Shown here piece after piece: positions 1 through 64,000 of a DNA stretch of 64,000 nucleotides (positions are counted from its first letter, which is position 1; every line of letters starts with the position of its first letter). Under the pieces are notes generated by a model that was given only the letters and a program-made list of their open reading frames with translations, did no database searches and was not told the origin of the DNA. This stretch comes from Oceanispirochaeta crateris (GTDB lineage Bacteria > Spirochaetota > Spirochaetia > DSM-2461): the NCBI RefSeq assembly GCF_008329965.1, contig NZ_CP036150.1, forward strand, positions 2,894,439 through 2,958,438, given 5' to 3'. The translations under genes were made by a program, and so were the position numbers.

Positions 1-413
1 AAAAATGATTCATCCCTATCCAGGATAGGAATAACTAGGGCATCGCTGGTCTGAATTTCCAATCCATCAGTGACATTCACAGGCGGAACTGTGTAAATGC
101 CGGGTTCATCTCCCCGGAGGGTATAAATCACCTGTAAAACGGTTGCAAAGCTGCCGTCTTCATTTTGAATTGTACGCTGAGCCGTATAGGGTCCTGAAAG
201 TTTGCTGATCCCATCCGGCCAGATGGGGTCTTGGATATCAACATCCTGCCGTCCATGAAAGGATGTTATGAATTTCAGAGTGAACCGCTGCCCCTCTACA
301 ATTTGCTCCTTCCATTCCGCTTCTATCGCCCCAGAGGGAATCAGAGGGAGTAAGAAGAAACAAAGGCTTACCAGTCCTGTTCTGAATCGGTTTCTGATTC
401 TTTTGGATTCCAT
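1..413 (-). CDS. batD: BatD-like oxygen-tolerance protein, N-terminal part (runs off the window)
   Basis: Only the first 137 or so codons are present; the gene continues beyond base 1. The start at 413 follows a strong GGAGG site 8 bases upstream and gives a clear signal peptide: basic MESKRIRNRF, then hydrophobic VSLCFFLLPLIPSG, then mature EAEWKEQIVEGQ. The mature part has the beta-rich, WPDG/SGP-containing look of BatD proteins (exported, large periplasmic part anchored by a C-terminal membrane helix). It overlaps the end of batC by 46 bases and is last in the moxR-bat operon in this window. BatD is thought to join the BatA/B vWA proteins in a membrane complex. The family call rests on position and N-terminal style; the C-terminal half cannot be checked. 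Confidence 0.75.
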   Translation of the reverse strand, partial: MESKRIRNRFRTGLVSLCFFLLPLIPSGAIEAEWKEQIVEGQRFTLKFITSFHGRQDVDIQDPIWPDGISKLSGPYTAQRTIQNEDGSFATVLQVIYTLRGDEPGIYTVPPVNVTDGLEIQTSDALVIPILDRDESF

Positions 414-955
414 CCACTTCCCTCCTTTCTCTTTATATATTGGAGAATTCTTCTGGCATCATCACTGACGTCCGGTGTTGTTGATGCCGAGCGGGAATCG
501 GGAGATCCACTCTCCGCTTCAAGTCTTTCCAGGACAAGCTCCAGATTTTTTTTAGATTCCAGAGAGTTCGGCCTTAATTCAAGAGCCCGACGAAAGGCAT
601 TGTATGCCTCTAAAAATCTCCCGGACTGATAGAGCACAACCCCTGAATTGAATCCTGCAGCAAAGAGGACTTCCTCATCCACAGTGGAACCGGCAAGCTC
701 CCAAAGCTCCAGGGCAGGAAGCCCTTCTCCTAGGGCATAATAGACAGTGGCAATATTAAAAAGAATCCGTTCTTTATGATTCCCTTTATCCTCATCGCCG
801 AGGTAATGCAGAAGGGCCTTCTGATAATCCCCCTGCTGATAGGCATAATTCCCTTTCAAAACGGAAAAACCCGGCTCAAACAGCCGACAGGACCCCGAGG
901 ATAAGATTCCCAGAAGTATAAAAAACCAGGGTAGAACGGATTTTTTTAATACCAT
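368..955 (-). CDS. batC: BatC-like TPR protein, exported
   Basis: A 195-residue exported protein with about three tetratricopeptide repeats (from roughly residue 30: NYAYQQGDYQKALLHY, then NIATVYYALGEGLPALELW, then NSGVVLYQSGRFLEAYNAF). The start at 955 is preferred over an upstream ATG at 1000 because a GAGGTGG site lies just before it and it begins directly with a signal sequence (MVLKKSVLPWFFILLGILSS). Cys23 in LSSGSC could be a relaxed spirochaetal lipobox. It overlaps the end of batB by 10 bases. BatC proteins are TPR scaffolds of the Bat complex, acting in the periplasm. The C-terminus is low-complexity and acidic. The role is inferred from repeats plus operon position. Confidence 0.85.
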   Translation of the reverse strand: MVLKKSVLPWFFILLGILSSGSCRLFEPGFSVLKGNYAYQQGDYQKALLHYLGDEDKGNHKERILFNIATVYYALGEGLPALELWELAGSTVDEEVLFAAGFNSGVVLYQSGRFLEAYNAFRRALELRPNSLESKKNLELVLERLEAESGSPDSRSASTTPDVSDDARRILQYIKRKEGSGWNPKESETDSEQDW

Positions 956-1935
956 TTTGACCACCTCAGCTGAGTACCAATAAGATTCAGAATGAGACAA
1001 AGAAGGGCAATGATCAGAAAAATACGAAAGCTCATCTGATCCTGCAGGCGGATTCCTTCCGCACCGGACTCTTCACTGAGCGAATTGAGGTCCTGAAAGA
1101 TGAGTCCCGGTGTTTTAACATCCGAAAGATCATAATATTTACCGGCTCCGCTGTCTGCCATTTCTCGGAGAATACTCTGATTAAGACGGGACACAACGGC
1201 TTTTCCGGAGGAATCACTGATGACGTCCCCCGAAGCATCATAGAGGAGACTTCCCTGAACAGTCCCTATTCCGGCAACAAAGAGCGTGATATCATTGAGA
1301 AAACACTCCCTGGCCATAGCGACAGGATTGCCCTCCAGAGACTCTCCATCTGTGATAAGCAGGACAACCTTCCTGGCTGGCGACCCGGTAGGAAAGGCCT
1401 GTATGGCTTTTTTTAATCCTTTGGCAATGTCCGACCCCTGCACAGTATAAAGAGAGGGACTCAAGTTGTTTACAGCAGATTCGATTATGATTTTGTCTTC
1501 AGTGAGAGGTACGAGAATGTGCCCATCTCCCTTGAAAATCACGAGAGCATTACGCCCCTCGGGAATATTCCCCGTCAAAGATCTGATCAACTCACCCGCC
1601 CGACTGAGTCTATCAGGATGAACATCTTGAGCCAGCATGCTACGGGAAACGTCTACGGCATAGACAATATCGAGTCCGGACGACTCATCCTTCACAGGTT
1701 CCTTGTTCCAGGATATCCCGGCAGTAGCCAACAATGAGAAAACAAAGAACAGAAGCATGGTCACCCAGTAGAAAACATTTTTGATAAAATAAACATGAGA
1801 CGTTTTTTCCCTTCTCCACTCTCCTCCCAAAATGGTAAGGAGACGCTTCCCGCTACTGAAGTTGAGTAAAGCGGGGAGGAGGAGAAGGAGAAGAAGGAAG
1901 AAAAACCAGAAGACCTCAGGATACAATACGGTCAT
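946..1935 (-). CDS. batB: BatB-like membrane protein with von Willebrand A domain
   Basis: A 329-residue protein with N-terminal membrane segments (about residues 8-24 and 54-74), a von Willebrand factor A domain from about residue 88, and a C-terminal membrane helix (about 305-324). The metal-ion-dependent adhesion site motif DxSxS is intact as DVSRS (95-99), followed by the later acidic motif LLITDGES. This is the architecture of BatA/BatB, which sit in the inner membrane with the vWA domain binding partner proteins. The start overlaps the stop of batA by 4 bases (ATGA-type coupling). BatB is told from BatA by gene order, so the A/B assignment is by position rather than by a diagnostic residue. 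Confidence 0.88.
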   Translation of the reverse strand: MTVLYPEVFWFFFLLLLLLLPALLNFSSGKRLLTILGGEWRREKTSHVYFIKNVFYWVTMLLFFVFSLLATAGISWNKEPVKDESSGLDIVYAVDVSRSMLAQDVHPDRLSRAGELIRSLTGNIPEGRNALVIFKGDGHILVPLTEDKIIIESAVNNLSPSLYTVQGSDIAKGLKKAIQAFPTGSPARKVVLLITDGESLEGNPVAMARECFLNDITLFVAGIGTVQGSLLYDASGDVISDSSGKAVVSRLNQSILREMADSGAGKYYDLSDVKTPGLIFQDLNSLSEESGAEGIRLQDQMSFRIFLIIALLCLILNLIGTQLRWSKWY

Positions 1936-2933
1936 AGGATCTCCCTGAAAAACAATCTTCTTAAAAGAAGATCAGTGAGGATGAGAATCAAGCCCAGAAA
2001 AATAAACCAGCGGTACAGAGGTTCTGTCCTTACCTGGATTCTCACCCTTTCTTCGATTGTTTCCAGAGAATCTATGGATCTGAACACCGATTCGAGAGTC
2101 CCCGGTGAGGAAGCCTTAAAAAAACTACCTCCTCCGGTCTCTGCCAGATCCTGCAAGAGGGTTTCATCAAAACGACTGTTCAAAGTCCCTGTCATGAGTT
2201 GTCCACTCTCTGGATGGATGAACTCAAAGGGAACCTCTCCCTCTCCACCGATACCAATGGTGTACAGCCTGATTCCCATTTGAGCCGCCATGGACGCCGC
2301 AGCAGAAGGTTGAATCTCACCGGCATTATTGTCACCATCTGTTATGAGAACAATGACCCGCTGGTCAGACCGGCTTTCGGACAAATGAAGCACCGCAACA
2401 GCCAGGCCCATTCCGATGGCGGTTCCCTCTCCCAGCTCCATAATAAGCGATTCTTCCAAACGGGATAAAAAACTATTATAATCGGTTGTAGGCGGAACCT
2501 TGAGAACCGCTTCTTCTCCAAAACCAACAAGACCTACAGCGTCATTTTTTCTTGCAGAAACAAAGAGCTTAATCATGTTGATAGCAGATTCCAAACGAGT
2601 TTCGGATGGAAAGTCCCTAGCAGCCATACTGGGGGACTGATCAAGAACGATGACGATATCAGCACCTCTATTCAGATAGACCTTTTCCTGAATGCTCAAC
2701 GCAGGTCCCCCTAGTGCCAGCCCCAGAAGAAACAAACCTGCCCAGAAGAAAAATGCTGAGAAAAAGAGAGCGAGCTTCAAGCCCCTTTGTTTAATGGTGA
2801 CGATTCCTTTTCTCCAAATTCCTGTGGAAACACGAAGAGATCTGCCCGAAGAAGAGCCAAAATGACGGAAGTAAAAGAGGACTGGTATCAAAAGTATAAG
2901 AAAAAGGTATTCTGGAGACTCAAAGGTCAGCAT
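1932..2933 (-). CDS. batA: BatA-like membrane protein with von Willebrand A domain
   Basis: A 333-residue protein with an N-terminal membrane helix (residues about 5-22), a second at about 53-78, a vWA domain with intact metal site DQSPS (98-102) and VLITDGDNN downstream, and a C-terminal helix (about 308-326) with the basic tail RRLFFREIL. This is the standard BatA plan. It overlaps the upstream membrane-protein gene by 14 bases and batB by 4, so translation is probably coupled along the cluster. In spirochaetes and Bacteroidetes, Bat proteins have been linked to oxidative stress tolerance; the molecular activity of the complex is still unclear. Confidence 0.9.
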   Translation of the reverse strand: MLTFESPEYLFLILLIPVLFYFRHFGSSSGRSLRVSTGIWRKGIVTIKQRGLKLALFFSAFFFWAGLFLLGLALGGPALSIQEKVYLNRGADIVIVLDQSPSMAARDFPSETRLESAINMIKLFVSARKNDAVGLVGFGEEAVLKVPPTTDYNSFLSRLEESLIMELGEGTAIGMGLAVAVLHLSESRSDQRVIVLITDGDNNAGEIQPSAAASMAAQMGIRLYTIGIGGEGEVPFEFIHPESGQLMTGTLNSRFDETLLQDLAETGGGSFFKASSPGTLESVFRSIDSLETIEERVRIQVRTEPLYRWFIFLGLILILTDLLLRRLFFREIL

Positions 2934-3798
2934 GCTTTTTCCTCCATTCTTCCAGGGCTAAAGAGACATCTTCAACCTCGCCCAGGAGCTGTTCCCTATC
3001 GCTGTAGAGCAATTTATCCCCGGCAAACTTGACCCGGTCTACCCTGTTAAAAAGATTGACCAATGACAGGGCAAGAGTTTCATGAATATGGGAACGAATA
3101 AGCAATGCTTCTATTTCCGAAGTTGTAGAACTTGTCAGATCCTGATGAAACCGTGTCGATAGATATTTCTTCAATCCACCTGTAAATGAAAGGTAAAAAT
3201 CTTTCTCTGGCATATTGACCATGGTTCTTCGAATCCTGCGGATCAACCTTTGAAACTGCCGGTACGGAAGGTTCAACTTATAAGTCCTGATGATTTTCCC
3301 GGTTCTGGATCTTATGACCTTGAAGAGGAAAATCAGGATAATCGGCAGGGACAACAGGAGAGAAACAATCAGGGCTCCAACCGCTCTTGTACCGGGAATT
3401 AACAGAGGTGAACGAATCTCCGAAAGTTCCCTTGAAGCACCGGAATCCAAAATGGAGGAGGTAAAAATTTTTAGGTCGTTCAGGATCAGATCCCCGGATT
3501 CCAGAGGAGGCAATGCCCTCGTTCCAGGATAGTAGGGAATGAGACGAATAGAGATTTGATAATCAACACCTCGTGGTTCAATGTCCATGGATAGAAAACG
3601 AATCCAGCCGGGAGTGGGGAAAATTTCGGGAACCTTCAGATTCACCGCTTGATCAGTCTTGAGTAGAAAAGACATCTCCACTGTATCTCCCACATAATAT
3701 TCAGGAGGTATAAACCGGAGGTTATGGATCTGATAACTTTGGGCACTGAGGGCCCCTGCAACCAGAAAAAGCAGCAGAGGAAGAATTATCCGTCTCAT
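2920..3798 (-). CDS. Exported single-pass membrane protein of the Bat operon
   Basis: A 292-residue protein with a signal peptide (MRRIILPLLLFLVAGALSAQ), an exported beta-rich segment of about 115 residues containing PPEYYVGDTVEMSF, one membrane helix (about 139-160) and a basic cytoplasmic tail of about 130 residues. In many Bat operons a small gene of this shape (DUF4381-like) lies between the DUF58 gene and batA; the order here is the same. No catalytic motif is visible. It overlaps the DUF58 gene by 4 bases and batA by 14. The exported part resembles the start of BatD proteins, so it may be a shortened BatD-like module. Function is inferred only from position. Confidence 0.75.
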   Translation of the reverse strand: MRRIILPLLLFLVAGALSAQSYQIHNLRFIPPEYYVGDTVEMSFLLKTDQAVNLKVPEIFPTPGWIRFLSMDIEPRGVDYQISIRLIPYYPGTRALPPLESGDLILNDLKIFTSSILDSGASRELSEIRSPLLIPGTRAVGALIVSLLLSLPIILIFLFKVIRSRTGKIIRTYKLNLPYRQFQRLIRRIRRTMVNMPEKDFYLSFTGGLKKYLSTRFHQDLTSSTTSEIEALLIRSHIHETLALSLVNLFNRVDRVKFAGDKLLYSDREQLLGEVEDVSLALEEWRKKHADL

Positions 3799-4661
3799 TT
3801 TCTCTTTTTTCTCCGTTCAAAGAAATGAAGAAGCTTTACAGCCGGATCATCCTCTGTTGAGATTTCAAGGGTATCCACACCCGCTGATTGACAGCGTCTG
3901 AGCCATAGAAAGCGTTCATGTTCCCAAAAATCATGATACTGCCTACGCATGCTTCTTGTACCCATGACATTGAGAGTCTGCCCGGATTCGGGGTCCTCAA
4001 GATGAATCAGTCCACTTGCAGGAAATTCACGGTCCAGCGGATCTGTCAGTCTTATGGCTATAACATCATGTTTCCGTGCCAGAAGAGTCAATTCGGTCTT
4101 ATAGTGGTTGGTTCTGAAATCTGATAAGATAAGACAAATACCCCGCCGCTTCATCGTTTTCGATGCGGTCTTGCAAGCCAGGGCAAGATTGGAGCCTTTC
4201 CGACCTTCCTTGACTGACAGAATCTGAGTAATCTGCTTGAGGACGTGTTTTTTCCCCTTCCTCGGCTGAATCTGAGTTTCAATTCTGTCAGAAAAGAGCA
4301 GACAACCGACTTTATCATTATTCGCAACCGCAGCAAGGGCCACTATGGCAAAAAGATGTCCCGCCAGATCGCGCTTATTCACATGGCCCGAACTGAAATA
4401 GAGAGAACTGGAGGTATCCACAAGGACCTGCAAAACGACCTCTCTTTCTTCGCGGAATGTCTTTGTATAGGGGACCCCCATGCGGGATGTGACATTCCAG
4501 TCAATAAACCTGGTGTCATCGCCGTCACTGTACTCCCGCACTTCATCAAACTCCAGCCCGGGGCCCTTAAAAACAGAGTGGTAATTCCCTGCAAAGATGG
4601 TATCGACGAGTTTTCTGGATGTAAAGTGAAGTTTTTTTACCTTGCGGGAGATCTCTTCCAT
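3795..4661 (-). CDS. DUF58 family protein (vWA-like), MoxR partner
   Basis: A 288-residue soluble protein. The DUF58 signature is clear: residues around 40-60 read DEVREYSDGDDTRFIDWNVT, followed by a vWA-like fold starting with VLVDTSSSLYFSSG, a degenerate DxSxS site. DUF58 proteins are almost always encoded next to a MoxR ATPase, which is thought to remodel the vWA proteins. Here it follows moxR with the DUF58 start one base after the moxR stop, and overlaps the next gene by 4 bases. It has no signal peptide, so it should act in the cytoplasm at the membrane-bound Bat complex. Confidence 0.9.
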   Translation of the reverse strand: MEEISRKVKKLHFTSRKLVDTIFAGNYHSVFKGPGLEFDEVREYSDGDDTRFIDWNVTSRMGVPYTKTFREEREVVLQVLVDTSSSLYFSSGHVNKRDLAGHLFAIVALAAVANNDKVGCLLFSDRIETQIQPRKGKKHVLKQITQILSVKEGRKGSNLALACKTASKTMKRRGICLILSDFRTNHYKTELTLLARKHDVIAIRLTDPLDREFPASGLIHLEDPESGQTLNVMGTRSMRRQYHDFWEHERFLWLRRCQSAGVDTLEISTEDDPAVKLLHFFERRKKRK

Positions 4662-4662
4662 T

Positions 4663-5646
4663 TTATGGAACCGTGACTATAGATAGGATATCTCTGATCA
4701 CATCATCACTGCTCAACTCTTCCGATTCTGCCTCATAAGACAAGACGATTCTGTGACGTAAAACATTGTAAGCCACGGCTTTCACATCTTCGGGGAGTAC
4801 AAATTCCCTGTTTTCGAAGAGAGCATTGACCCTGGCACATTCAAAAAGAGCAATGGATGCCCGAGGAGAGGCACCAAATTCAATAAACCGAGTGAACGGA
4901 AGTTGATTTCTCCCCTTAACCCGGGATGCATTAACGATGGAAACAATATATTTTTTGATACTCTCATCCACTCTGATGGAGGCAGCCAAATCTTTCAGGT
5001 CCTGAATGGAGTATTTGGTAAAGACCTTCCTCAAAACCTGGTCGTCTCGTTTGTCCAGTTGATTCAAAATGGCCAGTTCTTCCTGAGGATTAGGATAATC
5101 AACCTTCAACTTCATAATGAATCGATCTAATTGTGCTTCAGGAAGCTGATAGGTTCCTTCCTGCTCAATGGGATTCTGAGTGGCCATAACAAAAAAAGGT
5201 TCTGCCAGCCGGTAGGTATTATCACCAATGGTCACCTGTGATTCGGCCATGGCTTCCAGCAGAGCAGCCTGTACCTTGGAGGGAGCCCTGTTAATTTCAT
5301 CGGCCAAGATGATGTTGGAAAAAACAGGCCCTTTTCTGGGAACAAACTCACCGGTTTGAGGGCGGTAAATCATGGTTCCTGTCAGGTCAGCCGGAAGAAG
5401 GTCGGGTGTAAATTGGATTCTCTTAAAGTCAGCGTTGAGAACATCCGCTACGGCCTTGACCATCTGCGTTTTTGCCAGTCCGGGGACCCCTTCTACAAGG
5501 ATATGCCCTCCTGTGATGATCCCCATCAGCAGGCCGTTCACCATGTCCGCCTGACCAATGATTCTCTTTGCGATCTCTTTCCTGGCAATATCCAGGAGCA
5601 TGGAAGCATCCTTCATCTTGTCTGTCAGGTTTTTATTCTCACTCAT
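4663..5646 (-). CDS. moxR: MoxR family AAA+ ATPase
   Basis: A 327-residue AAA+ protein of the MoxR subfamily. Walker A is GVPGLAKT (residues 53-60), Walker B is ILADE (113-117), followed by INRAPSKVQAALLEAMAE and the sensor region FVMATQNPIEQEGTYQLPEA typical of MoxR. Length matches the family. MoxR ATPases act as chaperones for vWA-domain proteins, here presumably the DUF58 protein and BatA/BatB encoded just downstream. Its start lies only 33 bases after the stop of argJ, and no terminator is visible between them, so argJ may be part of the same transcript. Confidence 0.95.
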   Translation of the reverse strand: MSENKNLTDKMKDASMLLDIARKEIAKRIIGQADMVNGLLMGIITGGHILVEGVPGLAKTQMVKAVADVLNADFKRIQFTPDLLPADLTGTMIYRPQTGEFVPRKGPVFSNIILADEINRAPSKVQAALLEAMAESQVTIGDNTYRLAEPFFVMATQNPIEQEGTYQLPEAQLDRFIMKLKVDYPNPQEELAILNQLDKRDDQVLRKVFTKYSIQDLKDLAASIRVDESIKKYIVSIVNASRVKGRNQLPFTRFIEFGASPRASIALFECARVNALFENREFVLPEDVKAVAYNVLRHRIVLSYEAESEELSSDDVIRDILSIVTVP

Positions 5647-5679
5647 CCTTATTCCCTTACCTTTTTACAATCTTTCTTA

Positions 5680-6963
5680 TCAGGTTCTGTAGTCTGCATT
5701 TTCCCTGACATATTCATAGGAAAGGTCAGATCCGAGAACGGTTGCCCCGTCCTGCCCCAGTCCCAGACAGATACGGATTTCTACAAATTTCTCATGCGCA
5801 GGATATCCCGGACTCGGTGTTGGCAGAGCACAGTCTTTCAAATACTGGCTCAAGACGCCTTCCTTGACAGAATCCAGCTCAAAACGGCCATTTTCATAAA
5901 TGACTTCACTTCCCAGTGAAATACGGACATTCCGTTCATCCAAGGAGATATCATGATTCCCTGCATAATCCCCTATGGCCTGGACAAACCGGCCGACATT
6001 AGGATCATTTCCAAATATGGCCGTTTTACTCAAGGGTGAATTGACTAACGCCTTGGCAAAGCCCTTGGCCTGAGAGACAGAAGCGGCCTCTTCTACGCAC
6101 ACTCTTATAACATGCCCGCAGCCCTCTCCGTTACGAACAATGTCTCCGGATAGATCACTGCACAGGAGTTCCAGGGCTTTTTTAAGCTCCTCTTCCCCTA
6201 CCTCAGCCTTCTTATTGGAAGAAAAAAACATAACTGAGTCACTAGTACTCTGGTCACTGTCGATAGAAATCCGATTGAAGCTAGTTTCAACCGCTTCGGG
6301 TAAAACCCGCCTCATAACATCTCTGGGAATGGAGACATCTGTGATTAAAAAGGAGAGCATGGTCGCCATATTTGGCTCTATCATCCCGGCCCCTTTGGCA
6401 ATGCCACTTAATAGCCCGGTCCCTAGAGGCACAGAACGCAACTTTGGATAGGCATCGGTTGTCATGATTGACTGAGCGGCACTCAATAAAGTCTTATTTT
6501 GGAGCTTACCAGCCAGGGACGGACAGGCGGAGATCATTTCATTTACCGGGAGAGACCAGCCGATGACTCCCGTTGAAGAAGGAAAAAGAGGGGCCTTTAC
6601 CTCCCCTTGCATCTCCTTCACAAAGGCGGAAAGGATTTCTCTAGCATCCTCTTCTCCTCTGGGAGTACAGACATTGGAAATTTTATTATTAATCAGGACT
6701 CCCTGAATGAGTGGCTCTTCAAGCAATTTACGACCAATGCGAACGGGTGCTCCAGGAAATGAATTTTTTGTGAAAACAGCAGCAAATGATGCTGTCGGTT
6801 CATCCAGAACTAGGGCCGTCATTTTCATCGTTGCCGCGGATTCACCCTGTTTCTCTTTTGGTGAAAACTCAAGGCTGTGGACAGCCGTTCTAAACCCTTC
6901 TGGTAGAGTACTCAAACTCTCCAGGAAATCCAGATACTCAGCTTTGGAATTGAAATAGTTCAT
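5680..6963 (-). CDS. argJ: ArgJ-type ornithine acetyltransferase, divergent
   Basis: A 427-residue member of the ArgJ family, which moves the acetyl group from N-acetylornithine to glutamate and self-cleaves at an internal Ala-Thr bond. The cleavage site is clear: KGAGMIEPNMATML with K190 and nucleophile T201, and the oxyanion pair T131-G132 (SSTGVIG). The usual NSGNAN segment is altered to INNKISNVCTPRG (91-103) and the N-terminal 30 residues differ from common ArgJ. No other arginine gene is nearby, so the arginine role is family-based. A site AGGA lies 6 bases before the ATG. It may be co-transcribed with moxR downstream. Confidence 0.85.
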   Translation of the reverse strand: MNYFNSKAEYLDFLESLSTLPEGFRTAVHSLEFSPKEKQGESAATMKMTALVLDEPTASFAAVFTKNSFPGAPVRIGRKLLEEPLIQGVLINNKISNVCTPRGEEDAREILSAFVKEMQGEVKAPLFPSSTGVIGWSLPVNEMISACPSLAGKLQNKTLLSAAQSIMTTDAYPKLRSVPLGTGLLSGIAKGAGMIEPNMATMLSFLITDVSIPRDVMRRVLPEAVETSFNRISIDSDQSTSDSVMFFSSNKKAEVGEEELKKALELLCSDLSGDIVRNGEGCGHVIRVCVEEAASVSQAKGFAKALVNSPLSKTAIFGNDPNVGRFVQAIGDYAGNHDISLDERNVRISLGSEVIYENGRFELDSVKEGVLSQYLKDCALPTPSPGYPAHEKFVEIRICLGLGQDGATVLGSDLSYEYVRENADYRT

Positions 6964-7081
6964 AGAGTCCTATAATAACGGGGATTAATGGAAAGGTCTA
7001 TAATCTGCCCCTTCCCCTGAAGGCTGTTATCGTCTGTTGCAATACCCCAGAATATAGGTTTCAATAAATAGGGAGGAATTC

Positions 7082-8578
7082 ATGGCAAAGACACTCATGG
7101 TCCAGGGAACCGGTTCGGATGCGGGAAAAAGCATCCTGGTAGCGGCCTTATGCAGAATCTACACACGCCGGGGGTACAGGGTTGCCCCATTCAAATCCCA
7201 GAATATGGCTTTGAATTCATTTGTAACTCCCGAAGGTGATGAAATAGGACGAGCTCAGGCTGTTCAGGCTCAAGCTGCAAAAAGACCTCCCCACGTCGAT
7301 ATGAACCCTGTTTTGATCAAACCCGAGGGGAATTCCCGTTCACAAATCATCCTGATGGGGAAACCATGGAAATCCATGGATGGATCAGACTACTACAGAA
7401 GCAAAAAGTCTCTATGGACAGAGGTGACTCAAGCCATTGACCGGCTGAGAAGAGACAATGAGATTGTCATCATCGAAGGAGCCGGGAGTCCCGCTGAAAT
7501 CAATCTCAATGAGCATGAAATTGTCAATATGGCGGTAGCACGGTACAGCGATTCTCCCGTCCTCCTGGTTGCAGACATTGACAGGGGAGGCGTCTTTGCA
7601 TCCCTCTACGGAACACTGATCATGGTCGATGAAGACAGGGACAGAATCAAAGGATTTCTCATAAACAAGTTCAGAGGAGATGAGACCCTCCTGAGGCCCG
7701 GTCTAAAAATGCTTGAAGAGCGCTGCGGCGGTGTGCCAACCCTGGGAGTCATTCCCTTCATACCAGACATCTACCTGGCTCAGGAAGACTCGGTTTTTAT
7801 TGATAAGAACCGCTATTTCGGAGATGGAGAGGGGTTGATTCTGGTTGTGATTAAATTACCCCATATATCTAATTACGATGATTTTGATCCCTTTCTAAAT
7901 GATAAAGGTATCAGCCTCTGCTTTGTAAGCCATCCTTCTGAAATTCCAGAGGCCGCGGCAGCAATCATCATTCCAGGTTCAAAGACAAGCATAAACGACC
8001 TTGAATGGCTCAAAGAAACCGGCTTGTTTTCAAAAATACGCCAGCTGGCGGCACAAGAAGTTCCTGTTGCAGGAATTTGCGGGGGGTACCAGATGATGGG
8101 TACCGCCATCCATGATCCGGAAAGCTTTGAAGCCGAAGGAGGAAGTGTGGAAGGCCTGAATCTTCTCAAGGTTGAGACTCTTTTTTCAGGACAAAAGACA
8201 ACTCTTCAGACAGAAGGCCGTTTTACAGGAGGCCCTGGATTCTTTGAAAGCCTTAAAAACCAAAAATGTAGAGGATATGAAATACACAGAGGCGAAACAA
8301 GGAGCACAGAAGAAGGGATTCCTCTTTATCGCAAGGAGGATGGCCACTTGGAGGGGAGCATATCACCCGACGGACTCTGCTGGGGAACGTACATGCATGG
8401 TATTTTTGATGATCTCCTTTTTAGAAAGTCCTTCTTAGTTTCTCTGGGATGGGAGGCTCCAGAATCGGGCGAAAGTGAGGATGTATTGAGAGAACTTGAA
8501 ATAGAACGCATTGCCGATGCGGTTGAAAAAGCAGTGGATATGAATGCAATTGACCATCTTCTAGGTCTGGGAGTCTGA
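7082..8578 (+). CDS. cobQ: Cobyric acid synthase
   Basis: A 498-residue CobQ/CbiP, which amidates the corrin side chains of adenosyl-cobyrinate a,c-diamide to cobyric acid using ATP and glutamine. The N-terminal half is a dethiobiotin-synthetase-like domain with P-loop GTGSDAGKS (residues 9-17) and FKSQNMALNSFVT. The C-terminal half is a class I glutamine amidotransferase with nucleophile Cys333 (AGICGGYQMMG) and His439 (TYMHGIF). An excellent GGGAGG site precedes the ATG by 5 bases. It is transcribed away from argJ and followed 2 bases later by rmuC. No other cobalamin gene and no cobalamin riboswitch is visible here, so the rest of the pathway or a salvage route must lie elsewhere. Confidence 0.95.
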   Translation: MAKTLMVQGTGSDAGKSILVAALCRIYTRRGYRVAPFKSQNMALNSFVTPEGDEIGRAQAVQAQAAKRPPHVDMNPVLIKPEGNSRSQIILMGKPWKSMDGSDYYRSKKSLWTEVTQAIDRLRRDNEIVIIEGAGSPAEINLNEHEIVNMAVARYSDSPVLLVADIDRGGVFASLYGTLIMVDEDRDRIKGFLINKFRGDETLLRPGLKMLEERCGGVPTLGVIPFIPDIYLAQEDSVFIDKNRYFGDGEGLILVVIKLPHISNYDDFDPFLNDKGISLCFVSHPSEIPEAAAAIIIPGSKTSINDLEWLKETGLFSKIRQLAAQEVPVAGICGGYQMMGTAIHDPESFEAEGGSVEGLNLLKVETLFSGQKTTLQTEGRFTGGPGFFESLKNQKCRGYEIHRGETRSTEEGIPLYRKEDGHLEGSISPDGLCWGTYMHGIFDDLLFRKSFLVSLGWEAPESGESEDVLRELEIERIADAVEKAVDMNAIDHLLGLGV

Positions 8579-8580
8579 AA

Positions 8581-9411
8581 ATGGAATCAATTATCATCAC
8601 AGGCCTATCTTTGTTGACCGCCCTTCTTCTCTTACTTCTTCTCAGGAGCAAAAGACATTCAGGAGATCATGGAATGGTGCAGATGGGGAAAAGACTAGAG
8701 CAACTGGACCGGGTTGCCCGGCAGGTGGAGGAGATGAACAGTGTATTTCATTCACCGCGGCTGCGAGGTGGATTGGGAGAAACCCTTCTTGAGGATCTGA
8801 TCCGGAATAGACTTCCCCGTGAAAGCTATTCCTTCCAACACAGTTTCTCAGCTGGCCAGAGGGCGGATGCCGTGATTCGGCTAGGCCATTACAAAGTGGC
8901 TGTGGACGCCAAATTCCCTCTGGAGCAGCTAGGCGGCTTCTGGGATTCCTCCAACACGGAGCTCTCCAAATCTGTGAGAAAAATTTTCATAAACCATGGA
9001 ACTTCAATCGCTTCAAAGTATATCCTCCCCCGGGAAGGAACCATGCCTTTTGCACTGATGTACATCCCCTCGGAGAATCTTTACTACAGAGTCTTTGTTC
9101 TCGGTTCAGCCTCTTTGCAGGAAGAACTGCTGAATATGGGAGTCCTGCCCGTAGGACCTTCTTCTCTATTCGTCTACCTCCAGACAGTGGGCTACGGCTT
9201 CAGGGGATTCAGTTTTTCCTCCCGAAGCCGGGAATTGATGCATCTCATTTCCCAGATCCGGAAAGACTACGATGTTTTTAGCAGGCAGTTCAAAATGGCG
9301 GGAACCCATCTCAAGAACTTCCAGAATGCCTGGGAGGAGAGCGGAATCAAATTGTCCGATTTAGATGGAAATATCCGTCAACTGGATGAGTCGGCCCCCA
9401 GAGATTCTTAG
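8581..9411 (+). CDS. rmuC: RmuC family DNA recombination protein
   Basis: A 276-residue RmuC-domain protein. It has an N-terminal membrane helix (about residues 4-22), a short coiled stretch, then the RmuC nuclease-like fold beginning at SPRLRGGLGETLLEDLI, with VAVDAKFPLEQ, the conserved DAKFP motif. RmuC proteins limit inversions at short repeats and resemble restriction endonuclease folds. The protein is much shorter than E. coli RmuC because the long N-terminal coiled coil is reduced. It starts two bases after cobQ with GGGAG 8 bases upstream, so the two are probably co-transcribed. It ends in a 4-base convergent overlap with the aminopeptidase gene. Confidence 0.9.
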   Translation: MESIIITGLSLLTALLLLLLLRSKRHSGDHGMVQMGKRLEQLDRVARQVEEMNSVFHSPRLRGGLGETLLEDLIRNRLPRESYSFQHSFSAGQRADAVIRLGHYKVAVDAKFPLEQLGGFWDSSNTELSKSVRKIFINHGTSIASKYILPREGTMPFALMYIPSENLYYRVFVLGSASLQEELLNMGVLPVGPSSLFVYLQTVGYGFRGFSFSSRSRELMHLISQIRKDYDVFSRQFKMAGTHLKNFQNAWEESGIKLSDLDGNIRQLDESAPRDS

Positions 9412-10628
9412 GCGAGGACAAAACGTCCACTCCGAATCAGGGAAAAAGCCTTCCCCTCCCGGTCATAGCCGGTAACATTCAGGGAGGGAGAACCAATCAT
9501 GAAGTCTGTATGCAATAAGGAGGAATTACATCCATAAGACTTAAGAGTCTCTTCTCCTGTGGTTCCCGGAGGCAGTTCGAGACAAAAAGGATATCCTGCA
9601 CCCAGAGCAATATGACAGGATGCATTCTCATCATAGAGAATAGATCCAAAAATCAGACCGCTGGCAGCAATGGGGGATGTCTCATCCACTAGGGCGACCT
9701 CTCCCAAAGATCGGGCTCCCTCATCCATATCCAGAAACTGCTTCAGCACATCCTGACCTTTATCGGCCCCAAAATCGACAACTTTCCCTTCTTCAAAGCG
9801 AAACCAGGCTCCTTCGACAGGAGACTCCAGCACCTTGAGCGCCTTGGTGGTGCGAACGGTCCCATTACAGCGGGTAAAATCCGGAGTGGTGAAAACCTCC
9901 TCAGTGGGGAGATTATTAAAGACCATCCGTCCGTCTGGAAGAGAGCCTGGACCACCATGCCAGCGGCCAATACCGTTCAGTCCAATGATCAGATCCGTAC
10001 CCTCAGCCTCAAAATGAAGACGATCAAGCTTCATTTCATTCAGGATTTTACAACGATTCCAGAGGTCATGACCATGTTCTTCCCAGGCAAGAGCCGGATC
10101 TTCCCGATCCAGTCTGAGCACAGGTTTTAAAACGTCCCAGAGTTCCTCCGTAGTGGCTTTGTCACCCAGGACTTTTTTAGCCCATTGAGGCCCTGGCGCA
10201 CAGATGACACACCAGGAATGTTCTCCGTTCATCATGGAGGTGGAGACAAACCTCAAAGCCGTGCGGCTTGCCTTGGATAGGAGGCTGAGTTTATCCGAAT
10301 CAACATCACCCAGAACATCCTGTTCTTCAGTGCTGTCGATACGAATCCGCGCCCAGTCCTCGGAAAGCAACTGGTGCGCCTTCCCTATTTGATAATTGGG
10401 TATATATGTGAGTTCATCCCCGGACTGAGCCGCCAGACGTGCCTTGGTTATATAATTGTCCTGCACTGAGATTTCAACAAACCCGGCTCCCAGGGTATAG
10501 GCTTCGGTGGCCAGGGAACGAGCCAGGTCATAGTTCCCGGCGTTACAGCTGATAAGAAGGTTTTGGCCTTTTTTTAGATTAATACCTTTTTGAAGGACAA
10601 CCCGGGCATATTGTTCATAATTTATCAT
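9408..10628 (-). CDS. M29 family aminopeptidase
   Basis: A 406-residue member of the M29 metallo-aminopeptidase family (AmpS/PepS/thermophilic aminopeptidase T). Expected metal ligands are present in order: the Glu of PTEEVFTTPD, the Glu of LGEVALVDE, the His of SCHIALGAGYPF, and the His and Asp of HTDFMIGSP. The cytoplasmic enzyme removes N-terminal residues from peptides. The start at 10628 (MINYEQYARV) is favoured because the upstream ATG at 10643 overlaps its GGAGAG ribosome-binding site. The gene converges on rmuC with a 4-base overlap, leaving no room for a separate terminator. Confidence 0.9.
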   Translation of the reverse strand: MINYEQYARVVLQKGINLKKGQNLLISCNAGNYDLARSLATEAYTLGAGFVEISVQDNYITKARLAAQSGDELTYIPNYQIGKAHQLLSEDWARIRIDSTEEQDVLGDVDSDKLSLLSKASRTALRFVSTSMMNGEHSWCVICAPGPQWAKKVLGDKATTEELWDVLKPVLRLDREDPALAWEEHGHDLWNRCKILNEMKLDRLHFEAEGTDLIIGLNGIGRWHGGPGSLPDGRMVFNNLPTEEVFTTPDFTRCNGTVRTTKALKVLESPVEGAWFRFEEGKVVDFGADKGQDVLKQFLDMDEGARSLGEVALVDETSPIAASGLIFGSILYDENASCHIALGAGYPFCLELPPGTTGEETLKSYGCNSSLLHTDFMIGSPSLNVTGYDREGKAFSLIRSGRFVLA

Positions 10629-10716
10629 AATTTCTCTCCGCATTTATTCTAGTTTTTCCATTATCTGCGGATTTTATGAAAACTGCCAAGTCATGAAAAC
10701 CGAAATAAGATAGATT

Positions 10717-11751
10717 TCACTCATTAGATTCACTTCCTAGAAAAAGAATGAGTGGGAAATGATCAGAATAACCCTTTAATCGCCAGCTTTCCCAACCGGC
10801 AGGACGCCCCAGTTCGTCACTCATAAAAGGGAGAGCCATACAGGAACTGTGGAGATACTCAAGACCTTGTTGATCCACCAGCCCCCTATCCAGAAAAAAA
10901 TGATCCAGTTTCATCCATCTATTTTGAAAAAAATAACTGCCTTCGCTCTCCATACCCTTCCAGGGAGAATAAAGGACCGTTTTATCCGTAGACAGAAATG
11001 TATCAGCAGGTTCCAGGCTTATATACAGGCAGTCTGTCCAGGAAACATTCTGAATTTCCTCCACAGGGATTTGGGCCGTCTGGACTCCACCTGCTCTGAA
11101 ATCTTCCCAGGAACCGTTCAAATCCCCTGCTACAACCAGGTTCGTGTACCCTTGATTTCTCAGTTCCACGATCCTTTTGGAGAGAACCCCAGCCGCCCTG
11201 ATTCTGGCAGTTTCTGTTGCGGCCTGCCCACCGGCTCTGGACTTCCAATGATTATTAAAGAGGATCAGCGTTTCAGATCCCATTCTGAAATGGATTTCAA
11301 CAACAGGCCGGAGCTGTCTTTTACCATACAACCCGGGGAAATGGAGGTGGACCTCTTCTGGAGTATAACAGGATAAAATACCGCAGCAGATAGCGGACTC
11401 TCGATCATCCCAGGCATCGATAAAGCTGTAATATCCGTCCAGATAATCTTCATTGAGGACTTCAAGAATTTCCCGATTCTCGACTTCCTGTAAAAGGATG
11501 ATATCCGGAAGTTCAGGTTCTGCGGAGAGAAGAACTTCCTTTAGATTTTCAAGCTTGATCCTCATAGAATTCTCATCCCAGTCAGACAGTTGGGGGTCAT
11601 ATTCTTCGTACTCCACACCACTGGACTGATCATCAAAGAGATTTTGAACATTCCAGGTCATGACTGATAACGAATCAACCATATCCTCTTCCGGAATAAG
11701 GCAAGAGATGAAGAGAAGGACAGTTTGAATACAAAGAACCCAGACCTTCAT
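10717..11751 (-). CDS. Endonuclease/exonuclease/phosphatase-fold lipoprotein
   Basis: A 344-residue protein with a short signal ending in a lipobox-like LLFISC (Cys16-17 region) and an endonuclease/exonuclease/phosphatase domain. Motifs in order: TWNVQNLFDD, ILLQEVEN (metal-binding Glu), NHWKSRAGG, VVAGDLNGSW (Asp and Asn) and YSDHFPLILF (catalytic Asp-His). All catalytic positions are kept, so it should be an active phosphodiesterase or nuclease tethered outside the inner membrane. The start has a perfect AAGGAG site 6 bases upstream. It lies downstream of clpP but is separated from it by a strong terminator. Substrate (extracellular DNA, phospholipid, nucleotide) cannot be told from sequence. 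Confidence 0.88.
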   Translation of the reverse strand: MKVWVLCIQTVLLFISCLIPEEDMVDSLSVMTWNVQNLFDDQSSGVEYEEYDPQLSDWDENSMRIKLENLKEVLLSAEPELPDIILLQEVENREILEVLNEDYLDGYYSFIDAWDDRESAICCGILSCYTPEEVHLHFPGLYGKRQLRPVVEIHFRMGSETLILFNNHWKSRAGGQAATETARIRAAGVLSKRIVELRNQGYTNLVVAGDLNGSWEDFRAGGVQTAQIPVEEIQNVSWTDCLYISLEPADTFLSTDKTVLYSPWKGMESEGSYFFQNRWMKLDHFFLDRGLVDQQGLEYLHSSCMALPFMSDELGRPAGWESWRLKGYSDHFPLILFLGSESNE

Positions 11752-11801
11752 GTGAAACTCCTTGTCTAAGGAAATGACATCAGGAATGGATCTCTGAATT
11801 C

Positions 11802-11830
11802 AAAAAACCGGCTTATAAAGCCGGTTTTTT
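11802..11830 (-). terminator. Intrinsic terminator after clpP
   Basis: A near-symmetrical hairpin with stem AACCGGCTT/AAGCCGGTT around a 3-base loop, flanked by A-tract and T-tract, so it could work in both directions. It lies 25 bases beyond the clpP stop and 51 bases before the start of the next minus-strand gene, separating the two transcription units. Confidence 0.85.
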
Positions 11831-11855
11831 ATAAAAGTGGAGATTCAAAAGGCCT

Positions 11856-12464
11856 TTAGGATTTTTCGATTTTCTCCAACTCTGTTCGTTTACTGATAAT
11901 AGCAGAAACCAACTTGTATTCCTTTGCTTCTGAAGCGTTCATCCAGCAGTCCCTGTCAGTATCTTCGCTGACTTTCACCTCATCGATTCCTGTTTCTTCT
12001 GCAATGAGTTTATTGATCTTCACTCTGAGTTTTTCCAATTCATTGGCATGAATTTCAATTTCTGTAGCCACTCCCCTTATTCCACTCAAGGGTTGATGAA
12101 TCAGATAGTGAGAGTTAGGAAGGGCAATTCTTTTATCCAAAGGCGCCGCCAATAGAATAAGAGAACCCGCACTGGCCACCAGGCCCATTCCGATAGTATA
12201 CACATCGGGTTTGATAAAACGGATCATATCATAGATGGCAAAACCTGCATCGGCATCTCCTCCGGGAGAGTCAATAAATACTTTGATGGGATCATCACTA
12301 TCCGCTTCGAGCAGCAGGAGCTGTTTGATCACTTTTTCTGCCAGTTCCTTATTAATCTCTCCAGAAAGGAGTATGGTTCTGGTTTTAAGCATTTTCTGGG
12401 ATAGGGCTTCCTGTTCACCTTCGGATTTCTGTTCCTTACCCTCTTCCTCCAGACGTCTGATCAT
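11856..12464 (-). CDS. clpP: ATP-dependent Clp protease proteolytic subunit
   Basis: A 202-residue ClpP serine protease. The catalytic triad is visible: Ser98 in GLVASAGS, His123 in YLIHQP and Asp172 in DTDRDCWM. The glycine-rich FIDSPGGDADAG substrate-binding strand is present. The extra N-terminus (about 25 charged residues, MIRRLEEEGKEQKSEGEQEA) is longer than the usual propeptide and is rich in Glu and Lys. An AAGGAG site lies 8 bases before the ATG. No clpX or clpA gene is adjacent, so it may be a second ClpP paralogue. It is divergent from era and ends at a strong terminator. Confidence 0.93.
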   Translation of the reverse strand: MIRRLEEEGKEQKSEGEQEALSQKMLKTRTILLSGEINKELAEKVIKQLLLLEADSDDPIKVFIDSPGGDADAGFAIYDMIRFIKPDVYTIGMGLVASAGSLILLAAPLDKRIALPNSHYLIHQPLSGIRGVATEIEIHANELEKLRVKINKLIAEETGIDEVKVSEDTDRDCWMNASEAKEYKLVSAIISKRTELEKIEKS

Positions 12465-12571
12465 TGTATAGTCTCCTTAATAGCTTTGCATCGGCGGGAT
12501 TATTTCCCGGTCTTCATCAAAATATATTCAAAAAGTCAGGAAAAGGCAATTTCTCCTGCAAGGAAAGAGAC

Positions 12572-13444
12572 ATGAAATCAGCATTTGTTGCCATAATAGG
12601 CCGTCCCTCTGCTGGAAAATCAACCCTCCTCAACGCCCTTTGCAGGGAAAAGGTTTCCATTACAGCTAATGTTCCCCAGACGACCCGTAATAAAATCAGG
12701 GGGATTGTAACGGAGGAAGAAGGACAGCTTGTCTTTATAGACACTCCCGGAATTCACCATTCTGAAAAAAAGTTTAATCAGTATCTGAAAGATGTCGTGT
12801 ACTCCTCCCTGGAAGAGGCGGACATGGTTCTTTATGTGGTTGACTCGACCCGTCCCCCGGGAAGTGAGGAGCAGGAAGTCATTTCACTGCTGAATAAGCA
12901 GTCTGAAAAACCTGTTCTTCTGGTTCTCAACAAGGTGGACCAAAAGGGAAACTACAAGTCGGAAATCCGAGGACTCATGACCACCAATGTCCATCCAAAA
13001 GCACTGATGGAAACCTCCGCCCTCAACGGGCTTGGAGTGGATGCTCTGAGAGACCGCCTGATAGAACTGGCCCCCGAGGGTGAGCTCATGTATCCCGAGG
13101 AATTCTATACAGACCAGGAACCGGAATTCCGAATAGCTGAAATTATAAGAGAGAAGGCTATTTCCCAGACCAGCCAGGAAATTCCCCATGCCCTATACGT
13201 TGAAATAGCCGATACGGAAATGAAAGGGAATGAACTTTGGGTCCGTGCCTTTTTAACTGTTGAAAGCGAATCTCAAGTAGGCATTGTCGTAGGAAAAGAA
13301 GGGAAAAGAATCAAATGGATTCGCATAGCCTCATTGAAAGAATTCAGAAAGATCTTCGACTATAAGGTCCGTCTTGATCTGAGGGTCAAGGTAAATCCCC
13401 GCTGGAGAAGGAAGGACTACCTCCTCAAAGGCATGCTCAAATAA
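12572..13444 (+). CDS. era: GTPase Era
   Basis: A 290-residue Era GTPase, needed for 16S rRNA maturation and 30S assembly. G1 is GRPSAGKS (10-17), G2 sits in the switch QTTRNKIRG, G3 is DTPG, G4 is NKVD. The C-terminal KH RNA-binding domain contains VGIVVGKEGKRIKWI. The start at 12572 is preferred: an earlier in-frame ATG at 12464 would overlap the clpP start and add an atypical 36-residue extension, while GGAAAGAG precedes 12572 and gives a normal Era N-terminus. It converges on lysS with an 83-base gap. Confidence 0.95.
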   Translation: MKSAFVAIIGRPSAGKSTLLNALCREKVSITANVPQTTRNKIRGIVTEEEGQLVFIDTPGIHHSEKKFNQYLKDVVYSSLEEADMVLYVVDSTRPPGSEEQEVISLLNKQSEKPVLLVLNKVDQKGNYKSEIRGLMTTNVHPKALMETSALNGLGVDALRDRLIELAPEGELMYPEEFYTDQEPEFRIAEIIREKAISQTSQEIPHALYVEIADTEMKGNELWVRAFLTVESESQVGIVVGKEGKRIKWIRIASLKEFRKIFDYKVRLDLRVKVNPRWRRKDYLLKGMLK

Positions 13445-13489
13445 CTCTCCCTCAGGGCAATTGAATCTGCCCGTCAAGGGAATATTACA

Positions 13490-13524
13490 GAAGGATCGCC
13501 TTCACTTTGGGATGACGATCCTTC
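13490..13524. terminator. Possible bidirectional terminator between era and lysS
   Basis: Inverted repeat GAAGGATCG / CGATCCTTC separated by 17 bases, in the gap between the two convergent genes. There is no clear T-run on either side, so termination efficiency is uncertain. Confidence 0.4.
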
Positions 13525-13527
13525 CGT

Positions 13528-15117
13528 TCAATACAGCTTTAGCAGGGATAAGACTTTCTCTTTACCCAGGGTGTAGAGAAAACTGATCAGTCGGGGACCT
13601 TTTTCCTTGGAAATAAGTGTCTGATACACTGCAGTGAAAAAATCTGCCGATTCCAGTTCCAGTTCCTTCATCATATCGTAAACCTTGGTTCCAAACTCTT
13701 TTTCTTCCATAGATTCCAGGTTTTCCTCAACGAGGACAGCCAGTCTTCTAACAGCCGTAAGGTTCTTTTCATCCAGCTCAATGGGACCCTCTTCGGGAGT
13801 TCTCAAAGAGTACCGGAAATCTTCAGGAGCAAATTCCTTCACCCAGACCCAGGCACAGGCACAGCGTTGACGGAACCGAGCTTCCTGAGAGCTATCAAGG
13901 TCTTTCAATGAAGCCACAACCGCATCAATATCTCCGGAATGTACCTGAAGGAGATTACAAAGGTGGCGAATCTGCATCTGATAGGGCATCGTTTCCGGTA
14001 CCTCGCCCACCTGGGAGAGCTCATAGATGCGAGCCTGTTTTTCCCAATTTTTCAGAGCCTTTGGAGTTTCTGGTTTGCTAAAATAGGTACGCTCGCATTT
14101 GTCGTAATCTTCATAGATTTTCAAAACATCCAAATCAAAACTGATGGCAAATTCCGTATTGGGTCTTGTTCCGGCAAAGAGGTAGCGGATAATTTCGGGT
14201 TGGTATACTTCAAGAACATCCGAGAGAGAGATGACTTCACCGGTGGATGAAGAGATTTTACCACCCCGGCCCTTGATCCGGATAAAATCATATTGAAATG
14301 TAACAGGCGGTTCGTGATCATACACTTCTTTCCCGGTTTTTTTGGCGGTGTCAAAAGATCCGCCTTCGGAGTGGTGATCTTTACCGGCAGGTTCAAAATC
14401 CACATCTTCCTGTTTCCACCTCATGGGCCAATCAATTCGCCAGGGGAGTTTAACCGCTGCTGTTGTTCTAAGGTCCACAGTCTCTTTGTGACCGCATTCA
14501 CACTCAAAAGAAACTCCGTAATCCCCATCCCATCCGGTTACTTTTGTGGTATCCCGATCACAGGCTGTACAGAATACCGAAACAGGCATCCAGTCGGCCG
14601 GAAGATCGCTCGTCCGGCTCTCATTGAGTTGGCGACGGATATCATCCTGATGCACCAGGGCCTTCCTGATACCCTCAGCATATTCGGAGTTTCGATAACG
14701 TTTCGCTTGATATATATATTCAGGAAAGACTCCCACAGTTGGGAGGAGGGCTTCCAAATTCTTCTCATTGGCCGCAGCATAACTTTCTTCATTTCCCAGA
14801 ACATCTGGTACCAGGGTAATGGGTTTTCGCAGATAGCTGGTCAATAGTTCCTGCTCAGGCATATTCTTTGGAACTTTTCTGAATACATCGTAGTCATCCC
14901 AGGAATAAATAAACCGGACTTTTTCGCCTTTATCTCTCAATGCGCGGACAACCAGTTCAACAGAGATGATCTCCCGGAAGTTTCCAATATGAACAGTTCC
15001 GGAGGGTGTGATTCCTGAGGCGCAGGTATAGTGTTCCTTCTTTCCTCTTTCCCGGATAATTTTATCGGCGGTGATATCCGCCCAGTGTGTTGACTTTTTT
15101 TTTGTATCATTACTCAT
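13528..15117 (-). CDS. lysK: Class I lysyl-tRNA synthetase
   Basis: A 529-residue class I LysRS, the archaeal-type enzyme also found in spirochaetes and some alpha-proteobacteria in place of class II LysS. The Rossmann-fold signature HIGH is HIGN (43-46) and the KMSKS loop is KISSS (around residue 285). A zinc-like cluster CTACDRD...CECGHKE occurs between them. The C-terminal alpha-helical anticodon-binding part is complete. The start is ATG 15117 (MSNDTKK). There is no Shine-Dalgarno sequence; a TATAAT box ends only 8 bases upstream, so the mRNA may be leaderless. The gene is monocistronic and converges on era. Confidence 0.97.
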   Translation of the reverse strand: MSNDTKKKSTHWADITADKIIRERGKKEHYTCASGITPSGTVHIGNFREIISVELVVRALRDKGEKVRFIYSWDDYDVFRKVPKNMPEQELLTSYLRKPITLVPDVLGNEESYAAANEKNLEALLPTVGVFPEYIYQAKRYRNSEYAEGIRKALVHQDDIRRQLNESRTSDLPADWMPVSVFCTACDRDTTKVTGWDGDYGVSFECECGHKETVDLRTTAAVKLPWRIDWPMRWKQEDVDFEPAGKDHHSEGGSFDTAKKTGKEVYDHEPPVTFQYDFIRIKGRGGKISSSTGEVISLSDVLEVYQPEIIRYLFAGTRPNTEFAISFDLDVLKIYEDYDKCERTYFSKPETPKALKNWEKQARIYELSQVGEVPETMPYQMQIRHLCNLLQVHSGDIDAVVASLKDLDSSQEARFRQRCACAWVWVKEFAPEDFRYSLRTPEEGPIELDEKNLTAVRRLAVLVEENLESMEEKEFGTKVYDMMKELELESADFFTAVYQTLISKEKGPRLISFLYTLGKEKVLSLLKLY

Positions 15118-15125
15118 GGGCAGGA

Positions 15126-15155
15126 ATTATACACAAGGGTCCGACCCCATGGCAA
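15126..15155 (-). promoter_or_regulatory. Probable promoter of lysK giving a leaderless mRNA
   Basis: Minus-strand -35 TTGCCA and -10 TATAAT separated by 18 bases. The -10 ends 8 bases before the start codon, so transcription should begin at or within one or two bases of the ATG, with no ribosome-binding site. Confidence 0.6.
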
Positions 15156-15159
15156 CACA

Positions 15160-15188
15160 GGATGTCCCTCCATTTCGGAAGGACATCC
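15160..15188. terminator. Hairpin between the small secreted-protein gene and lysK
   Basis: Perfect stem GGATGTCC/GGACATCC with extra TCC/GGA pairs inside. The plus strand continues with ATTTTT; the minus strand has no T-run. It lies just upstream of the lysK promoter and may end the upstream minus-strand transcript, but polarity is not clean. Confidence 0.45.
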
Positions 15189-15262
15189 ATTTTTAGACAT
15201 ATTTTGAACTTATTTTTCACTCTCAGTGAATAAGATCCCTTCAGATTGCCTGAAACTGAAGA

Positions 15263-15793
15263 TTACCAGTTGCCTCTCCCTGATTTTCCATGGTGCCTGT
15301 CTCTTCCACCGGCCCGTCCCATGTCCAGAGTGAATGTTTCTCCATCAATATCCGCGCTAAGGACATGGAGAAAAACAGATTCTGTCTTATTTCCCCAGCG
15401 ATCTGTAGGCATGTCATACCCCTTGACCTTAATGGTTTCTCCGCCTTCCAAATCGACTTCGGCGATTGCAAATGGAGGAATCATCAGGAAGACCTTCCCA
15501 TCTTCTGTTTCAAGATAGGGCATGGTACCTTCCTCCAGAACAAGAGTCCCTTCGGCACTGATCTCTTCCGGTGTTATAGGATTTCCCTCTTCATCGAACC
15601 AGACCATTCCTCCCCGCCGCTGAGGTCCATCTTGATCCTGCCAATCCCGTCCTCTAAATTCCCGAGTATCATTCCGGTTTTCCATTCTGGGGCCTCTTTC
15701 ATAGTACTCATTGTCATCCTCTTTATTACCAGATGCAAATACCGCTGCTGAGCTAACCAGAACCAGTGCCGCTACCATAACTTTCTTTTTCAT
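15263..15793 (-). CDS. Small secreted protein of unknown function
   Basis: A 176-residue protein with a signal peptide (MKKKVMVAALVLVSSAAVFA) ending in SGNKEDD, a junction common in spirochaetal exported proteins. The mature N-terminus (about 25-65) is rich in Arg, Asp, Glu and Gln. The middle (about 60-120) contains WFDEEGNPITPEEIS and hydrophobic IPPFAIAEVDL strands, suggesting small beta domains, and the tail is RGGRDRHHGKSGRGNW, a His/Arg/Gly-rich end that could bind metal or polyanions. A CTCC-type (GGAG) site precedes the ATG. No family is recognised. It sits alone between lysK and rlpA. Confidence 0.7.
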   Translation of the reverse strand: MKKKVMVAALVLVSSAAVFASGNKEDDNEYYERGPRMENRNDTREFRGRDWQDQDGPQRRGGMVWFDEEGNPITPEEISAEGTLVLEEGTMPYLETEDGKVFLMIPPFAIAEVDLEGGETIKVKGYDMPTDRWGNKTESVFLHVLSADIDGETFTLDMGRAGGRDRHHGKSGRGNW

Positions 15794-15944
15794 ACATAAC
15801 CTCCGTTGGTTTTCTTTTTTCTAACTTGATGATTGAAATATAAAACCCTCGTATGAACCAAATATGAATGAGCTGTAGTAAGAGTTTAAACAGAATGCAA
15901 GGGAATCATTGAAGCAAACCCCCTACTCTGCCGATAGAGGAATC

Positions 15945-16529
15945 ATGAAGAAATTGATGATCTTGTCCCTCATATTGCTATTGACCGAAGTGGTTACCCT
16001 GACAGCCTATGAAGAGGAAGGCATAGCCTCCTGGTACGGAGGTAAATTTCATGGCAGATTAACCGCCAATGGTGAAACTTTTAACACCCACGAATTGACA
16101 GCGGCTCATAAACAGCTACCCTTCAATACGGTGGCGACAGTGACCAATATTTCTAACGGTAAGAGTGTTGTAGTTCGTATCAACGACCGAGGACCCTTTG
16201 TGGAAGGAAGAACGATAGATCTCTCCTATGCCGCCGCAGTGGAACTGGATATGATTAAGACCGGAACAGCTCCCGTCATCCTCCATGTGGAAGATATGGA
16301 CGAACTGGAGATCCTTTTTTCAATTCAGGTCGGTGCCTACAGGAATTTGGAAAATGCCACGGCTATGAAGCGGAAGCTGGAAGCCAACGGGTTTTCTCCC
16401 CAAGCCAAACTCAACAACAAGGGGGTCACCCGTATCATTCTGACGGATATTCCCGAAGAAGAGACCATGGTCTATGCCCAGAAACTGGAGCAATTGGGGA
16501 TTAATAACATACTGATCAAACAGAATTGA
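15945..16529 (+). CDS. rlpA: RlpA-like protein with SPOR domain
   Basis: A 194-residue exported protein: signal peptide (about 1-22), RlpA double-psi beta-barrel ([19 protein letters not shown] through NDRGPF and RTIDLSYAA, about 25-110) and a C-terminal SPOR domain ([20 protein letters not shown], about 122-194). RlpA proteins are septal lytic transglycosylases that cut peptidoglycan lacking stem peptides, and SPOR binds such glycans. The barrel's NDRGPF motif is intact. The start at 15945 follows AGAGG; a TTG at 15909 would only add residues before the signal. The next gene starts 2 bases beyond its stop. Confidence 0.92.
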
Positions 16530-16531
16530 AG

Positions 16532-17167
16532 ATGTCCCGCAGATACAGATACTTTTTCTATTTTCTTTTATTAGCCCTTGCGTCCAGACTCTTTGGTTCG
16601 GGTCAAGAAGAGAAAAATCTGGATATGTCTTGGATGGGACAGACAGAACGTTGGGCGGAAAAGAGCCTTGGAGACAGTCCATCCCTTACCATTGGAACAC
16701 ACGGATGCGCCCTCACATCGGCAGCGATGGTCCTCCAATATTATGGAATCAAGACAAATCCCTCAAAGCTCAACAACTGGCTTCTGAAGAACAATGGATA
16801 TGAAAAGGGCTGGGATGATGAGGATGGCGACTACCTGGGAAGAGTCAGAATGAACTGGGAAGTTCCTGTCCTGGGTTTTGATGAAATACAAGAATTCAAA
16901 CGGTATGACTTTCGGTCTGAATCTGCAGATCTTCCACTGATCAGGTCCTATATTGATAAGGGATTCCCTGTGATTGCCGAGGTGTTAAGACCCGGGAACA
17001 TTCCCCATTTTATTGTCCTGACCGGCTATAAAGGAGAAGAGTTCCTGATCAAAGATCCTTTGAATCGAAAAACAAAAACCCTGGGAGAAGGTTATAATAT
17101 TTCGGATGAATACGGTAGTGGCGCCGGACGAAACATTTATGGTATCCGGGTATTCATTCCTCAATAA
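16532..17167 (+). CDS. Secreted C39-like peptidase-fold protein
   Basis: A 211-residue exported protein. After a signal peptide (MSRRYRYFFYFLLLALASRL) and the junction FGSGQEEKN comes a papain-like C39 fold: THGCALTSAAMVLQYYG carries the predicted nucleophile Cys, IPHFIVLTGY the His, and FLIKDPL the Asp (peptidase_C39_2 style). Such proteins are double-Gly-type or cell-wall cysteine peptidases, or inactive relatives; here all three catalytic positions look present. It directly follows rlpA, so both may act on the envelope. No strong Shine-Dalgarno is visible before the ATG, consistent with coupling to rlpA. Confidence 0.8.
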   Translation: MSRRYRYFFYFLLLALASRLFGSGQEEKNLDMSWMGQTERWAEKSLGDSPSLTIGTHGCALTSAAMVLQYYGIKTNPSKLNNWLLKNNGYEKGWDDEDGDYLGRVRMNWEVPVLGFDEIQEFKRYDFRSESADLPLIRSYIDKGFPVIAEVLRPGNIPHFIVLTGYKGEEFLIKDPLNRKTKTLGEGYNISDEYGSGAGRNIYGIRVFIPQ

Positions 17168-17178
17168 GACTCTGGGAT

Positions 17179-18408
17179 TCACTCATCTTCAAGGGATTTG
17201 CTGTCTGTAGAAATCACACGGGCCAGCTCCGGAGAACTAAGAAGAACTGGGCCCAGGGTTCTGATGCCGATCAATCCCAGGGGAGCCGTAAATAGAATAG
17301 CCAGAACAGCCAGAGCCAGGATGAGTTCTCCTTCTGCCAATCCGGCAGCCAGCGGGACAGAACCCATGGCAGCCTGCACAGTCGCTTTGGGAAGATAGGC
17401 AATAACACAAAAGAACCGTTCTTTTTGGTTCAATCCGCTCCCGATCGTAGCAAGCCAAACACCTAATGAGCGGAATACAAGACCGCCGCTAATGATCAGC
17501 AAACCCGCGAATCCCGCCTGCCAAGCCACAGAAAGATCCACAGAAAGCCCGATAAGAACAAAGAGGATGATTTCCGCAAAAATCCATATTTTCTTCAGTT
17601 TTTCAGCCAGTTCATGAGCCACATATTCAACCCGTTCCAACAGGATAAAACCACAGGTCATGACCCCCAGAAGTGCAGCGGTGTGGATTTGATTGCCAAT
17701 ATCCACCAATAGTATTCCAACACCCAACAGAAGGAGGATCTTTTCGGTCGCCCTGACTCTGGTATGATATTTTTTAAAATACCAGGCCAGGAGATAACCC
17801 ATGAGAATACCGGGAATGATCCCTCCTAAAATGGAGAGAGGAATCTCTAGAAGAGCCCTGGAAATATGGACACTTTGCCCTGTGGAAAGCCCTAAAAAGA
17901 TAGAAAAGAGAGTGATGGCAAAAACATCATCCAGAGAAGCCCCAGCCAGTATAATTGTGGGAACTTCCTTATCCTGCCCCAGCCCGCTCTCCTGAAGGTT
18001 CAGCATGGACGGAACGACCACAGCCGGAGAGACTGCGGCCAGGATAAAACTGCAAACCCCGGAGGTAATCCAAGAAAAGTTCAAAAAGGAATGAAGGAGA
18101 ACCATCAGGGCAAACCCTTCAAAAAGGCAGGGTAGGAATGACATGAGGACAGCCGTTTTTCCCACACGGGCGAGCGTGTGGGGGCTGATACCCAGCCCCG
18201 CTCTGAGGAGGATAACAATCAAAGCTAGAGACTTAAGGAAGGGGCTTAATTCCTCCAGAGAACCGGGAGCATTGCCCCGGGAAAAGAGGCCGATAAGAAT
18301 TCCCCAGAGGATCATTCCCAAGACGTTTGGAAGCCCAATCCTCTTGAAAACCCGGGAAAAGATCCAGCCCCCAATTAGAGTCAGAACGATCAGCAGATTC
18401 AGACTCAC
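17179..18408 (-). CDS. Cation:proton antiporter (CPA family)
   Basis: A 409-residue integral membrane protein with about 11-13 helices, of the monovalent cation:proton antiporter superfamily. The substrate-site motif SLDDVFAITLF (about residues 165-175) has the paired Asp of electrogenic CPA2-type antiporters. It lacks cytoplasmic TrkA-N/RCK or other regulatory domains and ends soon after the last helix. It is transcribed with avtA upstream (4-base ATGA overlap). Whether it moves Na+, K+ or Li+ cannot be read from the sequence. It converges on the C39-like gene with 11 bases between stops. Confidence 0.88.
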   Translation of the reverse strand: MSLNLLIVLTLIGGWIFSRVFKRIGLPNVLGMILWGILIGLFSRGNAPGSLEELSPFLKSLALIVILLRAGLGISPHTLARVGKTAVLMSFLPCLFEGFALMVLLHSFLNFSWITSGVCSFILAAVSPAVVVPSMLNLQESGLGQDKEVPTIILAGASLDDVFAITLFSIFLGLSTGQSVHISRALLEIPLSILGGIIPGILMGYLLAWYFKKYHTRVRATEKILLLLGVGILLVDIGNQIHTAALLGVMTCGFILLERVEYVAHELAEKLKKIWIFAEIILFVLIGLSVDLSVAWQAGFAGLLIISGGLVFRSLGVWLATIGSGLNQKERFFCVIAYLPKATVQAAMGSVPLAAGLAEGELILALAVLAILFTAPLGLIGIRTLGPVLLSSPELARVISTDSKSLEDE

Positions 18409-19661
18409 TGTCGAAGGGCCTTATCTACTTCCTCAGCCAGAATGCGGATACCCTCTTCAACCAGATCTGCCGATTGTGAATAATTGAGCCGGATGCATTG
18501 TTTGCTATGCTCCCAGTCCTGATCGAGTCCGAAAAAGAAATACTCCCCGGGAACAACAATGACCTTTCTTTTTTTAAGATTTTCATAGAGCTCTCTGGAA
18601 CTGATTTTCAGGTTCCTGAACCAAATCCATAAGAAAATGGCTCCCTCGCTTTTATGAACTCTGTAATCCGCTGAGACAGGCATATAGGCTTTGACCCAGT
18701 TCTGTGCCTGAATTGACTTTCTATTATAAAAGGGACGAACAATATTCTTACTGATATCTAAGATTTCTCCGCTCTGGAAGAGACTCTCTGTCAGGACCTG
18801 ACCAATAGTCCCATTGGCCAGGCTGATGATGGCATTGCAGGAAGAAACCGCTTTTATAATTTCAGGACGGCCTATGATAATACCAGTCCTGACCGAAGGA
18901 AGGCCAATTTTTGAGAGACTCATACTGAGGATCGTATTTTCATTCCAGAAGGGTTTGACCTCTTCAAATATTATCCCAGGAAAAGGAGATCCATAGGCAT
19001 TGTCGATGATGAGAGGAACTCCTGCGTCTTCAGCCAGAGAGGACAACTGGCGCACCTCTTCATCACTGATGACATTTCCCGTAGGATTCGTTGGCCGGGA
19101 GATGCAGATTGCACCCACATCATCTCCCACTTTGAGGCTGGAAAAGTCTACATGATATTTAAAAAGAAAGTCGTCAAGGATCTCAATGGATGCCGGACAA
19201 GTCGTAAAGATATCCGGTTCCAATCCCTGGTCGGCATAGCCGATATATTCCGGACACAATGGAAACAGCACCTTTTTTTTGACACCAGAGGCATCGGTCC
19301 CTCCAAAGAGATTCAATAAAATGAAAAAAGCAGACTGGCTGCCGTTGGTGATAGCAATGTTTTCGGGGCCAATATTCCAGCCGAAGGAATTCTTCAGCAT
19401 CCCAGATAGACTCTCCAAAAAAGACTGCTTGCCCTGAGGAGTATCATAACTTGACAGGGCTTCTTCAAGGCCACTGCCATCTTGAATTAGTTCTGAAAGA
19501 CAACGATTCCAGACGGCCTGGATTTCCGGAATGATGGCGGGATTTCCCCCGCCCAGCATACAGACCCGTCCCTGCCCGGCTACTGCATTTCCAAGATCGT
19601 CCATGAGTTCTAGAATTCCACTTTTACGGGTAAATTTTTCGCCGAAAGATGTTAATTTCAT
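18405..19661 (-). CDS. avtA: Valine-pyruvate aminotransferase
   Basis: A 418-residue fold-type I PLP aminotransferase closest in style to AvtA, which makes valine from 2-ketoisovalerate with alanine or pyruvate. The opening MKLTSFGEKFTRKSGILELM and GGGNPAIIPEI are typical AvtA. The PLP lysine is in SMSLSKIGLPSVRTG, with an upstream ISRPTNPTGNVIS loop (cofactor Asn) and Arg in the C-terminal IRLNYSQ. The start at 19661 (MKLTSF) fits the family; an upstream in-frame start would add 12 atypical residues. Coupling to the antiporter gene downstream has no obvious metabolic meaning. Confidence 0.9.
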   Translation of the reverse strand: MKLTSFGEKFTRKSGILELMDDLGNAVAGQGRVCMLGGGNPAIIPEIQAVWNRCLSELIQDGSGLEEALSSYDTPQGKQSFLESLSGMLKNSFGWNIGPENIAITNGSQSAFFILLNLFGGTDASGVKKKVLFPLCPEYIGYADQGLEPDIFTTCPASIEILDDFLFKYHVDFSSLKVGDDVGAICISRPTNPTGNVISDEEVRQLSSLAEDAGVPLIIDNAYGSPFPGIIFEEVKPFWNENTILSMSLSKIGLPSVRTGIIIGRPEIIKAVSSCNAIISLANGTIGQVLTESLFQSGEILDISKNIVRPFYNRKSIQAQNWVKAYMPVSADYRVHKSEGAIFLWIWFRNLKISSRELYENLKKRKVIVVPGEYFFFGLDQDWEHSKQCIRLNYSQSADLVEEGIRILAEEVDKALRQ

Positions 19662-19862
19662 GCCTCGTATTATAAGAATTTTGTAAAAAAGATCCACCTG
19701 TTCTCTTGAGATGAAAAGAGGTATGAGTATAAATAAAACATTAAAACACTTCAGATAGAACTTCGTTTATATACAAATTTCCTAATTTCTTCCGTTTAAA
19801 ACGAATTATTTATATTTTCTCATTGTCTCCTTCGGGGAAAGTACAGATAATAAAGACAATTC

Positions 19863-22046
19863 ATGTGTAAAACAACGAACATCACAGACCTCGGCAAAAG
19901 TGTCATTAACACCGGGGCTTCCTCCAAGAAAGAGTCCGGACTCTTATCTGTTGTAGAAACAATGGGAATCTCTACGGATCTAATCCTCAATAATACCGAA
20001 GATCCTGTCTTACACATTAGCCATGATGGACTCATATTGGGAATAAATCCCGTAGCGACCGTATCCCTGGGATTCCACAAGGATGAACTTCTCGGCAAGA
20101 ATCTGTTTGACCTCATTCCCGATGAGTATAAGTCTCTCATCCTCAACCGCCTGAATATTGATGAGGAACAAAGGGTCAACGAATCATCTAAAAAAATTAC
20201 GGAGGAGCTCTTCCTGTTGCGCTTTCCCGATAGACGGGGAAAGCTAAAAACCTATGAGGCCATACTGGTTCCTTATGAGGAAGATTCTAGAAAATCCTGC
20301 TTCCTCAACCTTTGGAAGCCTCAATCTGGTGGAAAAGAGCTGGCATCACAGCTCAAGGAAGTCCAGAACAACTATGAAGCTCTAACAGAAACGATAACCG
20401 AAGCAGTGATCATGATTGATGAATCATTTAAAATTTTGTACGCCAACTCTTCCTGCATCAAGGTATTTGGATACAACAAAAATGAACTGATCAATTCTCC
20501 CTTTGCTATGCTCTTCCCTGAAGAAGTTTTTGTGCGGTATTCCGGGGAATTCAGAAAATATTTTTATATAGACTCAGAGGAAAACCAGACTGTCAAAAAA
20601 GAAATAGAGCTGCTGGGCCGTAATAAAAACAGGGGAGTCTCTCCCATAGAGATATCCTTTGGGAACTCCAGAGAACTCGAAAAGAGGACTCTGATCTGCC
20701 TAATCAGAGATATCAGTCAGAGAAAAAATGTAGAAAGAAAACTTAGATATATAGCTTATCACGACAAGTTAACAGAGCTGGGCAATCGTGATCTTTTCAA
20801 TACGGATATCCAAAATTTTTTTAACCTATTCAAAACCCACCCAGGTATCCGCGGCGCCCTCCTATTTCTGGATCTGGATGGTTTCAAACAGGTGAATGAT
20901 ACTCTGGGACATCAGGCGGGAGACAAGCTTCTGATATCCACAGCAAAGCGACTGAGGAATCTGATGAGAGAATCAGATATGATCTATCGATTTGGCGGGG
21001 ACGAGTTTGTTATTCTGATTACCAGTCTCAAGCAGCAGTCAGACGCGGTGGTCATCTGTAACAAGATTTTAAGAGCCATTCAGAGACCCTTTAATTTTGA
21101 TAAAAAGGGGCAGACCCATAGAGTGAATATAGGTGTCAGCATAGGTGTCGCACTCCTCCCCGAACATGGCAGAGACAGAGAAACAATCACACGTCATGCC
21201 GACTTGGCCATGTACAGTTCAAAAGAGGGAGGGAAAAACCGCTACACCATATTTTCACAGGATCTGACCCTTTCGGCTCAAAACAAATGGATCATTGACC
21301 AGGGACTCAAAACAGCCCTCATAAACCAGGAAATGTTTCTCAATTATCAGCCCATCGTCAATAGAGATGGAAAAATTGCAGGAGTGGAAGCTCTGATCCG
21401 ATGGAACCACCCCGAGAAAGGCCTTATCTTCCCTGACGACTTCATACCTTCCGCCGAAGAATCGGGGCTCATAAACCCTCTGGGACAGTGGGTTCTGGAA
21501 CACGCTCTTGTAGATATTGAGGAGCTGAATAAGTCACTGGATCTAGACTTGTTCGTTTCTGTGAATATCAGTACCAGGCAGCTCAAAGCAGCGGACTTCC
21601 CTGATATTCTGAGCATGGCCATAAAAAGATCCGCCATTCATCTTAAAAATCTCCGACTGGAACTAACCGAAACCTTCTTGTTGGAATCTCCGGAAATGGC
21701 AATATCCACTCTGATAAAACTAAAAAAAGACCATCCTGGACTGAAAATCGTCATCGATGATTTTGGAAAAGGATATTCCAGCCTGCACTACCTTAGTCGT
21801 CTTCCCGTTGATTGCATAAAAATAGACAGATCTTTTATCAAGGAAATTCCCGAAGACAATAACCGGAAAATCATTAACTCCATAGTCAATTTAGCAACGA
21901 GTATGGATATGGAAATGGTTGCCGAAGGTATAGAAACAGTGGAACAACAGCACTATCCGCCTCTCGAAAATTGTCAGTATTTCCAGGGATTTCTTTTGGG
22001 TAAGCCCATGTCCCGTAAAAATCTGATACAATTCATCGAGGGCTGA
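19863..22046 (+). CDS. PAS-PAS-GGDEF-EAL cyclic-di-GMP enzyme
   Basis: A 727-residue cytoplasmic protein: two PAS sensor domains (about 35-150 and 160-290), a diguanylate cyclase domain (about 295-460) and an EAL phosphodiesterase domain (about 475-725). The cyclase motif is intact GGDEF (about 378-382) with an RESD inhibitory site five residues upstream. The EAL domain keeps VEALIRW (Glu near 509), NIST, ELTET, DDFGKGYSS, KIDRSF and AEGIET, so the phosphodiesterase should be active. No membrane helices. The start has no good Shine-Dalgarno. It lies 44 bases before an AEC permease gene on the same strand; the link between them is unclear. Confidence 0.95.
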   Translation: MCKTTNITDLGKSVINTGASSKKESGLLSVVETMGISTDLILNNTEDPVLHISHDGLILGINPVATVSLGFHKDELLGKNLFDLIPDEYKSLILNRLNIDEEQRVNESSKKITEELFLLRFPDRRGKLKTYEAILVPYEEDSRKSCFLNLWKPQSGGKELASQLKEVQNNYEALTETITEAVIMIDESFKILYANSSCIKVFGYNKNELINSPFAMLFPEEVFVRYSGEFRKYFYIDSEENQTVKKEIELLGRNKNRGVSPIEISFGNSRELEKRTLICLIRDISQRKNVERKLRYIAYHDKLTELGNRDLFNTDIQNFFNLFKTHPGIRGALLFLDLDGFKQVNDTLGHQAGDKLLISTAKRLRNLMRESDMIYRFGGDEFVILITSLKQQSDAVVICNKILRAIQRPFNFDKKGQTHRVNIGVSIGVALLPEHGRDRETITRHADLAMYSSKEGGKNRYTIFSQDLTLSAQNKWIIDQGLKTALINQEMFLNYQPIVNRDGKIAGVEALIRWNHPEKGLIFPDDFIPSAEESGLINPLGQWVLEHALVDIEELNKSLDLDLFVSVNISTRQLKAADFPDILSMAIKRSAIHLKNLRLELTETFLLESPEMAISTLIKLKKDHPGLKIVIDDFGKGYSSLHYLSRLPVDCIKIDRSFIKEIPEDNNRKIINSIVNLATSMDMEMVAEGIETVEQQHYPPLENCQYFQGFLLGKPMSRKNLIQFIEG

Positions 22047-22090
22047 AACTCTCTTGAAAAAATATATTTAAGACTAGCGGAGGTTTTTCC

Positions 22091-23071
22091 ATGATGCGAT
22101 TTCTTTTTTCCATAGCCTTGATTCCTTTAGGACTGGCCGTAGGACTTGGCATTCGAAACATAATCAGAACTCAAAAAAACAAAGATGCCTTAACCGAGAA
22201 AATAAGAAAAACAATGCAGATCGTGGTACTCCTCTTTACCAACCCTGTGGCCTTTGCCGGGGCGGTGTGGGCGCTCCCCTTGGAGAATTTGGAAATCATG
22301 ATTCTGCCGGTTCTGGGGTTCCTGGCAATCGCGATCAGCGGTGTCTATTCCATAGTGTATACCCGGAATAAAAAAATGACCCGCCCTATGCGGGGTAGCC
22401 ACTTCTGTGTCAGTTTTTACACCAACATTGGCTCCATAGGAGCCTTGGTTATTTATGCTCTGCTGGGAGAACCGGGATTTATTCTCTTACCATTTTACAA
22501 ATTGGTGGAACCTCTCATGTATTTTGCCGTAGGATTTCCAGTAGCGTCTCTCTTTGGAGAAGAAAAACACAAGGACAAACGCAGCATCCTGCAGATTCTG
22601 AAAGACCCCTTCGTCATGGTTTCCATGGGCGGAATATTTCTTGGGCTCCTGTTCAATCTGCTTGGACTTCCCCGTCCTGCATTCTATTCGGGCCTGAACA
22701 ATATTCTGGTTCCATTGGGGTCCTTCCTGCTTCTGATATCCATCGGAATTGCCATGCATTTCCAGAGTATCAAAAAATATGCCCTTTCAACCACCAGCAT
22801 TCTGACCATCAAATATATACTTGTCCCGCTGACGGTCACAACCGCAGCCTACATTTTGGGAATGGGCCGCATTATGAACGGACTGCCTCTGAAAGTTGTA
22901 TTTATTCTATCATCCATGCCCTCAGGTTTTATGGCGATCATGCCCGCCAGCCTCTATAACCTGGATCTGGACTATGCCAACACAGGATGGTTAGCCTCTA
23001 TGATCGCCCTAGTCGTCGTGGTTCCCTGGCTATATTTTTGTCTGAATTACATCATTCCTTATCTGATATAG
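22091..23071 (+). CDS. AEC family (auxin efflux carrier-like) permease
   Basis: A 326-residue membrane protein with about 10 helices and the AEC family layout: an N-terminal five-helix bundle, then the TNIGSIGALVIYALLG crossover region and a second bundle ending LASMIALVVVVPW. Bacterial AEC members export or import small organic acids such as malate or malonate. It has GGAGG 7 bases before the ATG. The gene overlaps the convergent MYG1-like gene by 20 bases at the 3' end. Substrate unknown. Confidence 0.85.
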   Translation: MMRFLFSIALIPLGLAVGLGIRNIIRTQKNKDALTEKIRKTMQIVVLLFTNPVAFAGAVWALPLENLEIMILPVLGFLAIAISGVYSIVYTRNKKMTRPMRGSHFCVSFYTNIGSIGALVIYALLGEPGFILLPFYKLVEPLMYFAVGFPVASLFGEEKHKDKRSILQILKDPFVMVSMGGIFLGLLFNLLGLPRPAFYSGLNNILVPLGSFLLLISIGIAMHFQSIKKYALSTTSILTIKYILVPLTVTTAAYILGMGRIMNGLPLKVVFILSSMPSGFMAIMPASLYNLDLDYANTGWLASMIALVVVVPWLYFCLNYIIPYLI

Positions 23072-23936
23072 AATAATGGGGGATAAGAGACTCTTCCAGG
23101 AGGCTCATCCACTCCCCATCCGATGCGGAGATAAACTTCAAAAGGAATCCTCCCGGATGGCAAAACACCGTTTGGGATGGATGGCAGCGGGTAAAATCCA
23201 GAAGATCCTGGCCGTGACTAGTTCTAAACAGAGCCTTGCCTTTGACGTTATGATCATCAAATGAAGCGACTGCAATGATCTCATGTTCATCGACCATCTC
23301 CTTATCTGCCGACCGAAGGGCTGATGTCAGCTCTTCGGGAGGAAGGACTAAATAGTTCAAAACTTTGTACGTTCCAAACTCTACAATCTCGGTATGCTCG
23401 GGAGACTCCAGCCAGACAAGAGCCTTATTTCTCATATGTTCAAACTGAAGGCTGTCTTTAATGACTTCGCTAACCATTCTAAGAGCATCTACCGGGTCCA
23501 GCTCAAATCCCTTGGTAAGGAGTTTCTGAGAAAAGGACCAGTAGGATTTACTCTCATCCAGGTCCTTGAAGTCATTTAGACTCTGTAACCCCTTGGTATC
23601 CACCCTTGAAAGGAGTCGAATCGATTCATGAAATCTAGATTCTTGTAATTCTGGAAAGAATTCATCGAACATCAGCAGGGCCGTAGAATCCAGATTGCCG
23701 TCTTGATGATGATCGAAGAGCTGTCGCTCCGGATCATAGACCATACCGCAATCCAACACCCAGTCTCCTGGTTCCATTCTACTATCCTTCACAAAACTCT
23801 CAGCCTCTCGGCTGTCCATCCTTATCACTTCATCGGGCTGTTTATCCCGGGTAATACATAGAAGAGCCGCGGCTACAAGTTCATCCATATGAGCCTTGCC
23901 ATTGTGGGTGATAATTCTAAACGATTGATCCCTCAT
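23052..23936 (-). CDS. MYG1/UPF0160 family predicted phosphoesterase
   Basis: A 294-residue MYG1-family protein. The metal-binding signatures of the DHH-like superfamily are clear: ITHNGKAHMDE at residues 8-18 and QLFDHHQDG near 75. Eukaryotic MYG1 is a 3'-5' RNA exonuclease, and bacterial members are assumed to be metal-dependent nucleases or phosphoesterases. Its start overlaps the upstream small gene's stop by 4 bases (ATGA), suggesting coupled translation. The end overlaps the AEC permease gene by 20 bases on the other strand. Confidence 0.85.
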   Translation of the reverse strand: MRDQSFRIITHNGKAHMDELVAAALLCITRDKQPDEVIRMDSREAESFVKDSRMEPGDWVLDCGMVYDPERQLFDHHQDGNLDSTALLMFDEFFPELQESRFHESIRLLSRVDTKGLQSLNDFKDLDESKSYWSFSQKLLTKGFELDPVDALRMVSEVIKDSLQFEHMRNKALVWLESPEHTEIVEFGTYKVLNYLVLPPEELTSALRSADKEMVDEHEIIAVASFDDHNVKGKALFRTSHGQDLLDFTRCHPSQTVFCHPGGFLLKFISASDGEWMSLLEESLIPHYSISDKE

Positions 23937-24187
23937 ACCCTAGCTCTCCAATTCATCATAGGAACCTCTGAAAATCCTTTATTTCGGGAAGAAAGCCCTG
24001 GGGCAACCCTGATTCTCATAGTTTTAAGATCTCTACACTCTCTAATAGAGGCAGAATAAGGCCGGGATATACAATGGTTCACTTTGAATGTTTCTAATAC
24101 ACCCTTTGTTGTCGTTAGTTTGATAAGAATCTCCTTTTGAGGACGCGAATAGGCCGAAGCTACGGTCATCAACATCCGCTTTGCCAT
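23933..24187 (-). CDS. Small basic protein coupled to the MYG1 gene
   Basis: An 84-residue basic protein, MAKRMLMTVASAYSRPQKEI at the start, with no signal peptide, helix or family I recognise. Support for it being real: AGG 5-8 bases before the ATG, a 4-base ATGA overlap with the MYG1-like start, and no other gene in this 255-base space. It could be a short RNA-binding partner of the MYG1 protein, but that is only a guess from position and charge. Confidence 0.5.
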   Translation of the reverse strand: MAKRMLMTVASAYSRPQKEILIKLTTTKGVLETFKVNHCISRPYSASIRECRDLKTMRIRVAPGLSSRNKGFSEVPMMNWRARV

Positions 24188-24276
24188 TTTTACCTATATG
24201 GTGATTTGAAGCAATCTGCCAAAATCTTTTTATTCGCCAAGATAAAAAATATAACTTAAGGAGCCATCCTCTGAAA

Positions 24277-24327
24277 CCCCGGTTGAAATAAAAAAAAGCA
24301 CAGAAATAATCTGTGCTTTTACCGGGG
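24277..24327 (-). terminator. Nested hairpin terminator after the 15-codon gene
   Basis: On the minus strand an 11-bp stem AAAAGCACAGA/TCTGTGCTTTT with loop TTATT is followed by a long T-tract, a textbook intrinsic terminator. It is enclosed by CCCCGGT (24321-24327) and ACCGGGG (24277-24283), which can pair around it. The same CCCC can alternatively pair with GGGG at 24334-24337, so two structures compete. Confidence 0.85.
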
Positions 24328-24369
24328 ATAAAACCCCTTCAAATCTCAAAAGAGATCTGTAAATATAAA

Positions 24370-24417
24370 CTATGATTCAGACACTTCAAAGATTGTCGGA
24401 CTACTCTCTTCACTCAT
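24370..24417 (-). CDS. Putative 15-residue peptide gene
   Basis: A very short frame encoding MSEESSPTIFEVSES. AAGGAG (24426-24431) lies 8 bases before the ATG, a better site than many genes here have. A plausible promoter lies upstream (24467-24495) and a strong terminator downstream, so the whole unit is a transcript of about 175 bases. The peptide is acidic and Ser/Glu-rich with a hydrophobic centre TIFEV, no Cys and no signal sequence. It could be a real micro-protein, a leader peptide controlling the downstream structure, or a small RNA with a chance frame. No related gene is recognised. Confidence 0.5.
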   Translation of the reverse strand: MSEESSPTIFEVSES

Positions 24418-24466
24418 AATCAAAACTCCTTATAACTTGGATTTTGTTCTTATGAACCTAACTCAG

Positions 24467-24495
24467 AGTCTACAACTATCAAGATCCCTTTGCAA
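24467..24495 (-). promoter_or_regulatory. Candidate promoter of the 15-codon transcript
   Basis: Minus-strand -35 TTGCAA and -10 TAGACT with 17 bases between, each matching four of six consensus bases. It lies between the PilZ gene stop and the AAGGAG site. The predicted start is near 24460. Confidence 0.45.
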
Positions 24496-24516
24496 ATAAT
24501 TTCTTCGAAATTAAAT

Positions 24517-25299
24517 TTATCCAGTTTCTAGAGAGAACTCATTCTCAAAGTTCTTTTGAAGAGATGTGCAGATAAAAAGGCGTATTTTCGATTTCATTTT
24601 CTCAGTAGAATCACTGTTGAAAAGAAAAACGTAAAGAGTCTGTTCGCTCTCAATAGTTCGGGTTCCTAGTAGAATAGCATCCACATTGACCAGAACGCCC
24701 CGTAATCGAAGCTGCATATTTCGTATGAGTTGATTCTTAACAAGGGAGTCTGGAAGACGACTAAGAACACAAGACATACCAACAGAACTGATATCCTGTA
24801 TTTCGCCCTGTACCCGGGATTCCATAAAATCGAAGTTCAAAGAGCATTTATCTTCTTCACGGCACTGATACCGGATAAATTTTCTGCGTCCCTTAACCTC
24901 ATTGGCTTTTAGGACCTTCATCATCATCTCAGAAGCCGCAGAGACCCCTTGCTTCAATTGAATAAACCCGCAACTGATGCCCAATTCGAATAAGTAGAAC
25001 TGCATATTTTCTTTTTTTGAAATTTTAAAAGAAAAAATTCCGATTTGAATACCAGGACATTCCTTATTAAGAGAACGTATATAATCCTGCCATTCCAATT
25101 CACTCTGAACGGCGTCGATATTCAGGAAAAAAATAGAATGAGGAAATCTTTTATGGATATCAGGAATCTTCCGGTAATTTAAAAGAGTATAGGCCTCAAA
25201 TTCTTTATCCATCAGGAACTGTAAAAGCTGTGACTTCACCAAGTCCGGAGGATAAACAAATATAATCTTCTTTCCTAGTATTTCATCACTTTCTACCAT
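24517..25299 (-). CDS. PilZ domain c-di-GMP receptor with receiver-like N-terminus
   Basis: A 260-residue cytoplasmic protein. The N-terminal 125 residues resemble a degenerate response-regulator fold (KIIFVYPPDLVKSQLLQFLM) without a clear phospho-Asp. The C-terminal PilZ domain (about 137-245) has both c-di-GMP ligands: RxxxR as R139 to R143 in RRKFIR, and DISSVG (169-174). The protein should therefore bind c-di-GMP and pass the signal to an unknown partner, as PlzA-type proteins do in spirochaetes. AGGAG lies 3 bases before the ATG. A 344-base gap separates it from the divergent HD-GYP gene. Confidence 0.9.
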   Translation of the reverse strand: MVESDEILGKKIIFVYPPDLVKSQLLQFLMDKEFEAYTLLNYRKIPDIHKRFPHSIFFLNIDAVQSELEWQDYIRSLNKECPGIQIGIFSFKISKKENMQFYLFELGISCGFIQLKQGVSAASEMMMKVLKANEVKGRRKFIRYQCREEDKCSLNFDFMESRVQGEIQDISSVGMSCVLSRLPDSLVKNQLIRNMQLRLRGVLVNVDAILLGTRTIESEQTLYVFLFNSDSTEKMKSKIRLFICTSLQKNFENEFSLETG

Positions 25300-25643
25300 A
25301 AACTCCTATCTTCGTCCTAAGGGGTAACCTAAAAGTATAACCCGGGAACTATATATTACTAAATTATGAATAATTCTCATACTGCTCTGGTTCACCTTTT
25401 ACAACAAAGGAGTATTTAGATTCCACAGGAGCATAACTCATAAGCGTTGTTGTTTGAACAGTAGAAGAAACAAAAGATTTGATCTAAAACCTCGTAGACC
25501 ATCTCAATAAGGAAATCTGTAACAGTAACAAGGCGAAATTGTGTTTACAATTTCTACAATCAGATCATTAATAGTATCGGGATCTAGCGTCTAGTATAAT
25601 TCTAGGGGAATTTTTTAGAAATTCCAGAGGTTTAAGCAGATTT
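25300..25643. other. Intergenic control region between PilZ and HD-GYP genes
   Basis: No gene is visible in these 344 bases. Plus-strand features for the HD-GYP gene: a perfect inverted repeat GAAATTGT-GTTT-ACAATTTC (25535-25554), a TATAAT box (25595-25600) embedded among three CTAG tetramers, and a 7-bp hairpin GGAATTT/AAATTCC (25607-25625) just before an AGAGG. No convincing -35 box precedes the TATAAT. Promoter elements for the PilZ gene on the minus strand are weak (TTATACT near 25335). Confidence 0.5.
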
Positions 25644-26807
25644 ATGGAGGACGTCAAAGACGATGACATGAAAAATCATAGTATTCTTATATTAGACGAT
25701 GATGAATCCATAAGAGATTTACTCGAAATCTATTTGTCTGAGAAATACAAGATAGTAAAATCTGCCTCAGGATTTTATGCATTAGAACTCATTACGTCCC
25801 AAAAGATCGACCTGGTTCTCGTCGATGTAAACATGCCTGATATGAGCGGGCTCGAGTTTATTGAACAAGCCAGAATAGTAGAACCCGATATTGCATATAT
25901 AGTCATTTCAGGCAATAGAGATATCGATACGGCCATAGAAGCACTTCATTCGGGTGTTTGGGATTTCATACAAAAGCCCTTTGGAGACATGAACTCTCTG
26001 GATAAGATCATCAGGACTGCCTTGGATAAAAGAGAACTAATTCTCGAGAATCGCCGTTATAAGAAGAATCTTGAAAAGATGGTTCAGGAAAGAACAAGTG
26101 AGTTAGAGAAGAAGAACCAGGAACTTCTTCTGTCTAGAAACAGGATCGTTGGAATACTATCGAGAGCCGCAGAATTTAGAGATTATGAAACGGGACAACA
26201 TTTCATACGGGTATCTAAATATTCGGGTATCATTGCTTCAGGATTAAAAATGGACAATTACGAAGCAGATCTAATCAGACAAGCGGCCCCTGTCCATGAT
26301 ATTGGAAAAATTGGCATACCCGAAAGGATCCTTTTAAAACAGGGGAAACTCACAGAAACAGAATATGAAATCATGCAGAAACACTGCGAGTACGGAGAAC
26401 AAATTTTACAAAGCCAATCACTTGAAAATCTGAATATTCCCCTAAACACAGTCATCCCAGAGGGGTATAACACAGATGACCTGCTGACAACAGCCGCAAA
26501 TATAGCGAAATACCACCATGAACGGATCGATGGGAGTGGATACCCCCTGGGATTAACTGGAAATGACATTCCCATCGAAGCAAAAATTGTAGCTATTGCG
26601 GATGTATATGACGCCCTCGGCAGCGTCCGATCCTACAAGGATGCCTGGAGCGAGAAAGAGTGCCTGGACTATATCATTCAAAATTCAGGAATTCATTTTG
26701 ACCGAGAGGTTGTGGAAGTGTTCCTAAACAATATTGATCAAATACAAGCGATTAAACTAGCCCATGTGGACAAAGAGGAATCCCATTTAATAATAGGTGT
26801 AATCTAA
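25644..26807 (+). CDS. Response regulator with HD-GYP phosphodiesterase domain
   Basis: A 387-residue protein: receiver domain (about 12-130) with phospho-acceptor Asp61 in VDVNMPDMSG, a coiled linker (about 140-165) and an HD-GYP domain. The metal-binding HDIGK lies near residues 219-223 (HDIGKIGIPE) and the GYP motif is HHERIDGSGYP (about 291-301), all intact, so it should hydrolyse c-di-GMP when phosphorylated. The start is uncertain: ATG 25644 or ATG 25668 (MKNHSIL) both lack ideal spacing. No histidine kinase is adjacent, so the partner kinase is elsewhere. Confidence 0.93.
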   Translation: MEDVKDDDMKNHSILILDDDESIRDLLEIYLSEKYKIVKSASGFYALELITSQKIDLVLVDVNMPDMSGLEFIEQARIVEPDIAYIVISGNRDIDTAIEALHSGVWDFIQKPFGDMNSLDKIIRTALDKRELILENRRYKKNLEKMVQERTSELEKKNQELLLSRNRIVGILSRAAEFRDYETGQHFIRVSKYSGIIASGLKMDNYEADLIRQAAPVHDIGKIGIPERILLKQGKLTETEYEIMQKHCEYGEQILQSQSLENLNIPLNTVIPEGYNTDDLLTTAANIAKYHHERIDGSGYPLGLTGNDIPIEAKIVAIADVYDALGSVRSYKDAWSEKECLDYIIQNSGIHFDREVVEVFLNNIDQIQAIKLAHVDKEESHLIIGVI

Positions 26808-26869
26808 AATATTCCCTGATAAAATCTTAAAAAGACCAGACAGCAAGGATTCCACCAATAATTGAATAT

Positions 26870-27766
26870 TTAGAGGCTTTCCACGATCTTCATAAAACGT
26901 CGTCCGTACTCTACATAGTTAGCATATTTTAAAGTCTCTTCGGATCTGGAATCTTTCTCATGGTAGACAAGTGTCATGTGGGGCTCTATGGAAAACCCGC
27001 CATCATAGCCGCTTTGAAGCAGATCTGTCACAATTTCCCGCACCTTTCCTTCCCCTTCACCAGGATAACACCAGTCCGATGCATTAAAAATTTCATCAGG
27101 CTGAATTTTTTTGAAGACACCGTCTTTTATATGTACATAGGCAATATGTTCTTTCACAGCCGAATAAAACTGAAAGGAATCCTGCATATGCCCTTGATGT
27201 CCTTCTCTGTAATCCACTGAATTGAGAGGATTTCCAGTGTCGAAGACAAGCTTAAAATGGGGAGAATTTATCTCTTCCACAAGCCTGAGAGTATGCTCTG
27301 ATGACATACCTCCATAATTGGCACAATTCTCATGCAAATAGCTGACTCCCGCTTCTTCGCAGAGTTGCACAAGGCTTTTTAATTTCTTAAAAATGGTCTC
27401 TTCCAGCTCCCGAGAATAGAGGGACGCATCCCGTAGCCGTGTGAAGCTCATACCCCGAATCATGGTACAGCCTAGTTTTTCCATGCGGGGAAGAGCACGG
27501 CGCAGTTCGGCTAGACTTTTTTGAAAATCTTCTTCTTTGCGGGGATCCCGGCTCCAGTTAGCCACGGTGCTACCAAAACAATTGATGGTAATGCCACTAT
27601 CGTTGAGCATGCCTACCACTGTTTCAAACTGATCTTCCGGAAGATCATGAATGTTCACACCATCAATGCTTCGCGATTCGATACAGGTCCATCCCAACTC
27701 TTTAGTAGCCTGGATCTGAGCCTCCAGTCCAAAGCCGGCTTCATCGGCAAATCCTGTATAATACAT
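26870..27766 (-). CDS. Sugar phosphate isomerase/epimerase-like TIM barrel protein
   Basis: A 298-residue AP-endonuclease-2/xylose-isomerase-like TIM barrel. Metal ligands expected of the family appear as HENCAN (YLHENCANYGG, near 160), VFDTGNP, YVHIKDG and a final SIEPHM. Members interconvert keto sugars or inositols (IolE, IolI, tagatose epimerase types); the substrate is not readable. It is transcribed away from the preceding HD-GYP gene's 3' end and downstream of the double-GGDEF gene, from which a strong hairpin separates it. Confidence 0.82.
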   Translation of the reverse strand: MYYTGFADEAGFGLEAQIQATKELGWTCIESRSIDGVNIHDLPEDQFETVVGMLNDSGITINCFGSTVANWSRDPRKEEDFQKSLAELRRALPRMEKLGCTMIRGMSFTRLRDASLYSRELEETIFKKLKSLVQLCEEAGVSYLHENCANYGGMSSEHTLRLVEEINSPHFKLVFDTGNPLNSVDYREGHQGHMQDSFQFYSAVKEHIAYVHIKDGVFKKIQPDEIFNASDWCYPGEGEGKVREIVTDLLQSGYDGGFSIEPHMTLVYHEKDSRSEETLKYANYVEYGRRFMKIVESL

Positions 27767-27812
27767 ATTAAATAAACTCCTATTTTGAAATTTTTCCTAT
27801 TAAAACAGTCCA

Positions 27813-27850
27813 CTGAAACATCCAGAGTTACCCTACCCTGGATGTTTCAG
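27813..27850 (-). terminator. Strong hairpin at the end of the double-GGDEF gene
   Basis: Perfect 13-bp inverted repeat CTGAAACATCCAG / CTGGATGTTTCAG around a 12-base loop. It overlaps the last bases of the double-GGDEF coding region. On the minus strand it is followed by a GTTTTAAT stretch rather than a pure T-run, so it is a probable terminator or RNA-stability element. Confidence 0.65.
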
Positions 27851-30498
27851 GATGTAGAGCTGATTAAATATTCCTGGATGCTCTTGAGCCCTTTTGTCTT
27901 GGCATTTAAGAGGGCTTGCTCCGCCTTCAGTATCAGTTCATGAGAATCATGATCTCCTGTCGGGATGAGGGAGACAAACCCTAGAGTGAGGGAGACGACT
28001 CCCAGCGGAGATGCTTCATGGGAAATCTTTTTATTCTCAACTGCTTCAATGATGTTATACCCGATTTTCAGGGCTCCATCGGGGAGAACTCCCGGTAAGA
28101 CCATGCAATACTCATCATCCCCAAACCGGGCAATGATATCATTTGGGCGGTTAACTGAAGCATTAAGAACCGAGGCTATCTCAATCAGGCAGGTATCACC
28201 TTGATGCATTCCCAAGCGCTCATTGAACAATTTAAACAGGTCAACATCTGCCATAAAGATGGTAAGATAGCTCTTGTCTCTTTGAGACCGGGCAATTTCC
28301 TTATCCAGTAATTCCTTCAAGAAAGCTTGATTGTATAGACCTGTAAGGGAATCTCTTATACTGAGAAGCTCTACCTGATGATCTATATGACCTTCAATGT
28401 AAAACCCTTTCTTATTATTCTTAGCTGCATATAAAAGCTGATCCGCCTGATGAAGCAGTTCTTCATAATCAAGAGAAACACGGTCGACCCAAAGCAAACC
28501 ACCCGATATGCTGAGGGCTTTCAATGATCCATCAGGGTAGGTAATCTGATGTTGATCCAAAGAGGCATAAAAGTCGTTCATTGCGGTCAGAATAGCTTCT
28601 CTTGATGAGAACCCATGGAGCAGTAATACAAACTCATCTCCCGACCTTCTTCCAAGAATGTGAGAAGAGTTTCCAATCCCAGACAAGGCTGCTGCAGCAC
28701 TCTTAATATAAGAATCCCCCCATTTATGACCAAAGCTGTCATTAATGATTTTCAGGTTATCAAGGTCAAACATGATGAGAGCAGTTATCTTTTTGGGATC
28801 CGCCTGTGCCAGGGTCTTTTCAATTTTCAGCTGTACAGCCTTACGATTTAACAACTTAGTCAAAGGATCATAATCACGCTCTTCTTTGATGAGGTTTTTT
28901 CCAAGGATTTCATCACTGACAACGACAATGACACCAATGGTGCTCTTATCCTCTTCTACAATTTTGATCCTGATATACTTGTCATGATCCAGATCCATTT
29001 TGTAAACAGAATCTTCATCCCTTACGGGTGACTTCATCAAATGACTCAAGTACTCAGTAAAAAGATCCTTCTTTTGAATCATTCTATTCAGTCTATGATC
29101 ATCGAGTTCTAGAATCGTTTGAAACTGTTCGGTAACAAAGATTCTGTCTGAATCATCTCTGATCTCAAAGGCCCCTATGGGAAAATCGGTTAAATCGATT
29201 ATTTTTGATAACCTCACGGCCGACTCTGTCAGCCTCACATTGGCACTTTCTATGGCACCCAATAATCCGTCTATTTCTGTAAACCCCGTCGCCAGAAGTT
29301 CTACCGATTTATCATGTTCTCTATCTCCTACCCTTTTGGCAAGCCTTGCAATTGGCTTTGTGAAGAAGTAGCTGATAACGATACCACCAAAGATAGCCAT
29401 TATAATAGAAGCCAGAATTGATATTTCGAGGATACTCTTTATTTTGTTGATATAACTCAGCAGATGATCTTCTCTCATCATTCCAATCAAATACCAGGAT
29501 TCATTTTCAAATGGCGTATTCACCTTGTACAGACCAATTTGGTCAATACAGGCATAGATTGTCTCCTCACTATTAGTATTTTCAATAGAAAAGATATTTC
29601 TGTCTTTATCGACTTCAAGCAGATTTAAGTCCTCTTTCTGATTTATCATCCTTTTTTGTAAGGCCCCAACCATGAGTACGGGTTTGATTGACTGCGTCCC
29701 TTCTCCATGATATCCGATGAGATAACCTAGAGAATCCTTATCATGTAGATCATTTGAAGGAAGAAACTTACTGAAATAGTTCACTGATATTTCAACACCA
29801 ATGATTCCTCTCAACTTGCGGTTTGAATCAAAGAGCGGCATGGAATAGGTCAAAATCTGCATATCATTTTGAAACAGTGTAAAAGGAGTGCTCCAGTACC
29901 CTAACAACTCTGTATTAAAAGTCAGAGAGGCTTTTGAATAGGGGATATCAAAGAAATCCTTATTCTCAGAAGTGTACTCCATTCTGTTTTTCCAGAACCT
30001 GTCCAGAGGTATTTTTTTCTCTTTGGCTATGGCTGAAGAACCAAGAATCATATAGAGGTCTTTATTGGAAAAGTCATTTAACCTGGGTTCATAATCCCGG
30101 AGATAGAGGGCAGGTGATTCTGATCCTTCCCGGTCCAATAGAATGAATGCGCCGGATGTCTTTGTCGCTCTAAGCATACCAACCAGATCATCAAAAACAG
30201 ATTCAAAAAAGGAATCATCAACTTGCTCTGTAGGAAGCTTATTGGAGATACGCTGCATATAGGGGGCCACCTGTGACCAACTATTCTTCATTTCACCTTT
30301 AAGATAGGCATTTCTATTCTGTGTTTTATCCATAAAGGATCGCATAGTATTATCTATGGCTTGCCCCATGACTCCACCAAAGTAGGGAAAACCAAGTAGA
30401 ACTGAGGATTGGATGATCACCAAGATGACAACAAGAACAGTTACTCTAAAGAGAATCGATTTCCTGTCTATCCTAAATTTCAGAATATTCCAGATCAT
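27847..30498 (-). CDS. Membrane sensor with two GGDEF domains
   Basis: An 883-residue protein: membrane helix near 15-38, a periplasmic sensor region of about 320 residues (Cache-like, with YSMPLFDSNRKLRGIIGVEI), a second helix (about 360-385), a HAMP-like linker, a PAS-like stretch, then two GGDEF domains. The first carries SGDEF (about residue 620), the second GDDEY (about 795) with an RPND inhibitory-like site upstream. Neither is a canonical GGDEF, though the metal and catalytic acidic positions remain. The ATG at 30498 lies just 5 bases after the stop of the solute-binding lipoprotein gene; a TTG at 30507 would overlap it. Confidence 0.9.
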   Translation of the reverse strand: MIWNILKFRIDRKSILFRVTVLVVILVIIQSSVLLGFPYFGGVMGQAIDNTMRSFMDKTQNRNAYLKGEMKNSWSQVAPYMQRISNKLPTEQVDDSFFESVFDDLVGMLRATKTSGAFILLDREGSESPALYLRDYEPRLNDFSNKDLYMILGSSAIAKEKKIPLDRFWKNRMEYTSENKDFFDIPYSKASLTFNTELLGYWSTPFTLFQNDMQILTYSMPLFDSNRKLRGIIGVEISVNYFSKFLPSNDLHDKDSLGYLIGYHGEGTQSIKPVLMVGALQKRMINQKEDLNLLEVDKDRNIFSIENTNSEETIYACIDQIGLYKVNTPFENESWYLIGMMREDHLLSYINKIKSILEISILASIIMAIFGGIVISYFFTKPIARLAKRVGDREHDKSVELLATGFTEIDGLLGAIESANVRLTESAVRLSKIIDLTDFPIGAFEIRDDSDRIFVTEQFQTILELDDHRLNRMIQKKDLFTEYLSHLMKSPVRDEDSVYKMDLDHDKYIRIKIVEEDKSTIGVIVVVSDEILGKNLIKEERDYDPLTKLLNRKAVQLKIEKTLAQADPKKITALIMFDLDNLKIINDSFGHKWGDSYIKSAAAALSGIGNSSHILGRRSGDEFVLLLHGFSSREAILTAMNDFYASLDQHQITYPDGSLKALSISGGLLWVDRVSLDYEELLHQADQLLYAAKNNKKGFYIEGHIDHQVELLSIRDSLTGLYNQAFLKELLDKEIARSQRDKSYLTIFMADVDLFKLFNERLGMHQGDTCLIEIASVLNASVNRPNDIIARFGDDEYCMVLPGVLPDGALKIGYNIIEAVENKKISHEASPLGVVSLTLGFVSLIPTGDHDSHELILKAEQALLNAKTKGLKSIQEYLISSTS

Positions 30499-30503
30499 AT
30501 AGT

Positions 30504-31922
30504 TCAATTAACAAGAGAGAGTAGTTCTTCATGGATTTGATCATACCATTTCTCAAATTCCAACTCGGAGATCAAGGCTTCGACGAGTTTAGATCGGTCT
30601 TCTCCAGAATTGACCTGTTCCTCAACCAGTCCCAAATCTACAGTGATTTTACTGAATAAATGACTTTCCAGGAGAGACCTTAACTCAAAACTACCTTCAA
30701 ACGGTTTGGTACTGTACAGGGTATAGTTGTCCAGCATGTAAACAGTAGAATCAATCACTCCAGGAATAGCAGCACCGATCCTTTCCATAGAACTCAGTGC
30801 TTCGTACATCTTTTCCTTTTTCAGAGACTCATTCATGACGGGCATATATCCTGTTAAGGCTGAAAATTCCACATTTTGTTCGGGCTCTGTGAACCATTTT
30901 AGAAATAGTCCGGCACCATATTCATGAGGCTCATCGCTTTTTGTTATACACATTCCGGCACCCTGCTGATACGCAAAAGCGCGCCCCTCTTCAAAATAAG
31001 GATAAGGAAGGGTCATTGGGTCTATAGGATAAACATCTCCATCAGGAAGAGTCACTTCTGTGGGGAAATAGACGGCACCAGCGGTCGAGCCTGTATACGC
31101 CAGAACAGAATCTGTTCTGGCATCATCAGAGCTGTAGCGTCCATTCTTCTCAAAGAATCCTTTCATGTAGGGAATATAATAAAATTCCCAAATTTTTCTG
31201 GCTATCTCTTTTGTAAAGTTCAAGGAAACAGAATCGTCTTTGACGGAATAAATCTCAGAACCGAGCTGTATCGCAGAAACATACATGAAGTTGGCACTCG
31301 CATCAATTCCTAAGAATGCTTTCCCTGTTAGATTGTAATACTCCTCTGCAACTTCAAGAACTCCTTCCCAGGTCCTTAATCTATTTATATCTGCACCGCT
31401 GACATCCACGAATTCGTCCCAGAAGGTTTTATTCAAATACAGGATCTCAGAGGACTTTGCTATAGGAAATATTTTCAAGCCCGTCCCTGTGCCGATTTTC
31501 CCTTCATCCAGAAATTCTTCTCGATACCTTGCTAACTCCTGCTCTGTAAAAAGGGTGTTGATATCCAACAATTCGCTTATAAGATTCACCCTGTAAGCAT
31601 TATCAGGGTAGGATAAGAAAAGGTCCGGCAGAGGGAGAGAGCCTATGGTTTTATTCGCTGAATCATACACAGCATTCGCTAACTGACCGACATCTCCATA
31701 ACTCTGAGAATCCACAACGATCCCTCTTTCAACGCCCACGGTTTCATTAAAATGTTCAACAAGAAGGTCAAACTGATTCTGAATATTTCCATTATAATAA
31801 TGCCAGACGGTGATAGTAATTGGTTTTGATGGATCTAATGGGTCATTATCCTGAGAAACAAGACCGCAACTTGTAATCAGAACGATGGTTATTAAAAAAA
31901 GGAACTCTTTACGAACCTTCAT
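30504..31922 (-). CDS. Extracellular solute-binding lipoprotein paired with a GGDEF sensor
   Basis: A 472-residue family-1-type solute-binding protein. The signal ends in a good lipobox (LITSC, Cys19), followed by the usual ITVWHYYNGNIQNQFDLLVEHF opening of carbohydrate-binding proteins (DxW/YHY type), and DLFLSYPDNAYRV. No ABC permease or ATPase gene is near; instead the next gene, 5 bases on, is the membrane double-GGDEF sensor. It therefore probably serves as a periplasmic ligand-sensing partner rather than a transporter part. AAAGGAG lies 8 bases before the ATG. Confidence 0.88.
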   Translation of the reverse strand: MKVRKEFLFLITIVLITSCGLVSQDNDPLDPSKPITITVWHYYNGNIQNQFDLLVEHFNETVGVERGIVVDSQSYGDVGQLANAVYDSANKTIGSLPLPDLFLSYPDNAYRVNLISELLDINTLFTEQELARYREEFLDEGKIGTGTGLKIFPIAKSSEILYLNKTFWDEFVDVSGADINRLRTWEGVLEVAEEYYNLTGKAFLGIDASANFMYVSAIQLGSEIYSVKDDSVSLNFTKEIARKIWEFYYIPYMKGFFEKNGRYSSDDARTDSVLAYTGSTAGAVYFPTEVTLPDGDVYPIDPMTLPYPYFEEGRAFAYQQGAGMCITKSDEPHEYGAGLFLKWFTEPEQNVEFSALTGYMPVMNESLKKEKMYEALSSMERIGAAIPGVIDSTVYMLDNYTLYSTKPFEGSFELRSLLESHLFSKITVDLGLVEEQVNSGEDRSKLVEALISELEFEKWYDQIHEELLSLVN

Positions 31923-31967
31923 AGGATATCTCCTTTAACAATAAGAAAGGATAGCATATTTACCGCC

Positions 31968-31999
31968 GTTTTATTAATCATTTATTCATGATTAATAAA
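31968..31999. repeat. AT-rich perfect dyad upstream of the solute-binding protein gene
   Basis: Twelve-base arms TTTTATTAATCA / TGATTAATAAAA around an 8-base centre, 46-77 bases before the solute-binding protein start. Its location over the expected promoter suggests an operator; without a T-run in the right place it is a poor terminator. Confidence 0.5.
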
Positions 32000-32047
32000 A
32001 AATACGAGTACTGCCACAACGAAACAGAGCCCTAGAGGAGTAGAAAA

Positions 32048-32860
32048 TCAGGAAAGCTCTTCAATAAGAGAGACCAGTCTGCTTAAGATCGCATCGCTCT
32101 CCAGCTGACTATCGGCGTGTCTACAGATTTTAACACATTCAGGTTCCAATGCAATTGTAATAAAATCAGAATTTCTAACCAGTCTCTTAAAAACTTCATA
32201 TTCCTGGGGGTAGAGACTCTCTTCGGTATTAAAATAATCGCAATCCACATCAAGGATATAATGGCTAAAAAAGAACGGAGCGATGGATTCAGCCTTCAAA
32301 ACAGCATCTTCCAAGAATGAGTCTTCAATAGAAGATTCTGCTCTTAAAATTCGGCATTCTTCATCGTGTTTTTCCTTTCTGCAATCGGGAAGACAGGGAG
32401 GTGAAAACTCTATGATCCTCTGGTCATCATATTGGGTCATTCCATCCAGGATATGAACATTAGGATTTGAACTTTTTAGATTTCTATTTTTTGCGAGGAC
32501 AAAAACCTTATCTACAATATCAGTCCTGACTGAAAAATCCAGATGTTCATCGTGTTGAAGATTATCGTTAATTTGATGTATATCAATCTCATTATTCATA
32601 AACTGATAGATTTTTTCTTCTGTCAATTCTTCGATTCGTTTCTCATGACTGTAAGAATGTCCGGCTTTTATTTCACTGTCTGCCCGCCAATATGAATAGC
32701 GCTGAAAGGCAGCGCGTGTATCTGTATGGTAATCCAGGGAAAAAACATTTTGCTGACTTCCCGAAGCCCAAGCTTCAAGAACCTGATTATGTGATTCGAC
32801 GACAAAGACCTCTTTGTCTTTTACTTTTAATAATTCCACTTTATGAAGATAACAACTCAA
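32048..32860 (-). CDS. UPF0489 family protein
   Basis: A 270-residue UPF0489 protein. The family motifs are near the start (VFSLDYHTDTR, about 40-50) and the C-terminal half (HYILDVDCDYFN, about 200), acidic and His positions that resemble the metal site of the arginase/deacetylase fold. Members have unknown function. No signal peptide; a Cys-rich patch PPCLPDCRKEKHDEEC lies near residues 155-170. It is divergently transcribed from rlmA with 119 bases between starts. Confidence 0.8.
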   Translation of the reverse strand: MSCYLHKVELLKVKDKEVFVVESHNQVLEAWASGSQQNVFSLDYHTDTRAAFQRYSYWRADSEIKAGHSYSHEKRIEELTEEKIYQFMNNEIDIHQINDNLQHDEHLDFSVRTDIVDKVFVLAKNRNLKSSNPNVHILDGMTQYDDQRIIEFSPPCLPDCRKEKHDEECRILRAESSIEDSFLEDAVLKAESIAPFFFSHYILDVDCDYFNTEESLYPQEYEVFKRLVRNSDFITIALEPECVKICRHADSQLESDAILSRLVSLIEELS

Positions 32861-32979
32861 TAGGGTTTTCGGATAGGGCTGTCCTTCTTAACTCATAATT
32901 TTTTTTATCCCACTTGTTTAGGCTGTCTTAAAAAATTTATGATTAACCTGTATTTTTAGAAAAATCTTACCCGGGGAGA

Positions 32980-33828
32980 ATGAAGTCATTGAAATGGATC
33001 TGCCCTCATTGTAAAAAACCACTGGACACATATTCAAAAACATTAAGATGTGAGAATAACCATTGTTTTGACATAGCAAAGCAAGGATATGTGAATCTAT
33101 TGCCTGTTAACCAGAAATCCAGTAGGAACCCCGGGGATGATGAAAAGATGCTCCTGGCCAGGTCTGCATTTTTAGGAGGAAATCATTTTCAAACCCTCCA
33201 GGATGCAATGACACAATCCTTAAGACAGTATTTTGATCAGCAGGACATGAAGGAAGGATTCATTCTGGACTGCGGCTGCGGAGAAGGCCATTATCAGAGG
33301 ATTCTATCTGCGGCACTGGGTTCTGCCTTTCACATCATAGGCATAGATATCGCCAAGAAAGGGATTAAACTCGCGGCGGCTAAAACAAAAAAGAGTGATT
33401 GGACAGATTTTGCAGTGGCCAGCAGTGCCAATATTCCACTACCCGATAAGAGTTGTACAGCTGTATATTCAATTTTTTCCCCTATTCAGCCCCGGGAGAT
33501 TCACCGGATTTTGAAAGAGGAGGCCTGTTTCCTAAGAGTCCTCCCCGGCCCCCATCACCTTTATGAAATCAAGAAAAAGATTTATCGGGAAGCACAACTT
33601 CATAATGCCCCCAAAGCACTGGAAGGTCTGTCTGTCGTGGTAGAAAAATCAGTAAAATTCAATATGCATTTTGACATGGAAGATACCTACAGCAACCTCA
33701 TCTCCATGACCCCCTTTGCCTGGGAAGCAGAACAGAGAGGTTCAGAAAAGAGTTTGTTCAAGGCAGGTGACAGGATTACGGCTGATTTTAATATACAGAT
33801 CATGAAACCGACTCCTATCCAAGAATAG
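32980..33828 (+). CDS. rlmA: 23S rRNA (guanine-N1-)-methyltransferase RlmA
   Basis: A 282-residue RlmA-type enzyme that methylates a guanine in helix 35 of 23S rRNA. The N-terminal zinc finger is complete: CPHC (9-12) and CENNHC (25-30) followed by FDIAKQGYVNLL, a family signature. The SAM-binding motif is ILDCGCGEGHY (about 90-100). The conserved FSPIQPREIHRIL and GPHHLYE are present. The start ATG 32980 follows GGGGAG by 3-4 bases. Confidence 0.93.
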   Translation: MKSLKWICPHCKKPLDTYSKTLRCENNHCFDIAKQGYVNLLPVNQKSSRNPGDDEKMLLARSAFLGGNHFQTLQDAMTQSLRQYFDQQDMKEGFILDCGCGEGHYQRILSAALGSAFHIIGIDIAKKGIKLAAAKTKKSDWTDFAVASSANIPLPDKSCTAVYSIFSPIQPREIHRILKEEACFLRVLPGPHHLYEIKKKIYREAQLHNAPKALEGLSVVVEKSVKFNMHFDMEDTYSNLISMTPFAWEAEQRGSEKSLFKAGDRITADFNIQIMKPTPIQE

Positions 33829-33869
33829 AAATGGCACAATGCCTTAGGCGCTAACAGATGATACATTTA

Positions 33870-35600
33870 CTAATTTGACAGCTTGATCCAATAAAAGAGA
33901 AAGGCCATACCTAGAGATAAAGCCACAAAATTTCCATGGAACATTTTTGGCCGATTACGGATGAGTTGTAAAACTTTCTTGCCAGACTTTGTTGATATAA
34001 GAAAATAAAGCAGTATTCCTCCAAGAACAACGAGTCCTGTCTTTGTATAGTTTTCAACTGAAAACAGATATGGCGGGAGAGAATCAGACTCTACTTCACC
34101 CAGGAGCCTAAGGACCAATCGGGACATCGGCAGGGCGGCAATGCCGCTGATGATACACATTAAGGCAAGAAAGAGCTGGGAAAACTGCGCCGTTTTTTTG
34201 ATTTTACCAAGGGGCATGTTCATACCCGTTGAAGGAGAAATGCTTTTCTTATCCGGCAGGTATATCCTTGAAAGCTTAATAAAAGAAGCCACTGTTCCCA
34301 AGGATGCCGCATAGAGGAAGAGCCCTTGCCAGCTCCCTTTTAGAGTGTAGGATAAAGCAGCCTTACTGGCATATCCGTTGAAAGGAGGGATCGCAGTTAT
34401 CGCAAAAGCCGCAGTCAGAAAACATAAAAATGTGATAGGAACCTTTTCTCCAGCCTTATGGAGAGAAAGAGCGGCATTCCGCAACTTATAAACATTCCTC
34501 TCTCCAGCCAGGTCCGTTGTTGTACCCACGGTCAAAAACAGGAGTCCCTTAAAAAGAGCATGGTACAGAGCATGAAGGAAAGAAGCCGAAAAAAGAGCAA
34601 TTCCCGCAGGAGTTGTAATTCCAGCAGCAATCGCCGCCCCCCAGGCACATACGACATAGCCTATCTGACTAATGGAGTGATATGCCAGAAGCTGTTTGGT
34701 ATCCTTTTGAGAGAGAGCAATAATAACCCCTGCCAGTGCTGTTATGGCTCCTGTGTAGCTCAAGAGTCTTCCCACATCTCCTCCGCCAGGCATAACAATC
34801 AGCAGTCTGGTGAGTGCGAAAAGGGGCGCCTTGATCAGCACACCGGAAAGTACAGCAGAAATGGAATGGGGGGCTAATGCATGAGCATCGGGAAGCCATC
34901 CGTAAAGAGGCATTATGGCCACACGGATGGCCACTGCTGCAACAATCAGAGCAAGAGAGGCCGTAGCCATGGTACCTCCCTTTTGTGGTAGGGAATCTAA
35001 AACTGAAGAAATTCCTTCATAGGAGAGAGACCCAGTCAATTTATAGAATCCAAGGAGACCAATAAGAAAAAAGACCATGGCGGTGGCACTGATCATGAGG
35101 TATGAAAAGGAGGCAAGATAAGCCCCGGGCTTTTCTGAACTGGCGACAAGGATATAGGAAGCAAGACCCATGACTTCGAGGCAGACAAACAGATTAAAGA
35201 GATCCACAGTCATAGCCGCAGCAGCCATCGATGCCGTTTGAATTAAAAAAGTCGTTGTAAAACCGGGTCCTTTGGGACCCGACCCCTGTGAATAGACCCA
35301 GGCAGCACTCCCTACGGTAAAACCAAGGAGGCTGACCAGCCAGGCAATACCGTCAAAGCGGTAAAGAATTCCTATATTACCAGGCCACCGTCCAATTGAA
35401 ACCTGAATACTCTGACCCAAATTTACAAATTGAAAAAGATAGACTAATAACAGGAGGGGCAGACCCAGGCCTATTGCGGCAGCAAAAGACTCGAGCTTCC
35501 ATGCTTTATCATTCTTGTGAAATGCCTTGGCACAAAACGCCAGAGATGCACCAATAAGAGGCAAGACAACGGGGGCAAGGATCAGGTCAGTCAGTTCCAT
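33870..35600 (-). CDS. mrpD: Mrp-type antiporter subunit D (NuoM/N-like)
   Basis: A 576-residue proton-conducting membrane protein with about 14 helices, homologous to MrpD/MnhD and complex I NuoL/M/N. Conserved pieces visible: LFVCLEVMGLASYILVA (lateral-helix Glu), LYGWLPDAHALAPHSISAVLSGVLIK, and QLLAYHSISQIGYVV. These include the Lys and Glu positions of the ion path. It is the last gene of the operon and overlaps mrpC by 14 bases. It is the only large antiporter subunit in the cluster, since no MrpA (NuoL-like) gene is present. Confidence 0.93.
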   Translation of the reverse strand: MELTDLILAPVVLPLIGASLAFCAKAFHKNDKAWKLESFAAAIGLGLPLLLLVYLFQFVNLGQSIQVSIGRWPGNIGILYRFDGIAWLVSLLGFTVGSAAWVYSQGSGPKGPGFTTTFLIQTASMAAAAMTVDLFNLFVCLEVMGLASYILVASSEKPGAYLASFSYLMISATAMVFFLIGLLGFYKLTGSLSYEGISSVLDSLPQKGGTMATASLALIVAAVAIRVAIMPLYGWLPDAHALAPHSISAVLSGVLIKAPLFALTRLLIVMPGGGDVGRLLSYTGAITALAGVIIALSQKDTKQLLAYHSISQIGYVVCAWGAAIAAGITTPAGIALFSASFLHALYHALFKGLLFLTVGTTTDLAGERNVYKLRNAALSLHKAGEKVPITFLCFLTAAFAITAIPPFNGYASKAALSYTLKGSWQGLFLYAASLGTVASFIKLSRIYLPDKKSISPSTGMNMPLGKIKKTAQFSQLFLALMCIISGIAALPMSRLVLRLLGEVESDSLPPYLFSVENYTKTGLVVLGGILLYFLISTKSGKKVLQLIRNRPKMFHGNFVALSLGMAFLFYWIKLSN

Positions 35601-35931
35601 GGCTTACCTTTTCTCTTATTTCATCAATGTCAAAACTACCGGTGAATCGATAGAGTCGGAAGGCGATTGCCAGAGACAGTGCCGTGATACAAACTCCAAT
35701 GACAATGGCTGTCAGCATCAAAGCCTGAGGCACAGGATCCACCATATCGCGGACTCCTTTGCCCATAATAGGGGCATTCTTACCGATCTGAGAGCCCTCC
35801 AGGATGAAAAGGATAACAACAGAACTGTTGAGGATTGTCAGGCCATAAATCTTCTTAATAATATTTTTTTTATAGACGATTCCCCAAAGCCCAATCAGAC
35901 TAAGGATTAAAATCAGGATTCTTTCTACCAT
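35587..35931 (-). CDS. mrpC: Mrp-type antiporter subunit C (NuoK-like)
   Basis: A 114-residue protein with three helices, matching MrpC/MnhC and NuoK in size. It has GLTILNSSVVILFILEG and DPVPQALMLTAIVIGVCITAL, the latter a family signature. The start at 35931 (MVERILIL) is chosen over a frame-extending start at 35961 because AAGGGG lies directly upstream; this start is 2 bases after the mrpB stop. Confidence 0.92.
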   Translation of the reverse strand: MVERILILILSLIGLWGIVYKKNIIKKIYGLTILNSSVVILFILEGSQIGKNAPIMGKGVRDMVDPVPQALMLTAIVIGVCITALSLAIAFRLYRFTGSFDIDEIREKVSHGTD

Positions 35932-35933
35932 TT

Positions 35934-36674
35934 TTACCCCTTCCCCAACATGGCAACACACATATACCCGATCCCCGCACCCACTTTGAGACCAATGATC
36001 GAATTAAGTATGATGATATAAATGACCTGAAAAGAGGGATCAACTCTCATCGGATTGGAAAAATATCCCATCCCCATGGGGATGCCTGCCAAAGAGGTCA
36101 AGATCAAAAGCAGAAAACAAACCGATTCTATTTTTGCGAGAACTTTTGCTTCTTCCAGGCGGGTTGATGCCCCGGACTTACTTCCTAAGGCCATAAAAAC
36201 GATACCTGATGCAATAACAACCCCACCCTGAAAACCACCACCGGGAGAGATATGACCAAAGAGCATGACATAGAGTCCAAAGAGGAGAACTATGGGGCCC
36301 AACTTTCCGGTAACCACATCAATGAGGTCCGTACGGAGCAGCGTTGATTTGGATTCAGAAAACTCAGACATGGTTTCTCCGTATCCTCTGGCCAGAGAAA
36401 TACCCGATTTAGAAATAATTCCGATGGTACCACTTACAGCCAGGAGCAGCACAATGGTTTCTCCCAGGGTATCGTAGGCTCTGTATCCCAGATATATGGC
36501 ACTGACCTGATTTTGTGCCCCCGTATTGTTAAACCCGTTATTTTCAAGAAAATCCCGTGCCAATGTCGGCCAGGGATGGGTCGATAAAAAAACAGGAACC
36601 AGCACCAAAACAACAGAACATAAGATGAGGATGGTCTGAAAAGCCAAAAAGAAATTCTTTTGTCCGGAGGTCAT
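35934..36674 (-). CDS. mrpB: MbhE-MrpB fusion antiporter subunit
   Basis: A 246-residue membrane protein. The N-terminal part (about 1-100) contains YRAYDTLGETIVLLLAVSGT, the motif of MbhE and of the extreme C-terminus of MrpA. The C-terminal part (about 115-246) is a standard MrpB/MnhB domain: LYVMLFGHISPGGGFQGGVV and a final SIIGLKVGAGIGYM. So part of MrpA's tail is joined to MrpB. It overlaps the MbhD-like gene by 4 bases (ATGA). Confidence 0.88.
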   Translation of the reverse strand: MTSGQKNFFLAFQTILILCSVVLVLVPVFLSTHPWPTLARDFLENNGFNNTGAQNQVSAIYLGYRAYDTLGETIVLLLAVSGTIGIISKSGISLARGYGETMSEFSESKSTLLRTDLIDVVTGKLGPIVLLFGLYVMLFGHISPGGGFQGGVVIASGIVFMALGSKSGASTRLEEAKVLAKIESVCFLLLILTSLAGIPMGMGYFSNPMRVDPSFQVIYIIILNSIIGLKVGAGIGYMCVAMLGKG

Positions 36675-36904
36675 GTCTTATCCCTTCGTTCTGTGGCCCC
36701 GATAGCCCAGACAAAAACAACAGTTGACACCCCTGCACCAACAGCGGCCTCCGTAATGGCAACGTCGGGAGCATAAAGCAAATAGAAAAGAATGGCTGAC
36801 AATAGGCTGAAAGCTGAAAGGGCGATTGTGCCGTAAAGAAGATCTTTCGAGATCAGTGTGTATACAGAGAGCAGCACAAGAAGAATCAAAATGAGAATTA
36901 TCAT
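36671..36904 (-). CDS. MbhD-like small antiporter subunit
   Basis: A 77-residue, two- to three-helix protein with LYGTIALSAFSLLSAILFYL and APDVAITEAAVGAGV, the motif of MbhD and of the C-terminal region of MrpA (DUF4040). Here it is a separate gene, not part of a large MrpA. It overlaps mrpG and mrpB at each end by 4 bases, so translation is coupled. Confidence 0.88.
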   Translation of the reverse strand: MIILILILLVLLSVYTLISKDLLYGTIALSAFSLLSAILFYLLYAPDVAITEAAVGAGVSTVVFVWAIGATERRDKT

Positions 36905-37248
36905 AATTGAGTATCCTCAACATCATCAAAGTCTGCATCATCCTCTTCCTTAGCGGAGAGTTGACCGGAAACCCATGCAAAACGGGCAACGATATGAGTC
37001 CCTGTTGGAGAGGAAATAAGAAAGAAGATTCCGATAATCATGATCCTTGCTGCCATGGCCCAAGTCGGCGCAAGAGCTAGGCAGCCGATGAGAATAGAGA
37101 TCACTGCCGTTGTACCGCAAAGAGATCCACTTTGAAGTTTTGCATATGGATTTTTGAATTTAAATAGACCAAAAACTCCGGCGCCACCAAAAATCACGGC
37201 GGTTAAAAATGCGATAAACGCAACAATTGAAAGAATGGTTTCAACCAT
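36901..37248 (-). CDS. mrpG: Mrp-type antiporter subunit G
   Basis: A 115-residue, three-helix MrpG/MnhG protein with GVFGLFKFKNPYAKLQSGSL and a C-terminal ISSPTGTHIVARFA. The acidic tail EEDDADFDDVEDTQL is longer than usual. It overlaps mrpF by 8 bases and the MbhD-like gene by 4. Confidence 0.9.
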   Translation of the reverse strand: MVETILSIVAFIAFLTAVIFGGAGVFGLFKFKNPYAKLQSGSLCGTTAVISILIGCLALAPTWAMAARIMIIGIFFLISSPTGTHIVARFAWVSGQLSAKEEDDADFDDVEDTQL

Positions 37249-37519
37249 TTTTTCCCCCTGTAATACTCTTGTTCAGTAGATGAGAGATGGCCAGGAATCC
37301 AAGAAAACCGAAGATATCATAAACAAGGGCAATATCCAGATATATGGTTCTACCCAGCTGTACTCCATGGAGGACTAAAAAAGCCAGGACCACACCTGAT
37401 AGTACATTTAAACTGACGAGTTTATTGACAGCAGTCTTACCAGTAATCAGGTGTATGATGATTACAAAAGCGAAAATCAGCATTATCCATTGCATTGTCA
37501 TTAACATCATCTCTCTCAT
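37241..37519 (-). CDS. mrpF: Mrp-type antiporter subunit F
   Basis: A 92-residue, three-helix MrpF/MnhF. It carries the conserved TIYLDIALVYDIFGFLG, with the Asp pair in the second and third helices. The ATG at 37519 overlaps the mrpE stop (ATGA), so this start is preferred to a TTG six bases earlier. Confidence 0.88.
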   Translation of the reverse strand: MREMMLMTMQWIMLIFAFVIIIHLITGKTAVNKLVSLNVLSGVVLAFLVLHGVQLGRTIYLDIALVYDIFGFLGFLAISHLLNKSITGGKNG

Positions 37520-38028
37520 ACCCAAACCCTCTGAATGTGTTTCTCTAACTGCCCTTTGACTATTTCACCTGCCAATTTTGAATGATTCGTATTACAAAAG
37601 AACCAGTGGACCGTTAAATGATCATCGTTTAAGTCCAAAGTGATTGTCCCCGGAGTGAAGGTGATTGAATTGGATAAAACCATCCGGGCAAGATCAGACC
37701 TGATTCTGGTTCGGAAATGCACAATTTTTGGATTTGGATTACCCTTTATTATGGTAATGAGCATTTTTATACTAGAGGAATAAAGCTGGTAGAGAAGCAC
37801 CGCTAAAAAGAAAAAAAGAAAAAGAGGACGGGGGATAAAGCCGTTACGGGAAGCATCATGGGCTGGTATAAAGACTTTATATGTGATGAGTGAGATTCCC
37901 AGAGAGCCGGTCAGGCCGGCAATCAGCGAAAAAAGATCCAAACTAAAGGTAAAAAGAAGCCAGAGGATGAAAAGGACCACAAAAGTGATGGCAACCCGCG
38001 TTATTGACCAAAGAGTGGTAGCCCGCAT
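37516..38028 (-). CDS. mrpE: Mrp-type antiporter subunit E
   Basis: A 170-residue MrpE/MnhE protein: two or three N-terminal helices (LFILWLLFTFSLDLFSLIAG) followed by a cytoplasmic domain with LARMVLSNSITFTPGTITLD, the family signature. It begins immediately after the EIIA-like gene (adjacent stop and start) and ends in an ATGA overlap with mrpF. Confidence 0.92.
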   Translation of the reverse strand: MRATTLWSITRVAITFVVLFILWLLFTFSLDLFSLIAGLTGSLGISLITYKVFIPAHDASRNGFIPRPLFLFFFLAVLLYQLYSSSIKMLITIIKGNPNPKIVHFRTRIRSDLARMVLSNSITFTPGTITLDLNDDHLTVHWFFCNTNHSKLAGEIVKGQLEKHIQRVWV

Positions 38029-38487
38029 TTAACCCTCTCTTTTCTTTATCAACTCAAGGAACTCCTCCTTGGTATCAGCTCCTTCAAGCTGCTTCAGGAA
38101 TTGACTATCATTTAGAACCCGAGCCAGTTTAGAGATAAGTTTTAAATGATGACCGGCATTCCCTTTTGGACCTGCAATAAAAAATACGATTTTTGCCGGC
38201 TGGCTGTCGGGGGTTGTAAAGTCTACTCCCTCTTTTAACACAGCAGCGGCCAAGGCGGTCTGGCTCAAGGCAGAACTATGGGCATGAGGAATAGCACAGC
38301 CATTATTCAGCCCTGTGGAAGAGAGCTTTTCGCGTTCCATGACATCCTTGATCAACTGCTTTTTGTCCATAGCGAGTCCTGAAGATTCAAGGCTGTCTAC
38401 AAAAAGACCTATGAGAGCCTTTTTGTCCGTCACATCCGGATGAATGAGAATACAATCTGCTGAAAGAATAGAATTGATGCTGATCAT
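38029..38487 (-). CDS. EIIA-Ntr/PtsN-like phosphotransfer protein
   Basis: A 152-residue PTS EIIA domain of the fructose/nitrogen class. The active His is His68 in GCAIPHAHS, with the usual STGLNNG before it and FFIAGPKGNAGHHLKLISKL after it. PtsN-type proteins control K+ and other cation transporters by binding. Here it lies inside a cation antiporter operon between a PII-like gene and mrpE, so it probably regulates the antiporter. No PTS permease components are near. Confidence 0.9.
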   Translation of the reverse strand: MISINSILSADCILIHPDVTDKKALIGLFVDSLESSGLAMDKKQLIKDVMEREKLSSTGLNNGCAIPHAHSSALSQTALAAAVLKEGVDFTTPDSQPAKIVFFIAGPKGNAGHHLKLISKLARVLNDSQFLKQLEGADTKEEFLELIKKREG

Positions 38488-38491
38488 AGAA

Positions 38492-38839
38492 TTAAATCTC
38501 CTCGTCTTCAGGAACTAATCCAGCTGCCCAATCAACAGGAACTGTGAACATAATACCTGTTCCTGGTTGATCCAGTCCGCCAACAACTTCATCCACCAGT
38601 TTTTTAGCGGTTTCAATAGTTTCCTGATTTCTGATAACTGAAATGATTGTTTTATTGTATGGCCGGTTTCCTTTCATAAATTCCCGGAATCCTGCATAAA
38701 GGGGAACATCATAAGCCAGGAATCGGCCCATACCTTCAGAGTCGAGGATAGTGGATCCTGATACACCTGCTTCTACAAATGCACTGAGAACTTTCTCAAG
38801 ATACTCTTCGTTGTTGAGTATAAATACGAGCAGTTTCAT
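38492..38839 (-). CDS. PII-like regulatory protein at the head of the Mrp operon
   Basis: A 115-residue protein with a PII/CutA-like ferredoxin-fold look: KLLVFILNNEEYLEKVLSAF, then AGVSGSTILDSEGMG (resembling the loop region of PII-like proteins), a middle FMKGNRPYNKTIISVI strand, and a C-terminal GIMFTVPVDWAAGL. It lacks the classical PII T-loop Tyr and signature. PII-like proteins often bind nucleotides and gate transporters. It is the first gene after a strong promoter and is followed 4 bases later by the EIIA gene. Confidence 0.7.
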   Translation of the reverse strand: MKLLVFILNNEEYLEKVLSAFVEAGVSGSTILDSEGMGRFLAYDVPLYAGFREFMKGNRPYNKTIISVIRNQETIETAKKLVDEVVGGLDQPGTGIMFTVPVDWAAGLVPEDEEI

Positions 38840-38899
38840 TCATGTCTCCAGCAACTAGGATTAGCAATAAATCTTTCTGGCGAAATATATTTTACACCA

Positions 38900-38928
38900 A
38901 TAATGTCTGTTCTATTCTTTTTTGTCAA
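38900..38928 (-). promoter_or_regulatory. Strong promoter of the PII-EIIA-Mrp operon
   Basis: Minus-strand TTGACA (perfect) and CATTAT with 17 bases between. The start is predicted about 54 bases before the PII-like ATG. Confidence 0.75.
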
Positions 38929-38999
38929 ATGATTTTGGAGAGTCTTCATCAGAGGAGGAAAAAAGCCCTTATCAAGAATATTCAGTAGGATTTGCTAGG

Positions 39000-39704
39000 C
39001 TACAAATCAGAACCGATATCCTGGCAGGCTTCAAAAACCTTGGGATCGAAGTTCAGAGATTCACGGAAGTCATGTAACTCCTTTCCAAAATACTCCTCTA
39101 TATCAACCTCAAAGTCAGTAATCGCGTATTTTATAAAATATCTGACACTGACAAGGTCTACCTGGATCAGAGATTTTGAGCTATCCAGCAATACGGCCTT
39201 AAAAATATCATTGCCCAATTTTATCTCTTCTATGGATTCAATGATGGTATCAATGATATCTGCAGCTCTTATGATTTGACCTTCAATATCATCTGTTTTT
39301 GGATTGAGAATATAGGAACGGAACTGGTTCCGCCAAGATTTTGGAAGCTCTTTCTCTATGACTTCATTGAAGGCTAACTCTTCTATCTCCTCCACCGCCT
39401 CTTTCATAGCGGGGGTCTTTTTTTTGGTTGGTCCCAGGATGTCTCCGGTTGTCTGCTCAATCATGTCATGGTTAATCGCCTTTTGCAGAACCTTGGCCAT
39501 ATCCACTTTATTCTTGAACTTTTTACTTTCCCAAATAGCCAATCCTTCGGCTATTTTTGAAACGGACCACATATGTTCTGCAACAGAACGCTTTTTAAAG
39601 CAATACTTATTCTGATACCGTTTTATTTCCATCAAAGATCTGGCGTCTATTAAATGTGTTCCAAAGGGCATAGTATTCAAATTCGCATCAAGCTGAACGA
39701 ACAA
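39000..39704 (-). CDS. YfbR-like HD domain nucleotidase
   Basis: A protein of 234 residues if the TTG at 39704 is used, or 223 from ATG 39671 (MPFGTHLIDAR). It has the HD-domain pattern of YfbR-type 5'-deoxynucleotidases: RSVAEHMWSVSKIAEGLA, NHDMIEQTTGDI (His-Asp metal site) and IRAADIIDTII. YfbR hydrolyses dNMPs. A GGGAGG lies 12 bases before the TTG; neither start is ideal. It is downstream of phnD but separated by a terminator. Confidence 0.82.
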   Translation of the reverse strand: MFVQLDANLNTMPFGTHLIDARSLMEIKRYQNKYCFKKRSVAEHMWSVSKIAEGLAIWESKKFKNKVDMAKVLQKAINHDMIEQTTGDILGPTKKKTPAMKEAVEEIEELAFNEVIEKELPKSWRNQFRSYILNPKTDDIEGQIIRAADIIDTIIESIEEIKLGNDIFKAVLLDSSKSLIQVDLVSVRYFIKYAITDFEVDIEEYFGKELHDFRESLNFDPKVFEACQDIGSDL

Positions 39705-39822
39705 AGCCTGATACTGCCTCCCGATTAATTTTTCTTATTTTCACTTTAGTATAGGGTAATTGAGGTTAAATAAAAATTGCTGCACCGGGAATTATCAAAA
39801 AGTGACTTAAACAATTTATAAG

Positions 39823-39854
39823 AAAGGAGGAGTTCCCACAGGAACCCCTCCTTT
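39823..39854 (-). terminator. Terminator after phnD
   Basis: Inverted repeat AAAGGAGGAGTTCC / GGAACCCCTCCTTT, 14 pairs with one mismatch and a CACA loop, 26-57 bases beyond the phnD stop. The minus strand continues TTTCTTATAAATT. Confidence 0.8.
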
Positions 39855-39879
39855 ATAAAAGATCATCCTTGTCTTTTTA

Positions 39880-40803
39880 TTAGAAATCCCACTCATTTTT
39901 TCTTTCGAGGTAGACTCTCACTTCATCATAATCAGAATCCTGGGCAGCTTCATACCCTTCGTGATTGTAGATTCCTCTCACAATCTCAAGGCCTTCTTCA
40001 CTCTTGCTGATAGCAATAAAAGCATCCTTAACCTTCTGCTTCAAGTCTTCGTTCAGACGGGGGATAACAGAGATGGTATCATTGGGAATGAGGCTTGTGT
40101 TGGCAATGAGTACGACCTTATCCATAAGGTCTGCGTAGTAAGACTCTTTTTCAAAGAGATTTCTGGCATCTTTGAAAGTAAAAGCCGCATCGGCTTCACC
40201 GTTAAAAACAGCCAGAACAGCGTTGTCGTGTCCTCCAGTATTGATCCACTCAATCTCAGACTCGGGATCAATTCCATTATCTGCCAACAAGTTAGCAGGC
40301 CATACAAACCCGGACGTAGAAGTAAAAGAAGAGATAGCTACTTTTCTTCCCTTAAGATCTATGACAGATTTAATTCCGCTGTCTTTATCAGCGATAAGCT
40401 GAGATTTATATCCGGATACCATGGGTTTGTCTTTCATGAGCTCCCCATTATCATCCACATCATATCGGAGAGATTTCAGAATGGCTTCTGCAGCACCTTC
40501 ATCAGCTGCCAGGACATAAGCCGTAGTCGCCAGAAGTCCGACGTGAACCTGTTCTGAGGCCATGGCTTCTATGAGGGCATTATAATCTGTTGCCACAGTC
40601 ACATTCACTTCCATCCCCATTTCCTTTGCCAAAAGTTCCTGCAAAGGAAGTCTCTGGGCATCCAGATAGGTTGCATCCCGAGACGGAATCAGCTGTACTT
40701 CGAGCACATCAGGGTTAACGTCAGTCTCTTTGCTGCCCCCGGCAGATACAAAAGAAGTCATAATCAGGGCGATGAATGCCATGAGAAACAAGCTTTTTTT
40801 CAT
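39880..40803 (-). CDS. phnD: Phosphonate-type ABC transporter substrate-binding protein
   Basis: A 307-residue PhnD-family exported protein. Signal peptide MKKSLFLMAFIALIMTSFVS then AGGSKE, with no lipobox Cys. The family pattern LIPSRDATYLDAQRLPLQELL, NVTVATDYNALIEAM and ISSFTSTSGFVWPANLL is present. The start at 40803 has GGAGAG 6 bases upstream; an earlier start would add 11 residues before the signal. It faces phnC across a 98-base divergent region. Ligand could be a phosphonate, phosphite or phosphate ester. Confidence 0.9.
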   Translation of the reverse strand: MKKSLFLMAFIALIMTSFVSAGGSKETDVNPDVLEVQLIPSRDATYLDAQRLPLQELLAKEMGMEVNVTVATDYNALIEAMASEQVHVGLLATTAYVLAADEGAAEAILKSLRYDVDDNGELMKDKPMVSGYKSQLIADKDSGIKSVIDLKGRKVAISSFTSTSGFVWPANLLADNGIDPESEIEWINTGGHDNAVLAVFNGEADAAFTFKDARNLFEKESYYADLMDKVVLIANTSLIPNDTISVIPRLNEDLKQKVKDAFIAISKSEEGLEIVRGIYNHEGYEAAQDSDYDEVRVYLERKNEWDF

Positions 40804-40841
40804 TAAACTCTCCTTACCGTTAAAATCAATAATCAAAATCT

Positions 40842-40870
40842 GCTATAATTCTACGAAGTTTTTGGATCAA
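40842..40870 (-). promoter_or_regulatory. Promoter of phnD
   Basis: Minus-strand TTGATC and TATAGC separated by 17 bases in the divergent phnD-phnC region; the start should be about 32 bases before the phnD ATG. A plus-strand promoter for phnC is less clear. Confidence 0.5.
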
Positions 40871-40901
40871 TATGCAAGCATAATAACTATAGGAGTCCAT
40901 A

Positions 40902-41681
40902 ATGATAGAATTTACCGGAGTCAGTAAGGTATATCCCAACGGAACAAAAGCCCTCAATGATGTAAACCTCAAAATTGAAGAGGGGGAGTTTGTAGCCATC
41001 ATTGGTTTATCAGGAGCTGGGAAATCCACTTTGCTACGTCTCATCAATCAGCTGATTCCGGCGACATCAGGAAAAATCAGCTTTGACGGCATCAATGTAA
41101 CCACAGCCGGTGGAAAAGAATTGCGAAATGTCAGACGGCAGATCGGAATGATTTTTCAGGGTTTCAATATCGTAAAACGGGCGAGTGTCCTGACCAATGT
41201 ACTTTCAGGAAGGGTTGCCTACCATCCCACCTGGAAAACGATCCTTGGATTATTTCCCGAAGAGGATAAGCAAATTGCCTACCGGGCTCTGCAAAGAGTA
41301 GACATTCTTGAAAAAGTTCACAGCAGAGCCAGTGACCTTTCTGGAGGACAACAGCAGAGAGTAGCCATTGCCAGAGCACTGGCCCAGGAACCTCGTCTCA
41401 TGCTGGCAGATGAACCGGTAGCCTCTTTGGATCCCATTACAACCATACAGGTGATGGATTATCTCAAGAAGATCAATGCAGAAGACGGTATCACCACTAT
41501 TGCAAACCTTCACCATGTCGACCTGGCCCTAGAATATGCCAGCCGAGTGGTGGGAGTCAAAGAGGGACATATCGTCTATGATGTCCAAATCAAAGATATA
41601 GAAAAACAGACATTCCTGAATGATCTTGAGAAGGTGTATGGGCGGGCCATTCATAACGACGAGATTCTGGGAGAGGAGTAA
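40902..41681 (+). CDS. phnC: Phosphonate-type ABC transporter ATP-binding protein
   Basis: A 259-residue ABC ATPase of the PhnC type. Walker A GLSGAGKST (34-42), signature LSGGQQQRVAIARAL, Walker B LMLADEPVASLD, and the switch His in NLHHVDLAL. AGGAG lies 6 bases before the ATG. The stop overlaps the phnE start by one base. Confidence 0.95.
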   Translation: MIEFTGVSKVYPNGTKALNDVNLKIEEGEFVAIIGLSGAGKSTLLRLINQLIPATSGKISFDGINVTTAGGKELRNVRRQIGMIFQGFNIVKRASVLTNVLSGRVAYHPTWKTILGLFPEEDKQIAYRALQRVDILEKVHSRASDLSGGQQQRVAIARALAQEPRLMLADEPVASLDPITTIQVMDYLKKINAEDGITTIANLHHVDLALEYASRVVGVKEGHIVYDVQIKDIEKQTFLNDLEKVYGRAIHNDEILGEE

Positions 41682-42463
41682 TGGAAAAAATCATTATTCC
41701 CAAGGCCAACCACCTGAAGCGGAATTCGACCATCTTTATCATTGTGTTCCTGATTGTAGGAAGTGCTGTTTTTGCCGGATTCAACCCTCTGGAAGTTATC
41801 CAGAATTTCAGTAAGGGAAAAAGACTTCTTGGCAGAATGTTCTTTCCTCCTGACTGGACCTATACCATCAAGGTAATCCCTCCGCTGTTGGAAACCATTC
41901 GCATGGCGGTTGTAGGAACCTTCATTGGTACGGTCATAGCACTTCCTGTTGCCGTTTTTGCTGCGGGCAACTTTTTGAAAAACCCTTGGATCAGCCAGCC
42001 CTTAAGACTGGTATTGAATATCTTTAGGACTATCCCGGCCATGGTGCTTGCCTCTCTCTTTGTGGCAGTGTTCGGTATTGGTCCTTTTAGTGGTGTTATC
42101 GCCCTGTCAATCTTCTCCTTCGGCCTCATATCAAAACTGACCTATGAATCCATAGAAGCCATAGATTATGGACAGGTAGAAGCCCTGATGTCTTTAGGTG
42201 CGAACAAACCCAATATTCTCCGTTACGCCATAATCCCTCAAATACTGCCGCAATACATGTCCTACACTCTTTATGGATTTGAGGTAAATGTCAGAGCCGC
42301 TGCTGTTTTGGGCTATGTAGGAGCCGGAGGGATCGGTCAGACCTTTGAACATAACCTTGCCTGGCGAAACTTTGACAGAGTGGGAGTCATTATCGTTATC
42401 TCCTTCGCTGTGGTACTCATCATTGATTTAATCAGCTCTCATCTCAGGAAAAGGTTGGTGTAA
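41681..42463 (+). CDS. phnE: Phosphonate-type ABC permease, first copy
   Basis: A 260-residue binding-protein-dependent permease with six helices and the EAA loop (YESIEAIDYGQVEALMSLGA, about 150-170). PhnE-type in pairing and size. Overlaps phnC and the second phnE by one base each. Confidence 0.92.
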   Translation: MEKIIIPKANHLKRNSTIFIIVFLIVGSAVFAGFNPLEVIQNFSKGKRLLGRMFFPPDWTYTIKVIPPLLETIRMAVVGTFIGTVIALPVAVFAAGNFLKNPWISQPLRLVLNIFRTIPAMVLASLFVAVFGIGPFSGVIALSIFSFGLISKLTYESIEAIDYGQVEALMSLGANKPNILRYAIIPQILPQYMSYTLYGFEVNVRAAAVLGYVGAGGIGQTFEHNLAWRNFDRVGVIIVISFAVVLIIDLISSHLRKRLV

Positions 42464-43263
42464 TGGAAAATATAATTGTAAAAAAAAATATCACCCCGGG
42501 TCAGTTCCTATACAGAGTTATAAACTATGGGGGCTTAGTGCTCCTCATACTCTGGGGAATGCTGGGAATTCCCTATAAAGGAGTCATGGCGTCGGCACAG
42601 GGGACAATGGAGTCTCTTTTAAACGGCATTGTCCATCCTGATTTGGGCTATCTGGCAAATTGGACCATAGATGGTCTCCCCTTTGCCATCGTTGAAACCA
42701 TTGCCATCGCCATCAGCGGAACCTTTGTCTCGGCTGTTATATCCATCCCGTTTGCACTGTTGGCGAGCCAGAACATTGTAGGCCGGAGAGTCTCTTTGGT
42801 GGGCAAATTCTTCATCACCATGATCCGGACATTTCCGGAACTGATCCTGGCCCTGATCTTCATCAGTGTTGTGGGACCCGGAGCACCGGCGGGGATATTG
42901 GCATTGGGAATTCATTCTATAGGAATGCTGGGCAAGCTTTTCAGCGAAGCCATCGAAAGCATGGACATGGGGGTTAAAGAAGCCCTTGAATCCTGTGGGG
43001 GGTCAAGTATGGAGGTTCTGTTCAGAGCCGTTTTGCCCCAGGTCAGTCCTGAATTGATTTCCTACACCCTCTACCGCTTTGAAATAAATATGAGAGCGGC
43101 ATCCACTCTCGGCCTGGTCGGAGCGGGAGGAATAGGAGCACCTTTAATTTTTGCCATCAGAACAAGAGCCTGGCCACGGGCTATGATCATTGTTATGGTA
43201 TTAGTCGTAACCGTATCGGTGATTGATATGATTTCCAGCAGGATCAGAAAAGGACTCGTATAA
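42463..43263 (+). CDS. phnE: Phosphonate-type ABC permease, second copy
   Basis: A 266-residue permease similar to the preceding one, so the two may form a heterodimeric channel. Its EAA loop reads SEAIESMDMGVKEALESCGG. The C-terminal part shares NMRAASTLGLVGAGGIG with the first copy (VRAAAVLGYVGAGGIG). Two bases separate its stop from the surE start. Confidence 0.92.
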   Translation: MENIIVKKNITPGQFLYRVINYGGLVLLILWGMLGIPYKGVMASAQGTMESLLNGIVHPDLGYLANWTIDGLPFAIVETIAIAISGTFVSAVISIPFALLASQNIVGRRVSLVGKFFITMIRTFPELILALIFISVVGPGAPAGILALGIHSIGMLGKLFSEAIESMDMGVKEALESCGGSSMEVLFRAVLPQVSPELISYTLYRFEINMRAASTLGLVGAGGIGAPLIFAIRTRAWPRAMIIVMVLVVTVSVIDMISSRIRKGLV

Positions 43264-43265
43264 AA

Positions 43266-43994
43266 ATGAATATATTACTGGTAAACGATGATGGAATTGA
43301 ATCTCCCGGAATTCAGTTTTTGGCCGAAGTCATGAAAGAAATCGGGAAGGTTTTTATTGTCGCACCCCACACACAGCAAAGTGCTATAGGCCATGGCATC
43401 ACCATCCATGAACCCTTCCGGGTTCATCATCGGAATGAACTGTTTGAAGGAATCGAGGCCTGGAGCCTGGAAGCAAAACCCGCCGATTGTGTTAAATTTG
43501 CATTCTATGCCCTGGCACTGCCCATTGACCTTGTGGTTTCCGGTATTAATGACGGCCCTAACTTGGGAACGGACATTACATATTCAGGAACACTGGCCGG
43601 AGCCAGTGAGAGTATTATCTGCGGGGTTCCAGCCATCGCCCTCTCGGCGGACTTTGCAAGCCTGGAGACCGTAAAGCCCTATTTAAGGGAGACTCTAAAA
43701 AGCGTTCTTGATGCAAAAGTCGTCGATAAAAACAGGGTTATAAATATCAATTTCCCTAAAAAAGAGTTCACTCAATTCAAAGGGTTCAAAATCACAGAAA
43801 TGGGAGAGCGCCCCTTTAACCATCAATTTGTTGAGGAAAATGGACTGTATTGGTCGAGGGGCAATTGGGATTGGGTTGAAAATGGTCCAGAAACAGACGT
43901 ATGGGCCTGGGAAAACGGATATGTATCCATCTCCCCGATCCAGATCAATCGAACAGATTTCGCCTATATGGATATTTTGAGAGAAAAATTGTAA
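43266..43994 (+). CDS. surE: 5'/3'-nucleotidase SurE
   Basis: A 242-residue SurE phosphatase, which removes phosphate from nucleoside 5'- or 3'-monophosphates. The metal-site motif NDDGIESPG (7-15) and SGINDGPNLGTDITYSGTLA (about 96-115) are intact. It lies inside the phn operon, starting 2 bases after the second phnE, and its stop overlaps the start of the HAD-like gene (TAATG). This suggests that the imported compound is processed by phosphatases, or that surE rides along for phosphate recovery. Confidence 0.95.
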   Translation: MNILLVNDDGIESPGIQFLAEVMKEIGKVFIVAPHTQQSAIGHGITIHEPFRVHHRNELFEGIEAWSLEAKPADCVKFAFYALALPIDLVVSGINDGPNLGTDITYSGTLAGASESIICGVPAIALSADFASLETVKPYLRETLKSVLDAKVVDKNRVININFPKKEFTQFKGFKITEMGERPFNHQFVEENGLYWSRGNWDWVENGPETDVWAWENGYVSISPIQINRTDFAYMDILREKL

Positions 43995-44875
43995 TGCCTC
44001 AAAAACAACTGCCGCTGGCCCAATGGCTGCCCTATAAAGAGGATAGAAACGCCCGACACGGAGGACGCAGTTTCTATTTTTTTGACCTGGATGACAACAT
44101 CCTCCAAATGGATACAAAAATATTCTTGTTTCACAAAGAAACAAATGAAGAGATAGAAATCAGTTCTGCCGAATTAGCTCAGAATATGAAGTCCATAGGC
44201 AAACAGGGCAAATATGCGGATTACTATATACATCGCAATGATGCCATTGGTTCATACAGGAATTTTCAGGACAGAAGGATCCTTCCATGGGATTCCAGAA
44301 AGAATGCAAAACAGGCGATTGAACATGATTTGAACAGCGCCCTTGAAAAACCCGAATGGGAGTGGCATGGCCCGAGCTGGAATCATTTCTTCTACGCGGT
44401 TCTCAATGGCAGGCCTGTTTCAATAATCACTGCCAGAGGACATAATCCCAGAACAATAAAGCGGGCCCTGAATATCCTCTATGAAAAAAGATTTTTACAC
44501 CGAAAACCCAATATTCTCACGATTTATCCTGTTTCGAATCCTAAGGTTAGACGGAAACTGGGCGATCCGGGTCTCAACAAAGCCATTGCTCTTCTCAAAA
44601 AAGAAGCCCTACTAAAATCAGTAGAAATAGCCTTTAAAAAGTACGGCAAGAACCCCCATCACCGCTTCGGTGTCAGCGACGATGACCCTCTCAATATAAA
44701 AGAAATAACAGCTACCCTCGTGGAAATAAAAAAGAAATATCCCCAGAATGCCTTCTTTGTTATTGATACCTCAGAAGGAAAAGTCCAGAAAACCGAAATT
44801 TTTGAAGATCATCTCATTCATTCTGAAAAGATTGAGCTGGTAGATGCCCTCAATTATCGCCTCTTTGATTTCTAA
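43994..44875 (+). CDS. HAD-like predicted phosphatase of the phn-surE operon
   Basis: A 293-residue protein. Residues about 25-35 read FYFFDLDDNILQMDT, a HAD-type DxDxN motif I; VSIITARGHNPRTIKRAL suits motif II (Ser/Thr then Arg); HRFGVSDDDPLNIKEI suits motif III/IV with acidic pairs. The spacing supports a HAD fold with a large insert between motifs I and II. Start at ATG 43994 overlaps the surE stop. The substrate is unknown; genomic context suggests organophosphate metabolism. It converges on a beta-CASP gene with 4 bases between stops. Confidence 0.75.
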   Translation: MPQKQLPLAQWLPYKEDRNARHGGRSFYFFDLDDNILQMDTKIFLFHKETNEEIEISSAELAQNMKSIGKQGKYADYYIHRNDAIGSYRNFQDRRILPWDSRKNAKQAIEHDLNSALEKPEWEWHGPSWNHFFYAVLNGRPVSIITARGHNPRTIKRALNILYEKRFLHRKPNILTIYPVSNPKVRRKLGDPGLNKAIALLKKEALLKSVEIAFKKYGKNPHHRFGVSDDDPLNIKEITATLVEIKKKYPQNAFFVIDTSEGKVQKTEIFEDHLIHSEKIELVDALNYRLFDF

Positions 44876-44879
44876 GGAT

Positions 44880-46265
44880 TCACTCAATATGTATGGTTTC
44901 ATTCTGTTTAGGCACTCCGGTTGTAAAACCAAGATCATTAAGATGTTTTGCAAAGTTCTCAATGGTGCCTTCTTCTCCATGAACAAGGTACACCTTCCTT
45001 GGTTTTGGAGTAAAAGCCTGGAGCCATTGAGTCAGTCCTTTTTGGTCCGCATGGGCTGAAAAACTCCCGATCCGCTGGATTTCGGACCTTACTTCAAAGA
45101 CACGGCCCATCATCCTTATTTCTTTGGCCCCATCCAGGATAACCCGCCCCAAACTACCGGGTGCCTGATATCCGACAAAAAGAACTGTATTCCTAGAATC
45201 TCCAATTCCATGTCGCAGATGATGCCGAATACGTCCAGCCGTACACATCCCACTTCCGGCGATGACAATAGAAGGTTCATCCGACTTGCTTATATCCTTG
45301 GAATCTTCAGTTTTTGGAGTGCATTTTAAACCTGGAAATGAAAAAGGTTGATCTGTTCTTGCCTTTGCATCAGCATCATATACATCCCGATGATTTTTAA
45401 AGACTTCCGTCACTTTTATGGCTAATGGGCTATCAAGGTAAATGGGGACCTTTGGAAAATCAGGATTTTTAGTCTGCAGTTCGCTTAAGGTATAAAGGAG
45501 TTCCTGAGTCCGCTCCAAAGCAAAGCTCGGAATGAAGACTTTCCCCCCCCGGCCGATGGTATTTTTAATTATTTCCATGATCTGCTTGTCTCTCGGCAAT
45601 CGGGTATCATGAAGACGGTCACCATAGGTAGACTCGAGAAAGATATAATCTGCCTTCTCAATCAGCGTTGGATCTTCAATTATAGGGACATCATTTTGTC
45701 CTAAATCACCGGAAAATACAATTTTTTTTTGTTCATCCTTTTCTGTGATGAGCAATTCAACAATGGCTGATCCTATGATATGACCGGCATCCTGGAGTAT
45801 GAATTCCAAGGTATTACCCAGTTTCAGATGCTTTCTGTACTCTACGGGAGTCACCAAAGGCAAGACCTTTTCGACATCTTCTGAGGTATAAAGAGGATCT
45901 CTTGGTGCCAAACCAGCCCTGACTCTTCGTTTATTTTCATGCTCCGTATCTTTTTCCTGGATATAGGCGGAGTCTCTCAGCATGATGGGAATTAAATCGG
46001 CTGTAGCTGGAGTGGCATAGATTTTACCAGAGAACCCCTCCTTAACCAGCTTGGGAATCAAACCGCAATGGTCAATATGTCCATGAGTAAGAAACATAAA
46101 ATCCAGGACTTTCGGGTCAAAGTCGAAAGCTTCAAAGTTCCGCCGTGCTAAATCCTTCCCCCCCTGAAACAACCCGCAATCTATCAAAAATGAAAATTCT
46201 TGTGTTACGACTCTGTGGCAGGACCCTGTGACAACCTGAGCGGCACCATGACTTGTGATTTGCAT
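44880..46265 (-). CDS. Beta-CASP metallo-beta-lactamase-fold ribonuclease
   Basis: A 461-residue MBL-fold protein of the beta-CASP RNA-processing group (YsgK/CPSF73-like). Metal motif THGHIDHCGL (about 66-75), later HIIGSA and FSGDLGQND, and beta-CASP motifs with ESTYGDRLH, GSGMCTAGRIRHH and a C-terminal SAHADQKGL and VHGEEGT. The start is ATG 46265, preceded by GGAGG 5 bases upstream; a TTG at 46277 is part of that site. Last gene of an operon that begins with the LuxR-type regulator. Confidence 0.92.
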   Translation of the reverse strand: MQITSHGAAQVVTGSCHRVVTQEFSFLIDCGLFQGGKDLARRNFEAFDFDPKVLDFMFLTHGHIDHCGLIPKLVKEGFSGKIYATPATADLIPIMLRDSAYIQEKDTEHENKRRVRAGLAPRDPLYTSEDVEKVLPLVTPVEYRKHLKLGNTLEFILQDAGHIIGSAIVELLITEKDEQKKIVFSGDLGQNDVPIIEDPTLIEKADYIFLESTYGDRLHDTRLPRDKQIMEIIKNTIGRGGKVFIPSFALERTQELLYTLSELQTKNPDFPKVPIYLDSPLAIKVTEVFKNHRDVYDADAKARTDQPFSFPGLKCTPKTEDSKDISKSDEPSIVIAGSGMCTAGRIRHHLRHGIGDSRNTVLFVGYQAPGSLGRVILDGAKEIRMMGRVFEVRSEIQRIGSFSAHADQKGLTQWLQAFTPKPRKVYLVHGEEGTIENFAKHLNDLGFTTGVPKQNETIHIE

Positions 46266-46353
46266 TTCATCCTCCAATGAGACAAATTATATTCTTTCGC
46301 GACGAACAGTGCCAATTTTTTAATATGATTGGCTGCCTATTGAGAGCTATTGC

Positions 46354-47385
46354 TCAAATTTTTTTATTGAGTATCAAGAATTTCAAGAAATATTCTTCCA
46401 GTGTTTGTGTCGGACCTTTTTCATTCTTTTGCTGCCTTAAAATACCGTCGTTCCGTCTCCTTAAAAAGCTTTGATACAGTTGAAGAGCCTGAGGTTTATT
46501 ATATCGGTCCTTCCGATCTCGGAGCATCTGAGGTGATTCATTGAGCAGTTTTACGATAATTTCTGTTCCTTTGATTCGATCTACTGCAGAGATTTGATTC
46601 TCTTTCATGTAGTTCCTTAAAAGTCGGATTTCCTCACTCCTTAAATCAAATAGAAATTCTTCCAGTGACTCGCCCTGTGCATTGGAGATCGTAAAATACC
46701 AATGAAGGAAATCGTTCCAGAGTGGAGACAAGAGAAAATTGAGACGCATCAACTCCATGACACCGGCGAGAGTTCCCAACACAGGAACTATTTTTTGTCG
46801 GGCCTCCCAGAGCTCTCGTATAAAGGGAGCAAATAACTCAGTTTTGTACTTAAACCGGTTTTCCCACAATTGTATCAGCTCATTGGCAACAAACTTTGAA
46901 ATATGGTCATCAGTAGTCATTCTCGAAAGCTGAGATTTGTACAGCTCCTCTGCCATAAGAGTAAACAATACGTCAGAATAAGCCTCTTCGACCTGACCCT
47001 TCAGTGTGTTCAATTCAGAGAATTTGTATGTCAGCTTGACTAAAAATCCCCAAAAATGCAGATTGCTGATCGTAAAACCGTAACCCAGAATCACCCTGGT
47101 AGGCAGGTTAACCACCTGATCGATGCCATTTCCACTAATTTTTTTTATCAAGGTTTCTCTACTGCGATTTTCCCCAAAGATTTTAAGATCTCTTGTGAGT
47201 CCAGGAGAACGCTGAACGACTGATGCAAGCAATACAAGATCGGACTTTTGATTCAAAATCAAAGTGGATAAAGCCGAGTATTTCCCATCGAGGAATTCTA
47301 TAATCTTATCAATAAGAGATTCTTCTATCTCCGAAAAGATTGAGAGCTCTATTTGAGGAAACAGAAGATTCTTGGAGACGGGCAT
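46354..47385 (-). CDS. Conserved-looking helical protein of unknown function
   Basis: A 343-residue, soluble, mostly alpha-helical protein (long Leu/Glu/Lys stretches such as DLRSEEIRLLRNYMKENQ) with no signal peptide or membrane helix. No known domain is recognised. A central hydrophobic patch RVILGYGFTISNLHFWGFLV may be a core. Its start lies 5 bases after the stop of the Rnk/GreA-like gene, so it is surely translated with it; 88 bases separate it from the beta-CASP gene. It may be a lineage-specific RNA- or RNA-polymerase-associated factor, judged only from neighbours. Confidence 0.75.
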   Translation of the reverse strand: MPVSKNLLFPQIELSIFSEIEESLIDKIIEFLDGKYSALSTLILNQKSDLVLLASVVQRSPGLTRDLKIFGENRSRETLIKKISGNGIDQVVNLPTRVILGYGFTISNLHFWGFLVKLTYKFSELNTLKGQVEEAYSDVLFTLMAEELYKSQLSRMTTDDHISKFVANELIQLWENRFKYKTELFAPFIRELWEARQKIVPVLGTLAGVMELMRLNFLLSPLWNDFLHWYFTISNAQGESLEEFLFDLRSEEIRLLRNYMKENQISAVDRIKGTEIIVKLLNESPQMLRDRKDRYNKPQALQLYQSFLRRRNDGILRQQKNEKGPTQTLEEYFLKFLILNKKI

Positions 47386-47390
47386 TTTGT

Positions 47391-47795
47391 CTATTCTCCT
47401 CCTGGTTGAGGGTGCTCAATCTCCAATATCTTTAATTTGATTTCTCCAGAAGGAGCATAACAGGTCGTAATATTACCCACAGCTTCTCCAATGAGTGCTG
47501 TGCCTAAGGGAGAAAGGATAGAATATAAATCCTTGGCTGAATCGGCAAAGGCCGGAAACACGATGGTAGCAACATGGGCTCCCCCATTCTCTAGGTCCTG
47601 GTAGGTGACCCTTGATTTAAGAGTGACATTTTTCATATTGGGATCATTGACCTTCCCAATCTTGGCTCTCTCCATCTCTTCCCCCAGCTCCCTCATATAG
47701 GGGGTATTTAATCTGTGGGTTGTTTTGAGTTTATTTATTAGCAAAGTTAGACTCTTATAGTCTTGTTCATTTAATATGATCCGTTTATTGGTCAT
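47391..47795 (-). CDS. Rnk/GreA-C-terminal-domain protein
   Basis: A 134-residue protein with an N-terminal short helical hairpin (about 8-45) and a C-terminal GreA/GreB FKBP-like domain (about 55-130): VTYQDLENGGAHVATIVF and SPLGTALIGEAVGN. This is the layout of Rnk, which binds RNA polymerase in the secondary channel, rather than of full GreA. The start at 47795 has a perfect AGGAGGTG 5 bases upstream. An upstream in-frame start would remove this site. Second gene of the LuxR operon. Confidence 0.85.
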   Translation of the reverse strand: MTNKRIILNEQDYKSLTLLINKLKTTHRLNTPYMRELGEEMERAKIGKVNDPNMKNVTLKSRVTYQDLENGGAHVATIVFPAFADSAKDLYSILSPLGTALIGEAVGNITTCYAPSGEIKLKILEIEHPQPGGE

Positions 47796-47883
47796 TCCAA
47801 CACCTCCTGCAAAGACTAACACTCTACATCTGACCTTGGTGAAGGACAATCTGAATTTACCCTGCAGGATATTTACAGGTTTT

Positions 47884-48681
47884 CTACAGGTTTATAAGGT
47901 AGGTCTGTAAGTTGACGGCTTTACCATTCAAATCAAGTTTTTTGCGGATAGTACATCTATGCCGTTCTACTGTTTCGATGCTGATACCTAGGAAATCTGC
48001 AATTTCTTTACTGCCTATACCTTTTGCCACAAAACCACAGATTTCCAGCTCTCGAGGAGTGAGAATGGATAAAAGAGGACTAAAGTTCTTTCCCCCATTG
48101 GGAAACCCCTCAAGCTCGGATTGGATCATGGCAACCAAAGCCTTGTTGTGTTCCGGTATTTTTTGGCTCAATTGATTCAGCAATGGAAAAATCAAAGTTC
48201 GAATTTGAACCTGCATTGCCTCAGTATCTTTGTCTCTCTCCTTCTGCAACCTTGTGAGGAGCTCTGAGAGAGTCGTATTTTTTTCTTTGATGGCCGCTTC
48301 ATTTCTTAACCTCTGGATAGCGGCAACACTGAGTTCAACTGCAGATTTCAGCAGATGCTTCTCCCTAAGTACGAGACGGCCCTGATTGGTAGTAAAACGA
48401 AGATGCAAGATGAGTTTTTCTTCTTTATTGAGCATTGTTTCTGCAATAAAGTCAGATTCCCCAAGCTCCTGAGGAGTCTCTGTTACCGGTACAATTTTCA
48501 GGTCTATGACAAGGGATTCAGGGGAAGTCATTGCCTTGGACAATTCTATCGATATTTTTCTTAGCAGTGGTTCTTCCATCCCTGTATAGCTTGTAAAAAG
48601 AGGAGTAAGACGGTAAAGGCAATCCAACTCCTTTTCCCGTTCTCTTAATTCATTTGCAAGTTTCATATCAACGACATCCAT
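47884..48681 (-). CDS. LuxR-type transcription regulator
   Basis: A 265-residue protein from ATG 48681 (MDVVDMKLANE), with a possible longer form from 48798 or 48765 that would add a membrane-like helix. The N-terminal two-thirds is coiled (ELREREKELDCLYRLTPLF and RLQKERDKDTEAMQVQIRTL) without a receiver domain. The C-terminal LuxR helix-turn-helix is clear: LTPRELEICGFVAKGIGSKE, then IADFLGISIETVERHRCTIR. It heads the operon containing the Rnk-like and beta-CASP genes and is divergent from the flavoprotein gene, with a perfect dyad between. Confidence 0.85.
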   Translation of the reverse strand: MDVVDMKLANELREREKELDCLYRLTPLFTSYTGMEEPLLRKISIELSKAMTSPESLVIDLKIVPVTETPQELGESDFIAETMLNKEEKLILHLRFTTNQGRLVLREKHLLKSAVELSVAAIQRLRNEAAIKEKNTTLSELLTRLQKERDKDTEAMQVQIRTLIFPLLNQLSQKIPEHNKALVAMIQSELEGFPNGGKNFSPLLSILTPRELEICGFVAKGIGSKEIADFLGISIETVERHRCTIRKKLDLNGKAVNLQTYLINL

Positions 48682-48782
48682 TTTGCTTTTAACCTTCCAA
48701 AGAGAAGAATAACACACAATGCTAAAATTGATACTGCTGATAATTACCGAGATGATAATCGTCATTCTAAAAGAGTAAGCTC

Positions 48783-48808
48783 CACCCTTCTTGAACATAA
48801 GAAGGGTG
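48783..48808. repeat. Perfect dyad in the LuxR/flavoprotein divergent region
   Basis: Ten-base arms CACCCTTCTT / AAGAAGGGTG around GAACAT. It has no T-run, so an operator or an RNA structure is more likely than a terminator. If the LuxR start at 48798 were used, its ATG would lie inside the loop, which argues for the shorter start. Confidence 0.55.
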
Positions 48809-48930
48809 ATACATGCAGAAGATTCAAGTTTGCTCAGGTTGACTCCAGCTGTTAAAACACGTAAGTATTATAAATCTACAAATACTCCTGAACTGATTCC
48901 GGGATATTTTACAAAGCATTGGGAGAAAAT

Positions 48931-49572
48931 ATGGTCTTAGGCATTAGTTCAAGTGGAAGAGAGAACGGGGTGACCTCTCAGGCTGTCAAAAAAGTCCTTG
49001 ATTCTACCGGACAGGAATACGAATACATTTCACTCTCTGGAAAAGCCATAAGAGGCTGCACAGGCTGTCTCGGCTGTGCCAGAGATAATATTTGTAAGGT
49101 GAAGGATGATTGGAATTTAATCGGCCAGAGGATGAAAGATGCCGATGCCATCGTATTTGGCGGGACAAACTACTTTAATATGCTGAACGCACTGGGTCAG
49201 GCCACTCTGGAAAGGACCTTTTCTTTCAGACATATGGAACGCTTCCTCTTGGCTGGTAAACTCGGAGTCATTGTGAGTTGTGGATACAACCCTCAAGACA
49301 ACCCTGTGAAGAATACAATTAAAATGTTTATGGAATCAGCAAAAATGTCTGTAATTGGTTCAGTTGAAGTTGGCGGATATTCTCAGTGTTACTCCTGTGG
49401 TCCTGGTATTGAATGCGCCGTGGGTAACATCGTCAAGGATCATGGCTTCATATCAGAAGTTCTTGAGGAACATCTTCCCAAGGATTTCAATCAACAGGAA
49501 GAGGCAAACCTCGAAGCATACAAAGCCGGTAAGATTCTGGGGTCCATATTAAGAGCCAGATCCCAAAGTTGA
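48931..49572 (+). CDS. Iron-sulfur flavoprotein / NADPH-dependent FMN reductase-like
   Basis: A 213-residue flavodoxin-fold protein. The FMN phosphate loop is GISSSGRENGVT near the start, and CTGCLGC then ARDNIC (about 41-53) gives the four-cysteine pattern of iron-sulfur flavoproteins. A second cysteine-rich piece QCYSCGPGIEC lies near 155. Start ATG 48931 has GGGAG 5 bases before; the TTG at 48919 belongs to that site. Members transfer electrons in anaerobes or reduce quinones and nitro-compounds. Confidence 0.88.
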   Translation: MVLGISSSGRENGVTSQAVKKVLDSTGQEYEYISLSGKAIRGCTGCLGCARDNICKVKDDWNLIGQRMKDADAIVFGGTNYFNMLNALGQATLERTFSFRHMERFLLAGKLGVIVSCGYNPQDNPVKNTIKMFMESAKMSVIGSVEVGGYSQCYSCGPGIECAVGNIVKDHGFISEVLEEHLPKDFNQQEEANLEAYKAGKILGSILRARSQS

Positions 49573-49693
49573 TAGAAGATTCATCAATCGATATTTCACG
49601 TTCCTGAACTGATATTAGTTTTTCCAGAAAAATAAGAATAACTCCTCACGGACTCTTTGACAAATGGTCTGACTATCATCCATGGATTCTGTT

Positions 49694-49999
49694 TCATTTT
49701 TTCTTTTCGAGCTCTTTCAATTCGGCAGAAAGAGACTCGATCTTAGCGAAAATAGCCATAGACGGTTCGTGATTGATTGCTCCTGGAGTCAGTTTTTCAG
49801 CATTATATATTTCTGCCCCTAACTCCTCAATTTTCTCCTGAATGCGTTTCTTATGATTGAAAACATTTATTTTTCTCTGCCCTTCAGTCGTTAATTCTTC
49901 GGCTTTCTTGCCGACAGTTTCAGCACCATCTTTGACATTTTCAAACCCGTCTTTAATTCCCTTTGAGATGTCGGCTTTCATTTTTTTCCAATCAATCAT
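49694..49999 (-). CDS. Small coiled-coil protein
   Basis: A 101-residue charged protein, start MIDWKKMKADISKGIKDGFE at 49999 with GAGGAG 9 bases upstream (an ATG at 50104 would add an unlikely 35 residues). It is a continuous amphipathic helix with Lys/Glu-rich ends (SLSAELKELEKKK), resembling small stress or phage-shock-like helper proteins. No motif is recognised. It lies between the flavoprotein and the P-type ATPase genes. Confidence 0.7.
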   Translation of the reverse strand: MIDWKKMKADISKGIKDGFENVKDGAETVGKKAEELTTEGQRKINVFNHKKRIQEKIEELGAEIYNAEKLTPGAINHEPSMAIFAKIESLSAELKELEKKK

Positions 50000-50142
50000 A
50001 GTGGTATCTCCTCTTCCTTCTGTTTCTTTTAAGAATACTCTATCTGCATCCTGAATACAAAAGTGATTAGGATTAAGAAAGCCAGAATACCTTGGCTTGT
50101 GCATACACTTCTAAGGGAGATTTTTTCCAAAGACAGCCATTT

Positions 50143-51999
50143 TCAACGACTTTTTTCCTTGTAGCCTGTAAGCCTGACAGCATTGATGATTACCAGTAGG
50201 ACAGAAAATTCATGGACCAGCATCCCAAAAGACAAGTGAACACTTCGGACTAATACTCCTGCCAGTAAGAGGGAGGCGACAAGGAGAGCAAAATAGATAT
50301 TTTGTCTCATATTTCTTACCGTGCTGCGGCTTAATCCAATGACGTAGGAGAGCTTATCTAGCTCGGATGACATGAGAACGACATCTGCTGTTTCTATGGC
50401 AACATCCGATCCGGCGGCACCCATGGCAATTCCAAGGTCTGAGGATGCCAAAGCAGGAGCATCATTCACACCGTCTCCAACCATGGCAGTTCTCCCGTAC
50501 TTTTCCTGCAGATCTCTCAAAACACGGACCTTATCCTCAGGAAGGAGTTCTGAAAAATACTCATCCAGGCCTAGTTCATTGGAAATGGCTTTTGCAGATC
50601 TGTCATTATCACCGGTCAACATGACGATGTGGCGGATTCCAACAGACTTCAGCTTAGAAACCGCATTTTTGGCATCCCCTCTTACCCTATCAGCTATGGT
50701 AATAATTCCGAGGATTTTTTCTGAATTGGCCAAGAGAACCTGTGTGTGACCCTTTCTTTCTTGGCTCAGGATCTGCTCTTCTATTTCATCAATACGGATT
50801 GATTGATCCATCATCAATTTTCTATTGCCAAGATAATACCTTACTGAATCCAGAGTAAAAGAAAGACCTTTCCCTGTTATAATTTCTGATTTTTCAGGTA
50901 AACTCTTACCAGGTCCTGAGACTTCCCCAGCCTTTTGAATGATCGCTTTGGCCAGTGGATGCTCAGAATAGGATTCACCCGCCGCTGCGATACGCAGGAC
51001 CTCGCGTTCTTTAATCCCAAAAGCCTGTATTCCTGCAACACTCGGCTTTCCATATGTAAGAGTTCCTGTCTTATCAAAGGCAATCACCTTGACTGTTCCC
51101 AATTTCTCCATAATTTCACCACCCTTCACTATGACCCCAGACCTGGCACCGTTTCCAATCCCGGCAACAATGGATACAGGAGCAGAGATGACCAGGGCTC
51201 CGGGACAGGCAATGACTAAGAGGGTAAGAGCCAGAACAATATCTTTTGTGACCAAATAAAGAGACAGAGACAAGAGGATGATTGCCGGAGTATAAAACCT
51301 GGAGAATCTTTCCAAGAATTGCTGGGTTTTTGCTTTTGAATCCTGAGCATCCTCCACCAATTCTAGAATTTTTGCAAAGGTTGTATCATCCCCGACTTTC
51401 TCTGCACTGATGATAAGATAACCAGATTCTATGATTGTTCCCGAAAAGACATGTTCGTTCACCCCTCTGTTTACAGGAAGAGGTTCTCCGGTTATAGCAG
51501 ACTGATCAATATAACCAGACCCTTCAAGAATGGTACCATCAACAGAAATTTTTTCACCAGGTTTAACAATAACATGATCTCCTTTCATGACCTCTTCTGG
51601 GCGAACTTCAATCTCTTGACTTCCTTTTCGTACACGGGCCTTCACCGGAGCCTGATCCAACAGTGTTTTAATGGAAGACCTCGTCTTCTCAATTGTTCTG
51701 GATTCCAGATAGTCGCCAAGCATAAAAAGAAAGGTAACTGCAGCGGCTTCCCAGTATTCTCCGATAAGAACAGCTCCGACAACAGCAATGGTTACAAGGG
51801 CATCTATTCCAATAATTTTATACCTCAAGGCCACAAGCGCTTTCTTAAAAACGGGAATACCGGCAAGCAGGGCGGTTACCAGCATAAAACAGGTTGTAAT
51901 CAGAGTGTCAGCTAAGAATTCTTTTAATACAAAAGATATGGTTATCAGCACTACGGCAATCCAAAGTATATTTTTTTTGGTAGGTTTTTTAATGATCAT
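50143..51999 (-). CDS. Heavy-metal P1B-type ATPase with CPG motif
   Basis: A 618-residue P-type ATPase. Six to eight helices; the transport-site motif in helix 6 reads CPGAL (Cys265-Pro266-Gly267) rather than the common CPC. The phosphorylation site is DKTGT (Asp309), with SEHPLAKAI (HP motif), TGDN, and MVGDGVNDAPAL all intact. No N-terminal HMA domain is fused; the separate HMA gene just upstream fills that role. Start ATG 51999 has AAGGG 5 bases before. The missing second Cys suggests a changed metal preference. Confidence 0.9.
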   Translation of the reverse strand: MIIKKPTKKNILWIAVVLITISFVLKEFLADTLITTCFMLVTALLAGIPVFKKALVALRYKIIGIDALVTIAVVGAVLIGEYWEAAAVTFLFMLGDYLESRTIEKTRSSIKTLLDQAPVKARVRKGSQEIEVRPEEVMKGDHVIVKPGEKISVDGTILEGSGYIDQSAITGEPLPVNRGVNEHVFSGTIIESGYLIISAEKVGDDTTFAKILELVEDAQDSKAKTQQFLERFSRFYTPAIILLSLSLYLVTKDIVLALTLLVIACPGALVISAPVSIVAGIGNGARSGVIVKGGEIMEKLGTVKVIAFDKTGTLTYGKPSVAGIQAFGIKEREVLRIAAAGESYSEHPLAKAIIQKAGEVSGPGKSLPEKSEIITGKGLSFTLDSVRYYLGNRKLMMDQSIRIDEIEEQILSQERKGHTQVLLANSEKILGIITIADRVRGDAKNAVSKLKSVGIRHIVMLTGDNDRSAKAISNELGLDEYFSELLPEDKVRVLRDLQEKYGRTAMVGDGVNDAPALASSDLGIAMGAAGSDVAIETADVVLMSSELDKLSYVIGLSRSTVRNMRQNIYFALLVASLLLAGVLVRSVHLSFGMLVHEFSVLLVIINAVRLTGYKEKSR

Positions 52000-52019
52000 T
52001 TTCACCCTTCTTTTAAAAG

Positions 52020-52235
52020 CTATTTTTCACCAAGGACGTTGTATCCTAAGCTGATGATCTTTTCTTTGATTCTTTCTGACGCGATTTCTTTCTCGTCATA
52101 TGACACCTTGACTCTTGATGAATTGAATAGAACCTGAGATTCGGTGATCCCGGAAATGGTCTTCAACATCCCTTCGATCTTAGCAATGCAACTGGGGCAG
52201 GAAACAGTTTCTAATTGATATGTTTTTTTAGCCAT
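52020..52235 (-). CDS. HMA-domain metal chaperone
   Basis: A 71-residue heavy-metal-associated domain. Cys13 and Cys16 in SCPSCIAKIEG form the metal site, and the C-terminus ends IKEKIISLGYNVLGEK as in ZntA and CopZ-type domains. A perfect AGGAGG precedes the ATG. It is first in a two-gene operon with the P-type ATPase (20 bases between stop and start), so it likely hands metal to the ATPase. Confidence 0.92.
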   Translation of the reverse strand: MAKKTYQLETVSCPSCIAKIEGMLKTISGITESQVLFNSSRVKVSYDEKEIASERIKEKIISLGYNVLGEK

Positions 52236-52261
52236 GATGGCCTCCTAAATCATTTGATAAT

Positions 52262-52276
52262 AGGAATAATATTCCT
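52262..52276. repeat. Short palindrome upstream of the HMA-ATPase operon
   Basis: AGGAAT-AAT-ATTCCT, 27-41 bases before the HMA start. A possible metalloregulator operator; too short to be sure. Confidence 0.35.
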
Positions 52277-52292
52277 GGAGGCCCTGAAAAAA

Positions 52293-52308
52293 TGTGATCC
52301 AAATCACC
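52293..52308. promoter_or_regulatory. CRP/FNR-like binding site
   Basis: TGTGATCCAAATCACC matches the TGTGA-N6-TCACA type, with the first half perfect and the second missing one base. It lies 58-73 bases before the HMA gene start and near the 3' end of the YkgJ-like gene, so it would suit control of the metal-export operon. Confidence 0.4.
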
Positions 52309-52353
52309 AAGTGCAAATTAATTTCGTTTAAACATAGCTGGAGACAATGAGAT

Positions 52354-53322
52354 TTATGAAGCCACCAGACCTGGATGTTTTGGTTTGAGGGCATGTAATA
52401 CTTCTGAACTCTTTGGAAGTTTTCGTACTCTGCCATTGGAATCAAAAACAGTTAAATCTTTGAGAACCTTTAGATCGGATCTCTGCAAAACAACCCATTG
52501 CTCTCCAGCATCTGAATAGGGAGAAAATTCTTTCATCACACTATCAAAACTGAAAAAGCCATCTTTATGTTCTATAGCCGGATAGTAGTTTTTTCTGATT
52601 AAATTCAAACTTGCCAAATTCAAGACAGTTTTAATAATGAAGGCCCAGCAGCTGTCTGTAATGGCAAGAGAAACTCCTGGAAAACCGAGCCGGAATGACA
52701 ATAATTCAAAGTGGTTTCTGTTCTCGGGGCGCTTATATGGGGGCAGAAAAAGATACTGGTCTGATCTAGATTTTTTGAATGGCAGTCTGAATGATTCAAG
52801 AGGTATAAAAGCATCTGGTCTAATATCTATTGTATTCAATCGATAATCATAGGCTGCGGAACAGAGTTCATCCCAGTTGATATCAACATCAAACGCATTT
52901 TCAATTAATTTGTACTTTCTCTCAAACCAAATGATCATCTCAGTATCAAAGCGTATAATGGTGGTGAATCGTTCTGTGTTGAATGCTTTGACATACCAGC
53001 ATGTATGAGCATCATAGGACTTGCAGATCAAACTTTGATCTGCAGATTGATGAATTTGACATTGCCCTCCCGGTTTACTCAGAAACTGGCAATCTCTTTT
53101 GAGATAGAAATTCCATTCACCCGTTTCTTTTAAAACTGGAAAAATACCGTTATAGGAAGAAGTCAATATGAGATTGATAAAATCGCCCTGGTTATTTAAT
53201 CTTAACGGTGCCAGAGGCAGATTTTCACAACAGTAAATTTCGGGGCAATGAGAACATGGTGAATCGTCCCAAGGGTCTTGTCGAATTTTAAGAGAATCTG
53301 AAAAATCCATTTTTTCTTTCAT
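52354..53322 (-). CDS. YkgJ-like cysteine-cluster protein
   Basis: A 322-residue protein. The N-terminal third holds the cysteine pattern of the YkgJ family (zinc or iron-sulfur type): CSHC and CC within SPCSHCPEIYCCENLP, then a Cys in KRDCQFLSKPGGQCQIH, and ICKSYDAHTC. The rest is unlike any family I know. The start at 53322 (MKEKMDFSDS) has AGGAG 10 bases upstream, better than an ATG at 53400. It is divergent from the thioesterase gene. Confidence 0.78.
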   Translation of the reverse strand: MKEKMDFSDSLKIRQDPWDDSPCSHCPEIYCCENLPLAPLRLNNQGDFINLILTSSYNGIFPVLKETGEWNFYLKRDCQFLSKPGGQCQIHQSADQSLICKSYDAHTCWYVKAFNTERFTTIIRFDTEMIIWFERKYKLIENAFDVDINWDELCSAAYDYRLNTIDIRPDAFIPLESFRLPFKKSRSDQYLFLPPYKRPENRNHFELLSFRLGFPGVSLAITDSCWAFIIKTVLNLASLNLIRKNYYPAIEHKDGFFSFDSVMKEFSPYSDAGEQWVVLQRSDLKVLKDLTVFDSNGRVRKLPKSSEVLHALKPKHPGLVAS

Positions 53323-53469
53323 CAGATATAATCTCCTATCAAGTTTGGTATACTCCAATAATGGACTTCTGTACAATAGCTGTCGATTTGATATAATCAT
53401 TGAAAGATCAGCCTGTACAACCTTAGGTCAGATGTCCCAGCTGTTGACCTTATTAAGGACTATGAAAGA

Positions 53470-53922
53470 ATGATACATAAAGAATACCTGACCAAAGAAA
53501 TCATTGATGAATTGGAAAAACGAAACCCTGAAATCCATATGGGTCTTGAAATACCTCCTGCCGTATTTATCGATATGAAAGGATCGGTAGGTCAATTTTC
53601 CAAATCAGAGAACTCCCTTGTCTGCTATTTCCCTGTATTGGAAAATCAATTGAATCCCTTTGGAAATATGCAGGGAGGAGTCATTTCCGCTGCAATTGAC
53701 AATACCATAGGCCCCTTAAGCATGCTGGTTGCAGATCCAAGCGTCACTCGTCATTTAGAAGTAAAATATAAGAGGGCCATCACTCCTGAAATGGAAAGGA
53801 TTACAGTAACCGCCCGGCTGTTCAAACAGGATAAGAAGTTTCTGTTCTTCACATCTTCTGTAACAGATTCAGAAGGGAACGTACTGGCGACAGCCAAATC
53901 GACACATTTTATTATAGTTTAG
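53470..53922 (+). CDS. PaaI-type hotdog-fold thioesterase
   Basis: A 150-residue hotdog-fold protein. The PaaI/4HBT signature is GNMQGGVISAAIDNTIGPLS (about 75-95), with the catalytic acidic residue in AAIDNT, and the strand VKYKRAITP after it. Such enzymes hydrolyse acyl-CoA. No acyl-CoA genes are adjacent. It precedes the strong promoter of the 54107 operon. Confidence 0.87.
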   Translation: MIHKEYLTKEIIDELEKRNPEIHMGLEIPPAVFIDMKGSVGQFSKSENSLVCYFPVLENQLNPFGNMQGGVISAAIDNTIGPLSMLVADPSVTRHLEVKYKRAITPEMERITVTARLFKQDKKFLFFTSSVTDSEGNVLATAKSTHFIIV

Positions 53923-53947
53923 ACAAATTGTTAAATTAAATGGGAAC

Positions 53948-53976
53948 TTGACCCAGAGAACCCCTGTCAATAGAAT
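53948..53976 (+). promoter_or_regulatory. Strong promoter of the solute-binding/fusion-permease operon
   Basis: TTGACC and TAGAAT separated by 17 bases, five of six consensus matches each. Transcription should start near 53983, leaving a 5' leader of about 120 bases. Confidence 0.75.
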
Positions 53977-54106
53977 AACAACCGTTAACAAATTTCCGAG
54001 GTACTGATTCTAAAGCTTCTGCCTTCAACAGGCACAAACCATGAAGATTTACCCGCAAGGTTGTTCCGGAAACAGAACGGCCTCCCGTGTTTGGAAAGGA
54101 AATACA

Positions 54107-55579
54107 TTGAAAAAGAATGGAATGATCCTACTGATAGTTCTTCTACCCTTTCTGTCATATGCAAAAGACTTCAATTTTGGAACATCAGAACTCCTAAGAA
54201 TCCTAGGTTTAGAAACAGTCAAAGAATCAGAGGTTTCAATCGATCATCATCTTTATAAGGGGAGTTCCCTTTTAGAAATTCTTCCCTTGATGGAAGAGGT
54301 CTACCAGATGGAAATCCAAACCGCTTCTGAAACAATATTGATGAACGAAGAGGCCCTAGGAGAATTCTGGGCCGAATCCTGGTTGATTCCGAAAAAAGCA
54401 GGTCTCGATCTAATCTTCAATGGTAAAAAATACGACGATCTGGTTCAACTGAAATTCAAGGGTAGCCCCATGGAGTCAGAAAAACTGGAGATATGGCTCT
54501 CTTGGGAAGGCGTCGACTTACTGAAAGAGGAAATCCAGAGATTTGCAAGGCATCATAATATTGAAATCAAGTCGATTGAAGTCCCAAGCCCCGATTCCAA
54601 ATTACAAGCTGTCGTCAGAGCCCGGGGAGAGGTTCCGGATCTCGTTATGATTCAGTCCAGTGCTGTAGAGAAACTAGTTTCCAGCAGAGCTATTCAAAAC
54701 CTGAATTATGTACAGACTTCAAGCCTCATGGACCAGGGGGTGGAAGCGTTTACTCTGAATAATAAACTCTGGGCTCTTCCTTTTTATTATGATACTCAAA
54801 TTGTTTTTTACAATAAGTCTCTCATTCCTGCCCCTCCCTCTGCAAACTGGACTCTCAATGATATGGAACAGATAGCCCGCAGTATTAAAGGCCAGGGGAT
54901 TTATCCTCTGGCGTGGAATGCTTACTCATCCAACTGGCTTATTCCTTTCCAAATGTCCTTTGGAAAAGAGGATCTTATTGATGCCAACGGCAGGATATCT
55001 GTGAATGATATTGCTACAAAGAAAGCTCTGGAATACATCTTAAACCTGAAAGATAAAGAACTTCTTTTTCCCATGGAACGAGATGCGATGGATGCCCTTT
55101 TTATCGCCGGAAAAATAGGCATGATCATGAGCGGATCCTATGGCATCCCTTATTTTGAATCACTGGGGCTTAACTTTGGAGTACTCCCCTATCCTGTAAA
55201 TCAAACAACAAGACGGCCTCTCTCTCCTCTTCTGGATTTTAAGGCATTTTGTATGACCCGTCAGACAAAGCACCCCATACTATCACGCCGGCTGCTTCAG
55301 TATTTGCTCAGTGCTTCTGTGCAACAGAGATTCTGTCCCGCCTTATCCAAACTTCCAGCACGTACAGATATCCTTGAACTCCCGGATATTGCCTACGGAG
55401 CTCTACCCGTTCTCGAATCTTCTATGGATAAAGGTACAATCATCCCACCCCTACAGGTTTACAGTATATACAAGAACAATATGTGGAAACTTCTCAGGTT
55501 CGCTCTCTCTGATCAGATGTCTGTTCAACAGACATTAGAAAAAGGACAGCTCCTGATGGACAATACAATGAATGATTAA
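54107..55579 (+). CDS. Solute-binding protein with an extra N-terminal beta domain
   Basis: A 490-residue exported protein. TTG 54107 is preferred: GGAAAGGA precedes it by 6 bases and it yields a signal peptide (KKNGMILLIVLLPFLSYA); the ATG at 54041 has no such site and gives a long odd leader. Residues about 20-120 form an extra domain with YKGSSLLEILPL and MEIQTASE, which looks like the repeated domain of the next protein. The rest is a sugar-type solute-binding fold (ERLEIWLSWEGVD-like start, VPDLVMIQSSAVEKL, LPFYYDTQIVFYNKSLI, SGSYGIPYF). No lipobox is visible. Confidence 0.85.
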   Translation: MKKNGMILLIVLLPFLSYAKDFNFGTSELLRILGLETVKESEVSIDHHLYKGSSLLEILPLMEEVYQMEIQTASETILMNEEALGEFWAESWLIPKKAGLDLIFNGKKYDDLVQLKFKGSPMESEKLEIWLSWEGVDLLKEEIQRFARHHNIEIKSIEVPSPDSKLQAVVRARGEVPDLVMIQSSAVEKLVSSRAIQNLNYVQTSSLMDQGVEAFTLNNKLWALPFYYDTQIVFYNKSLIPAPPSANWTLNDMEQIARSIKGQGIYPLAWNAYSSNWLIPFQMSFGKEDLIDANGRISVNDIATKKALEYILNLKDKELLFPMERDAMDALFIAGKIGMIMSGSYGIPYFESLGLNFGVLPYPVNQTTRRPLSPLLDFKAFCMTRQTKHPILSRRLLQYLLSASVQQRFCPALSKLPARTDILELPDIAYGALPVLESSMDKGTIIPPLQVYSIYKNNMWKLLRFALSDQMSVQQTLEKGQLLMDNTMND

Positions 55580-55599
55580 CTGATATTGAGGAGAACGAA

Positions 55600-56976
55600 A
55601 TGAAAAATGTTAAAAATCTAGTTCTAAAAACCATTCTGCTTATCTGCCTTGGATTTGCCACGGTTTATACAACCGCAGCAACAGAAGTGGATGATGTTTC
55701 ATCTGCCACACCCAGGGGAGATGGATGGAAAATTGACCTGATTGGTGTCCGAAACGATGAGATTTGGCAGAGTCAAATGACTTCTTGGAAGGGGTCTGAA
55801 GAAAGCTTGAAGGCTGAAATGGAGCTCGAAAATAAAGGGGAGGTGCATAACTATGGGGGAATCTTATTAAAAGAGATTATTGCCATGGTAGATGATCCCT
55901 CAGGCGGTATGCCCTATGAGTTTCAGGAAGACCTCTGGAATGAAGGGTATAATATTACATTAACGGCTGCCGATGGATACAGCTCCAGCTTTAACACGGC
56001 TGATGCCCGAGCCGAAGAAATCCTTCTTGTAGATACCATTGACGGCCAGACGGTCACCCCTCAAATTGCCGGAAAAATCACCGGAAAAGCCTGGGTTAGA
56101 GACCTTGTGAGTATAGAGTTAAGTCTGGCTCCTGTTGATCTGGAACAAAATAGTTTTGAGTTTGTCCTTGATATCAACGGTGAAAGCATCTCATATACCA
56201 TCAGAGAACTGGAAGCCATGGACATCTACGTAGAAGACAAGGGCAGCTTCACCAACAGTTATTCAAACACAACAGAAGGTCTCTATGGTGGGGTAAAGCT
56301 CATACCGCTGCTCTCAGAGTTTATGACAGTGACCAATGATTCCGCCATCAAGATCATTGCCATGGACGGTTATGAAATGAGCTATAGCGGAGAGATGCTG
56401 CTGGATCAGGCAGATGGAGAATGGATACTCGCCTTCAAAGAGAATGGAGAGTATATGCCCGAAGATCCCGGATATATCCGTCTGGTGAAGGTTGGACCTC
56501 AGAATCCTAATATCACCGGTCATGTCTCAGCTCGAATGATTAAAAAGATAGTAACGGAAGGACAGGTTTTTATCGATTTTGCCCTGACTATCGTACAAAA
56601 AGATCTGACTGAAGTATTTGACAGGCAAACCATGCAAAGCGGAGTGTCTGTTAATAAAAATGCTGTTACTTACTACGACAGGAAAAGTGATTCTGATATA
56701 CAGTACATGGGAATCTCACTCTGGAGGCTCCTAGAAAGACCACAGGGATACAAGGCTGTAAAGATTTCTGCCAGTGACGGTTTTTCAGTCACCCTTGATA
56801 ATTCTCAAATTGAGGGCAACGATGATGTCATCATAGCCATGTATACAGGAAAAGATGAGTCTCTCCTCAATGATAAGGATTGGCCCCTCAGACTGGTATG
56901 GGATAAAGATGCAGAACTGGTGCCTGATGGAATAAAGTCTGTGCGGAATGTAGAGAAGATCACCCTGATATATTAG
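55600..56976 (+). CDS. Secreted protein of three molybdopterin-oxidoreductase-like domains
   Basis: A 458-residue exported protein; signal about 1-27 (FATVYTTAATE). Three tandem units begin near residues 45, 185 and 330. Each shows the pattern of the sulfite-oxidase-type Moco domain: YGGILLKEII or LYGGVKLIPLLSEF or YMGISLWRLLE, then a DGY/DGF strand (AADGYSSSF, AMDGYEMSY, ASDGFSVTL), then an acidic run and a V..IE or VRNVEKITL end. The only Cys is in the signal, so no molybdenum ligand exists; it must be a non-catalytic binding or scaffold version. GAGGAG precedes the ATG. Confidence 0.8.
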   Translation: MKNVKNLVLKTILLICLGFATVYTTAATEVDDVSSATPRGDGWKIDLIGVRNDEIWQSQMTSWKGSEESLKAEMELENKGEVHNYGGILLKEIIAMVDDPSGGMPYEFQEDLWNEGYNITLTAADGYSSSFNTADARAEEILLVDTIDGQTVTPQIAGKITGKAWVRDLVSIELSLAPVDLEQNSFEFVLDINGESISYTIRELEAMDIYVEDKGSFTNSYSNTTEGLYGGVKLIPLLSEFMTVTNDSAIKIIAMDGYEMSYSGEMLLDQADGEWILAFKENGEYMPEDPGYIRLVKVGPQNPNITGHVSARMIKKIVTEGQVFIDFALTIVQKDLTEVFDRQTMQSGVSVNKNAVTYYDRKSDSDIQYMGISLWRLLERPQGYKAVKISASDGFSVTLDNSQIEGNDDVIIAMYTGKDESLLNDKDWPLRLVWDKDAELVPDGIKSVRNVEKITLIY

Positions 56977-56999
56977 AAGCTATAGGGAATAGATTGCAG

Positions 57000-57023
57000 G
57001 GGCTGTGTTGACAGCCCTTTTTT
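57000..57023 (+). terminator. Intrinsic terminator just before the fusion permease
   Basis: GGGCTGT-GTTG-ACAGCCC followed by six T's. The T-run ends 4 bases before the permease ATG, so it should reduce permease expression relative to the two upstream genes. Confidence 0.88.
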
Positions 57024-57027
57024 CAAT

Positions 57028-59025
57028 ATGAAAGATAAGCGCCTTCCTCTACAGAGTCAACTCCTCGTGCTGCCCATACTGCTGTTGATCCTGCTCATTG
57101 GGATAGCTCCGTTCACAGGGGCCTTTCGAGATAGCTTCTATCATGATAATTACGGAGAGCAAAGTTTTGCAGGACTTGAAAACTATAAAATTATTTTAGG
57201 GGACGCAGCCTTTCCCTACAGCCTGAACATCACGGTTCTCTGGGCTTTTTTGAATGTCAGTCTCTGTATAGTATTTTCCTTTCTTCTGGCCCTCCGTTTA
57301 ATGAATACAAAGAGCTCTTTTCTTCACCGGATGCTCCTCATTCCCTGGGGTATTCCCGTCTATATTGCCATCCCTCTCTGGAGAGCCTTTCTTCATGGCA
57401 ACGGTGGAGATTCAGTCATCACCAAACTGACTGGACTGCACATCAACCTCATGATCGATCCAATTGCCGGTTTTCTGGGAGCCCTTTTGGTGAGCCTCTG
57501 GCTCAGCATCCCCATTACAACCTTTGTCTTTGCCGGACACATGCGAAAGGTGAGCCATTCTGTCATTGAAGCAGCACATCTGGATGGAGCAGGAAATGGA
57601 GAAATCGCAAGGCATATCTATATTCCGGAAATAAAAGACTCTCTTTTGGCCATGGCTGTCTTGAATTTCATCAAGGCCTTTAAGGAGTTTACACTCGTTT
57701 TCATGCTCACCTCAGGAGGCCCGCCTCTTTTAAGCGGAATAACCGACCGGCATATCGTGGGAGCGACAACGACTCTGGGAGTATTTTTGTATGAGGTCTT
57801 CCTACAGAATTCAGATTGGGGTATTAATGCAGCCTATGCACTGATTATGGCGGTTCTGGTCCTCTTTATCATGTCTTTGTGGATATTGATCAGGAAACAA
57901 AAGTCCCTAAGGATCTTCCTTATTTTCTCGGCTCTTGTATTGATTCCGGGAGGGAAACCAGTCCTTTGGATCATGGCTATTGGATATATGGTCTTAGTCC
58001 TCTTGAATAAAAAACAACTCATGAGGATTTTAGTCCTACTCCATCTAGGAGTGACTGTTTTTCTGGTGGTGACAGAGGGCTATTTGGCTGGATTTCATCC
58101 GGGGATACTACTCCCCCTTCTGACCCTCCTAATACAAAAAAAACAGGAAAGAAACTCTTCAAGGCAATTTCATATGCCTTTGAAGAACTGGAAAATCCAA
58201 GGTCCAGCTTTGACGACAGCTTCCGGCTTGATCATGGGATTATTCATCGTTCTCACAATCATTATTCTGTATATGCTCCTATGGATGAGTTTCTCCCGTA
58301 TCAGTTCCTGCTTTATAGACAGCTTTGTACCTCCTTTATCTACGACTGAAAATTTCAGAATTATATTTGCAGAAGAAGGGATACTCCGTTACTTTATCAA
58401 TACCTTTGTTGTTGCAGGAATCACAGCAGGGCTTCTCCCATTCCTGGTTTTCCCCGGAGCTGTCTATCTGAACAAAGCAGGAAGCAAAACAACTCTGACC
58501 TTTTTGGCCTTTATCCAAATAGTTGGAATTGCCGGCGGCATGCACTCCCTGATTCCCTTATACAGAATATTCAGAGCCTTCAGCTTGATAGACAACTACC
58601 TACCCCTCATTTTGATTTACCTATATCACTCTATCCCCATGGCCTTATTTGTTCTCACGGCATATCTTAAAACTATTCCCACTTCTTTTAGAGATCTTGC
58701 CAAGCTGGAAGGGATGGGAGAACATGCCTATGCCTTTAGGATTCTCCTTCCTTTATCTCTACCCCCACTTTTGACAGTTGTGATGATAGCCTTTGTTTCC
58801 GGATGGAACGGATTTCAAGCTCCTTTACTGTTTCTAAATAGTGAAGAAAAATATACCATCAGTCTGAAACTTTTCAGCTATGTGGGAAATCTGGCCTCGG
58901 GCAGTCCGGTTTGGAATCTTTTTGCAGCCGCCTCAGTGGCGAATACCCTTTTTATTGGAACCTTGTTTATGCGTTTTAGAAGTCCTATGACAACGAGTCC
59001 TCTTAGTGAGAGTGAAACAGATTAA
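57028..59025 (+). CDS. Single-chain MalF-MalG-like ABC sugar permease
   Basis: A 665-residue membrane protein that joins two sugar permease subunits. The first half (about 1-290) carries an EAA loop EAAHLDGAGNGEIARHIYIP; the second (about 400-650) carries DLAKLEGMGEHAYAFRILLP. Between them are about four extra helices (LRIFLIFSALVLIPG to HPGILLPLLTLLIQ), so both halves keep the right orientation. Normal MalF and MalG are separate genes. No Shine-Dalgarno precedes the ATG; the terminator hairpin occupies that place. No ATPase is encoded nearby, so a shared MsmX/MalK-like ATPase is needed. Confidence 0.9.
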   Translation: MKDKRLPLQSQLLVLPILLLILLIGIAPFTGAFRDSFYHDNYGEQSFAGLENYKIILGDAAFPYSLNITVLWAFLNVSLCIVFSFLLALRLMNTKSSFLHRMLLIPWGIPVYIAIPLWRAFLHGNGGDSVITKLTGLHINLMIDPIAGFLGALLVSLWLSIPITTFVFAGHMRKVSHSVIEAAHLDGAGNGEIARHIYIPEIKDSLLAMAVLNFIKAFKEFTLVFMLTSGGPPLLSGITDRHIVGATTTLGVFLYEVFLQNSDWGINAAYALIMAVLVLFIMSLWILIRKQKSLRIFLIFSALVLIPGGKPVLWIMAIGYMVLVLLNKKQLMRILVLLHLGVTVFLVVTEGYLAGFHPGILLPLLTLLIQKKQERNSSRQFHMPLKNWKIQGPALTTASGLIMGLFIVLTIIILYMLLWMSFSRISSCFIDSFVPPLSTTENFRIIFAEEGILRYFINTFVVAGITAGLLPFLVFPGAVYLNKAGSKTTLTFLAFIQIVGIAGGMHSLIPLYRIFRAFSLIDNYLPLILIYLYHSIPMALFVLTAYLKTIPTSFRDLAKLEGMGEHAYAFRILLPLSLPPLLTVVMIAFVSGWNGFQAPLLFLNSEEKYTISLKLFSYVGNLASGSPVWNLFAAASVANTLFIGTLFMRFRSPMTTSPLSESETD

Positions 59026-59120
59026 TTCATGCCATAGGAAGAAGAATAACTGAGAACCGAAGGGATATGAAGGATTGAATAAATGGAAGAGCAGAAATAA
59101 ACCGGAGCAAAATGATTGCA

Positions 59121-59139
59121 CTACCCCTCAGGGGGGTAG
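59121..59139. repeat. GC-rich hairpin after the fusion permease
   Basis: CTACCCC / GGGGTAG with a 5-base loop, 96-114 bases past the permease stop. No T-run follows on either strand. Confidence 0.4.
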
Positions 59140-59146
59140 CTACATT

Positions 59147-59179
59147 GATGCACATTGTTTTAAATAAACAATATGCATC
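59147..59179. repeat. AT-rich hairpin between the permease and rraA-like genes
   Basis: Arms GATGCACATTGTTT / AAACAATATGCATC, 13 of 14 paired, loop TAAAT. It lies in the space between convergent genes and may help end transcription from either side, but lacks a clear T-tract. Confidence 0.45.
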
Positions 59180-59206
59180 CTCATTGGGTAAACAGAAATG
59201 ATCTAA

Positions 59207-59935
59207 TTAGACTTCAAGAGTTCTAAGTCTAGCCATTTCAGTACGCCAGCTTTCAAGCTCTTTCAAGTCAACTTCTTTACCTTCACTGATGGCTCTGCGG
59301 CAACCTGTGAGTACAGGCATTTCTGCATCTGCGGCTTTTTCACAAGCTCTGGCTAATTTATGGGCAATTTCTTTTGGAATCAAAACAACACCATGGCGGT
59401 CTGCTGCAAGAAGGTCTCCGGGGCGGACTTTAACTCCTGCAAATTCCACATCACAATTATAGTCTTCAATATGAATATAGGCGTGTGTAACAAGAAGGCA
59501 TTTTGCAAAGAATCCAAATTCCAGAGGACCAACCTCATTTAAATCCCGGACTCCACCATTCGTAATTGTACCAACACATCCTAGAGCCTTATGGACAGTA
59601 GCATTAACTTCTCCCCAGAAAGAACCGGATGGAGTAGGATCGATATCTTCAACAACAGCAATTGACGGACGGGGAGTTTTTTGAAGGATTTCATAATATT
59701 TCATGGAGTTATCCAGCTGCTCCTGTGTCGGTGCTTTGATTGCTGAAATCTTGGCGGTACAGGCATAACCGATCATGGTCTTACCATAGGGTAAAAAGCA
59801 TTGAACCTCGGGAGTCATGGCCCCTTCGGTCCTTGGTCGAATACCAAAGAACTCTATTGCATTGGCTATGGTTGGGGTGTCAAATCTTCGAAGCCCTTCA
59901 ATTTGAGCAGCAGTTAGTGTTTCAATTTTATCCAT
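59207..59935 (-). CDS. RraA family protein (aldolase/decarboxylase-like)
   Basis: A 242-residue RraA-like protein. Family core: FDTPTIANAIEFFGI at the start, then AVVEDIDPT, GTITNGGVRDLNEV (metal-coordinating GGVRD) and GDLLAADRHGVVLIP. Members include 4-hydroxy-4-methyl-2-oxoglutarate aldolase and oxaloacetate decarboxylases as well as RraA. The protein is longer than E. coli RraA by about 80 residues, as catabolic members are. AAGGAA precedes the ATG. It lies beside M20 and GH2 genes, which suits a catabolic role. Confidence 0.85.
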   Translation of the reverse strand: MDKIETLTAAQIEGLRRFDTPTIANAIEFFGIRPRTEGAMTPEVQCFLPYGKTMIGYACTAKISAIKAPTQEQLDNSMKYYEILQKTPRPSIAVVEDIDPTPSGSFWGEVNATVHKALGCVGTITNGGVRDLNEVGPLEFGFFAKCLLVTHAYIHIEDYNCDVEFAGVKVRPGDLLAADRHGVVLIPKEIAHKLARACEKAADAEMPVLTGCRRAISEGKEVDLKELESWRTEMARLRTLEV

Positions 59936-60139
59936 GATTTATTCCTTATTCATTCTGATTCATTCCATGATAGATTAACCTGCTTAAACAGCAAGGATGG
60001 GAAATGAATTGTACTTTATTCCTTATTAAAGGATGTCTTAATATAGTTGAAAATCTCATTTATAGCAATCCACTATAGACTCTGAGGACACGAGACTTCC
60101 TTCCAAAAGTGGTGTTTGGATTCTATTGCGGAACTCTAT

Positions 60140-61570
60140 TCAACTGGTCATTTCTATTAAAATTCCAGCATAGATTCTGGCTGAAGAAAGAAGATCCTTT
60201 ATGAAAATATTTTCATCTGTTTGATGAGCCCTATCCTCATTATACGGGAATTTTCCTCCAATAGCAGCAGCATTTTTAAGTGTCCGCGCATAGGTTCCTC
60301 CTCCCTGGACTAAAGGAACAGAGTCATGGTCTCCCGTTTCCAGTAGATATTCCTTGTGAAGCATCTTGATAAAAGGATCGTCGGAGGAAAAGTAAAGTGG
60401 TTTTGAATCAATTAAAAGTTCGGATTCCACTCCATATTTTTTGACCGCCGTTTGTATCGCTTTATATACCCATTCTCCTTCTACTGAAACAGGATACCGG
60501 AGGTTGAGGTCCAGTACGATCTGATTTCCTTTCAGAGTTAAGACTCCAGTATTCAATCGAAGGGAACCTGATTCTTCATCAGAACAGCTGCAGCCAATAC
60601 GTTCACCATAGCAATCACTGCCAAAATTAGTATTATAGAAATCAATAAATGAACTCAAATTTGTCCTTAAGGGAAGAACAGATAAAAGCTTCATCATAAT
60701 ACTAATTGCATTGGTACCCAGTTCAGGCAGAGCCGCATGAACCGACTTTCCCTGTGTTTCAATAACAAGATCCAAAGCATTTTTTGTCATTTTACTAAGG
60801 TGAGCCAAATCTAATGGAATAAAGGCCCTTAGTTCTTCTAAACTTTGAGAGACATGACTCAATATGATCCGGCAGCTGTCTGGTACCATATTCCTATAAC
60901 TTCCACCAGACAGTTCTCTCACCACCGGTTCTCCAGGGTTTTCTGCTGGCAAGGGATAAGTTAGTGTTATATCCTGAATTCCCATCTCACCATGTACTAC
61001 TGGAAAATAACCATCAGGTACAATACTCTGAGCTGGTTCAGGATATTTCTCAAGGTATTTCGGTAAATCTGCTGATCCGGTTTCTTCATTGGTTCCCGCA
61101 ATCAGCCTGATACTACGCCTGGGGACATAACCCGATTCTTTCAGTGCCATCAGAGCAAATAACACGGCTATAGCAGGGCCTTTATCATCCTGAGCCCCCC
61201 TCCCGTAGATCCGGCCCTCCACAACCTGTCCAGAGTATGGTGGATATATCCAGGAATCCTCATCTGCAGGAACAACATCAAGATGCACCAAAACCCCTAT
61301 ATCATCACAGCCAGCATCCGGATTTGTTGGATTCCAGAGTATATGACCAGCATAAGAATCGATATTACAAGTTTGAAATCCCAGTTCTTTTCCAAGAGAC
61401 AAAAAAGCATCCAGACTTTCTGCCGGTCCAATACCAAAGGGTGCTCCAGGTTTTGGATCTCCCTGAATACTCTTTATACGAATCAAATTTGTTAAGGAAC
61501 TTACAAGGTATTCCTGATTTTGATTCAAAATGGAATGAACTCTTTCTCTGATTTCTTCTTTATTGATCAA
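60140..61570 (-). CDS. M20 family dipeptidase (PepV/Sapep-like)
   Basis: A 476-residue M20 metallopeptidase. Zinc ligand motifs in order: LVHLDVVPAD, GRGAQDDKGP (bridging Asp), GTNEETGSADL (Glu pair) and a C-terminal EDRAHQTDE (His). Length and the insertion around 200-330 match the PepV/Sapep group, which cleaves dipeptides or D-amino-acid dipeptides. Its start overlaps the GH2 gene stop by 4 bases (ATGA-like), so both are one operon. Confidence 0.9.
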   Translation of the reverse strand: MINKEEIRERVHSILNQNQEYLVSSLTNLIRIKSIQGDPKPGAPFGIGPAESLDAFLSLGKELGFQTCNIDSYAGHILWNPTNPDAGCDDIGVLVHLDVVPADEDSWIYPPYSGQVVEGRIYGRGAQDDKGPAIAVLFALMALKESGYVPRRSIRLIAGTNEETGSADLPKYLEKYPEPAQSIVPDGYFPVVHGEMGIQDITLTYPLPAENPGEPVVRELSGGSYRNMVPDSCRIILSHVSQSLEELRAFIPLDLAHLSKMTKNALDLVIETQGKSVHAALPELGTNAISIMMKLLSVLPLRTNLSSFIDFYNTNFGSDCYGERIGCSCSDEESGSLRLNTGVLTLKGNQIVLDLNLRYPVSVEGEWVYKAIQTAVKKYGVESELLIDSKPLYFSSDDPFIKMLHKEYLLETGDHDSVPLVQGGGTYARTLKNAAAIGGKFPYNEDRAHQTDENIFIKDLLSSARIYAGILIEMTS

Positions 61571-63792
61571 TCTTCTGTTACCTCAATTTTTATACACTTA
61601 GAAACCAGTCCCCGGCACTGCCCCTTCAGGGTGATCACACCGCACTCACCCGGACTCGTCCTTATCCAGACAGCCCGCCGACCTGAAATCAAAGAAACTT
61701 GGGAATCTCCGATGATTTCACCGGGACCATCGATCTCTACAGAGAGAACAGCATCCATAAAACTTACAGGATGGCCAACTTGATCATCCACTGTAAATGT
61801 CACCCGAGTGGTATCCCAGGATTTGCAATTCAAACTCAGATCATCCGCATGGATCCTTAAGGTACTCGGAACCGGTTTTTTAGAATAAAGAACTGTTTTA
61901 ACTACTTCATCTTTATATATTGCAGAGAATCGGACATTACGCCAGTCTGAACCCCAAAGTCCGAACAATGGTTTTTCGATGACCACCGGAGGAAATCTCA
62001 AAGCAGGAAACCGTTGACGATCCGGATAAAACCGACCTAGAGACTCTTCCCCGTAGTGAATATCAATGGCATCACAATTTGTGAAAATCACATAGGGAGG
62101 CATCATACCGATAGCCCGCTCACCACGGGCCCAGCGAGTGGATGGTTCAAGGACAACATTCTTTTCTGGAGAAATCTGGCTTGAATAGAAGTAGGCCGCC
62201 GGTTTTGGGAAACGGAACATATCCATGACACCGTGGTAACAGATTCTGTCCCCTGATCCAAACTGATAATGAGTGTTATAATCAAAGGCACACCAACCGA
62301 TGGCGCCTGAAATTGCGGAATCTCGACGAGCATGATCCTGAACACGGGTATGACGCAGAGCATGTTCCACCAACCGTTCTTCCTGATCAAAGGACTTAGT
62401 GGGATACATATGACCATTATATTCTGATATAAGATAGGGAACTTTTTCTTTCAAGCCAGTGGCGGTATGCGGATCGATCAGAACGGAACGTTCTCCTTCA
62501 TGGGTAAAATCATTGAAGGTGTAAACATCTTCAAGGAATTCGCTCCCCTCTTTAAATCGAATCCCGCTGGTTGGGCGGCTGGGATCCAGATTCCTGCTTA
62601 GATTATTCGTTCGTGTATAAAATTCCCCATGATCATCGGATTCATTGATCCTGACACCCCAAGAAATAATTGAAGGATGATTCCAGTCCCGGCGAATCAT
62701 TGATTCTAGCATGTCACAGGCTTTATCCTGCCATTGTGTGTCCCCAATGAATTGCCACCCCGGCAATTCTTCAAAAACCAGAAGTCCAATCTCATCGCAA
62801 CGACTAAGAAAATAAGGACTAGCAGGGTAATGGGAGGATCGCGTACAATTCAGAGCCAACTCGTTTTTCATTATCTCTGCATCTCGCTGCTGAGCCCTTG
62901 CTGGCATGGCATATCCAATGTATGGAAAGGACTGATGGCGATTAAGACCCGTGAGTTGTATTCTTTGCTTATTGAGAAAAAATCCATCTTCGGTAAAAGA
63001 GATTTCCCGAAATCCGATTCTAATACTCCGGGTATCTTCAACACCTTCGGCTCTAAGGCTTATAAGCAGGTCATATAAAAAAGGATTTTCCGTATCCCAT
63101 AGAATCACAGGGATTTTCGGGGTACCGGTCAAAGTAAGAACCGATTCGCCGGGGACCAATTCCTGTTCTTTTTCAAGGGAAGCAACAACGTCTCTATCTT
63201 TCATAAGATCTGCTTTCAAATGAACAAGCCTGGTTTCTCCTGTATCATTTTTAACAAAGAGAGTATGGCTGTATTCTCCGAGGACACGGTCCGAAAGGAC
63301 ATAATCAGTCTTACTGTTTACTATAAATATTTCAGGATGAAAAACCAGAGTAACATCACGGTAAATCCCTCCATAGCATAGGTAGTCCAGAACATGCCCG
63401 AATGGAGGTATATGCGGATTTTCCCGGCTGTCGACTTTTACTGTCAGTAACAGAGGATTCTCTTGGGTAACAGACAAAGGCAGTTCTATAGTAAAAGGAG
63501 TGAATCCACCTTGATGGGACCCTACCGCCAAGCCATTAACAAAGACTTCAGCCGAAACCATAACACCATCAAACTGCAGCGACCATTGCCCGGCTTCCTC
63601 CTTAGGAGGCAGAAGGATTTCTTTCTGATAAGTATAAATATCCTGATAGATCTCTTCATCAAAACAATTTAAAGGGATCTCTTTTACCTGGTGTGGAAGA
63701 TGAACTGTCTCACCTGAGATTTTATGGAATGGATATGATTCTTCAAAACCTTTGCAGAATATCCAATGATTCATTAATGGTATATTTTTCAT
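61567..63792 (-). CDS. Glycoside hydrolase family 2 enzyme
   Basis: A 741-residue GH2 protein: N-terminal jelly roll (WSLQFDGVMVSAEVFVNG, GGFTPFTIELP), an immunoglobulin-like domain, and a TIM barrel. The acid/base Glu is about residue 384 in WGVRINESDDHG, the nucleophile Glu about 457 in LISEYNGHMYP; their spacing is close to that of LacZ. The C-terminal third adds beta domains. No signal peptide. Start at 63792 (MKNIPLM) follows GAGGA. The substrate could be a beta-galactoside, glucuronide or mannoside; not decidable by sequence alone. Confidence 0.92.
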   Translation of the reverse strand: MKNIPLMNHWIFCKGFEESYPFHKISGETVHLPHQVKEIPLNCFDEEIYQDIYTYQKEILLPPKEEAGQWSLQFDGVMVSAEVFVNGLAVGSHQGGFTPFTIELPLSVTQENPLLLTVKVDSRENPHIPPFGHVLDYLCYGGIYRDVTLVFHPEIFIVNSKTDYVLSDRVLGEYSHTLFVKNDTGETRLVHLKADLMKDRDVVASLEKEQELVPGESVLTLTGTPKIPVILWDTENPFLYDLLISLRAEGVEDTRSIRIGFREISFTEDGFFLNKQRIQLTGLNRHQSFPYIGYAMPARAQQRDAEIMKNELALNCTRSSHYPASPYFLSRCDEIGLLVFEELPGWQFIGDTQWQDKACDMLESMIRRDWNHPSIISWGVRINESDDHGEFYTRTNNLSRNLDPSRPTSGIRFKEGSEFLEDVYTFNDFTHEGERSVLIDPHTATGLKEKVPYLISEYNGHMYPTKSFDQEERLVEHALRHTRVQDHARRDSAISGAIGWCAFDYNTHYQFGSGDRICYHGVMDMFRFPKPAAYFYSSQISPEKNVVLEPSTRWARGERAIGMMPPYVIFTNCDAIDIHYGEESLGRFYPDRQRFPALRFPPVVIEKPLFGLWGSDWRNVRFSAIYKDEVVKTVLYSKKPVPSTLRIHADDLSLNCKSWDTTRVTFTVDDQVGHPVSFMDAVLSVEIDGPGEIIGDSQVSLISGRRAVWIRTSPGECGVITLKGQCRGLVSKCIKIEVTED

Positions 63793-63841
63793 TATGTTCC
63801 TCTTATTAAAAGCCCTTATCAAGATTTGCTCTCATTGGGTA

Positions 63842-64000
63842 TTACCCCTTTACTGCACCTTCAGTTAAACCTTTGTGAATATGTTTAGAAAACATAAAAT
63901 ATGCAATCAATGAAGGAAGCATAACGATAACAATTGCAGCACTCAGATTTTGCCAAGAGCCAAACCGGCTGTCACTGAAGTGCATAAGAGCAGTGGTCAG
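63842..64000 (-). CDS. Carbohydrate ABC transporter permease, C-terminal end (partial)
   Basis: The last 52 codons of a MalG-type permease, running off the right edge. It shows FGSWQNLSAAIVIVMLPSLI, a terminal membrane helix, and the usual ending FSKHIHKGLTEGAVKG before the stop. The GH2 gene begins 50 bases later on the same strand, so they are probably one operon: uptake of an oligosaccharide and its cleavage inside the cell. Confidence 0.85.
   Translation of the reverse strand: MTTALMHFSDSRFGSWQNLSAAIVIVMLPSLIAYFMFSKHIHKGLTEGAVKG

Follow-up and report, generated by a model that had tools for sequence, protein, structure and literature searches.

The window, i.e. the whole stretch of 64,000 nucleotides analysed here, carries a micro-gene on its minus strand, from 24495 to about 24290, for which an RNA of about 170 nt with a 15-codon frame between folded segments is predicted. 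On the upstream side lies a PilZ-type gene (24517..25299, minus strand; product of 260 aa), which is outside the element and also neighbours its orthologous copies; on the other side an 84-aa ORF (23936-24187, minus strand) lies between the element and a MYG1-like gene.

Parts of the element and its surroundings

All parts of the element lie on the minus strand. The sigma70-type promoter TTGCAA-N17-TAGACT (24467..24495) has its -35 hexamer TTGCAA at 24495-24490 and, after a 17-nt spacer, its -10 hexamer TAGACT at 24472-24467. A hairpin, GTTC-ATAA-GAAC (24446..24457), stands at the inferred transcript start, followed by a Shine-Dalgarno (SD) sequence AAGGAG (24426..24431), 8 nt 5' of the ATG at 24417. 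The 15-codon micro-ORF MSEESSPTIFEVSES spans 24370..24417, with the end of its TAG stop codon at 24370. Two hairpins, H1 (CAGATCTC-TTTT-GAGATTTG, 24340..24359) and H2 (GGGG-TTTTAT-CCCC, 24324..24337), separate the stop codon from an intrinsic terminator, AAAAGCACAGA-TTATT-TCTGTGCTTTT with a T-run (24290..24320), in which the 11-bp stem occupies 24320-24294 and the T-run extends to 24290. The promoter, the ribosome site at its spacing, the 15-codon frame and the 11-bp terminator of the original prediction are thus all present, on a strand that it had not named. Taken alone, such signals do not exceed chance: the region holds 10 promoter-like matches against 7.1 expected from shuffled DNA and three terminator-like matches against 2.5, and a lone 15-codon frame is a trivial occurrence. 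It is the conservation in relatives that makes the window element more than chance.

A switching terminator had also been proposed. The segment CCCCGGT (24327-24321) can pair either with ACCGGGG 3' of the terminator (24277..24283) or, via CCCC, with GGGG (24337-24334), and the folding program prefers the CCCCGGT/ACCGGGG stem when ACCGGGG is included. This alternative pairing is possible, yet its partner is missing from the four congeneric genomes G001-G004 and is confined to the window genome, where it lies on the scar of a deletion; therefore, we judge it incidental. The 84-aa ORF is the C-terminal remnant of a 206-aa gene that is full length in G001 and G002. Since it aligns only to residues 122-203 of that gene, a deletion in the window genome most likely took away the start of the gene, so that ACCGGGG came to lie beside the terminator.

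The surrounding region, 19863-30507, is likely a cyclic-di-GMP cluster, with a GGDEF-EAL gene (assigned by eye), the PilZ-type gene, a response regulator with an HD domain (Pfam) and a tandem GGDEF-like gene (by eye). The PilZ-type protein of the window genome is 60-62% identical to its counterparts in G001-G004, and the RxxxR and DxSxxG columns are invariant in 11 homologues; its match to Pfam PilZ (E=0.098) is below the Pfam cut-off, and a profile search found no solved relative. The N-terminal region of this protein, about 130 aa, is conserved in spirochaetes.

A family of 14 members in several spirochaete genera

The region 24460-24291 aligned with the four congeneric genomes G001-G004 at 71-79% identity (E 1e-14 to 1e-39), and in each of them the orthologous element immediately follows the counterpart of the PilZ-type gene. 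In G005, the fifth genome of the genus, the PilZ gene is present but no element follows it. The orthologous frames MIEEDSPTICRGSEI (G002), MNDESSPTISFVLIL (G003), MTDESGPTIFSALSGHFR (G001) and MNDESSPTIYGSIFL (G004) keep the head of the peptide, which reads MIEEDSPTI, MNDESSPTI (twice) or MTDESGPTI, and leave its tail free.

Model searches recovered the same promoter-hairpin-SD-frame layout at 14 places, with E from 1e-13 to 1e-20: the five orthologues and nine others, in at least four spirochaete genera, one of which is of another bacterial family. The window chromosome itself holds a second copy at about 1,955,043-1,955,300 (MTNEGEPPYMKIDL; G000b). The remaining copies are those of G005 (MNKELDPPDRVVSLFL; G005b), G004 (a second copy, MTNESDPPEIRRLHINQ; G004b), G016 (MNNEGEPPKLVVFLQC), G020 (MNNEGEPPKIEFFLEL), G008 (MNSKGEPPNY), G012 and G007 (TTG start; LLNNEGEPPKLKGFMN and LLNNEGEPPKLKGFEF, each given from its first TTG) and G098 (MNSMKDEPPEMRVSLFV), the genome of the other bacterial family. 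Two types of head, ESSPT and EGEPP, are found among the members, and the paralogous heads read MTNEGEPP, MNNEGEPP, MNSKGEPP, MNKELDPP, MTNESDPP and MNSMKDEPP. Contamination of G098 from the family of the window genome is unlikely, since the same contig carries an mscS-like gene whose closest relative (61%) is in a member of G098's own family.

Further searches of the order, the family, a class sample and a phylum sample, the large ones run with strict filters, added no further clear members. A pattern scan of named genomes gave true matches in JAFGXR010000003, JAEINM010000021 and JADGDJ010000122, which correspond to G007, G016 and G020; the remaining ten matches were taken as chance. A permissive SD-ATG pattern, run over 395 genomes of the class, was poorly designed, returning mostly chance matches and missing the window's own copy. 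The plasmid collection held no match to the element, the single match among viral contigs lay inside a long coding frame and was not the element, and of the weak model matches (E above 1e-5), those inspected lay within coding sequence or at its start. At the end of contig C65 of G013, from the same genus as G008, a family-like promoter stands before GTATGTTTAAACAT and a repeat of TAGT that reaches the contig end; it is perhaps a decayed or misassembled copy.

No such family is present in Rfam 15, and the Rfam covariance models, the c-di-GMP riboswitches GEMM-I/II included, gave no gathering match in the element; the L20 leader matched one member below threshold (E=0.086). The comparisons between genomes indicate that the module is almost certainly a real and previously unlisted family. 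To our knowledge, little is known about either small RNAs or micro-proteins in free-living spirochaetes. With a defined promoter, hairpins and peptide motif, recurring in at least four genera, the family offers a searchable model.

Constraint on the frame and on the hairpins

The SD sequence and the start codon are kept in 14/14 members, with TTG as the start in G012 and G007. AGGAG is invariant in the 13-member alignment A5 and is also found in G098; the SD stands 7-10 nt from the start codon in all copies but G005b, where the distance is 14 nt. The micro-ORF is 10-18 codons long, of which about the first eight to nine are conserved, and an unconserved tail of 2 to 10 codons follows PP/PT. 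In the EPP group, the first and second bases of the [D/E]-P-P codons are constant and the third bases take 3, 2 and 3 states, and the sole length change within the conserved segment, in G098, is a whole codon. When both subfamilies are taken together, there are 222 third-position differences vs 207 at the first position, and codon differences are synonymous in 98 cases and non-synonymous in 269, a substitution pattern that is only weakly coding-like. Ribosome stalling at PP was considered as a family-wide feature and rejected: PPX occurs in nine members, whereas each of the five orthologues has SPT or GPT instead.

Among the orthologues, the nucleotides themselves are also constrained. The stretch AGTCCGACAAT is nearly identical throughout, more so than the neighbouring coding sequence; the codons CCG ACA are the same in 5/5 orthologues, whereas in the PilZ gene beside them, out of 23 four-fold codons that are invariant, only 2 are identical in their nucleotides. 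Overall, the micro-ORF is probably translated, and the frame reads as one that may be translated and also constrained as RNA.

Most members have two hairpins between the stop codon and the terminator, whose sequences change while the pairing holds. H1 is near-invariant in the five orthologues, where one-side changes in G003 keep the pairing. In the other members its sequence differs while the arms still pair, and across the family more than one type of base pair is seen at six of its seven positions. H2 stands at the same place in relatives with other pairs (GGAGC/GCTCC, AGGAT/ATCCT, TGAAC/GTTCA and GTGAAC/GTTCAC); G000b has no clear H2, and G004b has a single hairpin. The post-ORF region without the terminator folds better than its dinucleotide shuffles (z -1.9 to -4.4), with at most 1.4% of shuffles folding as well in 13/14 members and 4.2% in G008. 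The H1 arms pair at 100% when matched vs 64% when swapped between members, and the H2 arms at 96% vs 52%; as the arms were picked from each member's own fold, this swap test is not fully independent, whereas the shuffle test is. Covariation in the five-orthologue alignment A4 was not above that of column shuffles. An intrinsic terminator is found in all members, with GCACAG/CTGTGC or a similar stem in most and another sequence in G004 and G098.

The original prediction had named as its own test whether relatives keep the frame and the stems; both are conserved in the four congeneric genomes, and across the family the frame is kept in all 14 members and the two hairpins in most, which supports the part of it that sees a micro-ORF, a regulatory RNA or both under a separate promoter.

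Possible function and known parallels

On balance, the sequence comparisons suggest that the element is an independently transcribed small gene, most likely for a dual-function small RNA, of a family outside Rfam. The transcript would be a stable RNA, about 170 nt in length, that starts at the 5' hairpin; ribosomes would translate the micro-ORF; and the product, whether RNA, peptide or both, would act on no neighbouring gene. Dual function is favoured because the frame constrains amino acids and the nucleotides of AGTCCGACAAT are near-identical in orthologues; this stretch would then have a base-pairing or structural role too. The module recurs in several spirochaete genera at positions in the genome that have nothing in common, and action in trans appears likely.

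A conditional form of this dual-function RNA is a tentative and rather unlikely extension. Here GTTCAT at the 5' end would either form the 5' hairpin or cover the start codon (ATGAAT/ATGACT) while AAAATCC pairs with the SD sequence, and a signal would decide whether the peptide of constant head and variable tail is made from an RNA that otherwise acts in trans. The predicted probability of an unpaired AUG is below 0.1 in 8/14 members, the window copy included, and matched duplexes of 5' end and start are better than swapped ones (p=0.028, uncorrected for kinship). The three orthologues G001, G003 and G004 do not show the occlusion of the start codon, and the leader plus ORF folds no better than its shuffles (z +1.2 to -2.2).

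If the element were a plain micro-protein gene, the peptide of 10-18 aa would be its sole product, and H1 and H2 would merely protect the 3' end of a short mRNA. The universal SD, start and frame, and the third-position variation of the [D/E]-P-P codons, are what such a gene would have; however, the tail is conserved in neither sequence nor length, AGTCCGACAAT is more conserved as nucleotides than neighbouring coding sequence, and a two-hairpin layout kept across families exceeds what a short mRNA needs, so that this explanation appears unlikely. It is quite improbable that the element is a non-coding regulatory RNA, antisense or protein-binding, with an incidental or decoy frame. Compensated hairpins, strong nucleotide conservation within the frame and a short unconserved tail would suit it; SD and start in every member, even with the TTG start of G012 and G007, the [D/E]-P-P codons that vary at the third base only, and the codon-sized length change speak against it.

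The 5' hairpin allows another explanation, which is compatible with any reading of the product. A promoter of the form TTG...-N17/18-TA...T is found in 14/14 members, and its -10 element ends 7-9 nt before the GTTC of the hairpin; therefore, the transcript would open directly with the hairpin. As a palindrome at the transcript start with an almost invariant sequence, GTTC-N4-GAAC could instead be the DNA operator of a repressor with a small regulon. However, the spacer between the half-sites varies, being 3 nt in G008, 5 nt in G005b and otherwise 4 nt; G012 and G007 have a UUCG loop; and G020 breaks the palindrome yet holds the RNA pairing by a U-G wobble. The stem is kept in nearly all members, one pair being lost each in G002 and G004b. 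Loop length, UUCG loop and wobble favour an RNA hairpin, which would fit better than an operator, and the latter is very unlikely.

The genes next to the copies bear on two further proposals. Where the downstream sequence is known, the next gene is convergent in 5/13 copies (G003, G000b, G005b, G008 and G004b) and co-directional in the window element (G000), G001, G002, G016, G020, G012, G007 and G098; the G004 orthologue lies near a contig end. The downstream genes differ between clades: a FliK/FlhB-like gene in one genus, represented by four genomes, the 206-aa gene and MYG1 in G001 and G002, and the mscS-like gene in G098. The original prediction had placed the element in a c-di-GMP region, which holds for the local neighbourhood, where the PilZ-type gene stands beside five orthologues. 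The nine non-orthologous members adjoin unrelated genes (GGDEF-DHH, TauE-like, FliK/FlhB-like, MscS and transporters). The window copy sits among c-di-GMP genes and the G000b copy is behind a GGDEF-DHH-DHHA1 gene, but other copies have no such surroundings, so that a c-di-GMP role is unsupported by position. The leader-peptide attenuator, or a riboswitch acting on the downstream gene, is scarcely credible: the micro-ORF followed by hairpins and terminator resembles uORF attenuators, and eight copies have co-directional downstream genes, but there is no conserved antiterminator and no Rfam riboswitch, the ACCGGGG partner specific to the window sits at the deletion scar, and downstream genes that are convergent or unrelated mean that cis attenuation is not the function of the family.

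For the dual-function small RNA that we favour, the nearest parallels are functional. Spot 42 of E. coli, with the 15-aa protein SpfP (Aoyama et al. 2022, cited in PMC10339803, PMC11955535), is described in the citing papers as both a riboregulator and an mRNA, and is likewise a small RNA with a 15-codon frame. The spirochaete element differs from it in sequence, phylum and peptide, has no match to Spot 42 of Rfam, and is multi-copy with a constant N-terminus; its pairing with any target mRNA is putative. By analogy, the element may work like Spot 42/SpfP; none of the comparisons made identified it as a homologue. VcdRP of V. cholerae also combines a pairing segment and a small protein in one transcript and is thus a candidate for working alike; however, its base-pairing segment is proven whereas the one here is putative, and its protein VcdP is longer, at 29 aa (PMC8672173).

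In layout, the element resembles the fthC motif of Streptococcus, a uORF candidate thought to be cis-regulatory, in which a first hairpin, the SD and AUG of a short frame, another hairpin and a terminator follow one another in the same order (PMC11109978). That motif is always upstream of fthC, whereas the spirochaete family has no consistent downstream gene and its stop codon is usually outside H1. The sORF candidates of intergenic-region surveys, as defined in the same paper, share with the element a conserved start and stop, coding-compatible conservation and a position not suited to regulating a main ORF (PMC11109978); unlike these, the spirochaete family has compensated hairpins and its own conserved promoter.

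Two of the copies belong to Oceanispirochaeta crateria K2 and one, that of G008, as it appears, to Thiospirochaeta perfilievii P. Both strains are in the DSMZ collection and have closed genomes (PMC7380536), which makes them ready subjects for a test of expression. The family also raises the concrete question of the role of a peptide with a constant head of eight residues and a free tail.

Elsewhere in the window, a Moco (molybdenum/tungsten cofactor) riboswitch (Rfam RF01055, E=1e-13) lies on the plus strand at 53982-54117. The listed start of a 512-aa ORF, which resembles an extracellular solute-binding protein, is at 54041, inside this riboswitch, and its true start is therefore probably downstream.
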